Part shown: piece by piece, positions 1 through 64,000 of the stretch
Layout: every line of letters starts with the position of its first letter
Numbering within the stretch: the first letter of the stretch is position 1
Origin: a virus
Reading direction: 5' to 3' (one strand)
Length of the DNA stretch: 64,000 nt
Virus record (IMG/VR): IMGVR_UViG_3300050821_009856
Location: 22,248-86,247 of that record
The notes under the pieces: model-generated
What the model was told of the DNA's origin: nothing
What the model saw: the letters and a program-made list of their open reading frames with translations, nothing else
Database searches by the model: none
Translations under genes and position numbers: made by a program

Positions 1-1
1 G

Positions 2-64
2 GTCCCTCAACCCGAGCCGACGCCTGTTGCTGAAACCTCCGTCGCCGCTCCGGCGCAGGCGTAA
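2..64 (+). CDS. C-terminal end of a truncated upstream gene
   Basis: An open frame enters from the left edge and stops at the TAA at 62-64, four bases before the exonuclease start. The 20 visible residues are rich in Pro and Ala, as in a flexible tail. The identity of the protein cannot be told from this fragment. Confidence 0.5.
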   Translation, partial: VPQPEPTPVAETSVAAPAQA

Positions 65-67
65 CGT

Positions 68-874
68 ATGACCGCCAAACGTAGCACCGAGAAGCGTCCC
101 GTTGTCGTAACACTCGACATCGAGACGGCCCCGCTTGAGGTCTACGTCTGGCGGATCTGGGAAGAGAATGTCGGCATCGACCAAATCAAAAAGGACTGGT
201 GCATCCTCTCTTTCGCCTACAAGTTTCTGGACGAGAAGAAGGTGTACTTCCATTGCACTGGTGGCCGCGGGCCCGACAAGGTTCGAGACGACAAGAAGCT
301 TGTAGAACTGCTCTGGGAGATCCTGGACAAAGCCGACGTGGTCGTCCTTCAAAACGGGAAGGCATTCGACATCAAGAAGATCAACGCCCGGATGGCCATG
401 TATGGGATGAAGCCGTACTCGCCCATCAAGGTCATTGACACGATGCTTATTGCCAAGAAGCAGTTTGGGTTCACCAGTAACAAGCTGGAGTTCTTGGCAC
501 GCATCTTGACCGACACTGGGAAGTCGAAGCACAAGAAGTTCCCCGGCTTCGAACTCTGGGAGGAGTGCCTGAAGGACAACCCGGAGGCTTGGATCGAGAT
601 GGAGAAATACAACAAGATCGACGTCGTGGCTGACGAGAAGGTCTACCTGCGGCTGCGTCCTTGGGTCGAGGGGCATCCAAACTTCGGTGTCTACTCCTCT
701 ACGGAAGAGGTGACGTGTCCGAAGTGTGGCAGCACACATCTACAGAAGCGCGGTAGCTCCTACACTCAGGTCGGTGAGTATCACAGGTTTCAGTGCCTGG
801 ACTGCCATGGCTGGGCCCGGAGCCGTTACGTCACCAACACCAAAGAGAAGCGTAAGGCGCTCCTTAGTAACTGA
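68..874 (+). CDS. DEDDy 3'-5' exonuclease with C-terminal zinc ribbon
   Basis: This 268-residue protein looks like a proofreading-type exonuclease of the DnaQ/PolB superfamily. The DEDDy residues can be placed: D17 and E19 in the first motif, D101 in the second, and Y181-x3-D185 in the third. After the exonuclease fold come two Cys pairs (C217/C220 and C243/C246) that form a probable zinc ribbon. It lies upstream of a C-family DNA polymerase and could be its separate proofreading subunit. That role is inferred; the family assignment rests on the motifs. Confidence 0.8.
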   Translation: MTAKRSTEKRPVVVTLDIETAPLEVYVWRIWEENVGIDQIKKDWCILSFAYKFLDEKKVYFHCTGGRGPDKVRDDKKLVELLWEILDKADVVVLQNGKAFDIKKINARMAMYGMKPYSPIKVIDTMLIAKKQFGFTSNKLEFLARILTDTGKSKHKKFPGFELWEECLKDNPEAWIEMEKYNKIDVVADEKVYLRLRPWVEGHPNFGVYSSTEEVTCPKCGSTHLQKRGSSYTQVGEYHRFQCLDCHGWARSRYVTNTKEKRKALLSN

Positions 875-877
875 ACC

Positions 878-1096
878 ATGACGGTCGAGGAGATTCGGCA
901 TCGACTCAGTACGGACGAAGACTTCATTCCCCTGAAGCGCTTCGACTATTCGATGCGGTGTCTGTTGGACCGATATCCCGATGGAGTCCCAGATCGGATC
1001 ATCGCTCAGAGCTTGTTGATTGATGATGAGCAGGTCGAGGTTCTCTACCAGGAAGTTGTGGCCAAACTTCGGACCAACATGAAGGTGGAGACGTGA
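878..1096 (+). CDS. Small hypothetical protein
   Basis: This 72-residue, predicted mostly helical protein is not recognised. Its start lies 3 nt after the exonuclease stop without a clear Shine-Dalgarno, so it is probably translationally coupled. Its end overlaps the next gene in a GTGA junction. Membership in the replication operon is the only clue to function. Confidence 0.6.
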   Translation: MTVEEIRHRLSTDEDFIPLKRFDYSMRCLLDRYPDGVPDRIIAQSLLIDDEQVEVLYQEVVAKLRTNMKVET

Positions 1097-1284
1097 TCGC
1101 CAAAAAATCGCCACCGTGTCAGCACCTAGAGCTTCACTTTGAGCGTGGTGGCTTGTACGTCGTTTGCAGCAACAAAGAGTGTGGCGACATGTGGCGATCC
1201 GTCTTGAAACCCATGGGGATCGTTGTTAATCCGGCTGCCAGGTCTCAAGGATTGACCAACCTAGACGTGCGTCAGAAGCCTTAA
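1093..1284 (+). CDS. Small putative zinc-binding protein
   Basis: This 63-residue protein starts at a GTG that overlaps the previous stop codon. C9, H11 and a C-x4-C pair (VCSNKEC) suggest a small metal-binding knuckle. The family is not recognised. Its TAA stop forms part of a TAATCTT sequence like the candidate late promoter motif of the tail operon. A 61-nt gap before the polymerase gene follows. Confidence 0.6.
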   Translation: MIAKKSPPCQHLELHFERGGLYVVCSNKECGDMWRSVLKPMGIVVNPAARSQGLTNLDVRQKP

Positions 1285-1331
1285 TCTTCTCCTCCGTAGC
1301 ATCCCAGTCTGCTGTCAACCCTTGCTGTCGT

Positions 1332-1337
1332 TATAGT
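1332..1337 (+). promoter_or_regulatory. Candidate -10 element of the DNA polymerase gene
   Basis: TATAGT lies 8 nt before the polymerase ATG, and no Shine-Dalgarno fits between them. Transcription would begin at or next to the start codon, giving a leaderless mRNA. No good -35 is visible at 17-18 nt. A TAATCTT sequence at 1282-1288 is the only other notable element in the gap. Confidence 0.4.
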
Positions 1338-1345
1338 CCAGCCTG

Positions 1346-4300
1346 ATGCCATTTTTGAATTTTGCAACTCCTCATTGTCATGTGGATTCGCTAGACTCCG
1401 CATCAACCCCGAAAGCCTTCGCTCAGCGCGAGCTTGAACTGGAGACCGGGGCTCTCACCATCACAGATCACGGTACTCTGCAGTCTGTCCGGAAGGTCTA
1501 CGACTTAGTCAAGGACAAGAAGTCGCCTTACTTCGGGAAACTCACCCCTATCCTTGGTGTAGAGGGCTACTTCCGAGATGACAGCTGCCCTATTCTTGCC
1601 GCGGCGGGGGTACCCAAGAACGACAAGGGCACGTACGTCGACTTCTTCAAGTACGGACACCTGACTCTTCATGCTCTCGATGCCGATGGCTACGAGACGC
1701 TCTGCCGAGTTCTCTCCGATGCTGATGGCCACGCCGAGAAGCACGGCTCTGAACGCAAGCCCCTCTTCACCTGGAGGGACCTAGAGGAGCTTGGGGGCAA
1801 GAACATCACAGTAGGTAGTGGCTGCCTTATTGGCATGGTTCAGCGGTTCATCATGGCTCATGGGCGCTTCGACCTGGCCGAGGCCTACTACCGTCGACTC
1901 CGATCCACCTTCAAGCCTGGTAACTTCTTCGTAGAGGTCTTCCCGCACGTTTGCGACCGGAACTGGGACGAGACGGTCTTCGTGAAGTTCTCGGACGGTA
2001 GCACCGAGAAGTTCCCTATCTACAAGAACCTCAAGACTGACAAGAAGCCGACCGGCAAGAAGGGTGGTGAGGGATGGAAGGCCAAAGACTTGGCTGCCAA
2101 TTGGCATCGTAGTCCTGAAGGCCATGGCTGCCTTCGGGCTGTCATGCAGGATCGGAAGTGGGTTGAGTACGACTCGCCACGGCAGATCGTTGGCGTCGAG
2201 CACCTACAGGACTTCATCGTCAATGACTGCCAGCCCTGGGCGCCTGGTGGTGACCTGCAATACGGCTGCAACAAGGCGGTCATCGAGTTGGCCGCCAAGT
2301 ACGGCGACAAGATCCTCATCAGCGATGACAGCCATTTCGTCAGGCCTGATGAGAAAGTCATCCAGGACATCCGACTGCAGCAGAGCGGTAGCTGGCGATT
2401 CAGTAGCGCCCACTTTCGGTACAGCAGCGACGATGCCTGGCAGTACTTCCGTGACGTCCTCCAGGTCCCCGAGGCAACCTTCGAGTCGTGGATCGACAAC
2501 AGCAGAGAGTGGAGTCAGCGTTTCAAGGACTTCAAGTTCAAGGACCGGGCGAGCCTTCCCGTAAAGTTCTACCCAGCAGACAGCTGGCGTCACACGGCTC
2601 AGCTAGTACTTCGCCATGGGCGTATGCAGGTTGATCCGCCACATGTCGAGCGGTTTAAGTCGGAAATTGAACTGCTCCATAAGAACGGCACTATCGACTT
2701 GCTGCCGTACTTCTTCATCGATGAAGAGGCGGTCTACCAGTATGAACGCCGCGGCGAACTGACTGGCCCAGGCCGTGGGTCTGCCGCCGGCTTGTCTCTG
2801 ACGTATTTGATGGGCATCACGCATGCGGACCCGCTTCGATATGGTTTGAGTAAGGACCGATTCCTGACCCTCGACCGCATCCAATCAAAGAAGCTCCCCG
2901 ACATCGACCAAGACCTGCCTGAGCGCGAGAAGACTCTTCTGCCATGGCTAGAGAAGAGGTTCGCTGGCCACTACGCACAGATCAGCGTCGATACAACCCT
3001 AAAGCTCCGGTCGAGCGTCAAAGATGTTGCTCGGTGGAAGCGAGCCAAAGATGGGAAGAGCGGCTTTGTCCCTCCAGAGATTGAGAACCTGGCGAAGAAG
3101 TTCGAGGAGGCCCCTCAGGGGGTAACCGACTACGATTTCGTCTTCGGCTACAAAGGAGCTGATGGCTGGGTTCAGGGGAGCCTTGACCACGATCCGGCGT
3201 TGCAGCAATACATTGCCCTGTTCCCCGATGAGTGGGCTCTTGTTCAGAAGTGCCTGGGCCTGAGTCGTCAGAAGGGCAGGCACGCTAGCGCCTTCGTCAT
3301 CACCAACGAGCCCATCAAGAACTTCATCCCCCTGACGTCCGTCTCTGATGTAACTGTCACCCAGTTCACCGCCAACAGCGTCGAAGCGATGGGAGGTCTG
3401 AAGATGGACTTCTTGGTGGTGTCAGCCCTGAACGACATCGGGGCCTGCATTCGTTTGATTCAGAAGCGAAGCGCCGACCAGTCACAGCCCTGGTCGTCTG
3501 CCTACCAGCATTTCGATACGCCTTTCAATGACATCCCGGACGATTTTGTGCCACCGTCGATGACCATTGATGGACTCCGAGTTCCCCTGTTGAGGGTCGT
3601 GCCGTTCAAGGGCGGACACGTTGACATCTGGGACCTGCCAGAAATCCAGGCTGTCTTCAGGGAAATCTGTGAGCAGCGTACGGAAACGGTGTTTCAGTTC
3701 AATACCCCTGGGGCCAAGAAGTGGCTTCGGCACTTTGACTCAGTGAGCGGGGTCGAAGCAGATGGCACCGTTCACAAGGCTCTCGACAGCATTGAAGACC
3801 TGGCTGCCTTCACGGCCCTTGACCGGCCAGGGCCACTCGATGCAACGCCGACACCTGATACGACCCACAATATGCTCGTGGAGTTCGCCAATCGAGCCAA
3901 GGGGAAGCCAGCTGTAGGGGTTGTTCCTATGCTGATGCAGCTTATCAGCGAGACCCATGGTGTCATCACCTACCAGGAACAACTGACTCGCATCTTCAGG
4001 GAGACTGGCAAGTCGACGGCTATTGAGGCAGAGAACTTCCGGATCCACGTCAGCAAGAAGATGCCGATGGAGATTATCAAAGACAAGGCGATCTTCATGA
4101 AAGGGGCAGTCGAGACTGTTGGCCCCGAAGTCGCCGATCAGCTTTGGTCCATGATGGAGACTTTTGGCCAGTACGGATTCAACAAGAGCCACGCCGTCTG
4201 CTACGTCATCATCAGCTATGCCTGCGCCTGGCTGAAGCACCACTTCCCTCTGGAATGGTGGACGTCCGTTCTGACGAATGCAGATCGGAAGGAGATTGAA

Positions 4301-5236
4301 GAGAAGTTCTGGCCGTACTGCGGGCATCTCATCGATTCGCCGGACATTAACAATAGTGGTGACGGGTTCGAAATCCAGGGGACCAGGATTCGAGCACCCC
4401 TGAATCTCATCCAGGGGATCGGTCCCGCGGGTTCAGCAGAACTGAACGCCAATCGCCCTTACGCAAGCCTCCGCGAGTTCTGCGAGAAAATCGTAGCCCA
4501 GAAAAGGGCCACCAGCACTACGACCTTGGACCCAGAAAACGGGAAGTCGTCTGTGAAGGCTGGACGTTCGGCACTTCACCGCGGCATTGTCACCCGACTG
4601 ACTTGCTCCGGTGTCATGGATAGCTTGTTTGGTCCAGAGGTCCTAGACGAAGTTGGCCAGAAGTTAGAGGCCTATGAGCGGATCACCGCAGAGCTAGCGA
4701 AGAAGAGGAAGTGGCAGCCCGTTGACCCGTTCTACACGACGATGAACCCCATGCAGAGGTACCAGCTGAAGAAGTCCATCCTGTCAGCGTATGGCGCGGA
4801 TCTGATTCCGATGGCCCTCGACATGAAGGTAGAGGGGTTCAGGATGACGCCGACAGGATGTGAGTACGCCATCGACAAGGGGCGGATGGGAGTCATCCGG
4901 GCCCTCGACTTGGAAGTGCTCGGGCAACAGACCCTATTGCCGCCTGGTGGTCTGAAGTTCGTCGTCCTGGCCTATGTCAACGCCGATGTCCGACAAAAGT
5001 TTCAGGGCACCAAGGACATGGCGAAGCTAACCCTGGATGTTGAGGGCCATCGACAGGAGTTTGTTCAGTGGCCCCGCCGCGGCGAAGAGATCCTCCCGAT
5101 TGAATACCGTTCAGGGAGCCTCAAGGGTGCTGTGGTCGCCGCTATATTGACTCGGTGGAACTCGGAGAAGCCTTTTCAGATCTCCGGAATAGAGGTTCTC
5201 CAGCCACCGCTGAAGGACCTCAAGGAAGAGGAATGA
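1346..5236 (+). CDS. dnaE: DNA polymerase III alpha subunit (C family)
   Basis: This 1296-residue C-family replicative polymerase has the standard order of parts. An N-terminal PHP domain carries an H10-x-H12-x-D14 metal motif and a TDHG motif near residue 42. The palm has the GRGSAAG motif and a PDIDQD catalytic Asp pair near residues 516-522, followed by conserved thumb/finger blocks such as FNKSHAVCY. The length is typical for DnaE (about 1,150-1,300). Most large phages use A- or B-family polymerases, so a phage DnaE is notable. The stop overlaps the next ATG (ATGA). Confidence 0.95.
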   Translation: MPFLNFATPHCHVDSLDSASTPKAFAQRELELETGALTITDHGTLQSVRKVYDLVKDKKSPYFGKLTPILGVEGYFRDDSCPILAAAGVPKNDKGTYVDFFKYGHLTLHALDADGYETLCRVLSDADGHAEKHGSERKPLFTWRDLEELGGKNITVGSGCLIGMVQRFIMAHGRFDLAEAYYRRLRSTFKPGNFFVEVFPHVCDRNWDETVFVKFSDGSTEKFPIYKNLKTDKKPTGKKGGEGWKAKDLAANWHRSPEGHGCLRAVMQDRKWVEYDSPRQIVGVEHLQDFIVNDCQPWAPGGDLQYGCNKAVIELAAKYGDKILISDDSHFVRPDEKVIQDIRLQQSGSWRFSSAHFRYSSDDAWQYFRDVLQVPEATFESWIDNSREWSQRFKDFKFKDRASLPVKFYPADSWRHTAQLVLRHGRMQVDPPHVERFKSEIELLHKNGTIDLLPYFFIDEEAVYQYERRGELTGPGRGSAAGLSLTYLMGITHADPLRYGLSKDRFLTLDRIQSKKLPDIDQDLPEREKTLLPWLEKRFAGHYAQISVDTTLKLRSSVKDVARWKRAKDGKSGFVPPEIENLAKKFEEAPQGVTDYDFVFGYKGADGWVQGSLDHDPALQQYIALFPDEWALVQKCLGLSRQKGRHASAFVITNEPIKNFIPLTSVSDVTVTQFTANSVEAMGGLKMDFLVVSALNDIGACIRLIQKRSADQSQPWSSAYQHFDTPFNDIPDDFVPPSMTIDGLRVPLLRVVPFKGGHVDIWDLPEIQAVFREICEQRTETVFQFNTPGAKKWLRHFDSVSGVEADGTVHKALDSIEDLAAFTALDRPGPLDATPTPDTTHNMLVEFANRAKGKPAVGVVPMLMQLISETHGVITYQEQLTRIFRETGKSTAIEAENFRIHVSKKMPMEIIKDKAIFMKGAVETVGPEVADQLWSMMETFGQYGFNKSHAVCYVIISYACAWLKHHFPLEWWTSVLTNADRKEIEEKFWPYCGHLIDSPDINNSGDGFEIQGTRIRAPLNLIQGIGPAGSAELNANRPYASLREFCEKIVAQKRATSTTTLDPENGKSSVKAGRSALHRGIVTRLTCSGVMDSLFGPEVLDEVGQKLEAYERITAELAKKRKWQPVDPFYTTMNPMQRYQLKKSILSAYGADLIPMALDMKVEGFRMTPTGCEYAIDKGRMGVIRALDLEVLGQQTLLPPGGLKFVVLAYVNADVRQKFQGTKDMAKLTLDVEGHRQEFVQWPRRGEEILPIEYRSGSLKGAVVAAILTRWNSEKPFQISGIEVLQPPLKDLKEEE

Positions 5237-6015
5237 AGATGGGCACACCGCTTGTGAATCTCCTGGAGGGCATCAAAGCGTCTCAGGCCGATGCCGATGT
5301 AGACATCGACCAATACCCGATGAAGTACCGACCCGCCAAGGCTATCGCCAAGGCCGACGGCGCTAAGTCGCTGGAGGCTTTCAAGAACGAGTACGCTCGG
5401 GAGTTCGGAAATCGGTCCGCAGTGATTCTCATCACCGGCAGTGCCGCTGCCCAGCAGGCGTTCATGGCCGTGGCCAAGGAGATCGGCGGCACCAACCTCC
5501 TGTCTGCCTCTGCTCTGGAGGCCTATAGAAAGATGGCTGACGATGTAGAGCCGACCATCGGCCGAGAGCGCGAGTTTGCCGGCACCCAGCTTGGGCATTT
5601 GCTTCGGTCTGTTGAGGCTGTTGGGAAGGAAGCTGGGTCGTCCTTCTTGAAGACTCCGACCCTCATCGACGGCGTCTTCATCGTCCGCACCTTCGACGAC
5701 CTGGTGACGGGCATCCGAGATCTGCTGCTCCCACAAGTCGGCGCCGTCCTCAACCGGGATTACCTGCAAACGGTCCTCCTTCGTCAAGCAATTGAGCAGG
5801 AGTTCTCTGCGTCGACAGCCGCTATCGTCGTCACTGACGCTTCACCGAAGGAAATCGAATTCTTCACTACCAACCTGTTCAACGGCGTCGGCATCGTCGT
5901 TGACTTGCCAGAAGACGTATCGAAGATTGACAACAAGTTCGTTGTTGCCACCTTTGATGCCCTGAGGGCAACCAAAAAGCAAGCCGACAACCTGCAGTTC
6001 AATTCCAGCCACTAA
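5233..6015 (+). CDS. Hypothetical protein of the replication operon
   Basis: This gene of 260 residues starts at the ATG overlapping the polymerase stop; a second in-frame ATG at 5239 is possible. The sequence is soluble, alpha/beta in character, with no motif I recognise. Coupling to the polymerase and position before the ssDNA-binding protein suggest a replication or recombination accessory role, which is inference only. Confidence 0.7.
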   Translation: MKMGTPLVNLLEGIKASQADADVDIDQYPMKYRPAKAIAKADGAKSLEAFKNEYAREFGNRSAVILITGSAAAQQAFMAVAKEIGGTNLLSASALEAYRKMADDVEPTIGREREFAGTQLGHLLRSVEAVGKEAGSSFLKTPTLIDGVFIVRTFDDLVTGIRDLLLPQVGAVLNRDYLQTVLLRQAIEQEFSASTAAIVVTDASPKEIEFFTTNLFNGVGIVVDLPEDVSKIDNKFVVATFDALRATKKQADNLQFNSSH

Positions 6016-6029
6016 CAAGAGGAAACACA

Positions 6030-7277
6030 ATGTCACTCCGCGATTCATTCGGTAAGCCCAAAGAGGGCGGCAAGTTCGAGATCATCACTGTTGGCGAAGG
6101 GGAGTCGAAAGTCTTCCGCTTCATGGCGCCGATGAAGTCTATGGCTCCCAAGGGTATCTGGGGTCGGTACATCAAGCAGCACTACGGCTACGGCGTCAAG
6201 GACAAGAAGAATCCTGATGGCAAGCTGCGGCTGCGCCCCTTCGAGTGTATCGAGGAGAAGGAAGAGTCTGGGCTCGTGACTACCAGCTGCCCTGAGGATC
6301 GGAACATCGAGAACCAGCGGCAGGCCGAGAAGGATGCCATTGCCGTCCGCACCGCGGATCTGCGCGCCAAAGGTGCCAGCAAGGCCGAGCTTGAGGCTGA
6401 AGAGGCGAACGTCCACAAGGCCTTCGCGGTGTGGTTCCGTGACCACAATCTCGACTGCAAGTGGTTCATCCCTGTCAAGACTGAGGACGGCAAGTTCGGA
6501 CTCCTCAAGATTCCACACAAGGGGAAGAAGGCCATTGACAAGGTCCGGACCAAGATGAAGAGTCAGAAGAAGCCCATCGAGATGTTGGACATCGACACCG
6601 GCTTCTGGGTTCGGGTCACTCGCACCGGCACCGGCCTTCAGACGGACTACGAGGCTGAGGTGGTGGTGGAGATGAAGACCCTGCCGAACGGCGAGGAGTA
6701 CCCGGTCACCAAGCTGGCCCCGCTCAGCGATGCTGACCTGGAGCAAGCTCTGGCTAGCATCCCCGACCTTGGAAGTTCACAGCTGGTCCGTCGTCTGACC
6801 AAGGACCAGATCCAGATGTTGGTGGACTCGAAGGGGAATCCGGATGTCGTCGAGACGGTGCTCAACATGAGCCAGAAGGTCAAGACGGCCGACACCGTGG
6901 TCGAAGAGGACGAGGCCGAGGCCGAGCCGATTGTTACTACTGGAACTGTGGCAACGACCAATCCGCCCCCGGTGCAGCTTACCGTTACCTTGCCGCCTTC
7001 GGTTCAGGTGACGCCGGCCGTGATGGTCGAACTGAAAGAGACCCACGCTACCGCAATGGCCGAGCTGGATGAAGAGGCCGAGCTGATGCGGAAGCTCCAA
7101 GAAACCCGGGCCAAGAAAGCCGCGGCAGCTGCCGCGACGACTTCGGCGCCGGTTCAACAGCCGGTTTCGAAACCGGCTACAGTCGTGAAGGCCGCAAACC
7201 CGCTGGATCCGTCGATGTCTGATGACGACTTCATGCGACTTTACGGCCCCGGCTCAACGGCTGCCTCAGCCCGATAG
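6030..7277 (+). CDS. Probable single-stranded DNA-binding protein (gp32-like)
   Basis: The 415-residue protein has a basic, aromatic-rich N-terminal two thirds, then a Pro/Ala/Thr-rich linker with acidic runs from about residue 290 and an acidic C-terminal tip. This is the usual architecture of phage ssDNA-binding proteins, in which the acidic tail recruits partners. Its position between polymerase and recombinase fits. An AGAGGAAA ribosome site precedes the ATG. The assignment is by architecture and neighbours rather than a diagnostic motif. Confidence 0.55.
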   Translation: MSLRDSFGKPKEGGKFEIITVGEGESKVFRFMAPMKSMAPKGIWGRYIKQHYGYGVKDKKNPDGKLRLRPFECIEEKEESGLVTTSCPEDRNIENQRQAEKDAIAVRTADLRAKGASKAELEAEEANVHKAFAVWFRDHNLDCKWFIPVKTEDGKFGLLKIPHKGKKAIDKVRTKMKSQKKPIEMLDIDTGFWVRVTRTGTGLQTDYEAEVVVEMKTLPNGEEYPVTKLAPLSDADLEQALASIPDLGSSQLVRRLTKDQIQMLVDSKGNPDVVETVLNMSQKVKTADTVVEEDEAEAEPIVTTGTVATTNPPPVQLTVTLPPSVQVTPAVMVELKETHATAMAELDEEAELMRKLQETRAKKAAAAAATTSAPVQQPVSKPATVVKAANPLDPSMSDDDFMRLYGPGSTAASAR

Positions 7278-7285
7278 AGGACTTC

Positions 7286-7310
7286 GGGGCCCGCAAGGGC
7301 CCCAAATTTT
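7286..7310 (+). terminator. Rho-independent-like terminator after the SSB gene
   Basis: A perfect 7-bp GC stem (GGGGCCC/GGGCCCC) with a GCAA tetraloop spans 7286-7303 and is followed by AAATTTT. It starts 9 nt after the SSB stop. The ATG of the next gene is only 3 nt beyond the T run, so the hairpin occupies the place where a ribosome site would be. Confidence 0.7.
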
Positions 7311-7312
7311 CC

Positions 7313-7966
7313 ATGCAACTAGACATCCCGATTGTTCCGAAGGACGGTACGTCGGTCCTCAGCTTCAACATGGACCGCATCTACCAGGCTGAGCGTCGAA
7401 ACGACGAGATCGCCATCGCCAACGAGCACAAAGCTCCTGAGTTGATGGCCTTCTTTAACCGGGCGTACATCGACGCCACTGACTACAGTAACGCCCTGGC
7501 TGCGGAAGTGATGAGGGCTAAGAAGCTGGCCGAGAGACGGAAGTCGTCAGTCATTTTGGACGAGGTCCCACGGATCCTACGGGAGAAGGGGCTCGTTCCC
7601 GAGGGCAGCTCCAAAATCAGTGGAACGGTGCTTCAGCAGGAGGCCATCCTCACTCAGGACGTCGAGTACCAGGCTGCAGTCGACCTGGTGGACGGGTTGA
7701 ATCACTACAAGGACTTGATGGACAGGAAGATGAAGACCATCGAGAACATGTACCTGGGCGTCCGGAAGATGATCGGCGGCGACAGGATGCAGTGGGTAGG
7801 GCGTGGGACATCGGCAGGTGCGCCGGTGCTTGAAGACGAGACCTCCAAGTCGGTACGGGAACACGCCGCGGCTTGGGCTCCTAAAGGGGAGAGCGCTAGT
7901 CCGCTGCCGCCGCTACCGCCGCAACCTCGTACCCTGAGATCCTCCTTCGGATCTCCGCGGGACTAG
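7313..7966 (+). CDS. Hypothetical protein, predicted helical
   Basis: This 217-residue, largely helical and charged protein is not recognised. Its ATG directly follows the terminator hairpin and has no visible Shine-Dalgarno; a later in-frame ATG (residue 18) is an alternative start. The C-terminus is Pro/Ser-rich. An inverted repeat (GAGATCC/GGATCTC, 7936-7956) lies at its 3' end, just before the recombinase promoter region. Confidence 0.65.
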   Translation: MQLDIPIVPKDGTSVLSFNMDRIYQAERRNDEIAIANEHKAPELMAFFNRAYIDATDYSNALAAEVMRAKKLAERRKSSVILDEVPRILREKGLVPEGSSKISGTVLQQEAILTQDVEYQAAVDLVDGLNHYKDLMDRKMKTIENMYLGVRKMIGGDRMQWVGRGTSAGAPVLEDETSKSVREHAAAWAPKGESASPLPPLPPQPRTLRSSFGSPRD

Positions 7967-7993
7967 CCCGCTATCTTCAGTTAGGAGAACAAC

Positions 7994-9127
7994 ATGGGTA
8001 AGACCAATTGGAAGTCCAAGCTGGCTACGCTTGAGGGGGCCGTTGACACCTCAGTGCAGCGGAACATCCACTCAACGGTCATCCAGACCGTGTCGCCAAG
8101 CATTAACTTCACCTATGGCCGCGGTTGGGGCTTGCCTAAGGGGTTCTCGCTCGTCCTGTACGGTCCTCCGAAGGCCGGCAAGTCTGTCCTTACGTACATG
8201 CACGCCGCCGGAGTTCAGCATGACTACCCCGAGGACTTCGTCCTCAAGTTCAACACCGAGTTCCGTGAAGAGGGACAGCTCGACGCGAAGGGGATGCAGA
8301 TCTTCGGCATCGACAAGGACCGGTACCAGGGCATCAATGTCAACAACCCAGGCCTGATTTACGATACCATCGAGCAGAAGGTTGCTGCCTGGTGCGCTGA
8401 CGGCATGAAGGTCGGCCTGATCATCATCGACAGCCTTAATGGTGTCCAGGGCCGGCGTGTCCAGGAATCCGTTATGGATCAGACCATCGGTGACGTGGCA
8501 CAGACCAACAAGGAAGGCCTCAAGCGCATCTTGCCGGTTCAACGCAAGTACGGCTTCAGCCTCATCTTGACGTCACACGTTGCTATCGAGATGGACCCCA
8601 TCGAGCAGAAGCGTGGCAACAAGTTCAAGATGGGGGCCAGCGTCGGCGTCCAGCACCACGGCGAGTACTTCATGTACGTTGAGTCGAGCAAGAACAAGGC
8701 TGACCTGGCAGACCTGCTTGGGAAAGAGTTCCGAGACGAGTCGACCAAGGATCTGTTCGGTGCCGACGGTAAGGGCGAGCAAACCGGATTCAAGATTCGT
8801 GCGACCATGAAGGAGTCCACCTTCGGGATCCGCGGTCGCACCGGTCAGTTCACCTGGGATTACGCCAAGGGTGTCATCAACCAGCATGAGGAGGTCTTCT
8901 TGCTGGCTACGCGCCGAAACATCATCGAGCGGCCAAACAACACCTCGTACATCTTCAAGGACCAGAAGTGGGTGGGCAAAGAGACGATGATTTCTGCCCT
9001 CAAGGACTCCACAGAGCTGCAGGGCGCCATCCTCAAGGAGCTACAGGATCGTGACCTCCAGGGTCGCTTGGTGGCCTACGACCAGGTTGAGGCAGCTGCA
9101 GCTGCCGACCCCGAGCTGGAGGAGTAA
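7994..9127 (+). CDS. RecA/UvsX-family recombinase
   Basis: This 377-residue ATPase has a Walker A motif GPPKAGKS at residues 57-64 and a Walker B strand (LIIIDS) near residue 141, in the RecA/UvsX fold order. It would promote strand exchange in recombination-dependent replication and repair. An AGGAG site lies 9 nt before the ATG. A GCTATCTT sequence at 7970-7977 resembles the -10 elements elsewhere in the window. The stop overlaps the primase start (TAATG). Confidence 0.85.
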   Translation: MGKTNWKSKLATLEGAVDTSVQRNIHSTVIQTVSPSINFTYGRGWGLPKGFSLVLYGPPKAGKSVLTYMHAAGVQHDYPEDFVLKFNTEFREEGQLDAKGMQIFGIDKDRYQGINVNNPGLIYDTIEQKVAAWCADGMKVGLIIIDSLNGVQGRRVQESVMDQTIGDVAQTNKEGLKRILPVQRKYGFSLILTSHVAIEMDPIEQKRGNKFKMGASVGVQHHGEYFMYVESSKNKADLADLLGKEFRDESTKDLFGADGKGEQTGFKIRATMKESTFGIRGRTGQFTWDYAKGVINQHEEVFLLATRRNIIERPNNTSYIFKDQKWVGKETMISALKDSTELQGAILKELQDRDLQGRLVAYDQVEAAAAADPELEE

Positions 9128-10218
9128 TGCCAGGCCTCCAGCGTGGAGGCTGTCGTCCGGAAGCACTCCGAGAGTTCATCGAGTCGTCTGGTCTGAAGTT
9201 TCGTCCTGGCGCGAAATCCTGGATCTTCGAGTGTCCCAAGTGCGGTAAGAGGGACAAGCTCTACATCCGCAGGTCAGACGGCGCCTACATCTGCTGGTAC
9301 TGTGCAGAGACCATCGGCTACAAGGGTAGGAACCCGGAGTACGCACTCGCCGACCTGATGAACATCAGCGTTGCCGCCGTTAAAGAGAAGCTCTACGGCG
9401 TTAGTGCCCCAGAAGATGGCGGTACTCCGTGGGTGAACATCAAGCTCCAGGACTTCTACGCTGAGATAGATGAGCTAGACGAGGACCTGGAAATCTTTCA
9501 GATGCAGGAGCGGCTCTGGCCGCCCGATTACTACGACCTTGGTCAGGCCTGGAGTCAGCCCGGTCGCCAGTATTTGCTTGGCCGCGGCATCGATGACGAC
9601 CTGATTCGGTACTACCACCTGCGATACGACCCGAGCCGAGAGCGTGTCATCTTCCCGGTTGAATATCAGGGGAAGCTCTACGGTTGGCAAGCCCGTTACA
9701 TCAAGCCTGACTCGGGTGTGAACCCGGAGACAGGAGTCGAGTGGCGGATCCCCAAGATTCTTACAAGTGACCCGTTCGAGCGCGAGAAGATCGTCATGTT
9801 CGCCGATCAGCTAGATGGGGCCAAGCAAGCAATCATCTGCGAGGGTCCAGTCGATGCCATCAAGTGCCATGCCTGCCACCCTGAAGGGCAGCCAGGTGGC
9901 AACGTCGTCACCATGGGGAAGGCCGTGTCGACACGTCAGATAGCCTTCATCCGGAATGCCGGCATCCATCAGATCTACCTGGGGCTCGATCCTGATGCGG
10001 CCCAGGAAATTCCGCGGCTGGTTCAAGCCTTCCCTGACTGCAAGCTGTTCCTGATGCGCCCATCCAAAGGGGCTAAGGCGCCAGACGGGAAGCCGGCCAA
10101 GGACCTCGGAGACCTAGACCTGGAGACTGCTCGCGGTGCCTGGTTGAGTGCCGAGCCGATCCGCCCCGGGATGATTTTCGTTTACCTGGACCCGGGTGGC
10201 ATCCCCCGTTGGCGATGA
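9127..10218 (+). CDS. DnaG-type DNA primase
   Basis: The 363-residue protein has an N-terminal CHC2-like zinc finger (C36, C39, C56, C59) and a TOPRIM domain with EGPVDAIK near residue 238 and a GLDPDAA block near residue 283. It would make RNA primers for the phage replisome. It is much shorter than cellular DnaG and lacks an obvious helicase-binding domain. Its last 105 nt overlap the 3' end of the antisense gene that follows. Confidence 0.85.
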   Translation: MPGLQRGGCRPEALREFIESSGLKFRPGAKSWIFECPKCGKRDKLYIRRSDGAYICWYCAETIGYKGRNPEYALADLMNISVAAVKEKLYGVSAPEDGGTPWVNIKLQDFYAEIDELDEDLEIFQMQERLWPPDYYDLGQAWSQPGRQYLLGRGIDDDLIRYYHLRYDPSRERVIFPVEYQGKLYGWQARYIKPDSGVNPETGVEWRIPKILTSDPFEREKIVMFADQLDGAKQAIICEGPVDAIKCHACHPEGQPGGNVVTMGKAVSTRQIAFIRNAGIHQIYLGLDPDAAQEIPRLVQAFPDCKLFLMRPSKGAKAPDGKPAKDLGDLDLETARGAWLSAEPIRPGMIFVYLDPGGIPRWR

Positions 10219-11499
10219 CTTCTTGCTCCGACACGGCTTGCAGTAGGACTGGCGTTTGACGTATTTCGGACGTCCCGCGTCGTCCCTCTCCATGACTCGC
10301 ACACCGATGTCTGCCTTGGGCAACTCCAAGTGACACTTCCGGCACTCCAGGAGATCCGGCAAGCTTACAAAAAAGGTGTCGATGATGTTGGTCGGAGAGC
10401 AAGTCTGACAATCCAGGCGGTGGACCTTCAGCTCACCGCGGGCCCCAGTCCTGACTGTCTCCCGGTTGCTGTCAGCCAACATGGTGATGATGGAAATGAA
10501 TTCCGAGTGTGGGAACTTCCGCAGATCCGAACTGAACTTCATGGGGTCACAGGCCTGGCAGGTGGTCCAGTGCTGACCCAGCATCTTCCTCGCCGCGGAT
10601 CTGATATCCGATTCGTAACCGGCAATGAACTGGTGTCGGAGAGTCCTCAGCAGCTCATCGTGGTCCAGATCTTCAACCTCCGACCAGACGTCCACCTCGG
10701 ATTCGTTCTTGACGGCGCAGAGGGACATCTCTCCTCCTTCTCCGTACTGACGAACGTGGTGAATGTCCAATCCCAGGTCGATGGTCTCTTCGTCGACCAG
10801 GATGTTCGCCGCCTTCCGACGCAACAGGGGGAGCAGATCCGAGTAGAAACGCTGCTGCAAGTACGAGCAGAGCATCTTCCCGTTCTCTCCCTTCTTAGCG
10901 TTGATTTTTCGCCATCGGCCGTGAAAGTTCGTCAGGTAGATCATGGCGTACGTCTCCAGGTCCGAGACGTCGAAGGCCATGTTCTGGCAGAGCCTGAGGT
11001 TGTTCCTGTAGAACTTGTGGCAGTACCATTCCATGATTCGCCGGTAGTCATCGTCGGCGTACACGGAGGCGGGCAAGTTCGCCACCTGGCGGAACTCTCT
11101 GTGTCGGATAGCGACAAGTTCGGGGGCGTCTTCCGACTTCACGCGGTCCGGCCGGGTCGTCCCACAATCGGGATTCGGGCAGATCTTCTCGTCAGTCAGT
11201 TCCTGGTGGCAGCGCATGCACCTGCGAGCCCCGCGGTCTACCGGCTGGGGGCGCCCGTAGCCAGCTGCCTCCGTGACGGTCCAGAAGACCTTCAGGGCCT
11301 TGTCAAGTGGTGCCGTCAGGTCGTCGGCGCGGATCGCGGTCCCTGCTGTTGGCTGATCCACGACGATCTTCACGGGGATCTCTCCGACAGTCAGGTCTCG
11401 GTCAGCTGCCTGGTCCAGTCGATACGGGACCTTGACGGCGTCCAACCAGCCAACCAGAATCGTAAGTGCTCGGGACTCTTTCAACTTCATGGATCTCAT
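10114..11499 (-). CDS. Antisense zinc-ribbon protein, possible sigma-like factor
   Basis: This gene is alone on the minus strand inside the replication operon. I place the start at the ATG at 11499 (461 residues) because a GGAGG site lies 5 nt before it; the frame stays open to a TTG at 11637. Two Cys clusters are visible: C94/C97/C107/C112 near the N-terminus and CRKC...CKPC at the C-terminus. A central segment (about residues 145-245) has the helical pattern of sigma region 2 (a DLETYAMIYL-type helix, then a run ending LLRRKA). The transcription role is inference. The family is not recognised with confidence. Confidence 0.65.
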   Translation of the reverse strand: MRSMKLKESRALTILVGWLDAVKVPYRLDQAADRDLTVGEIPVKIVVDQPTAGTAIRADDLTAPLDKALKVFWTVTEAAGYGRPQPVDRGARRCMRCHQELTDEKICPNPDCGTTRPDRVKSEDAPELVAIRHREFRQVANLPASVYADDDYRRIMEWYCHKFYRNNLRLCQNMAFDVSDLETYAMIYLTNFHGRWRKINAKKGENGKMLCSYLQQRFYSDLLPLLRRKAANILVDEETIDLGLDIHHVRQYGEGGEMSLCAVKNESEVDVWSEVEDLDHDELLRTLRHQFIAGYESDIRSAARKMLGQHWTTCQACDPMKFSSDLRKFPHSEFISIITMLADSNRETVRTGARGELKVHRLDCQTCSPTNIIDTFFVSLPDLLECRKCHLELPKADIGVRVMERDDAGRPKYVKRQSYCKPCRSKKSSPTGDATRVQVNENHPGADRLGTQPGTASSLQV

Positions 11500-11556
11500 C
11501 GGGCCTCCGCCGCTATCGTGTCGTTGCAGGTGGTTACGGTGCTCATCTTCCAACAG

Positions 11557-11586
11557 ACTGTAAGGAGTTCCAGCACCGGCTGTCAA
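11557..11586 (-). promoter_or_regulatory. Sigma70-like promoter for the antisense gene
   Basis: Read on the minus strand, TTGACA (11586-11581) and TACAGT (11562-11557) are separated by 18 nt. They lie about 58 nt before the ATG at 11499. This gives the antisense gene its own promoter, directed away from the helicase gene. Confidence 0.65.
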
Positions 11587-11641
11587 GTCGTGTGTCGGTG
11601 TAAGTTCAGCAACTACAGTCGTTTGAGGGGTCGTCAAGCCG

Positions 11642-13156
11642 ATGGACAGTAGCGCTGCGGAAGAGGCCGAACGGCGAGCCGTTGAGCCGAAAGTAGGGGA
11701 TCAGCTCCCCTTCAGCCCCGCCAAGCAAGATGCCGTACTTGGCCATCTCCTGATGAACAGGACGTTTTTCCTGACTTGCAAGGACAGAATTAAGCCTAGC
11801 TGGTTTGCTGAGGGGCTGTCTCAACGCGTTTGGACTGCCGCCCTGGACTATTACCAGCAATTCCAGCTGATTCCGAGAGCGGACACCGATCTGCTCCAGC
11901 ATAACCTGATCCAGAGAGAACGCCAGGACCTTCGTAACGCCGTCGAGGCCAAAATCAAAGGGGCCATGCACCAGGCCACCCTCTACCACCTGAAGGCCAT
12001 CGAGACCGAGCTAACGGATTGGCTCCGGGCCCGGCTGTACTTCGAGGGGGTCAACAAGAGCGCCGAGACCTGGAACCGCGGCCAGCTCGTGACCGCCTAC
12101 GATATCCTCGGTAAGGCCTACCGAGAAATCCAGGGTACGGTATTCCATCCGGACACCGCAGCCAGCTTCAAGGACCTGAAAGCGCTGACCAACAAGGTCC
12201 AACTGGATATTCAGAACGCCCTGACCTTTGGATCGACCATTGTCGACAAGCTCATCCTGAAGAACGCTGTCTCTGGCGGTCTTCTGCCCGGCGGCACAAC
12301 CATCCTGGTAGCACCGACCGACATCGGCAAGACAACCACGCTCATGACCATCGCTTGCGCGAACATGAAGCTCGGGAAGTCCGTACTGTTCATCGCCCAC
12401 GAGGGCATCGAAGCGCAGCTGCAGCTGAAGTTCCTTTGCTGCATGTTGGGGGAGACCCTCGATTGGTTTTTGTCGAATCTCTCGAATCCGGATCCGAGCA
12501 TTCAGAGGCGTATCACCAGGGCCCAGGTCATCCTCGATAACAAGCTGACGTTCATCCACTACGTCAAGGCAGGGATGACTGTCGAGCAGGTAATGGCCAT
12601 CATCCGACGGCGCCAGGAAGAGCGCCTGGTAACCACTGGCCATGGGTACGACCTACTGGTCGACGACTACGCTGCGAAGCTTACCACTGAGGAAGCAAAG
12701 CACGGGAAGCTTGAGAAGCGGCAACGCGACGAAATCGTGTACCGCCAGTTCATCGATATTGCCCTTGAGTTCGAGTTCCATCATCTGGGTGCCATCCAGA
12801 CAAATCGCGAGGGCTCTAAAATCAACCGCGGCTTCAAAGGCTATGAGGACCGACTCTTGGAGATGGAGGACGTGAGCGAGAGCATGTCGGTGATGAACGA
12901 CGCTCACTGTGTAATCACCATTAACCGGCCGCCGATTGCCATGGCCCAAGAGTGGGTTACCTATCACATCTCCAAGTCGAAGTTTGGTTCGACCGGTTGG
13001 GCAATTATCTGCAGATCGAACTTCGGTTGCGGTGTCTCCCACAGCAATGACCTTGGGGGCATCTGGTATCGGGGTAGTAGCAGTGGCTCGGAGCGGATCG
13101 ACCAGCTCCTGACGGCCTATAACAACCAACAGCTGCCAGCTACCGAGAAACTCTAG
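11642..13156 (+). CDS. dnaB: DnaB-family replicative helicase
   Basis: This protein of 504 residues has an N-terminal helical domain and a RecA-like ATPase domain with Walker A APTDIGKT at about residues 224-231. Walker B (DLLVDDY-type strand) and further DnaB blocks follow. It would unwind DNA at the fork with the primase encoded upstream. The length fits the family (about 450-520). The start is an ATG without a strong ribosome site, in the divergent gap shared with the antisense gene. Confidence 0.85.
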   Translation: MDSSAAEEAERRAVEPKVGDQLPFSPAKQDAVLGHLLMNRTFFLTCKDRIKPSWFAEGLSQRVWTAALDYYQQFQLIPRADTDLLQHNLIQRERQDLRNAVEAKIKGAMHQATLYHLKAIETELTDWLRARLYFEGVNKSAETWNRGQLVTAYDILGKAYREIQGTVFHPDTAASFKDLKALTNKVQLDIQNALTFGSTIVDKLILKNAVSGGLLPGGTTILVAPTDIGKTTTLMTIACANMKLGKSVLFIAHEGIEAQLQLKFLCCMLGETLDWFLSNLSNPDPSIQRRITRAQVILDNKLTFIHYVKAGMTVEQVMAIIRRRQEERLVTTGHGYDLLVDDYAAKLTTEEAKHGKLEKRQRDEIVYRQFIDIALEFEFHHLGAIQTNREGSKINRGFKGYEDRLLEMEDVSESMSVMNDAHCVITINRPPIAMAQEWVTYHISKSKFGSTGWAIICRSNFGCGVSHSNDLGGIWYRGSSSGSERIDQLLTAYNNQQLPATEKL

Positions 13157-13158
13157 GC

Positions 13159-13164
13159 TATTAT
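13159..13164 (+). promoter_or_regulatory. -10 element of a leaderless clpP-like gene
   Basis: TATTAT, preceded by GC, ends exactly 6 nt before the ATG at 13171. No Shine-Dalgarno is present. The same GCTATTAT plus 6 nt arrangement occurs before the GTG at 58491. No strong -35 is seen. Confidence 0.5.
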
Positions 13165-13170
13165 CCTCGC

Positions 13171-13773
13171 ATGGGCAAACCCACCGAGAAAGAGTTGAGG
13201 CAGCAGGCCGACCAAGCAGACTCCCTTGTAGCTGCTGTCGGCAACGCCCAGAACCTGAGATTCGAGCCACTCAGTAGGACCATCTTCCTCTGGTCTGACA
13301 TTGAAAACGAGGCGGCCTGTCAGTTCGGCGTGACACTGATGGTTGTGGATCAGACGCTGGGCCCAATCAGACTCGTGATGAATAGCTGTGGCGGCCACTC
13401 CGAGGCAGGTCTGGCCATCTACGATGCCATCAAGACGGCCAAGAACCGCGTGGACATCGACGTCTATGGGGCCTGCGAGAGTATCGCCGCAATTATTCTG
13501 CAGGCCGGGCAGCGTCGACGGTTGTCGCGAAACACCGAGTTCATGGTGCATGACGGTTCCATTCAAATGGACGGCTGGGAATCTGCCAGGGACCTAGCCA
13601 TCTGCAGCAAGCAGCTCGGCAACGTGAATCGACAGATGCACAAGCTCCTGGCCAGTCGATCGAAAATGTCCGAGGCCGCGATTAGGAATCGATGCCGCAA
13701 TGACTTCTATTTGACGGCCGATCAGGCGGTCCGGCTCGGCTTCGCCGACGAAATCATCAAGGAGACCAGATGA
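13171..13773 (+). CDS. ClpP-like serine protease
   Basis: The 200-residue protein has the ClpP fold signature. The nucleophile S104 lies in GACESIAA, H127 in FMVHDGS, and an Asp in the RNDFYLTADQA block near the C-terminus completes the triad. ClpP relatives in phages usually process capsids, but this gene sits with replication and metabolic genes, so regulated proteolysis or interference with host Clp is also possible. It heads a run of overlapping genes that continues to 17942. Confidence 0.85.
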   Translation: MGKPTEKELRQQADQADSLVAAVGNAQNLRFEPLSRTIFLWSDIENEAACQFGVTLMVVDQTLGPIRLVMNSCGGHSEAGLAIYDAIKTAKNRVDIDVYGACESIAAIILQAGQRRRLSRNTEFMVHDGSIQMDGWESARDLAICSKQLGNVNRQMHKLLASRSKMSEAAIRNRCRNDFYLTADQAVRLGFADEIIKETR

Positions 13774-14612
13774 ACATCGACCTTAAACCTGTCGGAGATG
13801 CTGCGCTGCAGCTGCTTCTGAAGCATGTTCGAACGGTCCTGACTGTTCTGGCGTTCGCCGTCCTTGCGCTCGTCGCGACCGTAAAGATTCACGGGCTGCA
13901 GAGCCAGGTCACCCTGGCCCAGAATCAGGCCGCCCTTGCATCTAAGACGGTAGAGGAAGACAAGGGAGTCTTTGAACGCCAGGTCCAGGCCGACAAGTCA
14001 GCTCTGCAATCTATGCTCAAGGGATCGGATCAGCAGCTCCAGGAACTCAGGGGTCTGCTGAAGCAGAAGAGTGAGCAGCTGGACAACGCCACCACTGTGT
14101 CGGTTCAGCTTCGGAAGGCTCTTCAGGCTCAGACCACGGCCGTACAGACGCAGCAGCAGCCTCCTGCAGCCGGAGGCGGTCCGTCTGCTACTTCTCGGGT
14201 TCGAGTGGACTTCGACCACGACTTCGGCTGGCTCCGCGTGACCGGCTACACGTTGACGGATCCGGCATACGGATTTCTGACCATTAATAACGGCAGCCGC
14301 CCCCTGAAGCTGACAGTTGCTCTCAGCAAGGACAGGCAGAACGCCTGGCACGCCTACGTGACGTCGTCGGATGTCGCCATCAGCGCCGATGTACTGATTG
14401 CCGCGGTTGACCCGTCGATTCGTGACGTGAAGTGGTACGAGCGTCTAGGCGTTATGGGCAACGTAGGGGTCGGTGATGGGTTGCTCGTTGGTGCAGGGCT
14501 GACTCTAGATATTGGCCGCTTTACTGTCGGCCCGGCGGTCTGGTTGAGCGTCAATTCCCAGGTCAGCAAGTACTACGGTATCGCCGCGGTCTGGCGGCCG
14601 TTCGCTCGATGA
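13770..14612 (+). CDS. Membrane-anchored coiled-coil protein
   Basis: The 280-residue protein has one hydrophobic helix at about residues 22-42. A long Gln/Leu-rich coiled coil (about 45-130) follows, then a Gln/Pro linker and a C-terminal domain with Gly-rich beta-strand segments. A protein anchored in the inner membrane with a periplasmic coiled coil is likely. It overlaps both neighbours by 4 nt (ATGA). A spanin-like role is conceivable, but no lysis genes are adjacent. Confidence 0.7.
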   Translation: MNIDLKPVGDAALQLLLKHVRTVLTVLAFAVLALVATVKIHGLQSQVTLAQNQAALASKTVEEDKGVFERQVQADKSALQSMLKGSDQQLQELRGLLKQKSEQLDNATTVSVQLRKALQAQTTAVQTQQQPPAAGGGPSATSRVRVDFDHDFGWLRVTGYTLTDPAYGFLTINNGSRPLKLTVALSKDRQNAWHAYVTSSDVAISADVLIAAVDPSIRDVKWYERLGVMGNVGVGDGLLVGAGLTLDIGRFTVGPAVWLSVNSQVSKYYGIAAVWRPFAR

Positions 14613-15682
14613 CTGCAGATCCCGACAAGTTTCTGGTCCGGGGCGCCGGGCCAGAGGGAACCTACAACTTAGCGGTTGGAGAACCGGTCTTTCTCCGGAA
14701 GCATCTAGTGGTTCCTCAGAACCTCCTGGTCTCAAACATCGGGGGATCTGACTACCCACCCTACAAGGGGCTCCCACGGCTCCTGGAGGAGCTTGGGTGG
14801 ATGTACCCAGGCAAGCACGTGGTAGTGACGACCGGGGCCAAGCAAGCCCTCCTGGCGGCCTTCTATGCGTATCGGCAGCGCTTCGGGAAACAGGCCGTTT
14901 ACCACGAGGCTCCGTGCTGGCCCTCTTACCCCACGTTGGCGAAGTTGTCGGGCCTGAGCTTTCAGTCGGATCGTATGTCCCTCCTCTGCTTGACGGATGA
15001 GTTCTTCGCTCGTCGATACATCAGCGTCAAGACGGCCCCTAACAATCCCGATGGACGTGTCGCAGACCGGTTGGATTTGAAGCACTACGACATCTGGGAT
15101 GCGGCATATGCCCACCCAGTTTACGGATGGAATCCGGCAGATCTCCCGAGCCATACTGTATCGGTCTGGTCTGCTGCCAAGTTGCTTGGGTTTAGTGGTG
15201 ACCGAATCGGCTGGCTGGTGACTGGAGACAAGGAGCTAGCGGATCTCGCCGCAGACTACATCGAGAAGACGACTTCGGGGGTCAATACCAAGAGTCAGGC
15301 CATCATTGCAGCGGTACTCGGCTATATCAGGTGCTTTCCCGAAGAAGGTCGGAAGATGTACGAGGCTGCCCGCAACGATCTGCTGCACAACTTCATGCGG
15401 TTCATCCAAACGTTCGGGCCGAGCGTCAGGAATGCAAAAGACTACTCTGGAATGTTCGGTTGGTTCGACCTGCCTTACGACGTGGGGGTCCGCCAGGAAG
15501 AGTTCGATGCCCTCCTTCGAGAGGCCAGGGTGATGCTGGTGCCGGCGTCAGCCTGCGGCGTTCTAGATAAGCCTGGCAGATATCGGATTTCTCTCGGCCA
15601 CCGCGTGGAAGTGGTTGATGCGGCGCTACAATCCATCTCTGAAGCCCTTTGGAGGCGTCGTGGACCGCTATTCGGAACTTGA
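14609..15682 (+). CDS. PLP-dependent aminotransferase (class I/II)
   Basis: The 357-residue protein shows the fold-type I aminotransferase signatures. These are a TTGAKQAL cofactor loop, a PNNPDG motif near residue 146, an Asp in WDAAYAHP, the Schiff-base lysine K191 in SAAKLLGF, and a C-terminal GRYRISLGH segment supplying the carboxylate-binding Arg. It would act on an amino acid or amino sugar; the substrate cannot be inferred. Aminotransferases are rare in phages. It is coupled to the membrane protein before it and overlaps the CYTH gene after it. Confidence 0.85.
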   Translation: MTADPDKFLVRGAGPEGTYNLAVGEPVFLRKHLVVPQNLLVSNIGGSDYPPYKGLPRLLEELGWMYPGKHVVVTTGAKQALLAAFYAYRQRFGKQAVYHEAPCWPSYPTLAKLSGLSFQSDRMSLLCLTDEFFARRYISVKTAPNNPDGRVADRLDLKHYDIWDAAYAHPVYGWNPADLPSHTVSVWSAAKLLGFSGDRIGWLVTGDKELADLAADYIEKTTSGVNTKSQAIIAAVLGYIRCFPEEGRKMYEAARNDLLHNFMRFIQTFGPSVRNAKDYSGMFGWFDLPYDVGVRQEEFDALLREARVMLVPASACGVLDKPGRYRISLGHRVEVVDAALQSISEALWRRRGPLFGT

Positions 15683-16292
15683 AGCAAAGTACAGCGCAAA
15701 CCAGTTGCCCTTCAGTCGCTTCCGAACTGAGATGGACAAGCTGACTTCACTGAAGCAGCCCCACGTTGTCGTCGGATGGGACACTTTCTACGCCAACCCG
15801 GAGACCGGCCTGGTTCTCAGATTCCGGCGAGCAAAGTCCGAGGGCAACGATCACCCCGTCCTGACCTACAAGTACAGGAAGTCCGTTGGGGCCGACAGTG
15901 TCGATCGCCATGAGGTCGATTTGTTCTTGGAGAACAACGACAAGGTTGAAGAGGACACTGACGCCCTCTTGACAATGGCTCTGGGCTGCAAGAAGCATTT
16001 CTCCATTCTGAAGGAGAGCTGCATCTATCACATCGAGGGGGCGGGGCACACAGCCGTCATCGCCCTGTACGATGTCATGGTGCCGGGCAACAATTACGTA
16101 GAGCGCTTTCTTGAGGTAGAGATCGACAAGGATAGCCCATGTACGCCTGAAGAAGGCGCCGCAGCCTTGGCCGCATGGCAAGAGGCCGTTGAATCCCAGT
16201 TCGACCTCCAAAGGCCACTGGGCCAGTCGCTATATGAGCTACTGGGTCGTAACTACGGAGATCCTGAACTTTTCATCAAGGGAACTTTCTGA
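15660..16292 (+). CDS. CYTH-domain (triphosphate tunnel) protein
   Basis: The N-terminus carries the ExExK signature (ELEAK) that defines CYTH/triphosphate tunnel enzymes. It is followed by WDTFY, LRFRR, LTYKYRK, RHEVD and LEVEID blocks, the alternating charged strands of the tunnel. Known members hydrolyse tripolyphosphate, thiamine triphosphate or RNA 5'-triphosphates, or cyclise ATP. I choose the GTG at 15660 because GGAGG lies 4 nt upstream and the ExExK motif then falls at the usual N-terminal place. An ATG at 15618 is the alternative. It overlaps the aminotransferase by 23 nt. Confidence 0.75.
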   Translation: MDRYSELEAKYSANQLPFSRFRTEMDKLTSLKQPHVVVGWDTFYANPETGLVLRFRRAKSEGNDHPVLTYKYRKSVGADSVDRHEVDLFLENNDKVEEDTDALLTMALGCKKHFSILKESCIYHIEGAGHTAVIALYDVMVPGNNYVERFLEVEIDKDSPCTPEEGAAALAAWQEAVESQFDLQRPLGQSLYELLGRNYGDPELFIKGTF

Positions 16293-16483
16293 TGCCACTC
16301 ACCGAAGAGCAGTTTGCCGAGATCCTGGACGAAGTCATCGACGAGACTCTGGACCTGAAGAAGCAGGACCGAGTCCGATTCAACAACGCCCTCCTGGAGC
16401 GGCTCGGGGAGGAAGATGTCTTCCCTGAAGAGGATGAGGACGAGGGTCTCACTGAAGAGCAGATCGATGCGGAGGAAGAGTGA
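16292..16483 (+). CDS. Small acidic protein
   Basis: This 63-residue protein is strongly acidic, with a C-terminal run of Glu and Asp. Its ATG overlaps the stop of the CYTH gene by one base, and its end overlaps the patatin start (ATGA). A DNA-mimic or inhibitor role is possible but only inferred from charge. Confidence 0.65.
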   Translation: MPLTEEQFAEILDEVIDETLDLKKQDRVRFNNALLERLGEEDVFPEEDEDEGLTEEQIDAEEE

Positions 16484-17322
16484 TGAAGGCCCTAGTCTTG
16501 AGTGGTGGCGGATCTAAGGGGGCCTATGAGGCCGGCGTCGTCAAGTACCTCATGGACTTCGAGGGCCGACGATATGACCTCTTTGCTGGAGTCAGTGTTG
16601 GGGCCCTGAACGCTGCCTTCTTGGCTCAGTACGGAGACGTTTCACCGCTTAGCGTCCATTCTCAGCAATACGCCGCCGAGGACTTGGTGAACCTCTGGAA
16701 GAGCCTCGACAACTCGAATGTCTTCAAGAATTGGTTTCCGCCCTATGTCTCTGCGCTCTGGAGGCCGTCGGTCTTCGATAGTTCGCCGCTCCAGAAGCTC
16801 GTCCGTAGCATCCTGAAGAAACCAGGCCCGAATAAGAAGCTCCGAGTTGGAGCGACTGGCCTGGACACGGGTACCTTCCGAGTCTTCGACGAGACCTACC
16901 CAGATGTCGCTACTGCGGTGCTCGCTAGTTCGGCATTCCCCGGCATGCTGCTGCCCGTGGAGATCGAGGGGCAGCTCTACACCGATGGCGGTGTCTGCAA
17001 CAACACACCGCTCCGACAGGCCATCTCGGCAGGAGCCACGGAGATCGACGTTATTCTTTGCTCGCCCTTGGACGACCCGTCCACGTCCTTCCAGGCCAAG
17101 ACGACCGCAGTGAATGTTGGCTTCCGGGCCATCAGCCTCTTGACCGACCAGGTTCAGCGGGACAGCCTGGTCGACTGTATGGTCAATCGGACAGATCTGA
17201 AGATTCGGCTCATCAAGCCTTCGGCTGTGCTGACCAGTAATCCGTTGGACTTCTCCCCATCGCTGATTGCGTCGATGCTCAAGCAAGGCTATGCTGACGC
17301 CGAAAAGGGGCTATCCAAATGA
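16480..17322 (+). CDS. Patatin-like phospholipase
   Basis: The 280-residue protein carries the three patatin signatures: an oxyanion loop GGGSKG near residue 8, the nucleophile elbow GVSVG near residue 38, and the DGG motif with the catalytic Asp in YTDGG near residue 168. It would hydrolyse acyl groups of membrane phospholipids. No signal peptide is seen, so it acts from the cytoplasm or is released at lysis. It is translationally coupled to both neighbours. Patatins occur in bacterial anti-phage systems and toxins; one in a phage metabolic cassette is unusual. Confidence 0.88.
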   Translation: MMKALVLSGGGSKGAYEAGVVKYLMDFEGRRYDLFAGVSVGALNAAFLAQYGDVSPLSVHSQQYAAEDLVNLWKSLDNSNVFKNWFPPYVSALWRPSVFDSSPLQKLVRSILKKPGPNKKLRVGATGLDTGTFRVFDETYPDVATAVLASSAFPGMLLPVEIEGQLYTDGGVCNNTPLRQAISAGATEIDVILCSPLDDPSTSFQAKTTAVNVGFRAISLLTDQVQRDSLVDCMVNRTDLKIRLIKPSAVLTSNPLDFSPSLIASMLKQGYADAEKGLSK

Positions 17323-17942
17323 CCACCTGGTTTACCTCGGACCTTCATTTCAACCACGTCAACATCATGCTGCCGTCGTACACGCGGCGGGAAGAGACGT
17401 TCCCAGACCTTCAGGCCATGAACGAGGGGCTGGTTCAGCGCTGGAACGAACGGGTCAAGCCAGATGACGACGTGTACCTCATTGGCGACTTGGCGATGGG
17501 GAAGAAGGCTGAGGCCTTGCCCTACCTGAATCGCCTCGTCGGCCACAAGCACCTCATCTTCGGAAACCACGACTACAAAGACCACAAGTGCACCGCCGTG
17601 CACCCGGCCATCCTTCAGGCCTATAAGGAGGGGGTGCTTGAGACCACCGTAGAGAGCCTACCGGTTCTTGAGAATGGGAAGCGACTCTTCCTCCACCATG
17701 AGCCCTGCTCGGTGCCAGAGACCTTCGACTATGTATTCTGCGGCCATGTTCACGAGTCGTTCACCCGCGCTCGTTGGGATGCCGAGAGGCTGAACACCGA
17801 GACGGGCAAGCCCGGTGTTGCGGTCGCGGATCCAGATGGCAATATCATCAACGTCGGTGTGGACGTGAGCGACTACAAGCCGATGACGCTTGAAGAGCTT
17901 CTGGCTCGGCCTTTCTACGAGGGGCCGAAGCACAGGATCTAG
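17319..17942 (+). CDS. Calcineurin-like metallophosphoesterase
   Basis: All family motifs are present in order in 207 residues: SDLHFNH, GDLAMG, GNHD, LHHE and GHVHE. These ligate the two metals. Short phage members of this type act as phosphodiesterases or nucleotide phosphatases. The gene overlaps the patatin stop by 4 nt and ends 8 nt before a tRNA gene, closing the cassette that starts at 13171. Confidence 0.88.
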   Translation: MTTWFTSDLHFNHVNIMLPSYTRREETFPDLQAMNEGLVQRWNERVKPDDDVYLIGDLAMGKKAEALPYLNRLVGHKHLIFGNHDYKDHKCTAVHPAILQAYKEGVLETTVESLPVLENGKRLFLHHEPCSVPETFDYVFCGHVHESFTRARWDAERLNTETGKPGVAVADPDGNIINVGVDVSDYKPMTLEELLARPFYEGPKHRI

Positions 17943-17950
17943 AATGTTAT

Positions 17951-18024
17951 TCCAGGGTGCCAGAGTCTGGTAATGGGCGTGACTGTTAATCACGAAGCCG
18001 GTGGTTCGAATCCACCCCCTGGAG
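17951..18024 (+). tRNA. tRNA-Asn (anticodon GTT)
   Basis: A complete cloverleaf can be drawn. The acceptor stem TCCAGGG (17951-17957) pairs with CCCTGGA (18017-18023), and the discriminator is G. The anticodon stem CGTGA/TCACG has loop CTGTTAA, giving anticodon GTT. The T arm is GGTGG/CCACC with loop TTCGAAT. CCA is not encoded. TAGAAT at 17940-17945 could be its -10. The next ORF is open from inside this tRNA. Confidence 0.93.
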
Positions 18025-18446
18025 TTGTAAGGGATAATCCTAAGGCGGTTGGCGAGCGGTCAGAAGCAGCCATTCTGGCTGAACTTTTATTTCGTGGTTA
18101 CACCGTATTGACCCCATTTGGGGATAACCAACGATACGACTTGGTCGTCGACTTGAGGACGAAGTTCCTTAAAATCCAATGTAAGACCGGTAGGATTAAG
18201 GCGGGGGCAATCATATTCCCCACCTCTTCGTCTCAGGCTCATCGTGGCAAGGGGCGCCAGAGTTATCGAGGACAGATCGATCTCTTTGCTGTTTATTGTC
18301 CAGAAAATCGCCGGGTATACGTGGTTCCCGTAGACGATGTCGGCACTTGCGAGGGATCACTTCGAATCGAGGCTACAAAGAATAATCAGACGATCGGATG
18401 TCGAATGGCCGCTGACTATGATCTGCAGTCGCTGGTGTTAGTCTAA
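17973..18446 (+). CDS. PD-(D/E)XK homing-type endonuclease (I-Ssp6803I-like)
   Basis: After the tRNA the frame encodes the pattern of group I intron PD-(D/E)XK endonucleases: GERSEAAILAELL, PFGDNQRYDLVVD and IQCKTG. The last has Q-x-K in place of E-x-K, as in I-Ssp6803I. The size (about 140 residues after the tRNA) fits. The only canonical in-frame starts upstream of these motifs are ATG 17973 and GTG 17979, both inside the tRNA; between the tRNA and the motifs there is no ATG, GTG or TTG. The true start is therefore unsettled. The gene is visibly AT-richer than its neighbours, which suggests recent transfer. Confidence 0.7.
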   Translation: MGVTVNHEAGGSNPPPGVVRDNPKAVGERSEAAILAELLFRGYTVLTPFGDNQRYDLVVDLRTKFLKIQCKTGRIKAGAIIFPTSSSQAHRGKGRQSYRGQIDLFAVYCPENRRVYVVPVDDVGTCEGSLRIEATKNNQTIGCRMAADYDLQSLVLV

Positions 18447-19096
18447 TGCCAGCAACACTTCACACCGAGGCGATGGCTTGGCTTAGATACGGCAAGCACA
18501 TGCCACTTGTCTGCACCGAGGCGGGCTACTGGAGTGCGGATGTCCTTGGCATCGATGACACCAAATGTGTGGAAGTAGAAATCAAAAAGAGCATAGCAGA
18601 TCTCCGAGCCGACTTCAGGCGGAAAACAAGGAAGCACGAGACATACGCTAACCTGAAAGCCGACGGTCGAGCCATTTGGTCGCCGAACTACTTCTGGATC
18701 TTCGTGCCTGCCAGTATTGGTCGTCAGGCTCTTACTGTCTTGGACGAACTCGACGCCAAGCACGCTGGCCTTGCCGTCTTGGAGGCAGAGACGACGCGTC
18801 CAGGCCACGCCGGTCGCTGGGTGACCATCCTCCGGCGAGCGCCGCGGCTGCACGGCAACAAGCCCCATCCCAAGCTTGTTCGGGCGATCCAGCTTCGAAT
18901 GGGCTCAGAACTGACGACGCTACGGTTGAACCTGGAGCTGCTCAAGCATGCCAAGCCAGAACAAGTAGACGCTATCGTCCAGAGTGCGTTGGAGATCTCG
19001 AAGTCATTAGTCGAGACTCAGGACTGGGAGAAAGACAGTGAATGCGGACAAGAAGCTTCTGAGACTGCTGGGCCAAGCCCTGATGCTCCTCGATAG
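18446..19096 (+). CDS. Predicted PD-(D/E)XK-type nuclease-like protein
   Basis: The 216-residue protein has an Asp in WSADVLG about 10 residues before an EVEIKKS segment, then a basic helix (DLRADFRRKTRKH). This D-x(n)-ExK layout resembles restriction-endonuclease-like DNA repair or recycling nucleases. The C-terminal third is helical and charged. The start overlaps the preceding stop (TAATG). The nuclease assignment rests on a short motif and is moderate. Confidence 0.6.
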   Translation: MPATLHTEAMAWLRYGKHMPLVCTEAGYWSADVLGIDDTKCVEVEIKKSIADLRADFRRKTRKHETYANLKADGRAIWSPNYFWIFVPASIGRQALTVLDELDAKHAGLAVLEAETTRPGHAGRWVTILRRAPRLHGNKPHPKLVRAIQLRMGSELTTLRLNLELLKHAKPEQVDAIVQSALEISKSLVETQDWEKDSECGQEASETAGPSPDAPR

Positions 19097-19193
19097 TGTT
19101 AACTCGGCGGCAACTCAATATGAATATGATTTGCTCATCGTGGCTCGGAGGATGGTGGAAGACCGAGTCTACTCTCACGAGACGAATCGATGA
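19038..19193 (+). CDS. Small hypothetical protein (51 aa)
   Basis: A 51-codon frame begins at GTG 19038, with GGAG 7 nt upstream, inside the 3' end of the preceding gene, and ends in an ATGA overlap with the next gene. The product is an amphipathic helical peptide. It is supported by its ribosome site and by the head-to-tail overlap style of this operon. Function unknown. Confidence 0.55.
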   Translation: MNADKKLLRLLGQALMLLDSVNSAATQYEYDLLIVARRMVEDRVYSHETNR

Positions 19194-19429
19194 AGAAGCT
19201 CCAGTTGGCCAAAATGAGCCTGGGCCAGGGCCAGTACCGCGGCAAGGTGAGCCTCGTCAGCGACTCCTGTGAGCCAGGGACCCTGGAGGATCGTCTGTTC
19301 CGACTCGACCTACTGCAAGCCGTTGCCAACGACCCGCAGCTTCAATCCGTAGCCGGCAAGGACTTCCAGACCATGAAGATGTACTTTGCCGGTGGCCAGT
19401 GGCAAATCGACCTGGAGGCGGACCTCTGA
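19190..19429 (+). CDS. Small hypothetical protein
   Basis: This 79-residue basic-to-neutral protein has no recognised motif. Its start overlaps the preceding 51-aa gene by 4 nt, and its stop shares a base with the next ATG. Coupled translation is likely. Confidence 0.6.
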   Translation: MKKLQLAKMSLGQGQYRGKVSLVSDSCEPGTLEDRLFRLDLLQAVANDPQLQSVAGKDFQTMKMYFAGGQWQIDLEADL

Positions 19430-19713
19430 TGTGCCCGATCTGCGCCAAGAAGCCGGCCAGCCGCTCCACTGTTTTCTGTGACGACCACTTGAAAGTCTGG
19501 GTGGGCAGCCCGGAACGGTATGCCGTCGATTGGGCCTCCGAGGACAGCTATGAAGCGGAGCAAGCACAGTTCGTGGATCGGGTGCGGAAAGAGATGGGGC
19601 CAGGCATTTTCGTGGGTTCAGCCCTGACCTTCCTCCCGATTGAAATTGTAGTACCAACCGGTAGCGACAGCCTTCCGGTAACCAGATCAGACTCGGGCCA
19701 AACGAATGTCTGA
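19429..19713 (+). CDS. Small putative zinc-binding protein
   Basis: The ATG at 19429 sits in a TGATG junction and gives 94 residues. The N-terminus has a C-x2-C (CPICAKK), then C and H in VFCDDHL, like a treble-clef or single zinc knuckle. The rest is acidic and has no known motif. Confidence 0.6.
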   Translation: MCPICAKKPASRSTVFCDDHLKVWVGSPERYAVDWASEDSYEAEQAQFVDRVRKEMGPGIFVGSALTFLPIEIVVPTGSDSLPVTRSDSGQTNV

Positions 19714-19978
19714 CCAGCTGTCACCTTTCTCTGGATGCACCCTCAACAAGGCTTGGCTGGACTCCGAGATTCGCCAGGAGGTCGCTGACGCCATCGTCCG
19801 CCTCAATGGCGCGGCTGCTCGATGGGCCAGGGCCACGCCCCAGAACTACTGGGAGGCAGAGCAAGAGTTCCTGAAGTTCTGGATCGACCTGGAGGGTGTC
19901 ATGATTGGCTTCACCGATACCTACGTGCCGCCTGAGCCCCCTAGCCCTGCTCCTTGGCCGCGTCCACTTTCAGCTTGA
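19706..19978 (+). CDS. Small hypothetical protein
   Basis: This 90-residue protein is rich in Trp and Ala in the middle, with a Pro-rich C-terminus. It overlaps the previous gene by 8 nt. It is not recognised. Its end runs into a promoter at 19975. Confidence 0.55.
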   Translation: MSDQLSPFSGCTLNKAWLDSEIRQEVADAIVRLNGAAARWARATPQNYWEAEQEFLKFWIDLEGVMIGFTDTYVPPEPPSPAPWPRPLSA

Positions 19979-20004
19979 CGATCTGCTCTCGGTAGCGCTA
20001 TGTT
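19975..20004 (+). promoter_or_regulatory. Sigma70-like promoter
   Basis: TTGACG (19975-19980) and TATGTT (19999-20004) are spaced by 18 nt. The -10 is preceded by GC, as at other sites here. The following gene starts at 20038, with GGGAG in the leader. Confidence 0.6.
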
Positions 20005-20037
20005 GATGCCGAACGCTTTACCGGGAGAAAAACTCGA

Positions 20038-20361
20038 ATGGATGCTTTGACTGCCGTAGCGATTGCCCTGGCCATTGATCCCGCCGTCGGGGCCTTAGTC
20101 GAGCCTGCTTTTGAGGATGTCGAAGCCCAGGAATTGCTCGACGCCTCGCAGCGTGAGGCCAAGGCCGAGGAGGAACGCCGGAATGCCGCCAAGCGGGCCC
20201 ACCACAAGCAGGTTCGAGCCCGGCGTCGGAAGCAGCAGCGGCGTGAGGCCAAGAGCTTGGGCCACAAGCTCGGCCAGAACTCGCGGAAGTGTAAGTTCTG
20301 CGGCAACAAGCGCCTGACCATCCTGGAGACGAGCTTGCGGTGCCCGGGGAAGCCGTCGTGA
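20038..20361 (+). CDS. Basic zinc-finger-like small protein
   Basis: The 107-residue protein has an acidic N-terminal part, a strongly basic middle (Arg/Lys/Gln-rich, about residues 50-80) and a C-terminal CKFCGN...C knuckle. Nucleic-acid binding is likely from charge and Cys pattern. A GGGAG site precedes the ATG. The stop overlaps the next GTG start. Confidence 0.6.
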   Translation: MDALTAVAIALAIDPAVGALVEPAFEDVEAQELLDASQREAKAEEERRNAAKRAHHKQVRARRRKQQRREAKSLGHKLGQNSRKCKFCGNKRLTILETSLRCPGKPS

Positions 20362-20564
20362 AGTGGCTCTTGCTCCTGCTGGCACTGGCCGGCTGCGACT
20401 ACGAGGGCCGGGCTGTCCGCGACCTCCGCTACTACCGTGACACCCGAACCGGTATGTGCTACGCCGCGGCGTACGTGAACGTCGCCGGTGACGCGTCGGT
20501 CGCCCTGACCTGGGTGCCTTGCGAGAAGGTGCCGACGAGCCTCCTGCAGGACGTCAGCCAATGA
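20358..20564 (+). CDS. Small predicted lipoprotein
   Basis: Starting at GTG 20358 (GTGA overlap), the product opens with KWLLLLLALAGC, a signal peptide ending in a lipobox. The mature protein of about 55 residues contains two further Cys. It should be anchored in the cell envelope. The family is not recognised. Confidence 0.65.
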   Translation: MKWLLLLLALAGCDYEGRAVRDLRYYRDTRTGMCYAAAYVNVAGDASVALTWVPCEKVPTSLLQDVSQ

Positions 20565-21031
20565 AAGTCATCATCATGCGGGGCGGTCCCGGGAGCGGGA
20601 AGAGCACCCTGGCTAGGAAGCTCGCCTCTGAGTTGGAGGCTCAGGGCTACAAGGCTCGGTGCTTCTCTGCCGACTTTTACTTCGAGAAAGCTGGCGTGTA
20701 CCAGTTTGATCGGAACTTGCTCGGGAAGGCCCATGCGGCTTGCCTAAAGGGGTTTGCCCAGGACCTGGTGTTCTGCTACCAATGGCCGAACAAGGACGTC
20801 CTCATTGTAGACAACACGAACACCACTGAGGCCGAGGTTGCCCCGTACGCCCGGTTGGCTCAAGCCTTTGGAGCTGAACTGGAGATCGTTACCGCCGATT
20901 GCGACCAGGCTACCGCCTTCGCCCGGCAGACCCACGGCGTCCCGGAGAAGAACCACAAGTCGATGGCCGAGAGAATGCAGCGATCTCGGCTCCCCAAGGA
21001 GTGGCCGCAGCGGTCGGTGAAGACGTCATGA
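20561..21031 (+). CDS. P-loop kinase (AAA_33-type, polynucleotide-kinase-like)
   Basis: The ATG at 20561 overlaps the previous stop and gives 156 residues. A Walker A motif GGPGSGKST begins at residue 8, and the strand VLIVDNTNTT is a typical Walker B/acceptor segment. Conserved Arg residues lie near the C-terminus (the lid). The family phosphorylates polynucleotide ends or small substrates. Given the RNA-repair genes at 55-64 kb, RNA 5'-end phosphorylation is plausible but inferred. Confidence 0.7.
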   Translation: MKVIIMRGGPGSGKSTLARKLASELEAQGYKARCFSADFYFEKAGVYQFDRNLLGKAHAACLKGFAQDLVFCYQWPNKDVLIVDNTNTTEAEVAPYARLAQAFGAELEIVTADCDQATAFARQTHGVPEKNHKSMAERMQRSRLPKEWPQRSVKTS

Positions 21032-21192
21032 GCTACAGCGGCAGCATCAGACTCTGGAGCCTTGCTGACCAGGTCGTCGGCGCCGCTCGCCGCTTCAAGA
21101 CGGATCAGCGGCGAGCTAATGCTCGGGCCAAGTTCTTGGACACCAAAGAAATCGAACGAGACTCGACGCCGACGTACAAGAAGAAGTCATGA
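21028..21192 (+). CDS. Small basic hypothetical protein (54 aa)
   Basis: An ATG in an ATGA overlap at 21028 opens a frame of 54 codons with a Lys/Arg-rich second half. No motif is recognised. The support is operon-style overlaps at both ends. Confidence 0.5.
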   Translation: MSYSGSIRLWSLADQVVGAARRFKTDQRRANARAKFLDTKEIERDSTPTYKKKS

Positions 21193-21338
21193 GGCCATTC
21201 ACTCGCGGTCAGGCTGCCCTGGAGCTGCTGATTTGGGCGCTCTTCCTTGGCGGCTCAGCCGTCGCGACACCGGCAGTGAACTGGTTGGGGATCCGAGGGG
21301 CTATCGTCTGGATCCAGAGAGAACTGGAGACACCGTGA
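21189..21338 (+). CDS. Small single-span membrane protein (49 aa)
   Basis: The frame of 49 codons starts in an ATGA overlap at 21189. It contains one hydrophobic helix (about residues 10-30, with LELLIWALFLGG). It ends in TGATG with the deformylase start. Function unknown. Confidence 0.5.
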   Translation: MRPFTRGQAALELLIWALFLGGSAVATPAVNWLGIRGAIVWIQRELETP

Positions 21339-21880
21339 TGAAGAAAATCTTACTGTGGCCGAATCCCAAGCTGAAGCTCGTGAGTGTCGGCGTTGACGTC
21401 GAAGAGACCAACCGAGACCCCGAGGCCATCAAGTCTTTGCGGACCCTGGCTGAGGAGATGGCCGGCATCATGGGCACCCACGGTGGCGTCGGTCTGGCCG
21501 CCATTCAGATCGATGTACCCATTCGGGTGCTGACGACCCTCGTGGACGGCATCCCGCGGGTCTTCGTGAATCCGGTCCTGGTCGCCAAGGACGGTGAGAC
21601 CGAGTTGATGCGAGAGGGCTGCCTGTCCGTGCCTGACTACTACGACCGGGTCCGACGTTATCCGACCGTCACGGTGGAGCACAACCAGCTTCTGCCGGAC
21701 AAGCTCATCGGCCGGGAGACCTACAAGGCCCATGGGTTACTGGCCCAGGTGCTGCAGCATGAATTGGAGCACCTTGACGGACGCCTCTTCATTGACTCAC
21801 TGTCTCCCGCGAAACGCCAAAACATTCGGGGAGATCTTCTGAAGAAACGCCTTGCAGGGCTTCTTCGAGACTACCGGTGA
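21338..21880 (+). CDS. def: Peptide deformylase
   Basis: All three deformylase motifs are present: GVGLAAIQ at residues 50-57, EGCLS from residue 93 with the metal-binding Cys, and QHELEHLDG with HExxH at 141-145. The 180-residue enzyme removes the N-formyl group from nascent proteins. I chose the ATG at 21338, which overlaps the preceding stop and gives the usual N-terminus; the frame stays open further upstream. Phage deformylases are known, mostly from marine cyanophages and large phages. Confidence 0.93.
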   Translation: MKKILLWPNPKLKLVSVGVDVEETNRDPEAIKSLRTLAEEMAGIMGTHGGVGLAAIQIDVPIRVLTTLVDGIPRVFVNPVLVAKDGETELMREGCLSVPDYYDRVRRYPTVTVEHNQLLPDKLIGRETYKAHGLLAQVLQHELEHLDGRLFIDSLSPAKRQNIRGDLLKKRLAGLLRDYR

Positions 21881-22329
21881 GCGAGCCACGGTGGTTTGAA
21901 GAGCTTCAAGCAGAGGTCAGCGGCATTCGCATCCGCTGTGGGTACCACGGCCTGGACCGCAGCTGCGTCTACAACAGCAGGATGCAGGTACACTTTCAGC
22001 CCGTGGTTGAGATGCCCGCTTGGGTCACCGAGTACCTGGAAAACATCATAATCCCACTCCATCGAAATTGGCCCGCGACCGACCACATAATGGCTGCCCT
22101 GGCCTGTCAGGTTGCCCAAGAGATGGCGAGACTTGAGCACGCGGGCGCGATTTACAGGACGGATGGTGGTGGCTGGAATGATCCTCGTTGGTCTGGGAAT
22201 CACAAGGACCGATGGGCCAAACCGAATCGTACGGCCGAGCTTGAGCAGAGCCTGAAGCTCGTTGAGGCTCAGCGAGACGCCAATGCCGCCCGCGTTAAAA
22301 ATCTCGAAGCGAGATTCGAGAAGCTATAG
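21877..22329 (+). CDS. Hypothetical protein
   Basis: This 150-residue protein starts at a GTG overlapping the deformylase stop. The C-terminal 40 residues form a probable coiled coil. A segment reading MPAWVTEYLENIIIPLHRNW resembles PAWVDGYIKAVIARNFQ in the next gene, so the two may be distant paralogues. An inverted repeat (TCTCGAA/TTCGAGA, about 22302-22321) lies at its 3' end, just before a TATAGT box. Confidence 0.65.
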   Translation: MSEPRWFEELQAEVSGIRIRCGYHGLDRSCVYNSRMQVHFQPVVEMPAWVTEYLENIIIPLHRNWPATDHIMAALACQVAQEMARLEHAGAIYRTDGGGWNDPRWSGNHKDRWAKPNRTAELEQSLKLVEAQRDANAARVKNLEARFEKL

Positions 22330-22330
22330 T
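22325..22330 (+). promoter_or_regulatory. Candidate -10 element (TATAGT)
   Basis: GCTATAGT overlaps the stop codon of the preceding gene and lies 18 nt before an ATG that has its own AAGGAG site. The same GCTATAGT occurs before the VWA gene at 60287. No clear -35 is seen. Confidence 0.35.
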
Positions 22331-22348
22331 TCTGCCAAGGAGAAGCAC

Positions 22349-22627
22349 ATGCCCAACTACGCCCCTGAAGTGGTGGTTTCGAAGTCCACCGTTGACCCCA
22401 CCAAGATGGACCACGCTTTCAGCGAGAAGGTCCCGGCCTGGGTGGACGGCTACATCAAGGCCGTCATTGCTCGAAACTTCCAGATCAGTCAGGACCTCGA
22501 CAACCGCCAGTTGAACCAGGTCCTTCAGACTGCCACCAAGGAACTGAATCAGGTCCTGGAGAACCTGGTCAACAGCGGCCTCGTGTTCCGGTCTGGCAAT
22601 TCCGACTTCAAGTCTGCTGGCGAATAG
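22349..22627 (+). CDS. Small hypothetical protein
   Basis: The start at 22349 has an AAGGAG site 7 nt upstream and gives 92 residues. A Gln/Asn/Leu-rich C-terminal helix is predicted. It shares a PAWV...Y motif with the gene upstream. No family is recognised. Confidence 0.65.
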   Translation: MPNYAPEVVVSKSTVDPTKMDHAFSEKVPAWVDGYIKAVIARNFQISQDLDNRQLNQVLQTATKELNQVLENLVNSGLVFRSGNSDFKSAGE

Positions 22628-22664
22628 CCGCTATTACCAATCGAACCCAAACCCGAGGAACACA

Positions 22665-23108
22665 ATGCTCAAGTCCATCATCGCAGCCATCATTCTCACT
22701 GGAGCGGTAGCCACTGCGGCGACCGTCACCGTCACCAGCACAAAGGTGACCACCGTCAAGACTACCAAGCAGAAGGCCGTGGACGCTGGAGTGCCTGACG
22801 CTGGCATGTCTGAAGTGGGGGCGAACCGAGCCGCGGTTCGAAAGGATCTGGCGGATCAACTCGACCAGTCTGCCGTACAGATGTCGAGCGACCTCGGTGT
22901 CGATGTCCGGGTCAAGAAGCTCTACTGGGCTGGAGCAGCTCACCCCACCACGGGGTGCATTGCCGTCTTCTCTGTCGGCAAGACCAAGGAGGTCGCCTTC
23001 TTCCTCTACTACAAGGGCGGCGCCTTCAATCGGATCGAAGAGGATTTCGTCACTGAAGATCAGCTTGATGCCGACGGCGTCGAGGTCCCTACCGAGGTTC
23101 AGAAGTAA
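22665..23108 (+). CDS. Secreted or membrane-anchored hypothetical protein
   Basis: The first 20 residues (IIAAIILTGAVATAA) form a signal peptide or anchor. A Thr/Val/Lys-rich stretch and a mixed domain of about 100 residues follow. GAGG lies 7 nt before the ATG, and a GCTATTAC box (22630-22637) lies in the leader region. Function unknown; the location is probably periplasmic. Confidence 0.65.
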   Translation: MLKSIIAAIILTGAVATAATVTVTSTKVTTVKTTKQKAVDAGVPDAGMSEVGANRAAVRKDLADQLDQSAVQMSSDLGVDVRVKKLYWAGAAHPTTGCIAVFSVGKTKEVAFFLYYKGGAFNRIEEDFVTEDQLDADGVEVPTEVQK

Positions 23109-23293
23109 TGAAGACAGTGTACGTAGAACTCATCAAGAACAACAGGGGGCAGATTGTCGATGCTGCCCCCATTCTTCTCGGCAAGGTCGTCCGCGGCGTC
23201 AAGGACGGTGTTGAACGCGGGTACGTCCAGATCATCAATGGCCACGCCGTTCAGTACTTCGACGACTCCGAGATTCGGGTCTTCCACGTATGA
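23108..23293 (+). CDS. Small hypothetical protein
   Basis: This is a 61-residue beta-rich protein with no known motif. Its start overlaps the previous stop by one base, and its end overlaps the PTH2-like gene by 4 nt. Confidence 0.6.
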   Translation: MKTVYVELIKNNRGQIVDAAPILLGKVVRGVKDGVERGYVQIINGHAVQYFDDSEIRVFHV

Positions 23294-23703
23294 ACCCCAA
23301 CACCACCAGGCTGTATGTTGTAGTTCGTAAGGAGCTTGGTGACCGCCAGTTTGTGGCCCACTTTGGCCATGCTGCACGGGAGGCTTTCTTTGCTCCGCCG
23401 GTGACGAATGCTCTGCCTGTAGCTCCGAGCGAGGATGAAGCGATCGTTGTCCTCAGGGCCAGCAAGAAGCAGATGGAAGACCTTAGGGTCAACCTGATTG
23501 CTGCAGGAATTGCCGTGAAGGCTTGCGTTGAGATTCATGGACCGATGGCTGGCAGTACGCCATCCCTTGGATTCGCCATCTCCGAATACCAGCGCTCCGT
23601 AGTGGATCCGCTGGTCAAGGATCTGAAGTCGTGGGAGCCGCCTGCAGCGGCGATTGCCGAAGAGGAGTTTCCTCCAGCTGCGGGCTCGGGTTGTAGAGCT
23701 TGA
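23290..23703 (+). CDS. Peptidyl-tRNA hydrolase type 2 (PTH2)-like protein
   Basis: The 137-residue protein has the PTH2 pattern. An opening strand RLYVVVRKEL is followed by a helix with an AHFGHAAREA block (the usual QCAHA region), a central VVLRASKKQMEDL strand-helix, and a GSTPSLGFAI end block. The family recycles peptidyl-tRNA released from stalled ribosomes. The Pro/Ala-rich tail after about residue 110 is extra. It is the last gene of the left + strand block, ending 52 nt before the stop of the convergent tailspike gene. Confidence 0.65.
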   Translation: MNPNTTRLYVVVRKELGDRQFVAHFGHAAREAFFAPPVTNALPVAPSEDEAIVVLRASKKQMEDLRVNLIAAGIAVKACVEIHGPMAGSTPSLGFAISEYQRSVVDPLVKDLKSWEPPAAAIAEEEFPPAAGSGCRA

Positions 23704-23754
23704 GCGGCTCCTTGAATACGAGAAGGATCGCTATATCGACGATTGTATCGACGA

Positions 23755-26256
23755 TTAGCCGATGACCTGATAGTTCCAGGTGTAGAGCGTGCCGTCGACC
23801 GGAGCGTTTTTGGTTTCTACGGTGAAGCTACCGGCGGCGGCACTAGCCCACCACTGAAGCCCTGCAGCATTGCTGTTGGTCGGCGTCAGCAGGACGACTG
23901 GGGTAGACGCAAAAGCGCCGCGGTTTGCAGCGAAGGTAACAACCCCGAGCGCACCTGCTCCTGACCCAGTACCTGTCGTGATGCTGACGGTTCCGCGGAC
24001 GTCAGTGTTCCCAGCTCCTGGAGTTAGGGTTGGCCCGGAGCCTACGTTGGCGCCAGCGGTTAGTGTAGGGGCGTCACCAGCTTGGAGGCTTTCGCGGAAG
24101 GATACCAAGCGGTCACCGATCGCCAAGTCACCATTAGGGGCGATCGAACCTGCCGGAGCCCCGTACGGATAGGGGCCGAAGTGATTCATGGTCTCGCCAA
24201 GCTCACTCGGCAGGAGACCTCCGGAGAGACGGATGAAGGTTAGTCCGTAGTAGTCCACGTAGCTGCCAGCAATGGGCTGGCCGGCGCTCAAGAATAGCTC
24301 GACTGTATCGGAAGCCTCGGCTACGCCAACGATGTAGAAGACCTCCCACTCCCAGTCGTTGTTGTCCGAGGTTACCCGACTGCTGTCTTGTTGGATCCCG
24401 CCAGTGACCTGTTCGAGAATGATGTTGTTGGTGGAGCCGACAAGGCTCGGTTTGGTCCAAGCTCCGGCGATCATGATTTCGCCAGCGGCTACGGTGCCGA
24501 CGTTGCTATAAACGATCACCGTGCCGTGATTGCCTGCACCATCTGGATTGAGGACGCGGATGGCCCGGTTGCCGCCGAATGGATCTGGGTGTCCGGTCGT
24601 TGTGGTAGTGCTACCAAGGCTTACCCAGTCGCTTGGATTCTTACTGGCGAGGTTCTGCGATTTGACTGCCGAAGGGGCGTTGAGTCTACGCGCTGCATCG
24701 CTGCTAGCGAAGATGCGGCCGTTATAGAAGCCCACGGCGTTTTGGGCAGATAGGGTCTGGAACTGTCCCTGACCGCCGTTACTTGCGATGTAGGTACATG
24801 GCCCAGTTACGGTGGCGCAGTTAATAACCTGGACGAGGTTACTCATGTATGGAAGAGCTGTTGGAACCTGCCCGTAGCCTTTGAACCCGTCGATGTAAAC
24901 GTCCACGTCAGGAGAGTCCGCGGTGGCGCAGTTCTCCAGAATGGAGTAGCCGGCGATGGAGCCGATCGACATGTGGACGCCAGGGCCGATTGGAATGGTA
25001 CCGTCGCTTTCTGTGGTCCAGTCTCGGATCTGAATCTGCCAGGCCGAGCCAGCATAGTAGGCAATGCCGCCGCCGAACCCATAGCAGTGCTCAATGGCCA
25101 TGAGTCCAGCCGGTTGAGTGACTCCCGGCGAACTAGAGGTCAGGAGTACAGCCATTCGCTCTGGCTGTCTGACCCTATTCGGGAACTGCCAGAGGACGTG
25201 GCCGACACCGCTTGGGACCGTGGCGAAGCTTAGCTGGTGAAGGCTGGTGTTGATGGCCGTGACTTGGTGCTTGGTCGCGTAGTCTGTGTCGAAGACGACC
25301 CAGTCGCCAACCATGTAGTTAGATTCCGCGCCGGCCACACCCATCGTGACGTGCCCGGGAGTACCAGGTGAGTCAGTACAAACATCGCCTACACCATTGC
25401 CGGGGATCCGGTTGATGGTCAGACCTGTCGTGACGCCCGTGTTCGAGTCGAGGCCGACGAATCCATTGACCGAGTCGATGCTCGTCACGGTGTGGGCGTT
25501 ACCAGCTACAGTGACGTTCGTTCCTACTCCAAAGTTGGCTGTGTCGGCTGGGTAGTGAAGGGTAGCAACGTGGGTACTTGCGTTGAAGACATCGATGAGG
25601 CCACCTACGTACGGTCCATGGTTTGGATCCGAGTAGTAGTTAGGCGTGAACTCGCAGTGCCGGAAGTACATCCAGAACGAGTAGCCACTGATGACGGCCG
25701 GCGAGGCAACGCCGCTGAAGGTATTGCTAGAGAAAGCGCAGTGGTCGAACTCCAAGTGGCTGCAGGCGTGGGTAGCATCGCCTCCAGGGTTGCCATTGCC
25801 GTCGCAGCCGATCTCCGTGCGGTCCTGGAAGATGAGGTTGCGGAATGTGAACCCAGCACCTGATGTCCCAGCCAGACGCAGCGCCGGCATCCCGTTGTTG
25901 ACTAGCGAGTTGGTTACGGCTAGTCCACCGTTAGTACCAGCCTCCCCGCCCACACCTACAAACTCGGTGCCCCCAAAAGGAAGAGAGTTCAGCCAGTACG
26001 GAGAGCCGGTGTAGAGAGCCGAATCATTGGTCAACCACAGGCCATGAATGCCGTCTGGGTGGAGGTTTGTGTTGTCTGCGATGTAGAGCCTGGCTTTGAC
26101 CGGGATGGCTGCCATTGCCACGAGGGCGCCGTAGACTGTCGCATAGGCGTTGCTCCAGTCCAGTCCTGAGTTGTTGTCGTTCCCCTTTGGATGGACGTAT
26201 CGTTCAACGAAGGAGCTGGTGTAGATGTTCGGGTTATGGATGTAGCTTGTCGGCAT
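23755..26256 (-). CDS. Tailspike-like receptor-binding protein (beta-helix)
   Basis: The 833-residue protein has a repeated strand-turn character typical of a right-handed beta-helix. It opens with an ERYVHPKGNDNNSG motif followed by WSNAYATVYGAL, the calcium/beta-helix entry block seen in DUF1565-type proteins. The C-terminal 90 residues form a fibre-tip-like domain shared with the next gene. It lacks the N-terminal attachment segment of its neighbour, so it may bind to it. It is the last gene of the tail operon. Confidence 0.75.
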   Translation of the reverse strand: MPTSYIHNPNIYTSSFVERYVHPKGNDNNSGLDWSNAYATVYGALVAMAAIPVKARLYIADNTNLHPDGIHGLWLTNDSALYTGSPYWLNSLPFGGTEFVGVGGEAGTNGGLAVTNSLVNNGMPALRLAGTSGAGFTFRNLIFQDRTEIGCDGNGNPGGDATHACSHLEFDHCAFSSNTFSGVASPAVISGYSFWMYFRHCEFTPNYYSDPNHGPYVGGLIDVFNASTHVATLHYPADTANFGVGTNVTVAGNAHTVTSIDSVNGFVGLDSNTGVTTGLTINRIPGNGVGDVCTDSPGTPGHVTMGVAGAESNYMVGDWVVFDTDYATKHQVTAINTSLHQLSFATVPSGVGHVLWQFPNRVRQPERMAVLLTSSSPGVTQPAGLMAIEHCYGFGGGIAYYAGSAWQIQIRDWTTESDGTIPIGPGVHMSIGSIAGYSILENCATADSPDVDVYIDGFKGYGQVPTALPYMSNLVQVINCATVTGPCTYIASNGGQGQFQTLSAQNAVGFYNGRIFASSDAARRLNAPSAVKSQNLASKNPSDWVSLGSTTTTTGHPDPFGGNRAIRVLNPDGAGNHGTVIVYSNVGTVAAGEIMIAGAWTKPSLVGSTNNIILEQVTGGIQQDSSRVTSDNNDWEWEVFYIVGVAEASDTVELFLSAGQPIAGSYVDYYGLTFIRLSGGLLPSELGETMNHFGPYPYGAPAGSIAPNGDLAIGDRLVSFRESLQAGDAPTLTAGANVGSGPTLTPGAGNTDVRGTVSITTGTGSGAGALGVVTFAANRGAFASTPVVLLTPTNSNAAGLQWWASAAAGSFTVETKNAPVDGTLYTWNYQVIG

Positions 26257-26259
26257 GGC

Positions 26260-29082
26260 TTACCCCACTACCAGGTAGTCCCAGGTGTAGGTCGTGGCAT
26301 CTACCAGGGCGTTGAGGGTGTTGAGCAGGAAGGTACTCGCCGTCTTGGTCGGGTACGTCTGAAGGAGGGCGGCAGCAGCAGCGTTGGTCGCCTGGATCTT
26401 AACGTGAGGTGCAGCGGCATAAGCAACAGCAAAGGTGACAGTGGCAAGTAAGCCGCTAGAGGACCCGGTGCCGGTCGTGACGCTGATGGTCCCACACGTA
26501 TCGGTGCCAACGACGGAGACGGTGGGGCTAGTCCCGAGGTTGGTTCCCGCGGCAATTGACGGATGCGTGTTGGCCTGAGGGGACTCCTGGAACGTGACGA
26601 TGTGCTTCGAGAGCCCTAGGTCGAGCATCGGCGCGAACACGCCTGCCGGAGTGTTCGATGGGAATGGGCCACAGTGCTGCTGGAACTCGGCTAGCTCAGT
26701 TACGCTCAGCGTGCCTGCCGGGAAACGGTAGACGACCATCCCGTAGTAGTCTGTTGATGCCGCGGCGATGTTGAAGGTTGTGACGGTGACGGTGACGGTG
26801 TCACTGGCAGATGCGATCCCCAGCATGTAGCCACTACACCACTGCCATTCACCATCTCCTCCAGATGGTCTTGCGAAAGTGTTGTTGGTGGCAACCCCCT
26901 GCCTCAAGACAATGAGTGGCTGTCCTCCAGAGGCACGACACCAGCAGCCGGCGAAGACAATTTCCCCAGAGCCTACGGCACCGGTGTTGGAATAGACCGT
27001 AGCATTGATATTGTTGGTCCCAGCCTGTGTCACACGGAACGCTCGCGTGCCACCAAACGGATCTGCGATTCCGGATGTGACAGTCGCCGGGTTGATGGCT
27101 GCAGGGAAATCGGCTGTGTTGTTTAGCGCCAGATTCTGGAACCTATTCCCTGCGAGTCTTCGGCCTGCATCTGTCTGTCCATAGACTTTGCCAAATAAGA
27201 ATCCGCTTTGCCCCTGAGATGAGGGCTGGAGCTGCACCAACGGGAAATATTGAGTGCCTACAACACATGGGCCAGTCACACCGCTGCAGTGGTCTACGTT
27301 TACTATGCTCGGGTTCGGGACAAATCCATTTATGCCGTCGATCTGCACGTCGGGAAAGAACACCCCGTTGTGGTCCTGGATGTCGTCAGCGTTACCTGAC
27401 CAACTGACTTGAGCAAACCCGTAGTTACCATAAAGCCTCAGGTGGACGCCCGGACCTGTCGGGTGTAAGAAGTCCGACTCAACATTGAAGTCGTTAACGA
27501 AGAAGTCCCACTCTTGAGCGCCATTGTAATAGGTGAGTCCACCGCCGCCAGCAGTGCAATGTTCAATGAAGTACAGGTAGCCACCAGAAATTCCTGTACC
27601 TGGTACGTCTGGTGTTAAGAAAACGGAGGAACGAAGAGGCTGGCCTCTATTTTCCGAGACCTGGAATAGCAACAGCGTGCTGGTCGTCCAGCTGTTGACG
27701 GGGGCCGTGAACGTCAGCTGGTTGGCTCCGACGTTGACCGACAGAACCTGGTAGACAAAGGCGCCAGTGGCGTAATCGCGAATGAAGTCGCCGGGCTGGT
27801 AGTAAGCTGCGTTCCCGGCCGTGGCCAGTGTAACGACAGCCCCGTTGATGCCGTTGGTGGCAATCGGGTCACCTTGGATAGCAATGCGATTGATGGTGTT
27901 GCCGATCGCCAACCCACCTGGACCATCGAAGGTGATAGTGCCTGCACCGAAGTTTGTAGAAACGATTGTCCTGGTTTGTCCACCTACGCTGACCTTCAGG
28001 CCATTCGCGTTGTGGGTGTACATGTCGTCCTGGTAGGACAGAGTAACGGTGTTGGTACTCACATTGGCGATGTATCCGCCCACCGTGATGCCGCCACCGC
28101 CGAGTGCTCCTTGCGCGAAGAAGTGGCAGTCTCGAATGTAGATCCAGAAACTAGCCCCAGCGAGAAATGAGGGGTGGCAGGCTGCGAATCCATTTACGGT
28201 CGTGATGGATGTTTCGAAAGAGCAGTCGTCAAAGCGAATTTTGGTGGGGCCGTGGGTGAAGTCTCCATGGGGAAGCCCCGTGATTGGATCTACGTTCAGC
28301 TCCGTCCTGTCGTAGAAGATGATGTTCTTGAATGACAGGCCGTTGGCGCCGTACAGCTTGAGTGCGGGAACTCCTGCAGCTCCGACCACCTGTGCCTGAC
28401 CACCGAAGCTGAACTGTGTACCCCGGCCGCCTATTCCGATCATCTCAAAGCGTAGGGTGCTACTGTTTACCCACTGATTGCTCCCTGTGTAGACAGCCGA
28501 GTCGGTGGTCAGCCAGATGCCAGTAGAATGGTCCGGATTACAGTAGCTGCCATCTGCCACATAGATCCGAGCTACGCCCAGGGCAGTTCCGCCAGCCGCC
28601 ACGCAAGCCTTCAGGGCTCCGTAGACAGTCGCGTAAGCGTTCTCCCAGTCGACGCCACTGTTGGTATCATTGCCGTTTGGATGAACGTAGCGTTCAGCGA
28701 AGACAGAATTCTTGACGTCTGGATTGAAGAGGATCGCCGGAATACTGGTGTTGACCGATGCCTGGATTTTGTGATTGTCTGAAGTTAGCCCGAGAACGCC
28801 AGTGGTGGACGTAGAGGCTGGCACGGAGCCGGCATTCAGCGTGAGCCCCTGAGTGGTCAGGGCCCCAACGTTGAAGGTCCCCGTGACAGTTAGGTTCTGG
28901 CCGACAGTGAAATTGCTGGTCGAGGTCAGATTGCCAAGGCCGTCACTTGTAACTGATGCGATGAGGTTAGCGATGCTAACGCCAGGCGGCAGCGATGCAC
29001 GATTCAGGCCGTTGTCGGCAAGCCCGTTCAGAAAGGCATTGTCGAGTGCTGTCCTGAACTCATTGGTGAACAGCAGCGACAT
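26260..29082 (-). CDS. Tailspike-like receptor-binding protein, paralogue
   Basis: The 940-residue protein shares the ERYVHPNGNDTNSG entry block, a beta-helix-like body and the same C-terminal tip with the 833-residue gene downstream. Its N-terminus (about residues 1-120) has an attachment segment (LFTNEFRTALDNAFLNGL) like that of the two small fibres upstream. A typical depolymerase active site was not identified by eye. The two genes are separated by 3 nt. Confidence 0.75.
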   Translation of the reverse strand: MSLLFTNEFRTALDNAFLNGLADNGLNRASLPPGVSIANLIASVTSDGLGNLTSTSNFTVGQNLTVTGTFNVGALTTQGLTLNAGSVPASTSTTGVLGLTSDNHKIQASVNTSIPAILFNPDVKNSVFAERYVHPNGNDTNSGVDWENAYATVYGALKACVAAGGTALGVARIYVADGSYCNPDHSTGIWLTTDSAVYTGSNQWVNSSTLRFEMIGIGGRGTQFSFGGQAQVVGAAGVPALKLYGANGLSFKNIIFYDRTELNVDPITGLPHGDFTHGPTKIRFDDCSFETSITTVNGFAACHPSFLAGASFWIYIRDCHFFAQGALGGGGITVGGYIANVSTNTVTLSYQDDMYTHNANGLKVSVGGQTRTIVSTNFGAGTITFDGPGGLAIGNTINRIAIQGDPIATNGINGAVVTLATAGNAAYYQPGDFIRDYATGAFVYQVLSVNVGANQLTFTAPVNSWTTSTLLLFQVSENRGQPLRSSVFLTPDVPGTGISGGYLYFIEHCTAGGGGLTYYNGAQEWDFFVNDFNVESDFLHPTGPGVHLRLYGNYGFAQVSWSGNADDIQDHNGVFFPDVQIDGINGFVPNPSIVNVDHCSGVTGPCVVGTQYFPLVQLQPSSQGQSGFLFGKVYGQTDAGRRLAGNRFQNLALNNTADFPAAINPATVTSGIADPFGGTRAFRVTQAGTNNINATVYSNTGAVGSGEIVFAGCWCRASGGQPLIVLRQGVATNNTFARPSGGDGEWQWCSGYMLGIASASDTVTVTVTTFNIAAASTDYYGMVVYRFPAGTLSVTELAEFQQHCGPFPSNTPAGVFAPMLDLGLSKHIVTFQESPQANTHPSIAAGTNLGTSPTVSVVGTDTCGTISVTTGTGSSSGLLATVTFAVAYAAAPHVKIQATNAAAAALLQTYPTKTASTFLLNTLNALVDATTYTWDYLVVG

Positions 29083-29097
29083 CTAGCCCTGCCTTAC

Positions 29098-30054
29098 TTA
29101 GACCTTGGCGGTGATCCAGTAGTTGGCGCCGTCGCTCACGCAGGTCAAAGAACCGGTGGTCCCCGGGGTAATGACGTTGGTCGCAGCGCCGCCACTCTTT
29201 ACGGTCCCGCTAGTCGCTACGTTCACCGTGATGGTGTTGGTCGAAGTGACGGTACCGCTGGAGTCGACGATCGTGTACTCGCTGCCAGACGGAGCAGCGT
29301 GCGGAAGGGTAACGGTCCTGACAGACGCTCCAGACATGTAGATGATGTGGTCTGTCGCTGCCGCACTATATGAGGTACCAGCTTGCGTAGTGACGCCCAG
29401 AGTCTGCCCGGCATCTTGAAAAGATCCGCCGACCACTTGAACGGCGCCGTTGGCGCTCTGCTGCATGTAGAGTCCAGACTTGCTTGTGCCTTGCCCCTGA
29501 AAACCGATGCCACTGGAGGCAGCGACACTCATGCCAATAGAGTTGGTGTCGAGCGCAAAGACTCCGCCGGCCTGGAATGGCACAGAAGCCGGGAAGGTAT
29601 TGATGCTCCCGCTCACGTAAACGAGCCCTGCCGTGGAGGTAGCGCCAGATGCAGCCCCATTGAGGTCAAGGGCCGCACCTTGGGGGATGGAAACGGCAAC
29701 CTTGTCCGCTCCACTTTGGTACGTTTGGATACCAAAGGTGTACATGGTCGCCCAACGCAGACCGGTTGAGCCGAAGTTGAAGTTGTCATCGATGCTTGGG
29801 GCGATCGCCCCTAAGCCACCGAGACTGATACCGCCGAGACCACCAGCAATGACCAGCTGGTTACCGCCAGACTCGGTAAGAGTCTCCGTGGTACCGATGG
29901 TAATTCCAGTAGGAAAGATGCCGCCGGCTTCGCTATTGAGAATGGCTCCTAGAGAAAACAAGCCGGCAAGCCGCGGCGCAAGTCCTCGACCGGTCATCAG
30001 ACCGAAGAAGGCGCCATCGACTGCAGCAACTTGTTCATTTGTGAGAAGCGCCAT
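29098..30054 (-). CDS. Tail fibre protein with shared attachment domain
   Basis: The 318-residue protein starts with about 40 residues nearly identical to the next gene (TNEQVAAVDGAFFGLMTGRG). It continues as Gly/Ser/Thr-rich beta structure and ends in a fibre-tip domain with a TVTLPHAAPSGSEYTIVDSSG pattern, common in phage fibre C-termini. It probably forms a trimer on the baseplate. Confidence 0.75.
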   Translation of the reverse strand: MALLTNEQVAAVDGAFFGLMTGRGLAPRLAGLFSLGAILNSEAGGIFPTGITIGTTETLTESGGNQLVIAGGLGGISLGGLGAIAPSIDDNFNFGSTGLRWATMYTFGIQTYQSGADKVAVSIPQGAALDLNGAASGATSTAGLVYVSGSINTFPASVPFQAGGVFALDTNSIGMSVAASSGIGFQGQGTSKSGLYMQQSANGAVQVVGGSFQDAGQTLGVTTQAGTSYSAAATDHIIYMSGASVRTVTLPHAAPSGSEYTIVDSSGTVTSTNTITVNVATSGTVKSGGAATNVITPGTTGSLTCVSDGANYWITAKV

Positions 30055-30063
30055 TGTTTTTTC

Positions 30064-31131
30064 TTAGTTGATCTGTTCGATAACCGCTGCGTCATCGTAC
30101 GTGGCGCTGGTGAAAGTCCCCGCCGTACTCACGCTGATCGTCGTGTTGGGGTTCACAGTGATATAGATCGGCAGACCAGCCCAGAAACCAACCGACGTAG
30201 CGGCATTGATCGGCGATGCAGCCAAGCTCAGCGGGACGTTGAGTGTCTGGGCAGCACCTGCGTGGTCGGTGAAGGCGACTTGGAGGTTTATGCTCGCCGA
30301 GCCAGCTACGGTAATCTTGATCATCCCGCTGACAAGATAGGTGTGCTTGTTGCCGTCGTTTGGCGATGTGACGGTAATAAAGCTGGGGTCCGCTGCGGTC
30401 TTACCAGTTCGCGGAGCCGTAATTGCGCGAGTGGTAGAGACACCGATACCCGCAGTTGCTGCCCCACCTACGGTAGGGAGAAATCCCTGGTAGTCAACGG
30501 ACAGTTTTGACGTGGCGTTGTTCTTCAGCAGAAATAACAGGTCGCCGGCAGTACTGAGGGTGTTGCTGGTGTTAACGTTCCAGACGCCCGCTGATGCGGA
30601 ACCACTCGCCACATTGGATGTTATTGTGTGAATGCCAGCATTCTGCACAAGGCTGTCTGTCTCTTGAGCATTGAGGTAGATGGCCTGCCCGTTCGACATA
30701 ATGAACGGAGAACCGGACAAAAAGAATCCACCACCACCTGTCGTCAGCGTGAGCTGTCCACCGCCACTCGCAGATTCAGTGAAGACCTCCGAGCCGATAG
30801 AAAGGCTCTTGTTGGCAGTGGCGATGGTGATCCCACCCAGGAAGTTGAGGTTGGTGCCATCGAAGTACATGTCGCCAGTTGCACCAACGCGGTTGGTGCC
30901 GACGGTCCGGCCAGCCCAGGAAAATCCAGCTGACTGAGGTATCGAGAAGCCGTACTGAGTGCCTGTGGCGGAGGACTGGAAGAGCCCGGAAACGCCGCCC
31001 GGAAAGCTTCCGTTTACGATGGCTCCCAGGGAGAATAACCCTGAGAGAGCTGGTGCAAGCCCGCGACCGGTCATCAGACCGAAGAAGGCGCCGTCAATTG
31101 CTGAAACTTGGTCGTTTGTCAGGAGCGCCAT
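30064..31131 (-). CDS. Tail fibre protein, paralogue with shared N-terminus
   Basis: The 355-residue protein has the same N-terminal attachment block as the 318-residue fibre (TNDQVSAIDGAFFGLMTGRG). It has a beta-rich shaft and a different C-terminal tip domain (ISVSTAGTFTSATYDDAAVI end). The conserved base with changed tip is the usual sign of alternative receptor specificities. Confidence 0.75.
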   Translation of the reverse strand: MALLTNDQVSAIDGAFFGLMTGRGLAPALSGLFSLGAIVNGSFPGGVSGLFQSSATGTQYGFSIPQSAGFSWAGRTVGTNRVGATGDMYFDGTNLNFLGGITIATANKSLSIGSEVFTESASGGGQLTLTTGGGGFFLSGSPFIMSNGQAIYLNAQETDSLVQNAGIHTITSNVASGSASAGVWNVNTSNTLSTAGDLLFLLKNNATSKLSVDYQGFLPTVGGAATAGIGVSTTRAITAPRTGKTAADPSFITVTSPNDGNKHTYLVSGMIKITVAGSASINLQVAFTDHAGAAQTLNVPLSLAASPINAATSVGFWAGLPIYITVNPNTTISVSTAGTFTSATYDDAAVIEQIN

Positions 31132-31141
31132 GAACTACTCT

Positions 31142-31528
31142 TTAGAAGGTCTGCGACAGGTCGGTCGCGTAGATGAGCTGGTCGTCGCAGTACAGTGTGT
31201 AGGTGCCGCCAGTGAAGGCGCTGAGGTCTGAGGCAGCGTAGGTCACAGGCTTCAGTCGGTTGTCCATGAACTTGGGGCCGATGCCCGCGGAGGGGACATT
31301 GCCGATCGCCGAGTTGGCTTCAACGCTTTCGGCATCGATGACCTTCTGGGCCGTGACGTGCGTTCCATCCGGGACCGTGAGGACTTTCACCTTCTGGCTG
31401 ACGGTACCGTTACTAAGCCAGCCAATCTGGCTGGGATACATGCCAGTGGATGAGGCGACAGTCAGCAGGCCACCGGTGGTGGCTACAGATACGACAGATT
31501 GAACGTTGGGGACAAACTTAGCCGCCAT
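31142..31528 (-). CDS. Small virion-associated protein, unknown
   Basis: The 128-residue beta-rich protein is not recognised. It lies between the lysozyme and the fibres and has an AGGAG site 8 nt before the ATG. A short fibre, chaperone or baseplate accessory role would fit the position. Confidence 0.6.
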   Translation of the reverse strand: MAAKFVPNVQSVVSVATTGGLLTVASSTGMYPSQIGWLSNGTVSQKVKVLTVPDGTHVTAQKVIDAESVEANSAIGNVPSAGIGPKFMDNRLKPVTYAASDLSAFTGGTYTLYCDDQLIYATDLSQTF

Positions 31529-31549
31529 GGGATTGTTCTCCTAAGGCGG

Positions 31550-31556
31550 AAGATTG
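31550..31556 (-). promoter_or_regulatory. Candidate late promoter motif CAATCTT
   Basis: CAATCTT on the minus strand lies between the lysozyme stop and the start at 31528, 21 nt before that ATG. It is one of eight (C/T)AATCTT copies in tail-operon gaps. Confidence 0.5.
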
Positions 31557-31559
31557 TGA

Positions 31560-32003
31560 TTAAGCCGGCCACTCTCCGCTGACCATCATTTGGGCGTCTT
31601 CCTGGGCCCTCTTACCAACCTGCTTGGCCCAAAGACTGGCGAGCATGCCAGCGGAAGCTGCCGCATAGTTGCCTTCCTGGATGAAGCCCAGGGTGTGGTG
31701 AAACTGGAGTAACGTGGGCAGCCCCATGTTGAAAGAAAGATCCCCCAGAACGGCCTGACGGACAGGGTCCAGGTCGACTGCCCATGGGAGAGCCTTGAGT
31801 AGCCCACTCATAGCGTCGTCAAGGTCCTGTTGAAGGAGCTGGTCGATTTGATCATCTGTGAGGGGCGGGACCATATCTGAGGGTAGTGGATGGGCCTCGA
31901 TGTTGTGCCCTACCCCCACCGTTTTGATGCCCTTGGAATCCAGATAGACGTTGGCTTCTCTGCCCTCGTGCTTGCTCACCAGCTTCAAGAGACTATCGAT
32001 CAT
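31560..32003 (-). CDS. T4-type lysozyme (GH24 endolysin)
   Basis: The 147-residue enzyme has the T4 lysozyme triad with identical spacing: E13, D22 and T28, within HEGREANVYLD and GIKTVGVGH. It would cleave the peptidoglycan glycan strand. It has no signal peptide, so export would need a holin or it acts from the virion. A GGGGAG site lies 5 nt before the ATG. It has its own divergent promoter region. Confidence 0.9.
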   Translation of the reverse strand: MIDSLLKLVSKHEGREANVYLDSKGIKTVGVGHNIEAHPLPSDMVPPLTDDQIDQLLQQDLDDAMSGLLKALPWAVDLDPVRQAVLGDLSFNMGLPTLLQFHHTLGFIQEGNYAAASAGMLASLWAKQVGKRAQEDAQMMVSGEWPA

Positions 32004-32018
32004 TTGCTCTCCCCGATG

Positions 32019-32048
32019 TTGACTAAGATTGTCGCCCTGTGGTAGGGT
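32019..32048 (+). promoter_or_regulatory. Sigma70-like promoter of a leaderless lipoprotein gene
   Basis: TTGACT (32019-32024) and TAGGGT (32043-32048) are 18 nt apart. The -10 ends 6 nt before the ATG at 32055, and no Shine-Dalgarno is present, so the mRNA should be leaderless. The -35 directly abuts the opposing CAATCTT motif. Confidence 0.6.
32025..32031 (-). promoter_or_regulatory. Candidate late promoter motif CAATCTT (lysozyme)
   Basis: CAATCTT on the minus strand lies 21 nt before the lysozyme ATG. No minus-strand gene lies immediately upstream, so the motif cannot be a 3'-end signal of a neighbour. That supports promoter function. Confidence 0.55.
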
Positions 32049-32054
32049 TTCTGC

Positions 32055-32564
32055 ATGAAAATCCTTCTACTTGCTGTGGTGCTGGCAGGATGCGGAATCC
32101 GGTTCAATCCCGCCGACATCGTGGAGCCCCTGGACGATTCGCCAGCCCCATTCTACTGTGACTCGCAGTACTTCGGGTCAGTTGAATCTGAGTCGCAGAT
32201 CGACTGCGGCGTCTTCGAGGCCGATGCCAAACTGGCCACCGACATGGTTGTCCGTTTGACCAAGGTTGACTCCAACTCCTACTATCGGATCATGCGACGA
32301 ACGACCGTCCATGTTCGCAGCGTAGTTGAGTGGGGCTCGGGCTCAGATACGGTGAAAGGGCAGGCGTGGTTCCAGCGAATCGACATCGGCAGTTCCGCAA
32401 CCGCCTTGGCGCACGAGACCCTTCACGTCTACAGTTTCTCCCATTGGGAGGTGAACTCTGGTGACCATCCGGGGTGGATTGAGCTGTGTCCGGACGACTC
32501 AGATTCCAGGTGCAACTACTACCTGGCGGCCAACACGTACGCAGACCAAGCCAAGACACCTTAG
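32055..32564 (+). CDS. Lipoprotein with HExxH metallopeptidase-like motif
   Basis: The 169-residue protein starts with KILLLAVVLAGC, a lipoprotein signal with lipobox. A HETLH (HExxH) motif near residue 115 suggests a zinc-binding site, with a later His/Asp/Glu-rich stretch. It is alone on the + strand inside the tail operon and has its own promoter. Its TAG stop interlocks with the stop of the convergent glycine-rich gene. A second HExxH lipoprotein lies at 56547. Confidence 0.75.
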   Translation: MKILLLAVVLAGCGIRFNPADIVEPLDDSPAPFYCDSQYFGSVESESQIDCGVFEADAKLATDMVVRLTKVDSNSYYRIMRRTTVHVRSVVEWGSGSDTVKGQAWFQRIDIGSSATALAHETLHVYSFSHWEVNSGDHPGWIELCPDDSDSRCNYYLAANTYADQAKTP

Positions 32565-35440
32565 AGTGGCGGGGTCAAATTCGGCATCGTGTAAAGTACG
32601 CGAGCCCCCTGGAAGTTGACGTTACCGGTTGCCGCAGTTTGCGGTACTCCGATGATGATCTGAACGACACCCTCCGAGGTACCAACAACGCCAGTAGCAA
32701 TTTGCGTGCTCGTCCAGGACTGATTTGCGGACCACCACGTGTACGAAGATGTGTTGTGAGTCACAGTGAACGTGTTGGGGGCGCCAGTATCGATGGCAGT
32801 CACAGTGTACGAGCCGCCCGCCGCATACGTCATCAATTGAGCGTATGAGAAGATGGAGTAGTCGATCGATGCGTGCGTGTTATTGGCCAGCACCTGGACG
32901 GCCGTGACGGTAGCGCCGGTCGGAATTCGCACCGTCGCTACATAGGCGGCGGTGGCACCCGATGTAATGGACTGGATGATCCATACCCGACTGCTACTGA
33001 TGTTGGTGCCGTACCCTGTCGTTAGACCGAAACTATTGAAGTCGGATGGGAGTAGGTGAATCGCCTTACTGACAGTCGTTGCAAACCCATAGTTCTGGGT
33101 GTTGGGGATGATGGTCGCCTGAGTTCCGGCGCCGCCTGCCGTGAAAGACCCACCTGGAGCAGTAGATCCACCAGTGGCTTTTACACCGAAGCCACCGACA
33201 CCGGCATTTTGGCCGTTGCCTCCAAGTAAGGTGGCGCCGTTACCGCCGATCTCCGCGCTACCGCCAGTGCCACCGGACCCGCCTGTCCCCTGGATTGCGT
33301 CGCCACCGGCGTTGTTGAGACCCGGTCGCCCGCCAGCGCCGATGGCGAGAATGGCGACACCGCCAGTGGCCCCGGTGCCTACCGGATTGCCACCTATCGC
33401 GTTGATAGCAACGCCACCATTACCGTTTCCGACCGCTACGCTCCCTATGGCTACAATGGCGGTGGAGCCGTTGACGTTACCAGCTTGCGGTGCACCGCCG
33501 GTGACGTGCATGCCGTCGCCACCGTTGCCAGACGTTGCTCCGCCTTTTCCGCCGTTGACGTCTATCCCAAGCCCGCCGTTCCCGGTTGCTCCACCGGCGC
33601 CCTGATTGTCGTAGGCGGCAGCGCCACCGTTGATGAGAAGACCGGTACCACCACCACCACTTCCGTTGCCGTTGCCAGCATCAAGAGAAAGGGCAGCGCC
33701 ACCGATGCCGTTTGTCGATCCGCTCCCGGCTCCGCCATTGATGTAAGCGCCGATACCACCAGCAGTGCTCGAAGAGCCACCGGTACCACCGCCGAAGTTG
33801 CCGCCGAAGCCGCCGGTCTGGGTGCCGAAGCCATTGCCACCGAAGCCACCGACTCCGTTGCCACCGAGGGTATTACCAGCTGTCCCGTTGCCACCGTTGA
33901 AAGTACCGGCGTTGCTGCCGCCACTGGTGGTGCCCGTGCCGCCGTTAACAGTTAGCCCCTGACCACCGTTGCCTGCCCCATTGTTGAAGCCCGTGACAGT
34001 CAGGCCTGTCACGTTCGAGATAGCGGTGATGGTTCCGCCAGCATCGCTGATGACAATGGGGGTTGATGGAGTGTTGTCGTTGCGGCTCAGCTGGACCACG
34101 CCGACACTGCTTGCAGTTGCAGGCGTAAAGGTCGTCCCGATTGGGTAGATCCAATTCTTAGTGTAGACCTGGGTACCGATGCGCCAGGCCAGAACGTGGC
34201 GGCTTCCAGGCGTAACGGGCGTCCCCATGGTAGACAGGAAGCCCTTGACGGGCTGAATCGGAGTGCCAACGCCAGGGCCGAGATAATCCCAGGTACAAGA
34301 GTTATCGACTTGCCCAGAAGTAGTTCCGGTAGGCCCACCTGAACCGGCAGAAGTCCCCAGGGTCGTGTTGATGTACACGTTCCCGTTGTTCTGAACCGTG
34401 TAGCCAACTGCGTATCCTGTCGTGCCAGCCCAGTTTGCCTTGGCGTGGCACTGGCTGCGATCCAAGTCCACGTACAAGCAGGCGCCATCGGCCAGGTCGG
34501 TCAGACCTGGCGAGTTGCTCGTCTGATCTGCGATGTCGTTCTCGATGCCAGTGCTGTTGTCGAAGATGAAGCGAACGTTTTGCCAGGTCAGGTTGGTACC
34601 AGACCAGCTGAAGTTTTCGCCGTTGGACAGTGTAGCTCCCCACCAAATGACCGTGACGTTTCGGTCCGCGGTGGCGCTGTACCAGTACTGACCGCCACCG
34701 ATTTCCCAAATACGGGTCATGGCAGCCTGCATCCACTCACGGACACTGGAGATGCCCTTGTCGCCGTTTGAGAAGATGTCGCCAGTCAGGTTCTCGAAGC
34801 GCCCACCCGGCCAGTTGTAGCCCTGGTTGATAGCCGCGAAGTCACCACCAGGAGCAACTCTGCCCATGATGTTCCGGCAGTCCTGGATGCTGACGATGTT
34901 CGTGTTGCTGTCGGTGACAACCTTGGCGATCGGCACAAGGTTTGGCTGGGCACTGAAGCTCGTGGTCGAGATGACGAACCGATAGTTCAGAGTTCGAGCC
35001 AGCGGGATATTCTTCGGAACCTCAGTGAGGGTCGTGCCGTTCAGGAACTGAAGAGTATCAGAGGTTGTGGCGTCAGCACTCCTAAGCAAGTCTACGCCGA
35101 TGAAGTTCGTAGCGTTGGCGGTCCAGCTGCCGCTAACAACGGTGTTCGTCGAGTTCAGGGTCTCCGGAGAACGGTTGGAAGGAACCTGGAAGATGGAGCC
35201 AGACTCGGAGGCATTGTAGTTGATGAGGACGCTACCAGCCGTAAGGACCTGGATGGCCGTGGCGGCAGACCCGACAGCAATGTTCGTCAGCTTGAAGCCG
35301 CCAACCACCAGGGCTTGCTTCCCGGACAGGATCCACCCGGACTGGACGTCAAAGTCCGCGGCGACGCTACTCTCCATGGCACGGAGCAGAGGCACGTCGA
35401 CACGCATTTGACCGAGCCAGTTCGTTTGTCTTTCTACCAT
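32561..35440 (-). CDS. Large glycine-rich tail fibre/adhesin-like protein
   Basis: The 959-residue protein has three parts: an N-terminal region of about 480 residues with beta-rich segments, a Gly/Asn/Thr-rich repeat block (about 490-770) of GGxGG-type units, and a C-terminal domain of about 170 residues. The Gly block resembles the polyglycine-II tips of some phage adhesins and the PGRS pattern of mycobacterial proteins; this is similarity of composition, not proven homology. GGAG lies 8 nt before the ATG. It probably forms part of the adsorption apparatus. Confidence 0.75.
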   Translation of the reverse strand: MVERQTNWLGQMRVDVPLLRAMESSVAADFDVQSGWILSGKQALVVGGFKLTNIAVGSAATAIQVLTAGSVLINYNASESGSIFQVPSNRSPETLNSTNTVVSGSWTANATNFIGVDLLRSADATTSDTLQFLNGTTLTEVPKNIPLARTLNYRFVISTTSFSAQPNLVPIAKVVTDSNTNIVSIQDCRNIMGRVAPGGDFAAINQGYNWPGGRFENLTGDIFSNGDKGISSVREWMQAAMTRIWEIGGGQYWYSATADRNVTVIWWGATLSNGENFSWSGTNLTWQNVRFIFDNSTGIENDIADQTSNSPGLTDLADGACLYVDLDRSQCHAKANWAGTTGYAVGYTVQNNGNVYINTTLGTSAGSGGPTGTTSGQVDNSCTWDYLGPGVGTPIQPVKGFLSTMGTPVTPGSRHVLAWRIGTQVYTKNWIYPIGTTFTPATASSVGVVQLSRNDNTPSTPIVISDAGGTITAISNVTGLTVTGFNNGAGNGGQGLTVNGGTGTTSGGSNAGTFNGGNGTAGNTLGGNGVGGFGGNGFGTQTGGFGGNFGGGTGGSSSTAGGIGAYINGGAGSGSTNGIGGAALSLDAGNGNGSGGGGTGLLINGGAAAYDNQGAGGATGNGGLGIDVNGGKGGATSGNGGDGMHVTGGAPQAGNVNGSTAIVAIGSVAVGNGNGGVAINAIGGNPVGTGATGGVAILAIGAGGRPGLNNAGGDAIQGTGGSGGTGGSAEIGGNGATLLGGNGQNAGVGGFGVKATGGSTAPGGSFTAGGAGTQATIIPNTQNYGFATTVSKAIHLLPSDFNSFGLTTGYGTNISSSRVWIIQSITSGATAAYVATVRIPTGATVTAVQVLANNTHASIDYSIFSYAQLMTYAAGGSYTVTAIDTGAPNTFTVTHNTSSYTWWSANQSWTSTQIATGVVGTSEGVVQIIIGVPQTAATGNVNFQGARVLYTMPNLTPPL
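33130..33960 (-). repeat. Glycine-rich coding repeat block
   Basis: The + strand shows dense runs of ACCGCC/CCACCG-type words that encode GG-x-G units on the minus strand. The units vary in length and spacing, so this is a degenerate repeat rather than an exact tandem array. Confidence 0.7.
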
Positions 35441-35484
35441 GTGGATTCTCCGGACCGCGGTGAAGCCGCCGGCCTGTCAAACTG

Positions 35485-35491
35485 AAGATTA
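35485..35491 (-). promoter_or_regulatory. Candidate late promoter motif TAATCTT
   Basis: TAATCTT on the minus strand overlaps the TAA stop of the 143-residue gene and lies 44 nt before the ATG of the glycine-rich protein. The leader between them contains a GC-rich inverted repeat ending in CCGGAG, similar to the leader of the baseplate J gene. Confidence 0.5.
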
Positions 35492-35920
35492 CCCTTGGTC
35501 AGGCCTGAGGATCTCATTACGATAGCTCAAGCCCTTGAAGGTCATCGAGCCCTGAACTACACCGCCGGCCTCGGCTCCCCAGTTCTCATTCACGACAGAG
35601 CAGTATCTGGCTTCGAAAATCAGGGTCTGGGTAACAACTTCCTTCAGCTGGACCGTGAAGAACATGGCGTGTGGGATATCGGCAAAGGCAAACCCAGCCC
35701 CAGCCCCTTGAGCGCCACCATCAAGGCGTGTTCGCCAGACGCCGATGTCCCCCTGAACGCTGACCGCCTGGGGCATGAAGTCGTAGGCCTCGACGCTGTC
35801 CAGGCCGTGGATCTCCCGTTGTGGAGTTGTAGGGCTCCACCGGAAGGACTTTACCTGGCCGTAGGAGCGGCCGTTGATGTAGCAGACGACACTTGCTCCT
35901 ACGATGGTTTGCTGAGGCAT
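35489..35920 (-). CDS. Small virion protein, possibly tail-tube-like
   Basis: This 143-residue beta-rich protein lies between the kelch-containing baseplate protein and the glycine-rich fibre. Its character (an N-terminal VVCYINGRSYG strand pair, then strands ending in a SMTFKGL block) recalls tail tube or XkdM-type folds. No diagnostic motif is seen, so the fold suggestion is weak. The start overlaps the upstream stop by one base. Confidence 0.6.
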   Translation of the reverse strand: MPQQTIVGASVVCYINGRSYGQVKSFRWSPTTPQREIHGLDSVEAYDFMPQAVSVQGDIGVWRTRLDGGAQGAGAGFAFADIPHAMFFTVQLKEVVTQTLIFEARYCSVVNENWGAEAGGVVQGSMTFKGLSYRNEILRPDQG

Positions 35921-38900
35921 TACGTTACCCTCGCTGTAGCTACTTCGACATCCACGTCGTCACCACTCCAGATTTCTACTCTGTCGCTAAGCTTGGTCGA
36001 GCCATGGGTCGGGAAGCCACCACCACCGAGTCCCCTGTCACCAGGGTAGACGATGGTCTCAACTAGGTTCAAGCCGGCAGCCACAGAGGCGGCGATGCTC
36101 GATTCCGCGGCCACTCGTGCAGACGCTGTATCGGTCAGGTAGAAGCTTCCCGTCTGTTGTGGTGCTGGCGGAGTCCACGGCCCCTTCTGCACGAGGAGAA
36201 TCACGGAAGATCCAGATGGGATATCGACCGGGAAGACAGTTGTGTAATCCAGGGCGAGGGTGGCGTTGTCGATAAGGCCTGTGTAGTACACCGGGTAGGT
36301 CTGTGCAGAGGTACCGAAACCCAGGACCAGCCAGCCAGGTGCGTCAGGGAATCCGACGGAAGATCCAACGCCAAGGCTAGCGTAGTGCTGCTTCGCCCGT
36401 ATAGAGACAGTCGTAGTCGTAGAGACGTTGCCGATCGCCGGGTCTCCCTTGGAGTCCCAGGTGTACGGTCCAAGCTGGCCGATAGCGGCCGGTTGCTCGT
36501 TCACCGGAGTCAGGGTGGGAGTTCCAACCGCGGCCGCATAGGAGGCCGTTCTCTCTACGGTCTGGAAGGTCAGGGTGGTGCCGTTGGGGGCAGTGGCCAC
36601 AACTTGCATGGCGTTCAAGCCACCGCCACTGATTTGGTCGCCAGCCGGCTGGAACACATCCACGTCCTTGACAGCAGAGGCGCTGACGGTCCCACCGGCG
36701 TAGGCCACCAGGTTGCCGTTCAGTAAGGCCGAGCCACCCAGAGTTCGAGAGAACCCTTCCACAGACGGCGGGGCCATCCAGGTTCTTGTAGCTACATCGA
36801 AATAGTCGACGGCTGTCGATCCACCGAACACAATCACCTTGTTGCTGGCACTCAGGTACAGGGCGTGTGTGTCGCTACGAGCTAGGGACTGGGCACCAAC
36901 CGCCGACCATCGACCGGTGCTGTAATCATACAGTTCGGCCACGGCAATGTTCAGTACAGGGAAGGCTGGCTGGGAAGCGTTGTAGCCTAGTCCACCAACA
37001 ACCAAGACTTTGTCGCCAGGCAGCCAGGCCGCCACGTGCCCAGATCTAGCGAAAATCATATTCCCAGTCTGAACAGTTTTGTTACCAACTGCATCGTAAA
37101 TCTCACAGAGCTGCGTTGGAGTTGCCGCAGAATTCGTATAGCCACCGATCAGCAGCAGTTTCCCGTCAGACATCAACACGGCCTGATGGCTGGCCCGGGG
37201 GGTCAGCATGGCCTGACTGCCAGTTGCCCAGGCTCCGCCACCCACTGAAGGAGTGAAGAACTCGACAGACGACACCGGAGTTCCGCCGACAGACGAGATA
37301 CCTCCGGTGACAGCTATGCGATTATCTACCAGGGTAGTCTCGGTGTGCAGCCGACGCGCCACAGACATCGGGATGTTTGCGCTCCAGCTGTTACCGGCCA
37401 CGTTGTAGATGTAGGCGTTCGTGAAAGAGCCGGCCCCGGCATAGCCACCTGTCAGCAGGACGTTGCCCCCTTGATTGGCATCGGTCAGTACCGAAGCCTG
37501 GTGCTGGGAGACGGCATTCGGGACCGCCGCGGCTGAAGTCAATGTGTACGTGTACTGAGTGCCGCCGTTGGCCTGAACTGCAGAGCCAGTGATGGCGATC
37601 AGGCGGGCGTCCGTATCGTAGGATGCACCTGTGTAGCCACCGGTTACCAGGACCTTGCCGTTCTGGAGTGACGTAGCGACACAGTTGGTCGACAGGTTGC
37701 CGGGCATGTTCCCGAGGTTAGTCCAGATACTAATCGGGCTGGCATTAGTAGTTGAGGAGCCGTTGCCAGTAACAACGGCTGGGGGCGTGGAGGCTGGCAC
37801 TTCTCCATCCAGGAAGAACCACTGATTGGCGACCAGACCGTGGGGCGTGGAGGTCGTTGCCGTGACAGTGCCCCCTGGCTGCCGAATGACAGACGAGAAA
37901 TTAACGGATGGCTGGACAACTGCATAGGCGCCACTGTTTGGGCCGCGGCTGACAGCGATGGTCGTAGTCGGCAGCTGTACATCAACTTCGTTGGCCTTGG
38001 TAGACGACACCGATACGAAGGCGCCGAGGCTGACTGCATCGAGGGCCGACCTGGAGGTGAGGCTCTCAATCTGCGGCCGGAAGAACATCATGTCTGAGGA
38101 AGCGACGATGCTGACGCTACCCTGGCTGACGGAGTTGCTGTTGAGCGTCTCGAAGAACTGTGTCAGGACACCACCGACGACGCGGACGTCGACATTCGTG
38201 ACCGCCAACGTTCCCTGATTGAGAACGTTGAAGTTCGCCCCAAAGACGTTCACGTAGTCGCCGACCTGCAGTAGCAGCAGGTTAGTGGTAGTCACGTTGC
38301 TCGTCAGCGTGTATCTCAGGACTCCAGGGGCAGACGCAGCAACTGCCCAGAAGTCACCAGCCCGAGCCTGGGTGATGAGGGTCGGGAACTGTAGGACGTT
38401 CTGGGCTTCACCACCAGTGACTGCTAAGTTGCCACCCAGCCCTAGCGCACCGCTGTAGATCCGCACCAGGTTCAGGCCCGTATTCGGATCCAGGTAGGCC
38501 AGAGCGTAAGCCTCGGAGTCGTTCAGCTCCAACCACCTGGTGATGACTGCGGCAACCTCGATGGCTTTGGCGGCTGCCACGTTTGTGTAGTCAGAAGATT
38601 TGATGGGGACCGTTATGGCCTGCCCGTCTGCCTTTAGGGTGAGCGTCCATCCATTCTGTAGGGCGAACGGCTCTCCTACGGTTGTCGTGATATGCGCTCT
38701 GCAGCTGTCCTGACCGTAGTAGGCGTTCAGAATGTCTAAGAGTGCCTCGGATACAACCTTGCGGTTCGTCAGCTTCAGGCCCAGCTGTCGGTAGGCGCTG
38801 TCGCCGAGGCCGACATTGACGGGCCGTTGCAACCCGTAGTCGGACATCCGGCGATCCAGATAGACACCAGATGCTGTTGACCGGTAGAGCTGGTTGGCGA

Positions 38901-39378
38901 CTAGTTCGGCGTTGTTGAAGTTATTGCTATCCCCCGCGGCCAAGGCCGCAATGAGCCCCTCGTTGTTGATGCCATCGAGGGCGTCAGGCCAGTGCTTCGT
39001 CAGTACAGCTTCTGCATCGTCGCCGATAGCTCCCGGATTTAGTGGCTCGCCGATGTTGATCGGTGGCACCCAAGTGAAGGCCACGATGGCTGGAGCCTGG
39101 ACGGCAACTCCATCGGGGGTTGTAACATTGATGGCCGACACCAGCCAGGAGCCAGACGGCAGTGCCGTAGGCAGAGCTAAGTAGAGGCTCCTGGCGTCAC
39201 CGCTGACTGTCGAGACAAATAGGACACGAACACTACCGGGCCCTGTCAGACTCCAGTTCTGAGGATTTAGGCCATCCTTGGTTCCTGCTGGGTTCAGCTG
39301 TAGAACAGGGACACTGAAGCTCACCTTGACGGTGAAGCCTTTGTTCAGAACCGTTGCTGATTGGAGGACTGCCGCCAT
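35920..39378 (-). CDS. Large baseplate-associated protein with kelch repeats
   Basis: This protein has 1152 residues. The N-terminal 120 residues look like an Ig-like domain. A central region (about 120-340) resembles segments of the baseplate J protein next door (a YRQLGLKLT...LDILNAYYG block and a DGQAITVPI strand). Residues about 560-900 contain repeated GG(Y/I/L) strands with NSW or GRW-type ends, five or so kelch motifs that should form a beta-propeller. The C-terminus is beta-rich. The kelch part may bind glycans or a partner fibre. It is transcribed directly after baseplate J. Confidence 0.7.
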   Translation of the reverse strand: MAAVLQSATVLNKGFTVKVSFSVPVLQLNPAGTKDGLNPQNWSLTGPGSVRVLFVSTVSGDARSLYLALPTALPSGSWLVSAINVTTPDGVAVQAPAIVAFTWVPPINIGEPLNPGAIGDDAEAVLTKHWPDALDGINNEGLIAALAAGDSNNFNNAELVANQLYRSTASGVYLDRRMSDYGLQRPVNVGLGDSAYRQLGLKLTNRKVVSEALLDILNAYYGQDSCRAHITTTVGEPFALQNGWTLTLKADGQAITVPIKSSDYTNVAAAKAIEVAAVITRWLELNDSEAYALAYLDPNTGLNLVRIYSGALGLGGNLAVTGGEAQNVLQFPTLITQARAGDFWAVAASAPGVLRYTLTSNVTTTNLLLLQVGDYVNVFGANFNVLNQGTLAVTNVDVRVVGGVLTQFFETLNSNSVSQGSVSIVASSDMMFFRPQIESLTSRSALDAVSLGAFVSVSSTKANEVDVQLPTTTIAVSRGPNSGAYAVVQPSVNFSSVIRQPGGTVTATTSTPHGLVANQWFFLDGEVPASTPPAVVTGNGSSTTNASPISIWTNLGNMPGNLSTNCVATSLQNGKVLVTGGYTGASYDTDARLIAITGSAVQANGGTQYTYTLTSAAAVPNAVSQHQASVLTDANQGGNVLLTGGYAGAGSFTNAYIYNVAGNSWSANIPMSVARRLHTETTLVDNRIAVTGGISSVGGTPVSSVEFFTPSVGGGAWATGSQAMLTPRASHQAVLMSDGKLLLIGGYTNSAATPTQLCEIYDAVGNKTVQTGNMIFARSGHVAAWLPGDKVLVVGGLGYNASQPAFPVLNIAVAELYDYSTGRWSAVGAQSLARSDTHALYLSASNKVIVFGGSTAVDYFDVATRTWMAPPSVEGFSRTLGGSALLNGNLVAYAGGTVSASAVKDVDVFQPAGDQISGGGLNAMQVVATAPNGTTLTFQTVERTASYAAAVGTPTLTPVNEQPAAIGQLGPYTWDSKGDPAIGNVSTTTTVSIRAKQHYASLGVGSSVGFPDAPGWLVLGFGTSAQTYPVYYTGLIDNATLALDYTTVFPVDIPSGSSVILLVQKGPWTPPAPQQTGSFYLTDTASARVAAESSIAASVAAGLNLVETIVYPGDRGLGGGGFPTHGSTKLSDRVEIWSGDDVDVEVATARVT

Positions 39379-39406
39379 GAGGAGGACCTTAGACTACGGT
39401 ACTGCT

Positions 39407-39413
39407 AAGATTG
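39407..39413 (-). promoter_or_regulatory. Candidate late promoter motif CAATCTT
   Basis: CAATCTT on the minus strand lies 28 nt before the ATG of the kelch-containing protein. It directly follows a hairpin at 39416-39435 (GCCTCAG/CTGAGGC, loop of 6) that spans the stop of the baseplate J gene, so a combined terminator-promoter is possible. Confidence 0.5.
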
Positions 39414-39418
39414 GGGCC

Positions 39419-42400
39419 TCAGGTGTTGCTGAGGCTAACCAGCACGTCTGTCGTGAGGTTCAAGATCAGGGGCTTCTCGAACGGCTGGACCGCAATTTTC
39501 GAGCTGCCAGAGGCAAACGTTGGGCTAATCCAGGTGACAGCCGTGACGCCAGGCACCGACCGAGCCGCGGAGATCAAGGCTGCGATATCCACACTCTGGC
39601 CGACGCCGGTGTTGTTGATGACCGCGGCAACCACAGACTGGACACGATTGATGACGTCTTGCTGGTTCTGCGTGTTGGCTGCGATTTCGATGCTCAGAGA
39701 CACCTGCAGGCGCCGGACGTTCGGGCCACTGATGTTCACCAGGGCACCTGCGGCCACGATGCCGGGGTAAGTAGAGGAGTCCGCCTCAACACCGTAGGCG
39801 ACCCGGTTGGCCTCAGCGATGAGGCCAGTCGAATACCGATATCCGTCGATCCCCTGAACCAGAGCCGTGGAGAAGTTGAGCTTGTCCAGGGGGGAGATGA
39901 CGGTGCCTGCAATGGTGCCGATGCCGGTGTAGCCCTGGGCGCTGGTGAACTTGATATCGTAGTACAGGCCATTGGCCGCTGAGGGGCTGACGCTTTGGAC
40001 TTTCTTGATGAGCGACGACGGAGCACCCTCGAAGTCCTGGAACAGAGAGAAGGACGTACCAAGGGTCACAGGGCCCGTAAAGTTCGCCGCGGTTCTGCCC
40101 GCGGCATTCAGGGTCACCTGCTTCACGTTGCCTGTGTTGATGCTAGAAACGGTCCAGGCTCCCTGGTTAGCGGTGCCGATGAGACTGCTGCCGATGACCA
40201 TCGTATCGCCAGGCAGGACAGAGCCGTTAGCGATGAACAATAGGTTCGCAGTAGCTCGCTGCTCAACGAGGTTCGGGTTCTCGAACCAGAAGACGTTGTT
40301 AACGCCATCGATACGGACGATACGGAAGGTCCCGAGGTTGGATGCACTAGCAGTACCGCCGCTAATTGTCACGTAGTCGCCCTCTTGGACGCCGGTGATG
40401 CTTGGGGCTCCACCAATGCCATCCCAGGCGAAGGCTACGAAGTTGCCCCACTTCTCGATCTGCCAGGTGAAGCCATTCACTGGCGCAGCACCGCTGTTGG
40501 CGTAGTTCCAGAAGTTCGTGGAGGACGTGCCATCGAGAGTCAGGGTGGCCGCCACACCAGCAACGGTCAGGTTGTTGATGACTGTCGTGGCGGTGAAGAC
40601 TGGCTTGGCCACAGGAGCGCTATTCTTCAGGCGGCACCACATGCGACCGCGGATCCCAATCGCATCCTGGCTGCGGACCTGTACGAGAGCGTATGTTCCG
40701 GCAATCGAAGAGCCGCTGCCAACCACGGAGGCGCCCACGCTGTTGGCGAGACCGCCCTGGACCTGGACAGACCCAGAGCTGCCGGCCGTCCTGGTGGCAA
40801 CCTGAAAATCGTCTCCGGCACCGGCTGTTCCGATGCTGGCTACAGTTCCGAGCCCGGTAACGCCTGGCGTGTTCAACCAGTCCACGATGTTCTGAGCCTT
40901 CACGGGGACCAGACGGACGTCCTCGTTCAGCCAGTCGCTGTTCGTGGCCAGAGTGGCGGTTACAGCTTCTTTGAAGGTGAACTGGTAGTTGTGCGATGTG
41001 TCTACGGGGTTTACTTGTGACTGCACCCAGTTGATGCCGTCTGACAGCTGGTACGTTTTGCTCGGCAGCTGAAACTCGTCCCAGCTGGCTTCTGCGATGA
41101 CGCCGCTGGTGTCGGCGCCGGTACCGACAGCCACAGCCGTCAGAGGATCCGTCGGATTGGCCGTCGCCTGCAGGGCGTTGACTGCCGTGGCGATAGAGGT
41201 GATGGCGTTGGCGCTGCCACTGGTCTTCACCGGGAAGAAGGACAGGTACGTGGCTTGGTTCAGAGGATACCAAGTCAGGGTCGTGGATGGAGCGATGCCA
41301 CCGATGCCAACGGCCACCCAGAATTGATTACCGAACGAGGTGATACGAACGGGCTGCTCGTAGGGTGCCGGCAATCCACCGGTAGGCAGAATCGATGCGA
41401 TGTCGTTGGTGTTGACGGTCGAACCTTGAAGCGTAGCCGCGGCGGTATCGAAGCTGATGGTTCCGGGGCTGGCATCCGGACCTGCATTAGCTCCACTGTC
41501 GGCGTAGCTGACGGTTGTCGCCGTAGAACCAGTGAGGGTGTACGTGCCTGACGGGAAGTTGACGTCCGTGGAAGCCAAGAAAATCTTGTTGCCTGCCACC
41601 AGGCCGTTGTTGGCCACTGAGCCCGGGAGGGTCACGGTGAGGGTGGTGGTTCCGGCCGACCGAGTAGCTGAGGACACGGTGAAGCCGAGGACGTAGGTCA
41701 AGGTCTGAATGCTACCTGGGCCGTTCTGGGCAATGACGCCGATCTGCGTAGACGGATGGACAGTGACCCCAGTCCTGGCTGCGTCCGAGGGGAGCGCGAC
41801 ATAGACTTGAACGTTGCCATCGATGGCGTCGTTGGTCGTAACTGCCACAGGCTGGTTGGCGATCGACGGGTAGATGTACCGGACGTTCGCGTTGTTGCCA
41901 CTGGGCCCTTGCCGGAACCACCGCCACAAGACGGTCTTGTTGGTGTCTCCCGATTCGTTGTGCGACTTGGTTCTAGCCTTCATCCAGACCGCGAAGTCCA
42001 CGAAGTTGAAACTCAGTCCGAAAGCCACGCCGAGGCTGAGCCCTGTATTGTCGGTGTCCGTGAAGAGGTTTGTAGATCCGTAGGTGCTGGTAGTAGGCGA
42101 CACCTTTCTACGCATCAGGACATCGTACTTTTTCTGCTGCGTATCCTGGTCGATGAGTACGGCAAAATCGTCGTCCGGGCCAATCGCGTAGGGCGAAGCC
42201 ATGTAGACCCGCTCATTGACCAGGAACTCCTGGAGGGCAGCTTGCTCCGTGGTGAAGGTCGTGCCACTGATGAGGGAGATCGGCGAGTGGAACCCGGCAT
42301 TGGACCAACGGTCGTCTGGAAGCCCACTGTCTGGATCCGGGAGAGGTCGCAGGAACCGCACCTGGTGGCCACTGTCCGCTCCGGCCGTAGAACCGGTGGT

Positions 42401-45082
42401 GAACTGGGTCGTCGATGCTACAGACGACAGACTGGTGATTTGGAACTCTGGGGTTCCCCATTCCCAACTGCCACTGCCCCCACCGGCCTCTTGGCTACCG
42501 AGGTGTGAGTTTCGGTTCTGAACGTAGGACGTAGTGGTGAAGCCAATCGGAACAGCCGCGGCAGTTTGAGCAACCAGGGCGACGTCGCCGTCGGTGTCGA
42601 AGTCGTTGGTGTTAACCCGCACACTGGTCGTCTTGTAGACGTAGGCGTTGACGCCTCGTAGGCCGGCGGCGTTGAAGGCTGACGCCAAGCTGGAGGCAGT
42701 GTAGGGGTTCCCACCAGTACCAAAGCTCACGGGCTGGACGCGTCCGAGGGTTCTGGCGATGGTGATTCCACCCTGGGTGAGGCTCACTCCCCCCACAGTC
42801 CAGGCTGGGTCTTCTGGCCGCTCAATGTCGATGAACGTGGAACCTGCATCTACGTTTACGACGCGCCAGGATCCTAAGTTAGCAGCCGCGATGGCCGTAT
42901 CCCAGAAGATGGCCCAGTCACCAATGAGGGTGTTGCTGAAGGGTGTGCCGCTACTGGCGGTGATTCTTACCCTATCTCCCCAGGTGGTCTCGGGGGTCGC
43001 GATGTAGTTGGACCAGGTGAAGGTCTGGCCGGCGACAATACCTGTCGAGATGATGGAGGCTCGGCCATCCACGACAAACCAGAGGGTAGCACCTGCAGCC
43101 AGAGTCAGTGGCGCCGTAATCGGAGCCGACTGGAGGAAGCCGCGAGTGTTGACAGTTCCGCAAGCCAGTGTGTCGTTGGCAGACAGGACGTTCGTCAGGC
43201 CGATCTGTCCGGTGTTGCGATTCAGCGTGTAGTCGGACGGAGCGCCTTTGACGCTGGTGACGGAGAACATCCCGTTGGCCACCAAGGTGCCGCTGAGGAT
43301 GGAGATGGCGGCCCTACCATTGGGCCCAAGGTTGGACGTCAGGACGATGGAGCTGCCGCTGATTGAAGCTGTTACGCCGGCCAATCTGGCATTGAAAACT
43401 GTTACCCACGACGCTAAACTGTTAGAACTGGCGACTGTCGTGTAGCCGGTGTTATTATTGATGAAATCTGCGTTCGTAAAAGTATAGGTGTACGAGGGGT
43501 TCGAACCCGTGGGAGCGCTACCGTCGAAGGCAAGCGTGCTGTCTACCTGGAGGACCAAGGTAGCCGGGTTCGTCATCGAGGCAGCCCACAGACCTTGGGG
43601 GGCAGATGTGATGGCCGCGGTGCTGCCGTCCTTGTTCAAGAGCAGGTCATTGCGGTACAGCCGCATTGTAGTGACTTGGCCGGCACTGAATCCGAACGCC
43701 GCATTGGCATCAGTCCCGACGGCCGGCGGCAGCACCTGGACAGCCTCGTTGGTGTCGGTTCGAGCGAAGATCGTAACGAGGTTGCCGAGGGGGCTGCTGG
43801 TCAGGCGTGCACTGAACTGAATGGCGGCATCGCTGTTGATGCTCGCCACAACCTCGTAGGCAGTGGCAGCGCCAGGGGTTTTGAAGTCCGTGGTCTGGAA
43901 GGTGTGCTGATACAGAACTCCGCCGACCTGAACGGCCAGGATGGCGCCACCGAAGAGCGAGAATGGCTCTGCGACAGTCGACGTCACGATGGCTTTGGCT
44001 ACAGGTTCGTTGGCTACCTGGAAGTACTGCTCCCCACCGTTGGCCGCTTGGGTCAGGGTCTCAATGGCGACGCCACTGGTCTGCTCTTGGTAGCCGGTGC
44101 CATCGTCGATGTACAGGGTGGTTGGAGCGCCTTGCGGAGCCACAACGACCGCAGACAGGACCGTCTTGTTTTCGTCTGGTGAGGTGATACCGAGGATGCC
44201 GGTCGTAATGGCCAGGGGCGTACCCAAGCTCCGGCTCGCACGGGTGTTGCGGATCAACTCCCGATAGGTGTCGTCGTCAGCCGTGGGAAGTGCATTGCTG
44301 ATGGCTGCCGGGTTGAGAACCGTGGCAGTCGAGAAGGGCTTCGTGGCCCAACTGTTGATTGCCTGGTAGGCGACGTTCCCGGTGGTTCCCTGGACCTGAC
44401 AAACGACTGGAACGCCGGTGATGAGGTTCTCTCCATCAGGGACAGTCACGGCGTACAGGGTGGCGAACGTAACGGCCGTCAGGACGCTTCCTTGTGCGGT
44501 CTGGCAGATGCTACCGGCAGCGACGACCCGATTGCCACCCTGGGCAACGATGACTGGCTCGTTGACGTTGTGGAAAAGCTGGGTGCCACCACTGAGGGTC
44601 AGGTACCAGAAGGTCCCCGACTGCGTCTTGGAGCTGTAGCCGAGAGGGCCTTCGTAGTTGACGGTACCGCGGCCGATGTAGACGTTGCCTGAGGCGGGGA
44701 ACTGGGAGGCGTCGGATACGTACAGCTTCGTGGTGCCAATGATTGGTGCCGCCTGGCCAGCATAGATTTTCGAGCTGATTTTCTGAAAACTACTATCCCC
44801 GACGTTGACGAAGCCCGAAGAGAAGGTAGCCCCAGGCCGCGGTACGTCATCGTCGTTGCCAAGCTTGTCCAGGGACGGCCCGGTCGCTCGATCAAGCCCC
44901 AAAGAGTTCAGCGTCCCGAAAAGGTCCTGAGTGGACCGGAAGTCAGAGATGGCGCTGGCCTCGACAATGCTCAGAACTGGAGATCCGACCTTCAGAGCCG
45001 GGATGCCAGTCCGCGCCTCGAAGGCATTCAGCTGGTCTTCGATGATCTGCGGGATCGACCTAGGGATTGGGATGAGGGCCAT
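39419..45082 (-). CDS. Giant baseplate J-like protein
   Basis: At 1887 residues it is far longer than classical gpJ (about 300) or T4 gp6 (660). The J signature is at the N-terminus (GLDRATGPSLDKLG block, then the PDGENLITGVPV strand and DDDTYRELIRNTR). The end (about 1760-1887) has the usual J C-terminal block (NRVQSVVAAVINNTGVGQSVDIAALISAARSV region). Between them are many inserted beta-rich domains. It would form the baseplate wedge ring. GGAG lies 7 nt before the ATG. Confidence 0.85.
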   Translation of the reverse strand: MALIPIPRSIPQIIEDQLNAFEARTGIPALKVGSPVLSIVEASAISDFRSTQDLFGTLNSLGLDRATGPSLDKLGNDDDVPRPGATFSSGFVNVGDSSFQKISSKIYAGQAAPIIGTTKLYVSDASQFPASGNVYIGRGTVNYEGPLGYSSKTQSGTFWYLTLSGGTQLFHNVNEPVIVAQGGNRVVAAGSICQTAQGSVLTAVTFATLYAVTVPDGENLITGVPVVCQVQGTTGNVAYQAINSWATKPFSTATVLNPAAISNALPTADDDTYRELIRNTRASRSLGTPLAITTGILGITSPDENKTVLSAVVVAPQGAPTTLYIDDGTGYQEQTSGVAIETLTQAANGGEQYFQVANEPVAKAIVTSTVAEPFSLFGGAILAVQVGGVLYQHTFQTTDFKTPGAATAYEVVASINSDAAIQFSARLTSSPLGNLVTIFARTDTNEAVQVLPPAVGTDANAAFGFSAGQVTTMRLYRNDLLLNKDGSTAAITSAPQGLWAASMTNPATLVLQVDSTLAFDGSAPTGSNPSYTYTFTNADFINNNTGYTTVASSNSLASWVTVFNARLAGVTASISGSSIVLTSNLGPNGRAAISILSGTLVANGMFSVTSVKGAPSDYTLNRNTGQIGLTNVLSANDTLACGTVNTRGFLQSAPITAPLTLAAGATLWFVVDGRASIISTGIVAGQTFTWSNYIATPETTWGDRVRITASSGTPFSNTLIGDWAIFWDTAIAAANLGSWRVVNVDAGSTFIDIERPEDPAWTVGGVSLTQGGITIARTLGRVQPVSFGTGGNPYTASSLASAFNAAGLRGVNAYVYKTTSVRVNTNDFDTDGDVALVAQTAAAVPIGFTTTSYVQNRNSHLGSQEAGGGSGSWEWGTPEFQITSLSSVASTTQFTTGSTAGADSGHQVRFLRPLPDPDSGLPDDRWSNAGFHSPISLISGTTFTTEQAALQEFLVNERVYMASPYAIGPDDDFAVLIDQDTQQKKYDVLMRRKVSPTTSTYGSTNLFTDTDNTGLSLGVAFGLSFNFVDFAVWMKARTKSHNESGDTNKTVLWRWFRQGPSGNNANVRYIYPSIANQPVAVTTNDAIDGNVQVYVALPSDAARTGVTVHPSTQIGVIAQNGPGSIQTLTYVLGFTVSSATRSAGTTTLTVTLPGSVANNGLVAGNKIFLASTDVNFPSGTYTLTGSTATTVSYADSGANAGPDASPGTISFDTAAATLQGSTVNTNDIASILPTGGLPAPYEQPVRITSFGNQFWVAVGIGGIAPSTTLTWYPLNQATYLSFFPVKTSGSANAITSIATAVNALQATANPTDPLTAVAVGTGADTSGVIAEASWDEFQLPSKTYQLSDGINWVQSQVNPVDTSHNYQFTFKEAVTATLATNSDWLNEDVRLVPVKAQNIVDWLNTPGVTGLGTVASIGTAGAGDDFQVATRTAGSSGSVQVQGGLANSVGASVVGSGSSIAGTYALVQVRSQDAIGIRGRMWCRLKNSAPVAKPVFTATTVINNLTVAGVAATLTLDGTSSTNFWNYANSGAAPVNGFTWQIEKWGNFVAFAWDGIGGAPSITGVQEGDYVTISGGTASASNLGTFRIVRIDGVNNVFWFENPNLVEQRATANLLFIANGSVLPGDTMVIGSSLIGTANQGAWTVSSINTGNVKQVTLNAAGRTAANFTGPVTLGTSFSLFQDFEGAPSSLIKKVQSVSPSAANGLYYDIKFTSAQGYTGIGTIAGTVISPLDKLNFSTALVQGIDGYRYSTGLIAEANRVAYGVEADSSTYPGIVAAGALVNISGPNVRRLQVSLSIEIAANTQNQQDVINRVQSVVAAVINNTGVGQSVDIAALISAARSVPGVTAVTWISPTFASGSSKIAVQPFEKPLILNLTTDVLVSLSNT

Positions 45083-45124
45083 CAGGGAACTCCGGCCGGC
45101 GGTTCAGACGGCCGCTTCGGTCAG

Positions 45125-45131
45125 AAGATTG
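45125..45131 (-). promoter_or_regulatory. Candidate late promoter motif CAATCTT
   Basis: CAATCTT on the minus strand lies 9 nt after the stop of the wedge protein gene and 42 nt before the ATG of baseplate J. Its leader has a CGGCCG-based inverted repeat ending in CCGGAG. Confidence 0.5.
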
Positions 45132-45139
45132 TCGCCGGC

Positions 45140-47758
45140 TCAGTTGGTATTGGTGTTGACGGTGAAGCTCAACGGGATCCGCTGATTCCAACCGGTGATA
45201 CCGATCTCCGTTGTAATGGTCGTCACTGGCGGGGCTACGACCACCGAAGCAGAGCTGATGTCCGTGAAGGTCGGATCGAATCTAAAGCCGGTCCGAAGGT
45301 TCTGTAGAATCTGGGCTGCCGTCATGTCGGCAACAGACTGCCCTGGCTGCGTGGCCAGGCCATACTCGGGGTGGAACAACGACGACCCCTGGATGGTCGA
45401 CAGGAAGACCCGAAGTCTCTGGATGATGTTCGTCAGACCAACAGCGTACCGGCTGTCGCCATCTGGCGTCATGAAGATGTCGTTGTCGTTCGTCAGTAGC
45501 AAATCCACCCCACCAACCTGGAGGAGCGGGTCGTAGGGGTTGATGTTCGGATTGCCTGGTGGCTGCCAGTCTGGCTGAGCCGGCTGCCCTTGGGAGGGCA
45601 GGTACAAGAGCTGTGTACTGTTGACGGTCTGCGGCAGGAACGAGAAAAGCGTTGCTCCCGCGGCGGTCGTGAACTGGTCGAGGTTCGGCGTACCGTCAAG
45701 GGTGAGAACGGAGACGGCGTCACTGAGCTTCCGGATAGCAACGACGTGTCTGACCTGTCTCGTGACGGTCTGGCTCTGCAGCCAAACCGACTGGTTGACG
45801 TTCAGATTCAAAGAGTCGCTGACCTGGATGTCAGAGCCGTGACCGTTCGTCAGCAGGGCCTCATTGAAGCCAACCTCGTCAACATACGGGGCTCGAAGGT
45901 TGTTCAGGGCTGCGATCTCAATCCACCGACTGGCATCCCCAAGGTACCGCGCCGCGACCATCTCCAGGGTGGAGCCAGTAGGGAAGGGGATAGCATACTT
46001 GCTGGAGGGAACGGTAAAGCTGATGCCAGATTGATTAGCCAGGGCAGCAACGTACTCCAGGGCTGTGATGCGGTTCGTGTCGTCGATCGCCGTGCTTGCG
46101 GCCAGGCGGCCAACCTCGATGACTGCCTGATTAAGGGCGAACATCAACTCCCAGTCGTCATCTGTGGGCGTCCTGGTGGTTGCCACGGGAGGCAGAAGCC
46201 CGTAGTTCGACGCGTACTTCGCTGAACCGGCGCCCACGAAGTTCGAATAGTCCACGATGAACTGCAGGAGCGTCTCGCGGATGGTCTCAAAGTCCAGACG
46301 GGTCATCTGGCGGATGTTCTGCTTGTACGTGATGATTTTCCGGTTGACGGTCGGCTGGATACTGAGCGAGCCCAGGGAGAAACTGCTGAACAGGTCGGCG
46401 TTGCTATCCGGATCCTCGAAAATTAACGTGATTGGGTCCGTCTCTCCAAAGCCCAGGTGGAATTGCCCTTGCAGTTGCTGTATCAGTTGCTGCTGGGTGA
46501 CAGCCAATGGTCCATTCTGGGTCGAGCCTACGCCACTGACAGCAGACAGGGCCCTCAGCTCGTCTCGAATGGCTTGAACCTCAGCGCTCAGTCTCGTGTT
46601 GTTCTGCAGCGGTTGGCCATTGAAGTTTCTGTTGCTGCCACTGGCTACGGCCAGGATGATGGGGATCTTCAGGTCCTGGAGGATGTTTACAGGTAGATCC
46701 AGAGCCGTAAATCCAAGGCCAAGGGCATCCTTACAGTAGGCGACGACCTCGCGGAGGGGCTGGAAGACCTTAGCGTCAACGTTGCTACTGAAGCCGACCA
46801 GGACTGACTTCAGGTTCTGAAGAGCAAGTCGAGCCGTTTGCAAATGCGCGAGGGCGCGTCCAAGCTGATTCGGATCCTTGATAGCCGGTAGGATGGTCGG
46901 AGGAATGCTCAGGCCATCGTCGAGTTCGTCGCCGCTGATTCGCCGCCACGCCTTGAAGGCCAGAGAGTACCTGTACTCCATGGGGGACTCGGCGCTCCGG
47001 CGCAACTCGAACATCTGAGGCGTCACCAGGTAGACGTCGTTATCCTTCCAGATGGCCAGGGCCAATCGATAATCGCGTCCATCCGGAGTTTTCTTGAGGT
47101 TGACGTACGCCTCCAGGAACTGCTTCAGCAACTGGAACTGGTAATAGCCAGTCGCGTGGCTAAACTCTCCCGTGACGTCTGAATCGGTGATGATGTTGTC
47201 AGGGACTCCGAAGACACCAGAGTTGACGGCAAACTGAGAGGCTGTGGAGATTATATTCGTGGCCTGTTTGGCCGTAGGATTGAGGGTGGCAGAGACACCC
47301 TGAACAATGCCAGCAAAGATGGCCCCGGCGACAGCTTGCGGAATCGCGCCACCGCTGAACGGAGAGCCGCGGATCGGCAGGTGTCCTGTAGTCCCCTGGA
47401 CGGTAATCATCCTGATTGGAGCAGCGTTGTGCTCTTCCACGATGCCACCGAGCGTAACCGTCGTGCTGATGGCGAAGGGGGTAGAAATGGTGAGTGCCTC
47501 AGGAGGGATTGGCAACGTGAAGACGCCAGACATGTCCCGGGCATATCCAGCCACACTGCCGGGTACGCGCTTCAGGAAAATGAGCTGATACGGAAAAGAC
47601 TTGTCCCATCGGGTCTCATCGATGACCGCCTGGGACCACATCGTGTCCTGGGTCGGTGCAGTCAAGGCTCCCGAGGTCGACGGAATCTGAGGGATACCGT
47701 TGGCCCGAGCCAGCTCCGTCACCGCGAAGCGGTTCGTCAGCTGTTGGATGGTCGCCAT
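45140..47758 (-). CDS. Baseplate wedge protein with LysM and gp25-like domains
   Basis: The 872-residue protein appears to fuse parts that are separate genes in many phages. The N-terminal half resembles XkdP/DUF6046-like tail proteins. A LysM-like segment lies at about 590-625 (FPTGSTLEMVAARYLGD...). The last 110 residues look like the gp25/GpW lysozyme-fold wedge protein (a LRVFLSTIQGSSLFHPEYG block). It would link hub and wedge. Its position just before baseplate J matches gpW-gpJ order in P2-like tails. Confidence 0.75.
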   Translation of the reverse strand: MATIQQLTNRFAVTELARANGIPQIPSTSGALTAPTQDTMWSQAVIDETRWDKSFPYQLIFLKRVPGSVAGYARDMSGVFTLPIPPEALTISTPFAISTTVTLGGIVEEHNAAPIRMITVQGTTGHLPIRGSPFSGGAIPQAVAGAIFAGIVQGVSATLNPTAKQATNIISTASQFAVNSGVFGVPDNIITDSDVTGEFSHATGYYQFQLLKQFLEAYVNLKKTPDGRDYRLALAIWKDNDVYLVTPQMFELRRSAESPMEYRYSLAFKAWRRISGDELDDGLSIPPTILPAIKDPNQLGRALAHLQTARLALQNLKSVLVGFSSNVDAKVFQPLREVVAYCKDALGLGFTALDLPVNILQDLKIPIILAVASGSNRNFNGQPLQNNTRLSAEVQAIRDELRALSAVSGVGSTQNGPLAVTQQQLIQQLQGQFHLGFGETDPITLIFEDPDSNADLFSSFSLGSLSIQPTVNRKIITYKQNIRQMTRLDFETIRETLLQFIVDYSNFVGAGSAKYASNYGLLPPVATTRTPTDDDWELMFALNQAVIEVGRLAASTAIDDTNRITALEYVAALANQSGISFTVPSSKYAIPFPTGSTLEMVAARYLGDASRWIEIAALNNLRAPYVDEVGFNEALLTNGHGSDIQVSDSLNLNVNQSVWLQSQTVTRQVRHVVAIRKLSDAVSVLTLDGTPNLDQFTTAAGATLFSFLPQTVNSTQLLYLPSQGQPAQPDWQPPGNPNINPYDPLLQVGGVDLLLTNDNDIFMTPDGDSRYAVGLTNIIQRLRVFLSTIQGSSLFHPEYGLATQPGQSVADMTAAQILQNLRTGFRFDPTFTDISSASVVVAPPVTTITTEIGITGWNQRIPLSFTVNTNTN

Positions 47759-47764
47759 AGTGGA

Positions 47765-47771
47765 AAGATTA
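47765..47771 (-). promoter_or_regulatory. Candidate late promoter motif TAATCTT
   Basis: TAATCTT on the minus strand overlaps the TAA stop of the 118-residue gene and ends 6 nt before the ATG at 47758. This is the same 6-nt spacing as the leaderless + strand promoters, and no Shine-Dalgarno is seen. Confidence 0.5.
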
Positions 47772-48125
47772 CGTCGATGCTACGAGGAGGCCACCAACGA
47801 ACGTCAGGGTCCCAGTTCCGCCTGCACTCTTGTTGTAACCGATGACCAGTGGAGATCCAGCAGTGCCTAACCCAACCTGGTCGAAGTTCATGGTCGAGAT
47901 GAAGGCGGCGAACGTAGCCCGGAAGGCGTCTACGGCCTGCTGCTGCTGTGAGCTGTTCAGGAATCCCCACTGGAATGGGGTGAACAGCGGAGCGATGACC
48001 TGGGTCGGGCCCGGGATGTTGACACCGCCGGCCAATGCCTCGGCTAGAGTTCCTGTGACGACATCCTTCATCGGCGTCAGGATGCCAGTGTTCTGGTTGG
48101 TAGTGACCTGGAGTGCGCTCGGCAT
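47769..48125 (-). CDS. Small baseplate-region protein, unknown
   Basis: This 118-residue protein lies between spike and wedge genes. It has a mixed helical middle (SSQQQQAVDAFRATFAAFIS) and beta-rich end. It is not recognised. A small baseplate connector is plausible by position. Confidence 0.6.
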   Translation of the reverse strand: MPSALQVTTNQNTGILTPMKDVVTGTLAEALAGGVNIPGPTQVIAPLFTPFQWGFLNSSQQQQAVDAFRATFAAFISTMNFDQVGLGTAGSPLVIGYNKSAGGTGTLTFVGGLLVAST

Positions 48126-48127
48126 AG

Positions 48128-49150
48128 TTAGCTCGTAAAATTCTGGGTAGACAGGACGTTAGCTACGGCTGTCTCAAAGGCCTGGATTGTCACCTGCATG
48201 GTCGTCACGATGGCCGCGGCTAAGGTGATGTTGGTACCTGCAGCCAGGAAGCCAGGAGCTGCGATTGCCCCGCCGATAATCGGGATGGCGTTTGGAACGC
48301 TGGCTGCAGACAGGGCTGCCCCTGCGGCTGCAAGGAGGCCGCTCAAGGTAGTCAGGGCTGTCATCAGCGCTGTGTGTAGACTCTGCTGGGCTAACCGGAA
48401 GGTGGTTCCCTTGATGATGGCGTCCAGGGCCGTGTTGCCACCAAGCTGGGTGCCCGCGGAGCTAACAATTGTCGAGTACGAGCCAGAGTTGATTGTGATG
48501 TTCGAGGCCGTCGCGTCGATCTTCACGCTCTGGTTGCCCTGCGTCCAGGTGACGCTCCCATCTTGGGACAGCTTTACATTGGTCCCCTGGGCTGATTGGG
48601 AAGCGGATGACCGAAGAGAACCGTCGGCATTGGTCGCACCGTTAAAGGTCAGCGTGAACTCGCCGTTGTCATTGATGGCTGCTTGGATGCCGTTGAAGCT
48701 CCAGGCTAGGTTGTGACCATCCGATTTCTCGTCGCTGTTGTCGTTGGTATCACGGAGGCCACCGAGGATAACGGCGTTTGGCTGGTCGCCGTTGATGCAC
48801 AGCAACAGGACCTTGCTGCCGTCACCGAGGCCGCTTGAGGTGGTGGACTGCCCGGAATCAGCCCGAAGCGTGAAGGTGCTTCGGTCTGCTACGCCACCAA
48901 AGGCGTTGACGACCCAGCAGTTCGGGTACGTCGTAACCGTTCCTGTGTGGTAGGCATCCTTGTGCTGCACCTCGACCCTGTACTCTGTCCAAGTCTTGCT
49001 GATGGACCTCTGGTCAGAGGGGTAAATGATTTCCTTGACCTCGCCAGGCCGCAGCTGGACATTGGTACTCACACCCGGGTTGCCACTTCTGCCGACAGGT
49101 GTCGTGCCGAAGTAGTGGGGAACGATAGTGCCGTCACGAAGCTGCGGCAT
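48128..49150 (-). CDS. Baseplate spike protein (OB-fold, gpV/gp5-like)
   Basis: The 340-residue protein has an OB-fold N-terminal part, with LGDGSKVLLLCINGDQPNAVILGG typical of spike proteins. Short repeating strands (about 150-230) of a beta-prism type follow, then a hydrophobic Ala-rich C-terminal helix region, which is odd for a spike tip. It would sit under the hub. GGGAG precedes the ATG. The ATG overlaps the hub gene stop. Confidence 0.75.
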   Translation of the reverse strand: MPQLRDGTIVPHYFGTTPVGRSGNPGVSTNVQLRPGEVKEIIYPSDQRSISKTWTEYRVEVQHKDAYHTGTVTTYPNCWVVNAFGGVADRSTFTLRADSGQSTTSSGLGDGSKVLLLCINGDQPNAVILGGLRDTNDNSDEKSDGHNLAWSFNGIQAAINDNGEFTLTFNGATNADGSLRSSASQSAQGTNVKLSQDGSVTWTQGNQSVKIDATASNITINSGSYSTIVSSAGTQLGGNTALDAIIKGTTFRLAQQSLHTALMTALTTLSGLLAAAGAALSAASVPNAIPIIGGAIAAPGFLAAGTNITLAAAIVTTMQVTIQAFETAVANVLSTQNFTS

Positions 49151-51135
49151 TAGGAAGCTCCCGGCGTATTGAAGAAGCTGTTGGGTCCAGACGCATCATT
49201 CAGGGATGTACGGATCGGCGCTCGTTCTCCGCTCTTCAGCTCCGAGGTAACCGCGGGAGCACCGTCAGCAATAGATGTGCCACCAGTTCCGGTCACGTTA
49301 CGGACGCTGAAATACATCTGGACATCACTATTGGTGGTCGTCACGGCGTCTGTTTCAAACCCGGCAGACAGTGACTTCTGAGCTGAAGTATCGGCAAGGA
49401 TACCGTGGCTCACGGCCAGGATTGTCGAGAAGCGCTTCTTGCCGAGAGCGCCGATTTCACAGGTGTGGCTCACGTTCTCGATGTGATAAACGACGCCGTT
49501 GTATTCCAGGTTATCGCCAACAGCAATAGGCGCCTGGATACCTACCGTAGTGAAAGTCCCATTCAAGGTCATCTCTTGACCCATCAAAAAGTCGGAGATG
49601 ATTTGGAGCCAAGTCGAAATACCGTAGCCAGTGGTGTCCTGCTGGCTGCAGGCCACGCTCAGCTGATACGGATGGAGGCCATTCCGTTTCGCATCAGCAT
49701 CGTCGCGGATCGGCGGGTTCCGTACGACCTGCTCTGTCGGGCTGTTGTTGGCTTGCATCATGATGTCCTGTCCTGTCACCATGATAAAGTTGTGGCGAAG
49801 GGCAGAGCTGCGGCCACGCTCGATGCCGCGAATCAGAATCGGATGGAGATGCCACCGGGGTAGTTCCAGGAATGGGGTCACAGCTACATTGGATGGGGCG
49901 TTTTGGGCACCGATTGGAGTCGTGAACGGGAGCTGTCGCACCACAAGGGTGGGGACGACGTCTCCGATCGCATTGGCACGAAGACTGGCGTACATCTCGT
50001 TCACTGCTGGGTTCAGAAACTGGCTGAGAATCGTCCAGACGGAGTTGTCGGTGAAGCTGACAGCCTGGGGCAAGAAGGTTCCAAGCAGAGGATGGCCGGT
50101 CGTAGACCTGCTCCCCGGAATGCCCTCTGAGTCTACGTTGTCTGGAGTGAAGACAATTTGTGGGCCGAGAACGTCGCCAGCGCTACCTTGGTCCATGCTG
50201 TAGCGTTGGACCCCAATGACTGTATCCAAGATGTCTGCAAACGAGAAGACGCCTGAGGCACGCGTTGGCTTGGATTGTCCGAGCAGTGTAGCTACGTCTG
50301 CCGGGATGACGTACGCGTACGGGGCTTCCGTACTGGACGAGCCATCGCTTGTAGACACACCACCAGCAGCTATGTTGAGCCCGCCTGGGGCTGCGAACTG
50401 CTTGCTGACACCGGCTCCAAGGAGGATCTCCACCAACTCGGGCAGAATCAAGTTCGAGTCGATGCCGCCACCATTGGCATCGATGAGTTTGTTCAAGCTT
50501 GTACCCAGGGCTCCCAAGTACTCGCCGATCGACGGGAAGTTCTGCGCCAAGTACTGGTTGTAGAAAATCTGGGAATTCAACTCCTTGAAGGCGCTGCAGT
50601 TCAAGGCGTATCTAAGGGTCTTCAGCCCACCGTCTTCGGTGACACCGATGGTCTCTCGGACGGAGTTGACACGCCCGACGAACTTCAAGCCATCCAGGAA
50701 GTGGTTGCAGGCCTCACGGCTGTTGATCCTCGTAACAATGTTCTTTGCGTCTGCAGACGAGTTGACAATCCAGGCGAACACCCAATCATCTGGGAGGATC
50801 TCCGCCAAATAGTCCCGGTTCGGCATCAACGTGGCCGACATCTGTGGTGAAAACGACTCCTTACTACCATCGACGCGCATCTGGACAACGTCACCGTCGA
50901 TGACCATCACGTCCAGGATGTCTGCCAGGTTGGAGTTGCTGATGGCCTTCGCAGTGGCCATTAGGTCTCTGCTGAAGGTGACCGACAGCTTCCAACGAAC
51001 GACAGCGATGACCCAGGCCGGGTCGAGATCTAGATGGTCGGCCAGCTGTTCACTCCGGACCGTACTCAGGTCATAGGGGAGCGTCCCCGTCGCCGAGGTG
51101 CTGACGAAATCTCGGATGACCGAGTAGCGAGCCAT
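49150..51135 (-). CDS. Baseplate hub protein (gpD/gp27-like)
   Basis: The 661-residue protein lies exactly between tape measure and spike, where hub proteins occur. Blocks such as DGDVVQMRVDGSKESFSP early on and the GDNLEYNGVVYHIENVSHTCEIG strand set near residue 540 are like gpD/gp27 hub domains. It would make the tail-tube-to-spike ring. Assignment is by order and partial motif likeness. Confidence 0.65.
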   Translation of the reverse strand: MARYSVIRDFVSTSATGTLPYDLSTVRSEQLADHLDLDPAWVIAVVRWKLSVTFSRDLMATAKAISNSNLADILDVMVIDGDVVQMRVDGSKESFSPQMSATLMPNRDYLAEILPDDWVFAWIVNSSADAKNIVTRINSREACNHFLDGLKFVGRVNSVRETIGVTEDGGLKTLRYALNCSAFKELNSQIFYNQYLAQNFPSIGEYLGALGTSLNKLIDANGGGIDSNLILPELVEILLGAGVSKQFAAPGGLNIAAGGVSTSDGSSSTEAPYAYVIPADVATLLGQSKPTRASGVFSFADILDTVIGVQRYSMDQGSAGDVLGPQIVFTPDNVDSEGIPGSRSTTGHPLLGTFLPQAVSFTDNSVWTILSQFLNPAVNEMYASLRANAIGDVVPTLVVRQLPFTTPIGAQNAPSNVAVTPFLELPRWHLHPILIRGIERGRSSALRHNFIMVTGQDIMMQANNSPTEQVVRNPPIRDDADAKRNGLHPYQLSVACSQQDTTGYGISTWLQIISDFLMGQEMTLNGTFTTVGIQAPIAVGDNLEYNGVVYHIENVSHTCEIGALGKKRFSTILAVSHGILADTSAQKSLSAGFETDAVTTTNSDVQMYFSVRNVTGTGGTSIADGAPAVTSELKSGERAPIRTSLNDASGPNSFFNTPGAS

Positions 51136-53588
51136 TACTTTATCAGACGATGGGAACTAGCCGGTTGGGTTGTAGATGCCGATTCATTGGTTTTGTCCAT
51201 GGCCGGATGGTCTGGGGCCTGGCCGCCCAAAGCCTTGTTCAGTTTGTCTACAGTTCCAGTCAGAGCCATGAGCGATTTACCCAGGGCGTCGGCACTGGCG
51301 GCCGAGCTACCGAAGGCCTCAATGTTCTTGCCCTGATTGCCGAGAGTCTTGGCGAGATCTGTCAACCCGGGGCCAAGCGCCTTCAGGGAGTCTGTGATTT
51401 GCTGTTCGATTGCGCCCTGGCCTTCAGCCATGGCCTTCTCTGCACCGCCAAGTCCACCACCAAGCCCCTTGCGGCCCATCAGCTTCCGAGTCTCGATACC
51501 GGACAATCCAGCTTCGATGGCCATCATGCCGATGCCAGCCTCTTCGCCGCCGGCACCATGGCCTCCAGCGAATACTCCCAATCCTTCGATGGCTCGGCGC
51601 TTCTCCTGACCCGTAAGGCTGGCTAGATAGTCTGGCAGAGACTTTCCGGAAGCCTTCGCTTTGCGGATCTCCTCCGACATCATGTCGCCCTGGCCCTGAT
51701 CGACAAACCTGTCAAGCAAAGAGGTCCCTACAGCACCAAGCTGCCTACGGGCCATATCGGAAGTGACACCCATGTACTCGGCGCTAATGGTTCCTTTGCC
51801 GCGGGCCAAGTCTGTCAGCTGCTTGACGTTCATCCCAGACGCCAGGTAGTCCTGGGAATAGATACCACCGCCGGCATTAATGCCGATAGCCGACATGATG
51901 TTGCGACCCTGTTGGAACTGGTCGACCTGTCCTTGAGCGAATCGATTAAGGCCACCTACCCCGGCTTGGAACCGGGCGACCTGGTTCATGTCCCGGATGT
52001 CACCGAACTCTCTGAAGGCCCCCTGGAAGGCCGAGGAGAGACCGGTACCTGAAGTGACGCCCGTGACGTCGAACCCGCTACCGAGGATCCCCTGACCAAG
52101 CTGAAGGCCAGCAGCAGCATTCAGACCAGGTCCGCCCATCGCTGTCCAGGCATTGCCCCCAGATCTCGCCGCACCGGCAAGTACCTCGCCCAGGCCGCCA
52201 TAGCCAGCCGCCGAAGCGGCCATGATATTCCAGGCGTTCTTGCCGGCAAAGCCCTTGCCACCAAGGCCAATCAGGCTCCCGGCGGCACCCATGAACTGAC
52301 CGATATCGTAACCTCCAGCCCTCAGCTTGGCCGCCAGGTCGCCATATGGATCCATGGACTTTGAACCAGAGATGCCGCTACCTCCGACCATACCGAGGCG
52401 CTGGGCTGAAATTCTGGCACCCAAAGAACCAGAGAAGTCCTGAAGAGCCATTGAGGTCAACGGGTCGGCTTCAGCGTACTGACGACCGACATTAGCTAGG
52501 TTCCTCATCATCGAGGTCTGCTGAGCTACGGTTGTGAATGCGCCGAGGGTACCCCCGGCTTGGCCACCGCCGGCAGTGCCACCTGTGACGGCTCCAATAG
52601 TATTTTTTATTCCACCGAAAATACCCTGAAAGGCCTGCTCAACCTGGGCTCCGGTCCCGCTGGTTTGAGCAAGAATTGCCGCTCGGCCTTCGGCATCCGC
52701 CGCAGCCTTGCGTAGACCGAACATCAACGATAGGTCACCACTACGGAGTCTCTCCATCTCGCCGCGGACGGTCCTGCCGCGATCAGACATCAAAGACGAA
52801 CCACGACTCTCGGCCATGACTTCGTTGGTGATGGTCGCCGCACCTGCTACCGCCAGACCCCCGGCTCGGAGACCAAGTCTCATGCCTGGAGACAGCTGTC
52901 GAGCCTGGGTCAGGGGTGCGCCAAAGGGCCCACCGCTACCCTCCACCCAGTTCCCGGTATCGTCGTAGTAGCCAGCCCCTGCCCTAGTGGGGGTCAGCGT
53001 GTTCTGGATCGCCTTGTGCTGTTGCTCCAGGTTTACCAAGTTACTGGCTGCAGCCTGACGAGCAGAGACAGCGCCCCCCAATTGCTGCCCCATCGCCTGG
53101 TATGAGCCAGTCTGGGAGCCGATACCGATGGTCCTCTGAGCGTCTTGAAGGTCGGAGTACTTTGAGGTGAGACTGTCGATCTGTGAGTCGAGATCCTTGA
53201 TGGCCCGCCGTTGCTCTTGGGCGGCTCTCGTGACGACGTCCGACATCACTCGCATTGCCTCTCGACTGACACCCGAGAGGTTCTTCATCGCATTAGCGGA
53301 TTCAGTGAAGCTCGCCGCCAGGGCGTTGCCTGCGTTCCCGCCACCTGAGGTCACCATATTTTGTGGTGACTTCATCGCGGATACTAACTGCTGCTCGTTG
53401 GAGATCCGACCAGTCCCAACGAGGGTTGGTGCCGCCCCGCCAGAACCCGCGGTCAGGCCGCGGCTGGCCTGGACGAAGGACTGAAGGTCTCGGGTGACGT
53501 CGGCAATAGCCGTACGCATTCGCTGGAGAGCTTGCTCATCCAGCTTGAAGATGATGCGAATCTCCTTAGCCGACCCTTCACCCGCCAT
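51135..53588 (-). CDS. Probable tail tape measure protein
   Basis: The 817-residue protein has an N-terminal helical coiled-coil part, Ala/Gly-rich helices and hydrophobic stretches, as tape measure proteins do. It is the longest gene between the chaperone-like genes and the hub. At about 1.5 A per residue it would specify a tail of roughly 120 nm. Its start (AAGGAAGAG site) lies inside the 3' end of an HNH endonuclease gene. Confidence 0.7.
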   Translation of the reverse strand: MAGEGSAKEIRIIFKLDEQALQRMRTAIADVTRDLQSFVQASRGLTAGSGGAAPTLVGTGRISNEQQLVSAMKSPQNMVTSGGGNAGNALAASFTESANAMKNLSGVSREAMRVMSDVVTRAAQEQRRAIKDLDSQIDSLTSKYSDLQDAQRTIGIGSQTGSYQAMGQQLGGAVSARQAAASNLVNLEQQHKAIQNTLTPTRAGAGYYDDTGNWVEGSGGPFGAPLTQARQLSPGMRLGLRAGGLAVAGAATITNEVMAESRGSSLMSDRGRTVRGEMERLRSGDLSLMFGLRKAAADAEGRAAILAQTSGTGAQVEQAFQGIFGGIKNTIGAVTGGTAGGGQAGGTLGAFTTVAQQTSMMRNLANVGRQYAEADPLTSMALQDFSGSLGARISAQRLGMVGGSGISGSKSMDPYGDLAAKLRAGGYDIGQFMGAAGSLIGLGGKGFAGKNAWNIMAASAAGYGGLGEVLAGAARSGGNAWTAMGGPGLNAAAGLQLGQGILGSGFDVTGVTSGTGLSSAFQGAFREFGDIRDMNQVARFQAGVGGLNRFAQGQVDQFQQGRNIMSAIGINAGGGIYSQDYLASGMNVKQLTDLARGKGTISAEYMGVTSDMARRQLGAVGTSLLDRFVDQGQGDMMSEEIRKAKASGKSLPDYLASLTGQEKRRAIEGLGVFAGGHGAGGEEAGIGMMAIEAGLSGIETRKLMGRKGLGGGLGGAEKAMAEGQGAIEQQITDSLKALGPGLTDLAKTLGNQGKNIEAFGSSAASADALGKSLMALTGTVDKLNKALGGQAPDHPAMDKTNESASTTQPASSHRLIK

Positions 53589-53946
53589 GACTCTTCCTTA
53601 GATATTCGATTGCTTTGGAGAGTATTTCTATGCTGTCCTGGGCGCACCCGAGTAACTTGTTGCACCCAGCACACAGTAGACCGCGAACGACCCTAGTCTG
53701 ATGGTCATGGTCTACATTCAGCTGTGAAGACGAGTTCTTTCCGCCCGCCTCTACTGGATTGCCACAGATTGCACAGCAGCCACCTTGTTCGGCGTACAAT
53801 CGTTCATACTCGAACTTTGTGATGCCGTACGCTTTCTCTAGTTTTTGCCAACGAACGGCATCCTTATTTTCATGGTAGTACTGGTTCGCCCGAGCCAGAA
53901 GCTCCTCGCGGTGATCCCGATAGTATTGCTGCTGGTAGGCGGGCAT
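53578..53946 (-). CDS. HNH endonuclease (endonuclease VII-like)
   Basis: The 122-residue protein has a basic N-terminus, C-x2-C pairs (CAICG and CAGCN) and a DHDH motif between them. This is the zinc-bound beta-beta-alpha metal fold of recombination endonuclease VII-type HNH proteins. It is a probable free-standing homing endonuclease. It is AT-richer than its neighbours and overlaps the tape measure start by 11 nt, as expected of an inserted element. Confidence 0.85.
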   Translation of the reverse strand: MPAYQQQYYRDHREELLARANQYYHENKDAVRWQKLEKAYGITKFEYERLYAEQGGCCAICGNPVEAGGKNSSSQLNVDHDHQTRVVRGLLCAGCNKLLGCAQDSIEILSKAIEYLRKSHGG

Positions 53947-53958
53947 GGGATTGCTCTA

Positions 53959-53965
53959 AAGATTG
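53959..53965 (-). promoter_or_regulatory. Candidate late promoter motif CAATCTT
   Basis: CAATCTT on the minus strand lies between the stop of the chaperone-like gene and the HNH start, 12 nt before that ATG. In an ancestor without the HNH insert it would have served the tape measure gene. Confidence 0.5.
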
Positions 53966-53968
53966 CCG

Positions 53969-54553
53969 TCAGCTGCTTCTGGGGGCGATCGGCACCTGAC
54001 CGAACTCCTCCAGCTTCCTTTCAAGCTCCTCCGGCGTCACGAACTTCATGTCGATCTCAGGCGGGAGGTCCTTAGGGAGCGTACTTGGAAGCGTAGTCTC
54101 AGGGATGAGGCCAGGAGGCGCGACCTGGATGTTAGCCATGGGCACCGCCGGGTTTCCAGGCCTAGATGCAGCTCTCTTGGCCTCTTCTTCCAGGAAGTGG
54201 TGGAACTCCTCGTTCGAGGCCGTCTGGGCATCCTCGGCACGGAGGCGGTCGGCTCGTTGGACCGCCGTCTCCAGAATCAGTTTCTTGATCTCGGCGATAT
54301 CTTCCGGATCTGCAGTCTCGAACTGGTATTCAAAGTAGTGCTGGAGAACGTTCAGGAGCGGGATGTCGTGTTCGACAACGTGTAGGGGCGTTGAAAAGGT
54401 CTGGCTGTACCAGCGCTGCATTCGGCTGATCCGGTAGCCGGCCGTCTCACATAGGACGTCCCTGAATGCCAGGACCTGAATGGCATCAACGAAGCTCACG
54501 GTGGTCACGCACGGGCCGACTGAGTACCGGCAGAGCCTGACCGAGAACGGCAT
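53969..54553 (-). CDS. Putative tail assembly protein, second ORF
   Basis: Up to 194 residues, with an acidic, helical middle and a Pro-rich C-terminal part. The frame is open from about 54618, well inside the 83-residue ORF upstream. The ATG at 54553 has no good ribosome site, and GTG at 54508 and 54499 are alternatives. Position just upstream of the tape measure gene is typical of the G/T tail chaperone pair. No family motif is recognised. Confidence 0.6.
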   Translation of the reverse strand: MPFSVRLCRYSVGPCVTTVSFVDAIQVLAFRDVLCETAGYRISRMQRWYSQTFSTPLHVVEHDIPLLNVLQHYFEYQFETADPEDIAEIKKLILETAVQRADRLRAEDAQTASNEEFHHFLEEEAKRAASRPGNPAVPMANIQVAPPGLIPETTLPSTLPKDLPPEIDMKFVTPEELERKLEEFGQVPIAPRSS

Positions 54554-54737
54554 CCAGATGAAGGGGGAGTAACTCGATGCGGATTCGCGGCATGTTGGCT
54601 GCCTTGCCTACGAATGTCACCTTGGTTACCCCAATCAGCCTTTTGCCATCGAGCTTCACGTAGTTGTTGTCAGGCGAGATCGGCGACCTACTGAGCCGAA
54701 TCTCGATGGTGTGCCCTCTCGATTTCTTCTTGGCCAT
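54486..54737 (-). CDS. Small tail-region protein (83 aa)
   Basis: This is a basic N-terminus followed by paired strands (NNYVKLDGKRLIGVTKVTF). It overlaps the next frame by at least 68 nt. The last 20 residues are less protein-like, which would fit a frame change near 54560. Function unknown; tail assembly by position. Confidence 0.55.
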   Translation of the reverse strand: MAKKKSRGHTIEIRLSRSPISPDNNYVKLDGKRLIGVTKVTFVGKAANMPRIRIELLPLHLDAVLGQALPVLSRPVRDHRELR

Positions 54738-54738
54738 G

Positions 54739-55149
54739 TTACGCCTTCGCCATCACATTGACCGCGGCGATTTCCTTCTTGGCCGCTTCAGCAGCATCGG
54801 CCAGTTCCTTCCGGAAGTCGTTCTCGACCTTCTCGACCTGGGCGTAGACCGTCTTGACCACGTTATCGTCGAAGAGGTTCATGCCGCCGTTGTTGTCCCT
54901 CCACCATGACGGAGATCCGCCCTCACCAGGCACGATTCGCATCTGACATTCAGCGAACAGCGTGGCCTGGCTAAAGGCCCGCGGAGTGGCATCCGATGGC
55001 CGGGGCCCGAGAATCTCGCGACGGATCCGATCCACTTCCATCTGTTCTCCATGAGAGAGGAGTGGCTTGACCTTGAAGGTACCGGCGAACTCGGTTCCGG
55101 AGGTATCTCCGGTGACCTTGACGATGACTGAGCGGGGCGTGACATCCAT
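54739..55149 (-). CDS. Putative tail assembly chaperone
   Basis: The 136-residue protein is the first gene of the minus-strand tail operon. A strand-rich N-terminus is followed by a KVKPLLSHGEQMEVDRIRRE helix and a C-terminal coiled helix, a layout common in tail chaperones. Its leader of about 70 nt begins at the TAATCTT motif at 55218. Confidence 0.55.
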   Translation of the reverse strand: MDVTPRSVIVKVTGDTSGTEFAGTFKVKPLLSHGEQMEVDRIRREILGPRPSDATPRAFSQATLFAECQMRIVPGEGGSPSWWRDNNGGMNLFDDNVVKTVYAQVEKVENDFRKELADAAEAAKKEIAAVNVMAKA

Positions 55150-55214
55150 GGCGTTACCTGTAGGGGATGGCGTGAGGATCCCCGGATGGGATCGACTCGG
55201 GCCAACGAGACCCC

Positions 55215-55243
55215 TTGAAGATTAAGTCCGGTCCTGCTATGGT
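55215..55243 (+). promoter_or_regulatory. Promoter of the RNA ligase unit
   Basis: TTGAAG (55215-55220) and TATGGT (55238-55243) are 17 nt apart, with GC before the -10. The predicted start, about 7 nt later, coincides with the first base of the tRNA-like element at 55250. The -35 shares bases with the opposing TAATCTT motif. Confidence 0.6.
55218..55224 (-). promoter_or_regulatory. Candidate late promoter motif TAATCTT (head of tail operon)
   Basis: TAATCTT on the minus strand lies 68 nt before the ATG of the first tail-operon gene. No minus-strand gene is immediately upstream, which argues for a promoter. It overlaps the -35 of the divergent RNA ligase promoter. Confidence 0.55.
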
Positions 55244-55249
55244 ACTTAA

Positions 55250-55307
55250 GCCTGGGTGGCGGTAGGGTCGCGGACCTTACGCTGCTGGTTTGAGTCCAGC
55301 CCCGGGC
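55250..55307 (+). ncRNA. tRNA-like structure in the RNA ligase leader
   Basis: Acceptor-like strands GCCTGGG (55250-55256) and CCCGGGC (55301-55307) pair over 7 bp with one G-T. A T-arm-like hairpin GCTGG/CCAGC with loop TTTGAGT lies directly before the 3' strand, as in a tRNA. The middle holds one 8-bp hairpin (GTAGGGTC/GACCTTAC, loop GCG) instead of separate D and anticodon arms. The element is only 58 nt and has no anticodon arm, so it is not a functional tRNA. It ends 13 nt before the RNA ligase ATG, and GTACT/AGTAC could close an outer stem around the ribosome site. Confidence 0.55.
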
Positions 55308-55320
55308 ATGGAGGTAGTAC

Positions 55321-56550
55321 ATGCCGTCACTGCACGTTCAAGACTTCTTGCGGTTCCACCAGAAGACCAACCCGCTCGTGGATCCGGTAGAGGCTCTCGG
55401 CAAGCTCTACGCTATCAAGGCCAAGGCGCACGGGAAGTACCCGAATCTGGTACAGCTGAAGTACGACCAGATCGACAGCCCAATGGGCAACCCCATCGTC
55501 CAAGAGTGTCGAGGCCTAATCCTCGACCGGGACAAGAATTGGGCAATCATCGCCCACCCCTTCCATAAGTTCTTCAACAGCGAGGAGGGGCACGCCGCGA
55601 AAATCGACTGGTCAACCGCCAGGGTCCAAGAGAAGGTCGACGGCTCCCTCATCATCATGTACCACCATGACGGTAAGTGGCACGTGGCGACCAGCGGGAC
55701 CCCGGATGCGTCAGGCGCCATCAACGGCCTGCCGATGACCTTCGAAAAGCTGTTCTGGGAGACGGTCTTCATGGAGGGTAGTAAGTCCCACTACTGGGCA
55801 CACGAAGACCCAAATTCTATCTCCCCCGACATCACCTTCATGTGGGAGCTGACTTCCCCATACAACCGGATCGTCGTCCAGCACCCCAAACCCAAGCTCA
55901 CACTCATCGGCATGCGGAATCGAGTAACTGGTGAAGAATACGATGTAGCTACCAGCGCACCTCCAGGCGCTCCCATCGTCAAGCACTTCGACCTGACCAG
56001 CCTGGAGGCAATCGGCAATAGCTTCTCCACCATCTCGGCCCTGAACCAGGAGGGCTACGTGGTGGTCGACGCGAGCTTCAACCGTGTGAAGATCAAACAT
56101 CCTCAGTACGTCGCCCTGCACCACCTGAAGGGCGAGGGCTCAACGCCGAGCACCAAGGGCGCCCTGGCAGTAGTCCGGCAGGGTGAGATGGAAGAGTTGC
56201 TCAGCTACTGGCCGGAATGGGCTCCGATCTTCACCGAGGTCCGTGAGCGCTATGAGAATCTGGTGACCGAGCTGGAGACGGCCTATCAGGACGTCGTCAA
56301 GAAGGTGCCGCCTGTACCGCCCGGGGTCGTTCAGACTGACAAGCGAGCCCAGGGGTTGTTCCGGAAGGAATTCGCCACGCTGGCGACCAAGACCCGGGTG
56401 CCCGCGGTCATGTTCTCCCTGCTTGACGGCAAGGCCAAGTCCGTGCGAGAGTTCCTGGTGGGCATGCAGATCGACCACCTGGCTTCCGTGCTGAAGCTCG
56501 ACGAAATCAAGATCGACCCACAGGTCATTTTCGGGAAGGTGACGCCATGA
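55321..56550 (+). CDS. T4 Rnl1-like RNA ligase
   Basis: The 409-residue ligase has the nucleotidyltransferase motifs. The adenylated lysine K105 lies in EKVDGS (motif I), ECRGLIL (62-68) is the upstream Rnl1 block, EGYVV near residue 243 is motif IV, and VKIKHPQYV is motif V. Rnl1 seals broken RNA, classically tRNAs cut by host anticodon nucleases. GGAGG lies 6 nt before the ATG, within a leader that contains a tRNA-like structure. It heads the RNA-repair island. Confidence 0.92.
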   Translation: MPSLHVQDFLRFHQKTNPLVDPVEALGKLYAIKAKAHGKYPNLVQLKYDQIDSPMGNPIVQECRGLILDRDKNWAIIAHPFHKFFNSEEGHAAKIDWSTARVQEKVDGSLIIMYHHDGKWHVATSGTPDASGAINGLPMTFEKLFWETVFMEGSKSHYWAHEDPNSISPDITFMWELTSPYNRIVVQHPKPKLTLIGMRNRVTGEEYDVATSAPPGAPIVKHFDLTSLEAIGNSFSTISALNQEGYVVVDASFNRVKIKHPQYVALHHLKGEGSTPSTKGALAVVRQGEMEELLSYWPEWAPIFTEVRERYENLVTELETAYQDVVKKVPPVPPGVVQTDKRAQGLFRKEFATLATKTRVPAVMFSLLDGKAKSVREFLVGMQIDHLASVLKLDEIKIDPQVIFGKVTP

Positions 56551-57059
56551 GACTGCTGGTTGCGCTGCTCCTCCTCAGCGCCTGCCGGCCGGTCGTTCCG
56601 GACAACGAGGTGCCCATCCATGTACGACTCGGCGGTGCCGAGTGCATGGACCGCATGTGCCACGTCCGAGCGGACAATTTGACGTCCGAGGAGTGCCTCG
56701 AATTCCAGCAGTTCGTCCCGGCGTACGTTGCCGCCCTGGCTGCCCGAACAGATCTGCCGACAGAACGGATCTGCGGGATGTTGGCGGGCCACGACTTGAT
56801 TGTGGTCGATGCCGACGATCACGGCGCCTTCAAGCTTCAGAACAAGTGGGTCAACGGGGCCACCGATTGCGGAAGCCACCTGACCTTCCTCGGCTTGCCG
56901 CCTGGAGCCCCGTACAGTGCCGCCGCCCATGAGCTGACCCATGTCGTCGACTGTCGGTTGCGACATGTGACGACCTCTACTCAGCACGTGGGCTGGACAA
57001 CCAACGGATACTGTGCTGCAATCCACGACGTCAGTACCTTACCTGACGACTGCAAATAG
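56547..57059 (+). CDS. Lipoprotein with HELTH metallopeptidase-like motif
   Basis: The 170-residue protein begins RLLVALLLLSAC, a lipobox signal, and has HELTH (HExxH) near residue 132. Several Cys suggest disulfides. It is similar in plan to the lipoprotein at 32055. Envelope-located peptidase activity is plausible; the third zinc ligand was not assigned. It overlaps the RNA ligase stop by 4 nt. Confidence 0.75.
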   Translation: MRLLVALLLLSACRPVVPDNEVPIHVRLGGAECMDRMCHVRADNLTSEECLEFQQFVPAYVAALAARTDLPTERICGMLAGHDLIVVDADDHGAFKLQNKWVNGATDCGSHLTFLGLPPGAPYSAAAHELTHVVDCRLRHVTTSTQHVGWTTNGYCAAIHDVSTLPDDCK

Positions 57060-57067
57060 GAGACCGC

Positions 57068-57547
57068 GTGCCCGCTAAGAAGCCCTGCATTAAGTGCAAC
57101 ACCCCGAACTGGCCGATGCACATGAAGGCCGGCGTCTGCAGGGATTGCCAGAAGGCTGACGGCAAAACCCTCGCTCAGGCTCTGTACGCCATTCAGGTGC
57201 GGACGGAGATGCTCTGTCAGCAGGAACGCAACGAGTACGGCGGCAAGGTTCTCTCCGAGAAAACTATCGAACGCATCCAGACCATCCCGGCCTGCAAGTC
57301 TGTCGAGGAGGCAGAGAAGCTCTCGCAAGAGGCGGTGCGCTGGAGCCAGGTCCACTTCCTGTCCGAGTGGGCCAAGGGGCGGATCCGCGGCAAGGTGACA
57401 GCTGAACGTCTGGAGAAGGAGGCCAAGGAGGCCGACAACCTCGCCACCTTCCTGGCCAAGAAGGGGCTGGCCGATCAGGCTCAACAGCAACGCGAGCGAG
57501 CCGCTACACTCCGCAGTGAACTGCAGTCCATGAGAAAGAAGGCCTGA
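57068..57547 (+). CDS. Zinc-knuckle and coiled-coil protein
   Basis: Starts at GTG 57068 with AGGAG upstream. N-terminal C-x2-C pairs (CIKC and CRDC) form a small zinc knuckle. The remaining 130 residues are helical and charged, coiled-coil-like at the C-terminus. Not recognised. Confidence 0.65.
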   Translation: MPAKKPCIKCNTPNWPMHMKAGVCRDCQKADGKTLAQALYAIQVRTEMLCQQERNEYGGKVLSEKTIERIQTIPACKSVEEAEKLSQEAVRWSQVHFLSEWAKGRIRGKVTAERLEKEAKEADNLATFLAKKGLADQAQQQRERAATLRSELQSMRKKA

Positions 57548-57548
57548 G

Positions 57549-57758
57549 ATGGCGACCTGGAAGATTTCCACGAACAAGGACGGCTACATCGTCAACCACA
57601 AGAACAGCAGCGGCCACATCGAGTTCCTTGGTTCCAGGCCGCCGGAGACACCCCTTCAGGACCTGCTCGAATGGGTGGCTTCTGAAATGGACCAAGAGGA
57701 CCTGGTAACTGTCAATGGCCAGCCGGTCCTGCAGAAGTTCAGCGCCGTCGTCGAGTAG
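57549..57758 (+). CDS. Small hypothetical protein
   Basis: The 69-residue protein follows the previous stop by 1 nt. A strand-rich N-terminal half and an acidic helical middle are visible. Function unknown. Confidence 0.6.
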   Translation: MATWKISTNKDGYIVNHKNSSGHIEFLGSRPPETPLQDLLEWVASEMDQEDLVTVNGQPVLQKFSAVVE

Positions 57759-57761
57759 GCG

Positions 57762-58064
57762 GTGAAGCTCGACGACCACCTCATGTACGGCCTCGTTGCC
57801 CTGAATGGCGCCGATGCCGGACTGACAGCCGCGGGTGCGGCTCTGGTGAACTCCGGCATCGAAGGCAATCCGGCAATGCGCTTGGGGCTGACTCTGAACC
57901 CCGTTCTGTTCTTGGCGTTGAAGCTCGGGGTACTAGCCTTTGCGGCCTCCTATCACCACAGGAATCCGGACCGCCGCCGAGCCTACGTCCTAGCGGGCCT
58001 GGTGGCGGTCTACAGCGTCGTAGTGGTCAGGAATCTGCTGATCTTCATGGGGATCTGGAGGTGA
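57762..58064 (+). CDS. Small multi-span membrane protein
   Basis: From GTG 57762, 100 residues with three probable membrane helices: a first with NGADAGLTAAGAALV, a second with FLALKLGVLAFAAS, a third with VLAGLVAVYSVVVV. The NG-AD...T...E-NP pattern resembles DUF5658-type proteins. A holin is possible from size, but no lysis gene is adjacent. It overlaps the RNase H start (GTGATAG). Confidence 0.65.
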   Translation: MKLDDHLMYGLVALNGADAGLTAAGAALVNSGIEGNPAMRLGLTLNPVLFLALKLGVLAFAASYHHRNPDRRRAYVLAGLVAVYSVVVVRNLLIFMGIWR

Positions 58065-58549
58065 TAGAGATCTGGGCAGACGGCAGTAGCAGCGGCAAGT
58101 CCAACCTCCCTGGTGGCTGGGCTTTCGTCATCATGCAAGACGACAGGGTCTTGTCCGCCAATTACGGCGGCGAACCATCGACAACCAACAACGCCATGGA
58201 ACTCGAAGGCGCCCGCCAAGGCCTTCTGGCCTGGTCACGAATGGTAGATCGGTACCCCGACGAGAAGCAGGTCACCCTTATTTCGGACAGCCAGACCACG
58301 TTGGGACTTGCTACCGGGCAGTACACGCCCTCGAAGAACGTAGAGCGGGCCACGGAGCTGCGGTGGCTGTACCACCGATACTGCACAGGCATCCGCTGGG
58401 TCCGCGGCCACGTTGGCATCCTGGCGAACGAAAGGTGTGACCGCCTGGCCAAGAAGGGACGCAAGGAACAGCAAGCGCTATTATCGAAACGTGACGACAC
58501 CAACGGAAGAGACCCAAGTGACGGTCCAGAAAATCAGACTGCACCCTGA
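58061..58549 (+). CDS. rnhA: Ribonuclease HI
   Basis: Within 162 residues the acidic RNase HI residues are visible: D7 in IWADGSS, a Glu in NNAMELEGA, an Asp in LISDSQ, and a late Asp in ANERCDRLA after RWVRGHVG. It degrades RNA in RNA-DNA hybrids, as for primer removal. It starts at GTG 58061. The C-terminal extension is polar and overlaps the next gene by 59 nt. Confidence 0.88.
   Translation: MIEIWADGSSSGKSNLPGGWAFVIMQDDRVLSANYGGEPSTTNNAMELEGARQGLLAWSRMVDRYPDEKQVTLISDSQTTLGLATGQYTPSKNVERATELRWLYHRYCTGIRWVRGHVGILANERCDRLAKKGRKEQQALLSKRDDTNGRDPSDGPENQTAP
58479..58484 (+). promoter_or_regulatory. -10 element of a leaderless gene inside rnhA
   Basis: GCTATTAT, ending 6 nt before GTG 58491, matches the arrangement upstream of the ClpP-like gene. 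No Shine-Dalgarno lies between. It sits within the RNase H coding sequence. Confidence 0.45.
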
Positions 58550-58967
58550 CCCGGCGACTATCGGTTCGCCGCAGGAGCGGGCCATCATGGAGGTCCTTCT
58601 GGAACTCTGTGACGAGAACCTTGACGTCGAAACGACGGCAGATGAGGTGCGAGAGCTGACGGGTGTCTACTGGGAGGCTTTCAAAGCTCAGCCTTTCCTC
58701 GGACTCCGGGAGCTACTTGAAGCCGACACCGGTATGGCGGCATTCTTCGACATGTTCAAGGAGCAGGTTCTGCCGATCAGGCGTGTTGACGAGCGCCACC
58801 AGAAGACCCTCTCGGTGTATAGGCAGTTCATCGAGGTGGCCAAGACGTACCCCCAGACTCCTCACGTCCAGGCGCTCCTGAATCGAGCCCACAACGTCAT
58901 CCTCTTCAACCTCAACTACAAGCTAATGGTGCAGCGTCCGAAGGCAGCCAAGACATGGATCCAGTGA
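58491..58967 (+). CDS. Hypothetical helical protein
   Basis: I use GTG 58491 (158 residues) because a -10-like box precedes it directly; the frame is open further upstream within rnhA. The product is helical and acidic in its first half with a basic C-terminus. Not recognised. Confidence 0.55.
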   Translation: MTTPTEETQVTVQKIRLHPDPATIGSPQERAIMEVLLELCDENLDVETTADEVRELTGVYWEAFKAQPFLGLRELLEADTGMAAFFDMFKEQVLPIRRVDERHQKTLSVYRQFIEVAKTYPQTPHVQALLNRAHNVILFNLNYKLMVQRPKAAKTWIQ

Positions 58968-59239
58968 AGTGCAAACTCGTTCGTCTCTGGACCAAAGGGA
59001 AGCTCCATGACCGAGACGTGTACCGGGGCACGTTGCTCCCGCCAATGGCCCTATCGGTGGGGATTTCTCAACTACCCACCGTGAACCAGTGCTTCTACAT
59101 GGCTCGATCTGGAGACGATGTCCTTCGCACTTCGACAGTCACTGACGTCCAGGTGCGTTCGGAAGAAAGCGGAATGGTTTACGTGTTTAGGACGCAGAAC
59201 AGTAAGTACAAGCTGGAGGTGGGTAATGGGTTGCGCTAG
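58955..59239 (+). CDS. Small hypothetical protein
   Basis: The 94-residue, beta-rich basic protein overlaps the previous gene by 13 nt and the next by 14 nt. No motif is recognised. Confidence 0.6.
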   Translation: MDPVKCKLVRLWTKGKLHDRDVYRGTLLPPMALSVGISQLPTVNQCFYMARSGDDVLRTSTVTDVQVRSEESGMVYVFRTQNSKYKLEVGNGLR

Positions 59240-59438
59240 TCCGGTGTTCATCACCAGAGAAGACGCCATCGGGCTCCTGATTGACAAGGGCCTGGCTTTC
59301 AATAATGACAAGCTGGAGCAGCTTCTGGAGAATGCCTTCGGTGACGAGCTGACGACCATGCGCGTCGTGAGTAGCTACAGCGATGAGGATCGTGATTACA
59401 ACTACCCGAACCGAAAATGGAGGTTCCACGATGAATGA
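59226..59438 (+). CDS. Small hypothetical protein
   Basis: The ATG at 59226 has GGAGG 6 nt upstream and gives 70 residues. It is mostly helical, followed by an acidic, Tyr/Asn-rich tail. Its end overlaps the Thg1-like gene start by 8 nt. Confidence 0.6.
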   Translation: MGCASPVFITREDAIGLLIDKGLAFNNDKLEQLLENAFGDELTTMRVVSSYSDEDRDYNYPNRKWRFHDE

Positions 59439-60216
59439 GGACTCGTTGGGCGACCGCATGAAGAGCTACGAGGACGTCTTCCGACAGGTCCTCCCGAACC
59501 AGCTTCCCGTCATTCTTCGGGTTGATGGTCGGGCCTTCCACAGCTACACCCGCGGTTGCGAGAAGCCGTTCGACCGGAGCTTGATGGAAGCCATGGATCA
59601 GGTGGCCCTTGATCTTTGCTCAGAGATCAACAACGCTGTCATGGCGTACGTGCAGTCCGACGAGATCAGTGTTCTGGTCGTCCAGAAGTCCAAGGACAGC
59701 CAGCCCTGGTTCGGCGGCAACCTGCAAAAGATGTGCAGCGTGGCCGCCTCCAAGGCTGCGGTCCGGATGACCATGGAGTCGCCGAACGTCTTTCCTGTGA
59801 GTGAGGCCGATTTCAGCAGCGGGACCGCGGACGTTTTCCGTGAGGCCTGCTTCGATGCCCGGGCGTTCGTTCTGCCTCCGCATGAGGTTCAGAACTATTT
59901 CGTGTGGAGGCAGCAGGACTGGGTGAGGAATTCCATTTCCATGCTCACCAGGGCGCACTACAGCCACAAGGAAATGGACGGCAAGTCCCAGTCGGACATG
60001 CACGAGATGCTGTACCAGAAGAATGTCAATTGGGCAGACCTGAGCCCTGACTTGAAGAACGGGCGGGTGGTAGTGAAGCGTGAAGTCCCCATCCAAATTC
60101 CTGCGGGCCCGAAGAGAGGTGAGATCGTCACGCGCTCGAAATGGGGCGTTGAGTTTGCACCGATCTTCACAGCCAATCGGAACTTCATCGAGCAGCTGAT
60201 GTGGCGAGATGCCTAG
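59431..60216 (+). CDS. Thg1-like tRNA 3'-5' polymerase
   Basis: The 261-residue protein carries the Thg1 signatures: DSLGDRMKSYE at the N-terminus, the metal motif RVDGRAFHSYT with D32, and AYVQSDEIS with D77/E78. Thg1 family enzymes add nucleotides in the 3'-5' direction, either G-1 to tRNA-His or, in Thg1-like proteins, to repair truncated tRNA 5' ends. In bacteria and phages the repair-type activity is the usual one. Its neighbours (RNA ligase, cREC, RlaP) support a tRNA repair role. Confidence 0.88.
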   Translation: MNEDSLGDRMKSYEDVFRQVLPNQLPVILRVDGRAFHSYTRGCEKPFDRSLMEAMDQVALDLCSEINNAVMAYVQSDEISVLVVQKSKDSQPWFGGNLQKMCSVAASKAAVRMTMESPNVFPVSEADFSSGTADVFREACFDARAFVLPPHEVQNYFVWRQQDWVRNSISMLTRAHYSHKEMDGKSQSDMHEMLYQKNVNWADLSPDLKNGRVVVKREVPIQIPAGPKRGEIVTRSKWGVEFAPIFTANRNFIEQLMWRDA

Positions 60217-60316
60217 TACCTATGACGTCAAGAACGTCAGGCTCTTCTTCAACGGTCAAGAGATCAAGGGCTTTAAGGACATAAGCTATAGTTACCAAAA
60301 GGGAAAGAACCGATGA
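60209..60316 (+). CDS. Very small ORF (35 aa)
   Basis: ATG 60209 overlaps the Thg1 stop and the frame ends in an ATGA overlap with the VWA gene. The peptide (KNVRLFFNGQEIKGFKD core) resembles the first strands of tail-tube-type proteins, so it may be a gene remnant. Support is junction style only. Confidence 0.4.
   Translation: MPSTYDVKNVRLFFNGQEIKGFKDISYSYQKGKNR
60287..60292 (+). promoter_or_regulatory. Candidate -10 element (TATAGT)
   Basis: GCTATAGT lies 20 nt before the VWA ATG, with AAAGGGAAAG in the leader. It is identical to the box at 22325. No good -35 is visible. Confidence 0.35.
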
Positions 60317-61230
60317 ACACCAAGAAGCTTATCAACCGATTCGCCATCGTCCTGGATGCTAGCGGTAGCATGCTTGGCATCGCCCGGCCCACGGTGGACG
60401 CCTTCAACGCCACCTGTGCCGCCATTCGTGATGGCAGCAAGAGCGAGGGGCAGACCTCCACTGTGACATATCTGACGTTCAGCGAGCGCCACTCAGACGT
60501 CAACGTCAAGTTCCAGGACTCCAACGTGGATCTGCTGACTACTGTCGGCTACAGCGATTACTACCCGGCCGGCTCCGGGACGGCCCTCTGGGATGCTGTC
60601 GGCAAGACCATCGAAACGCTGGAGGCCTTGCCCTTTAGTGACAGCAAGGACGTTGCCAACGTCGTGTTCATCATCACCGATGGCGACGAGAATGCGAGCC
60701 GCCAGTACACAGCTGCCACCCTGAAGGAGCTGATCCATAGCGTTGAAGCGACGAACCACTGGACTCTGGCGTTCTTGCTCCCCCGTGGGGCCAGTGCTGC
60801 CTTTTGTCGGAAATTCGGGATCTCCGAGGGCAACGTCCGGGAGTGGGACCAGACGGTCCGCGGCGTTCAGGAGGCCCAGAAGTCGATGAGCCTTGGTGTA
60901 GCCTCGTTCCTCCGCGGGCGGACCAAGGGTGTCACGTCGACCCGCGGCTTCTTCGTGACGGACCTGAGTAAGGTCTCGGCCACTCAACTCAAGAAGACCC
61001 TCGACGACATCCGCGACAACGTCACGACCATGGCCGTGGACAAGAAAATGACCATCAAGGACTTCGTGGAGAAGAAGACCCGGGGGGACCTACGTCAAGG
61101 GCAATGGCTTCTATCAGCTGACCAAGGACGAGACGATTCAGCCCTACAAGCAGATTCTCCTGATGGAGAAGGGCAAGAGCGCAGTCTACGGTGGATCCGA
61201 CGCCCGGCAGATTCTGGGGCTGCCAGATAA
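60313..61230 (+). CDS. VWA-domain protein (frame broken near its C-terminus)
   Basis: The 305-residue frame starts with a von Willebrand A domain. The MIDAS motif DASGS is at residues 15-19, with the conserved Thr in GSGTALWD and Asp in ITDGDEN. VWA proteins in this style (TerY-like) bind metal and partners. After about residue 256 the reading becomes unlike protein, whereas the +1 frame continues with a convincing C-terminus (61088-61342). The break is at a run of six G (61082-61087). Confidence 0.75.
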   Translation: MNTKKLINRFAIVLDASGSMLGIARPTVDAFNATCAAIRDGSKSEGQTSTVTYLTFSERHSDVNVKFQDSNVDLLTTVGYSDYYPAGSGTALWDAVGKTIETLEALPFSDSKDVANVVFIITDGDENASRQYTAATLKELIHSVEATNHWTLAFLLPRGASAAFCRKFGISEGNVREWDQTVRGVQEAQKSMSLGVASFLRGRTKGVTSTRGFFVTDLSKVSATQLKKTLDDIRDNVTTMAVDKKMTIKDFVEKKTRGDLRQGQWLLSADQGRDDSALQADSPDGEGQERSLRWIRRPADSGAAR

Positions 61231-61342
61231 CTTGAGCGTCAAGGTGCGGCCGGGCAATCACGCAAACTTCGACATCTTCGTTCAGTCAACGTCCGTGAAC
61301 CGTAAGCTGGTCCGCGGCACCAAGCTCCTCTATCTGCGTTGA
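61088..61342 (+). other. C-terminal part of the VWA protein in the +1 frame
   Basis: From ACC 61088 the +1 frame encodes 84 protein-like residues (TYVKGNGFYQLTKDE ... LVRGTKLLYLR) to TGA at 61340-61342. It lacks its own convincing start. With five instead of six G the VWA gene would read through as one protein of about 342 residues. It is either a sequencing or natural indel, or a programmed shift. Confidence 0.7.
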
Positions 61343-61367
61343 CACTGGCGCAGAAGGGCGCTACAGT
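61339..61367 (+). promoter_or_regulatory. Strong sigma70-like promoter of a leaderless gene
   Basis: TTGACA (61339-61344), 17-nt spacer, TACAGT (61362-61367), then 6 nt to the ATG at 61374. The -35 is consensus. There is no Shine-Dalgarno, so translation must start at or next to the mRNA 5' end. Confidence 0.75.
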
Positions 61368-61373
61368 ACCTAC

Positions 61374-61715
61374 ATGAAGCTCTGGCTCGACGATGAGCGT
61401 GAAGCGCCCGTGAGGTTCACGTGCTTCAGTACGACCTGTGACTGGACTGTCGCCAGGAATGCCCAAGACGCCATTACCTTCCTGAAGACTGGGCTAGTGA
61501 CGGAGATCAGTTTCGACCATGACCTTGGTCCTCGGGAGCACTACGGTGATGGTTACGACGTTGCCAAGTGGATCGAGGAGGCCGCCTTTGAGGGCCGCAT
61601 CCCGAGGATAATCTGGCGAGTCCACAGTGGGAATGCTGTTGGTCGTTCACAGATCTACATGGCCATGAAAAACGCCAATGACTTTTGGACCAGAAATGAG
61701 GCGGCACGTGACTGA
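61374..61715 (+). CDS. Cyclic-phosphate-processing receiver (cREC)-like protein
   Basis: The 113-residue protein resembles receiver domains of the cREC family: LDDER at residues 4-8, ISFDHDLG near residue 47, GDGYDVAKWIEE, and a RVHSGNAVGR block. cREC proteins are predicted to take part in RNA repair at cyclic-phosphate ends rather than in two-component signalling. It is followed at once by RlaP, which fits that idea. Assigned by motif memory. Confidence 0.65.
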   Translation: MKLWLDDEREAPVRFTCFSTTCDWTVARNAQDAITFLKTGLVTEISFDHDLGPREHYGDGYDVAKWIEEAAFEGRIPRIIWRVHSGNAVGRSQIYMAMKNANDFWTRNEAARD

Positions 61716-62790
61716 CTTCGAATTCCCCAAGAGCAACCTGGACTGGCTCCAGAAGCGGACCATCTACCTGACCCGCCACGGATCGCACGCCTACGGGACG
61801 AACACACCGGCCTCCGACGTGGACATCCGCGGCGTGGCCGTTGCTCCTCGGGAGTACTACCTCGGGTACAGCAAGCGCTTCGAGCAAGCCGAGTTCAAGC
61901 AGCCGGTGGACATGGTCGTCTACGAACTGCAGAAGTTCTTCCGTTTAGCCGCGGACTGCAACCCGAACTGCCTGGAGGTCATCTACACGCACCAGCGGGA
62001 CCACCTGCTGAACACCGTGTACGGGAACATGCTGCTGGAGAAACGTGACCTGTTCCTCAGCAAGAAGGCTCGCCACACCTTCAGTGGCTATGCCATGTCC
62101 CAGCTAAAGCGTTTGCGCGCCCACAGCCGGTGGTTGCGTGATCCACCGAAGGGCGAACCAAACCGCAAGGACTTTGACTTGCCGCCGGCCACGTTGATCC
62201 CCAAGAGCCAGCTGGAGGCTGTTCTGGCTGACGTCAGGAAGGTCACTGAGGCCTGGGACATTGCCATTCCAGGGGCCGACGAGGCATCGATCATCGACCT
62301 GAAGAAGAAGTACGCTGTGGCTCTGGCTGAGCAAAAAATCACGGCCGACAACCAGTGGGAGGCGGCCTCTCGCAAGCTCGGGGTGGACGAGAACTTCATC
62401 TACCTGATGGGCCAGGAACGGAAGTTTCAGACGGCCGTCGTGGAGTGGCGGAAGTTCCAGACCTGGAAGGCAGAGCGCAATGAGGCCCGGGCTGCCCTGG
62501 AGGCCAAGCACGGGTACGACACCAAGCACGGCATGCACCTGGTGCGGCTGCTCCGGATGGGGCGCGAGGTCCTGGCCGGCGAGGGCGTAAAGGTCTTCCG
62601 GCCGGATCGAGAGGAGCTGCTGGAGATTCGGAATGGGGCCTGGAGCTTCGACTACCTTATGGAGTGGGCCGAGAAGGCTGACAAGGACTTGGATGCAGCC
62701 TACGCCGCCTCCAGGCTGCCGCGTACGCCTGACCAGGAGAAGCTTGACCAGCTGTGCCAGCACGTCATTGAGCTGGCGGTGGGGCTATAA
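61696..62790 (+). CDS. RlaP-type RNA-repair nucleotidyltransferase
   Basis: The protein of about 364 residues has the polymerase-beta superfamily pattern GSHAYGTNTPASDVDIRG near its N-terminus (GS...DxDxRG), then YYLGYS and a long helical C-terminal region. This matches the RlaP (RNA repair pathway polymerase beta) family. Start is ATG 61696 or GTG 61708; both overlap the cREC gene, and GAGG favours the GTG. Overlap suggests cREC and RlaP are made together. Confidence 0.8.
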   Translation: MRRHVTDFEFPKSNLDWLQKRTIYLTRHGSHAYGTNTPASDVDIRGVAVAPREYYLGYSKRFEQAEFKQPVDMVVYELQKFFRLAADCNPNCLEVIYTHQRDHLLNTVYGNMLLEKRDLFLSKKARHTFSGYAMSQLKRLRAHSRWLRDPPKGEPNRKDFDLPPATLIPKSQLEAVLADVRKVTEAWDIAIPGADEASIIDLKKKYAVALAEQKITADNQWEAASRKLGVDENFIYLMGQERKFQTAVVEWRKFQTWKAERNEARAALEAKHGYDTKHGMHLVRLLRMGREVLAGEGVKVFRPDREELLEIRNGAWSFDYLMEWAEKADKDLDAAYAASRLPRTPDQEKLDQLCQHVIELAVGL

Positions 62791-62791
62791 T
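62786..62791 (+). promoter_or_regulatory. Consensus -10 element TATAAT
   Basis: GCTATAAT overlaps the RlaP stop codon. It is followed by CGAGC-CAGGAGGTA-GCTCG (62792-62810), an inverted repeat with the ribosome site in its loop, then the ATG. No -35 matching TTGACA lies at 17-18 nt. A transcript starting about 7 nt downstream would lack the 5' half of the hairpin, so the hairpin acts only in read-through RNA. Confidence 0.45.
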
Positions 62792-62810
62792 CGAGCCAGG
62801 AGGTAGCTCG

Positions 62811-63053
62811 ATGCTCCAAGAAGCTGCAGGCATTGCAATCGCCCTTGTTGTCTTCGTTTTGGCGGTGATGGCCGTCAAGTCGGCTCAGTACTTGTCTGGT
62901 ACTGGCGGGGGGCTGATCCCCAGCGTCGAACTGATGGTCGTCCTCCGGAATGGCAAGCTGAAGCCCATCGATGGCAGGGTCCTCCGAGACAGCCGCGGCG
63001 GCTACTACGACATGGAGACCCGCAAGCAGGTTTACCCACAGGAGCTTCGATGA
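62811..63053 (+). CDS. Small membrane-anchored protein
   Basis: The 80-residue protein has one N-terminal membrane helix (IAIALVVFVLAVMAV) and a short soluble domain. AGGAGG lies 7 nt before the ATG. It ends in an ATGA overlap. Function unknown. Confidence 0.65.
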   Translation: MLQEAAGIAIALVVFVLAVMAVKSAQYLSGTGGGLIPSVELMVVLRNGKLKPIDGRVLRDSRGGYYDMETRKQVYPQELR

Positions 63054-63205
63054 AATTCAACGGCACAGAGAAGAATCTTTTGGAGAAAATCCGGAAGGAC
63101 AAAAACTCCCAATGGGAGGGACTAGACAACACGATCGTCCTGCGGCGTGACGATGGCTCCTTGATTCTGGCCACGATGAAGGTACTCAAGGAGTTCAAGC
63201 GATGA
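63050..63205 (+). CDS. Small basic hypothetical protein (51 aa)
   Basis: A 51-codon frame from ATG 63050 to TGA 63205, with ATGA overlaps at both ends. It is basic and helical with a central strand pair. Not recognised. Confidence 0.55.
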   Translation: MKFNGTEKNLLEKIRKDKNSQWEGLDNTIVLRRDDGSLILATMKVLKEFKR

Positions 63206-64000
63206 AGATCGGCGTCGTAGTGGCCCGATTTCAGGTCGACGAGTTGTCCAAGGGGCACAAGTACCTGCTCGGAGTTGTGCGGTCCCATTCGGACGTGGTA
63301 TGCGTCGTCCTCGGATACGACGAGAACCGTGGGAGCAAGAAGAACCCCCTCGACCTCTTGACCAGGAAGAACATGGTCGAAGCCTACTGGCGCGAGGAAG
63401 ATGGCCCAGAACGCCTGATCATCCTCCCAAAACATAACCGGCCAGACGACGCTGTCTGGTCCCAGGAGCTGGACAAGATGCTCTCGGAGACCTTCCCGGG
63501 CCATAGCATTACGCTGTACGGTGGCCGCGACAGTTTCCTTGCCAGGTATTCGGGTGGACTACCGACCTTCGAAGTGGCTGGTGACCCGCTCGTCCAATCT
63601 GGAACGGAGATTCGCAAGGCCATCTCCAAGCAGCCTGGGACGACCAAGGAGTTCCGCCGCGGCGTTATCTACGGCTGCTCGGATCAGTGGCCGCGGGTTT
63701 TCCCGTGCGTGGACATCGCCCTCTTTCGGCCGTGTGCGGTTGGCAAGCTGATTCTCGGTCGTAGGAAGGGTGAGACCTTGAATCGGTTCTTCGGTGGCTT
63801 TGTAGGCCAGGGCGAAGATCTAGAAACAGCTGCCCTTCGGGAGCTGAAGGAAGAGGCGGGGGTGGCCGGACACCTATTGAAATACCTCCACAGCTTTCCC
63901 GTGAACGACTACCGGTACCGGACCCCAGACGACGGTCAGGTGCTGACGTCTTTCTTCGTGTGCGAGGCAGCCCCTGGTGTAGTCCCGACTGCAGGTGATG
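63202..64000 (+). CDS. Bifunctional NMN adenylyltransferase-Nudix enzyme (partial)
   Basis: The frame is open to the window edge (266 codons). The N-terminus has the nucleotidyltransferase opening VVVARFQ...GHK and a later SGTEIRKAI block, like NadM-type NMN adenylyltransferases. From about residue 175 a Nudix hydrolase follows, with a complete Nudix box (GFVGQGE-x7-RELKEEAG). The same fusion is known in cyanobacteria and in phage KVP40, where it serves NAD salvage. The 3' end is missing. Confidence 0.85.
   Translation, partial: MKIGVVVARFQVDELSKGHKYLLGVVRSHSDVVCVVLGYDENRGSKKNPLDLLTRKNMVEAYWREEDGPERLIILPKHNRPDDAVWSQELDKMLSETFPGHSITLYGGRDSFLARYSGGLPTFEVAGDPLVQSGTEIRKAISKQPGTTKEFRRGVIYGCSDQWPRVFPCVDIALFRPCAVGKLILGRRKGETLNRFFGGFVGQGEDLETAALRELKEEAGVAGHLLKYLHSFPVNDYRYRTPDDGQVLTSFFVCEAAPGVVPTAGD

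Follow-up and report, generated by a model that had tools for sequence, protein, structure and literature searches.

Why should an RNA-repair operon in a phage begin with a structure that resembles a tRNA? The locus lies in an IMG/VR virus record of 86,247 bases (G000), whose last 64 kb, the stretch analysed here, we refer to as the window. As G000 is without end repeats, it is perhaps a fragment; it carries baseplate-type genes, a DNA polymerase, a UvsX-like recombinase and a DnaB-like helicase. For a baseplate-region protein, the sole match among 50,697 phage records was Myxococcus phage Mx1 (35% identity), and alignment-based searches of IMG/VR with this protein returned 7 and 32 distant loci. 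Leftward structural genes reach position 55149 of the window, and a rightward operon begins at this junction with an RNA ligase:

54739..55149, minus strand: divergent gene that marks the syntenic junction in relatives (homology at the relatives' junctions)
55321..56550, plus strand: Rnl1-type (T4 RNA ligase 1 family) RNA ligase, 409 aa (PF09511, E 2e-18; phrog_562, E 3e-49; alignment)
59431..60216, plus strand: Thg1-like 3'-5' polymerase, ligase operon (PF04446; phrog_4717)
61708..62790, plus strand: RlaP, RNA ligase-associated nucleotidyltransferase, ligase operon (PF10127, E 2e-25)
17951..18024, strand not given: intact tRNA-Asn(gtt), kept elsewhere in the phage

Both the PF09511 profile and the KxDG motif place the ligase in the T4 RNA ligase 1 family; its KVDG nucleophile motif is intact, and K105-VDG, E176, K257 and K259 are invariant in the alignment. 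The rightward operon also holds an RNase H. Ligase, RlaP and Thg1, together with phage tRNAs, form the set reported as phage RNA repair (PMC7824862), and since ligase, Thg1 and RlaP share one operon, the gene context suits a link to tRNA.

Immediately upstream of the ligase gene lies the element in question, which is made up as follows:

55250..55307, plus strand: tRNA-like element without a D arm, the first 58 nt of the predicted transcript
55250..55256, plus strand: 5' strand of the acceptor-like stem, GCCTGGG (pair probabilities 0.98-1.0)
55257..55262, plus strand: TGGCGG linker in place of tRNA positions 8-26, with U8 kept and the D arm gone (sequence, fold)
55263..55279, plus strand: anticodon-arm-like hairpin, TAGGG-TCGCGGA-CCTTA (fold, descriptor)
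55280..55283, plus strand: CGCT at the variable-loop position (sequence)
55284..55300, plus strand: T-arm-like hairpin, GCTGG-TTTGAGT-CCAGC, with U54, U55, G57, A58 and U60 kept and T replacing C56
55301..55307, plus strand: 3' strand of the acceptor-like stem, CCCGGGC (pair probabilities; sequence)
55310..55314, plus strand: Shine-Dalgarno sequence GGAGG, two bases past the acceptor stem, with the ATG at 55321

The sequence bears out the original prediction of a 58-nt element that ends 13 nt before the ATG, with a 7-bp acceptor-like stem (GCCTGGG/CCCGGGC, including one G-U pair) and a T-arm-like hairpin that adjoins the 3' acceptor strand without a gap. That prediction also had one hairpin standing in for both the D and the anticodon arm. 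There is indeed a single hairpin, but at 5+7+5 it has the standard 17-nt size of an anticodon arm, so the D arm alone is missing. The A at 55308 occupies the discriminator position and is not followed by CCA. Outside the missing arm, seven of the nine conserved tRNA positions are kept (U8, R37, U54, U55, R57, A58 and Y60); the two that have changed are U33, now C, and C56, where the T remarked on earlier is present. In tRNA, C56 pairs with G19 of the D loop, and the T therefore fits the absence of this partner. The anticodon position reads GCG (Arg-like), followed by G37 and A38, and in the predicted fold the loop can shrink to a GCG triloop through the pairs U32-A38 and C33-G37; C33 and a loop that pairs shut argue against decoding. 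The GCG of the linker is able to pair with CGC at 55280-55282.

Folding of the transcript from 55250 predicted the three-stem structure, as had been proposed, with pair probabilities of at least 0.98 in the acceptor stem and T arm, and this structure held when the RNA was extended to 55400. The fold energy was -31.6 kcal/mol (z = -2.4 for the 58 nt and -1.7 with the ribosome site added), and its stability taken alone is unremarkable. An outer stem that GTACT and AGTAC were suggested to close around the ribosome site has to be abandoned, as GTACT (55242-55246) lies upstream of the predicted +1 and its inclusion abolishes the tRNA-like fold.

The predicted start of transcription depends on one upstream feature:

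55215..55243, plus strand: predicted sigma70-type promoter, with -35 TTGAAG at 55215-55220, a 17-nt spacer and extended -10 TGc-TATGGT at 55235-55243

This promoter places +1 at 55250, the first base of the element. The earlier claim of a start on that base thus draws support from TTGAAG-17-TGcTATGGT and from relatives, whose divergent junctions bear TTGACA-N17/18-TAnnnn promoters about as far from the divergent gene; against it, a strict consensus promoter scan listed no promoter at this site. As the window -35 is poorer than those of the relatives and slightly shifted, the start at 55250 stays a prediction. Most of the relatives' junction promoters leave at most a few bases of leader, and in L018, L019, L177, L179, L180 and L194 the predicted rightward transcripts begin 0-5 bases before the ATG, making these first genes leaderless. 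No intrinsic terminator was found. The intact tRNA-Asn(gtt) may likewise start at +1, with a TAGAAT box ending 6 bases 5' of its first base; the gene that precedes it encodes a calcineurin-like phosphoesterase.

Two further observations concern the leftward side of the junction. AGATTA at window positions 55219-55224 (TAATCT on the minus strand) lies about 57-70 bases ahead of the start of the leftward structural operon; TAATCT was seen by eye at that spacing in most syntenic relatives as well and is a candidate late-promoter -10 or factor site. One relative has a complete tmRNA at the syntenic junction (L021:5878-6286; Rfam RF00023, 105.5 bits, E 5.6e-40), on the strand of the structural genes and thus opposite to the leader. 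The tag that ARAGORN assigns to it, AKNDEFDVPFDLVVAAGFGGGPSARAWN, is long and without the usual ALAA ending.

How far the likeness to tRNA exceeds chance depends on which parts are counted. A descriptor of acceptor stem and T arm, with a T loop of at least 5/6 required, gives about 1.3 chance matches per genome, so the original description, in terms of these two parts, is weak by itself. The likeness gains from the middle hairpin and is in that respect stronger than was claimed. A D-armless descriptor (7-bp acceptor, 5+7+5 anticodon arm, short variable loop and 5+7+5 T arm adjoining the acceptor) matched once in the 86 kb, at the element, where a simulated billion bases with the genome's dinucleotide composition led us to expect 0.0046 per genome, a figure to be discounted perhaps tenfold since the descriptor was composed after the element had been seen and other truncation classes exist. 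Neither Rfam nor ARAGORN in its normal mode called a tRNA at the element. The best Rfam score there was tRNA-Sec at 14.4 bits (E 4.2; cut-off 47), and with no tmRNA match in the window we rejected both tRNA-Sec and tmRNA as identities. In pseudogene mode ARAGORN reports a tRNA-Arg(gcg), which we set aside as uninformative because this setting yields 832 calls in the genome. With no covariance or ARAGORN call, no D arm with G18G19 and no open U33 loop, the element does not qualify as a functional tRNA gene.

Conserved pairing among ligase-bearing relatives, which the original prediction had named as the point on which it would stand or fall, is absent. The D-armless descriptor matched none of the 15 other syntenic junctions. 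Four family relatives (L205-L208) carry the ligase elsewhere in the genome or in the same rightward operon (by profile: G016, 52%; G017, 43%; G027, 42%; G024, 46%), and no element precedes it in any of them. A ligase profile search, for which we used a four-sequence alignment because an alignment of eight was too divergent, gave 138 loci with related ligases; none of the 123 leaders with a definable start matches the full descriptor without mismatches. A second copy of the element is absent from the collections examined, hence there is no covariation to read and no covarying pairs in relatives by which to class the element as a conserved cis-regulatory leader of phage RNA ligases; relatives without it rule out such a leader. 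As far as these collections show, the element is confined to one record. Among the ligase homologues, one (L015:1411-1989; L012, which is G004 97075-97275 plus 99066-99824) is broken right after the catalytic KxDG by an apparent N-terminal intein half, which begins with Cys and has a HINT-like motif, and the remaining ligase sequence follows after about 1.8 kb; the insertion is possibly a split intein.

One pair of ligase loci, near-identical in sequence, does have tRNA genes at the corresponding place:

L104:22-189 and L154:73-240, strand not given: intact tRNA-Leu(TAA) and tRNA-Lys(TTT) genes just upstream of a related ligase

Here the tRNA-Lys ends 22 nt before the ligase ATG. The arrangement occurs on one virus contig and on one contig of a Methanoregulaceae MAG. 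A tRNA in the leader of a ligase is therefore a real arrangement, and the window element plausibly began in this way.

We consider the best explanation to be that the element is derived from a tRNA, has lost its D arm and is kept as the folded 5' leader of the RNA-repair operon (probability about 0.5). A tRNA gene directly upstream of the ligase would have lost its D arm while the acceptor, anticodon and T arms stayed, and transcription beginning at the first base of the remnant would make it the folded leader of the ligase-Thg1-RlaP mRNA. With C33 and an anticodon loop that can pair shut, it would no longer decode, and its action would be confined to cis: a stable structure at the 5' end, 2 nt away from the ribosome site, that influences mRNA stability and ribosome access. 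Since the Shine-Dalgarno sequence begins 2 nt past the acceptor stem, the fold must abut the initiating ribosome. A function of this kind in cis, on translation or on the stability of the mRNA, is plausible and is the most economical one. We count in favour of a tRNA-derived leader that the fold begins at the predicted +1, and in favour of tRNA ancestry, which we judge likely, the intact tRNA-Asn elsewhere in the phage. Against it count the lack of an Rfam or ARAGORN call and of a donor tRNA: searches of viral contigs, phages, plasmids and 84,980 genomes gave no match, exact or near, that would point to a donor or a tRNA attachment site. It is unusual for an RNA-repair operon to be headed by a tRNA-like element that lacks the D arm. 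If the ancestry holds, the mRNA of a tRNA-repair enzyme has gained its 5' leader from a phage tRNA gene, which would illustrate one origin of tRNA mimics at the ends of mRNAs.

The same structure could be a 5' leader without tRNA ancestry, in which a closing stem from +1, together with two hairpins, shields the 5' end and governs translation and the resemblance is coincidental; we treat this as a tentative alternative. The fold is strong in energy yet has a z of only -2.4, and an acceptor stem with a T arm is common by chance. Structured leaders before the ligase need not be tRNA-derived either, as the long ligase leader at L207:1297-1458 (G027) illustrates: its interleaved perfect 7-bp helices TTAGAGG/CCTCTAA and GTCAGTG/CACTGAC make up a pseudoknot-like structure, for which no Rfam match was found. 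What a coincidence accounts for poorly is the exactness of the tRNA sizes (7; 5+7+5; 5+7+5), the absence of any nucleotide between T arm and acceptor and the TTTGAGT loop, the combination expected at 0.0046 per genome and more rarely still if its start must equal +1.

We regard as improbable that the leader is a tRNA mimic with a regulatory or decoy function, whose binding or cleavage by the ligase, by an enzyme of tRNA processing or by an anticodon nuclease of the host would couple expression of the operon to tRNA damage. The element's position at the head of the ligase-Thg1-RlaP operon, the retention of 17/17 stem pairs despite two changed conserved loop positions and the nearness of the Shine-Dalgarno sequence to the acceptor stem are consistent with a mimic, and there are parallels in HisRS mRNA (PMC6542539), the YrlA operon (PMC7790460) and PrrC (PMC3014915). 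These points are opposed by the lack of conservation in any relative, whether the ligase is present or absent, and by an anticodon-like loop predicted to close to a GCG triloop. More improbable again, on this model, is that the mimic has been selected and that a host anticodon nuclease which attacks tRNA, or the ligase, would engage the anticodon-like arm and so raise expression of the RNA-repair operon, or that the leader would serve as a decoy. Sensing of tRNA damage by analogy with such systems is possible, although comparison among relatives gives it no support; if the mimic were sensed, tRNA damage in a phage infection would be linked directly to expression of the RNA-repair genes.

That the element is a tRNA gene which died recently and now does nothing is very unlikely. 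Such a reading would agree with the lack of conservation, with the loss of the D arm, U33 and C56, and with the tRNA genes that kin have beside their ligases. The stems speak otherwise. In a neutral-change simulation conditioned on losing 2/9 conserved loop positions, all 17 stem pairs stayed intact in about 1% of runs (P = 0.012, a rough value from a flat prior and small counts), so plain neutral decay is unlikely; either the fold must be under selection or the loss must be very recent. The decayed tRNA gene that had been offered as the dull alternative thus fares well as a remnant, which the tRNA genes upstream of the L104/L154 ligase make at least as well supported, and awkwardly as plain decay. 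A working D-armless tRNA-Arg with anticodon GCG is hardly credible: in arm sizes and in C35-G36-G37-A38 the element agrees with an Arg-type loop, and CGC accounts for 21% of the Arg codons across the predicted genes, but C33 replaces U33, the loop pairs shut, bacterial enzymes would find no D arm, and a review restricts armless tRNAs to metazoan mitochondria and describes bacterial tRNA genes as uniform (PMC4033280).

In its predicted fold, the leader, which we take to be tRNA-derived, is close to the D-armless metazoan mitochondrial tRNAs (for example mt tRNA-Ser(AGY)), which also keep the acceptor, a 5+7+5 anticodon arm and the T arm, have a few bases in place of the D arm and measure about 58-60 nt. 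The window element differs in that it belongs to a phage, is predicted to stand at an mRNA 5' end and has C33 and an anticodon loop predicted to be closed. Among tRNA-like RNAs of mRNAs, the E. coli thrS operator is a tRNA-like mRNA operator. Yeast HisRS represses its own mRNA via an anticodon mimic (PMC6542539). In both, as in the window, an anticodon-arm-like structure lies in the mRNA of a tRNA-acting enzyme; binding and control have been shown there, whereas the window leader is known from its predicted fold. In Salmonella, tRNA halves induce the rsr-yrlBA-rtcBA repair operon, one of whose products is the tRNA-like YrlA, proposed to inhibit the nuclease (PMC7790460). YrlA is likewise a tRNA-like RNA inside an RNA-repair operon, but it partners the Ro/Rsr protein and has a Ro-binding stem. 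G000, perhaps a fragment, gave no match to RF02553 (YrlA) or PF05731 (TROVE), and we rejected YrlA or another Y RNA as the identity of the element. Mx1 carries a TROVE (Ro-like) protein (L011 1-763) and, at 45169-45297 and 48625-48745, sub-threshold matches to the YrlA model (32 and 23 bits), which could represent tRNAs or a Y RNA of the phage. PrrC cleaves a bare 17-nt anticodon stem-loop (PMC3014915), and with HisRS and YrlA it makes a sensing or decoy role thinkable. The genes downstream of the element belong to the phage RNA-repair sets described in PMC7824862, where we found no tRNA-like leader described. The closest counterpart in gene order is the tRNA-Leu/tRNA-Lys/ligase arrangement of L104/L154: its tRNAs are complete cloverleafs with CCA and the window element is truncated, but in both a tRNA sequence lies directly 5' of an Rnl1-type ligase, with which it is probably co-transcribed.
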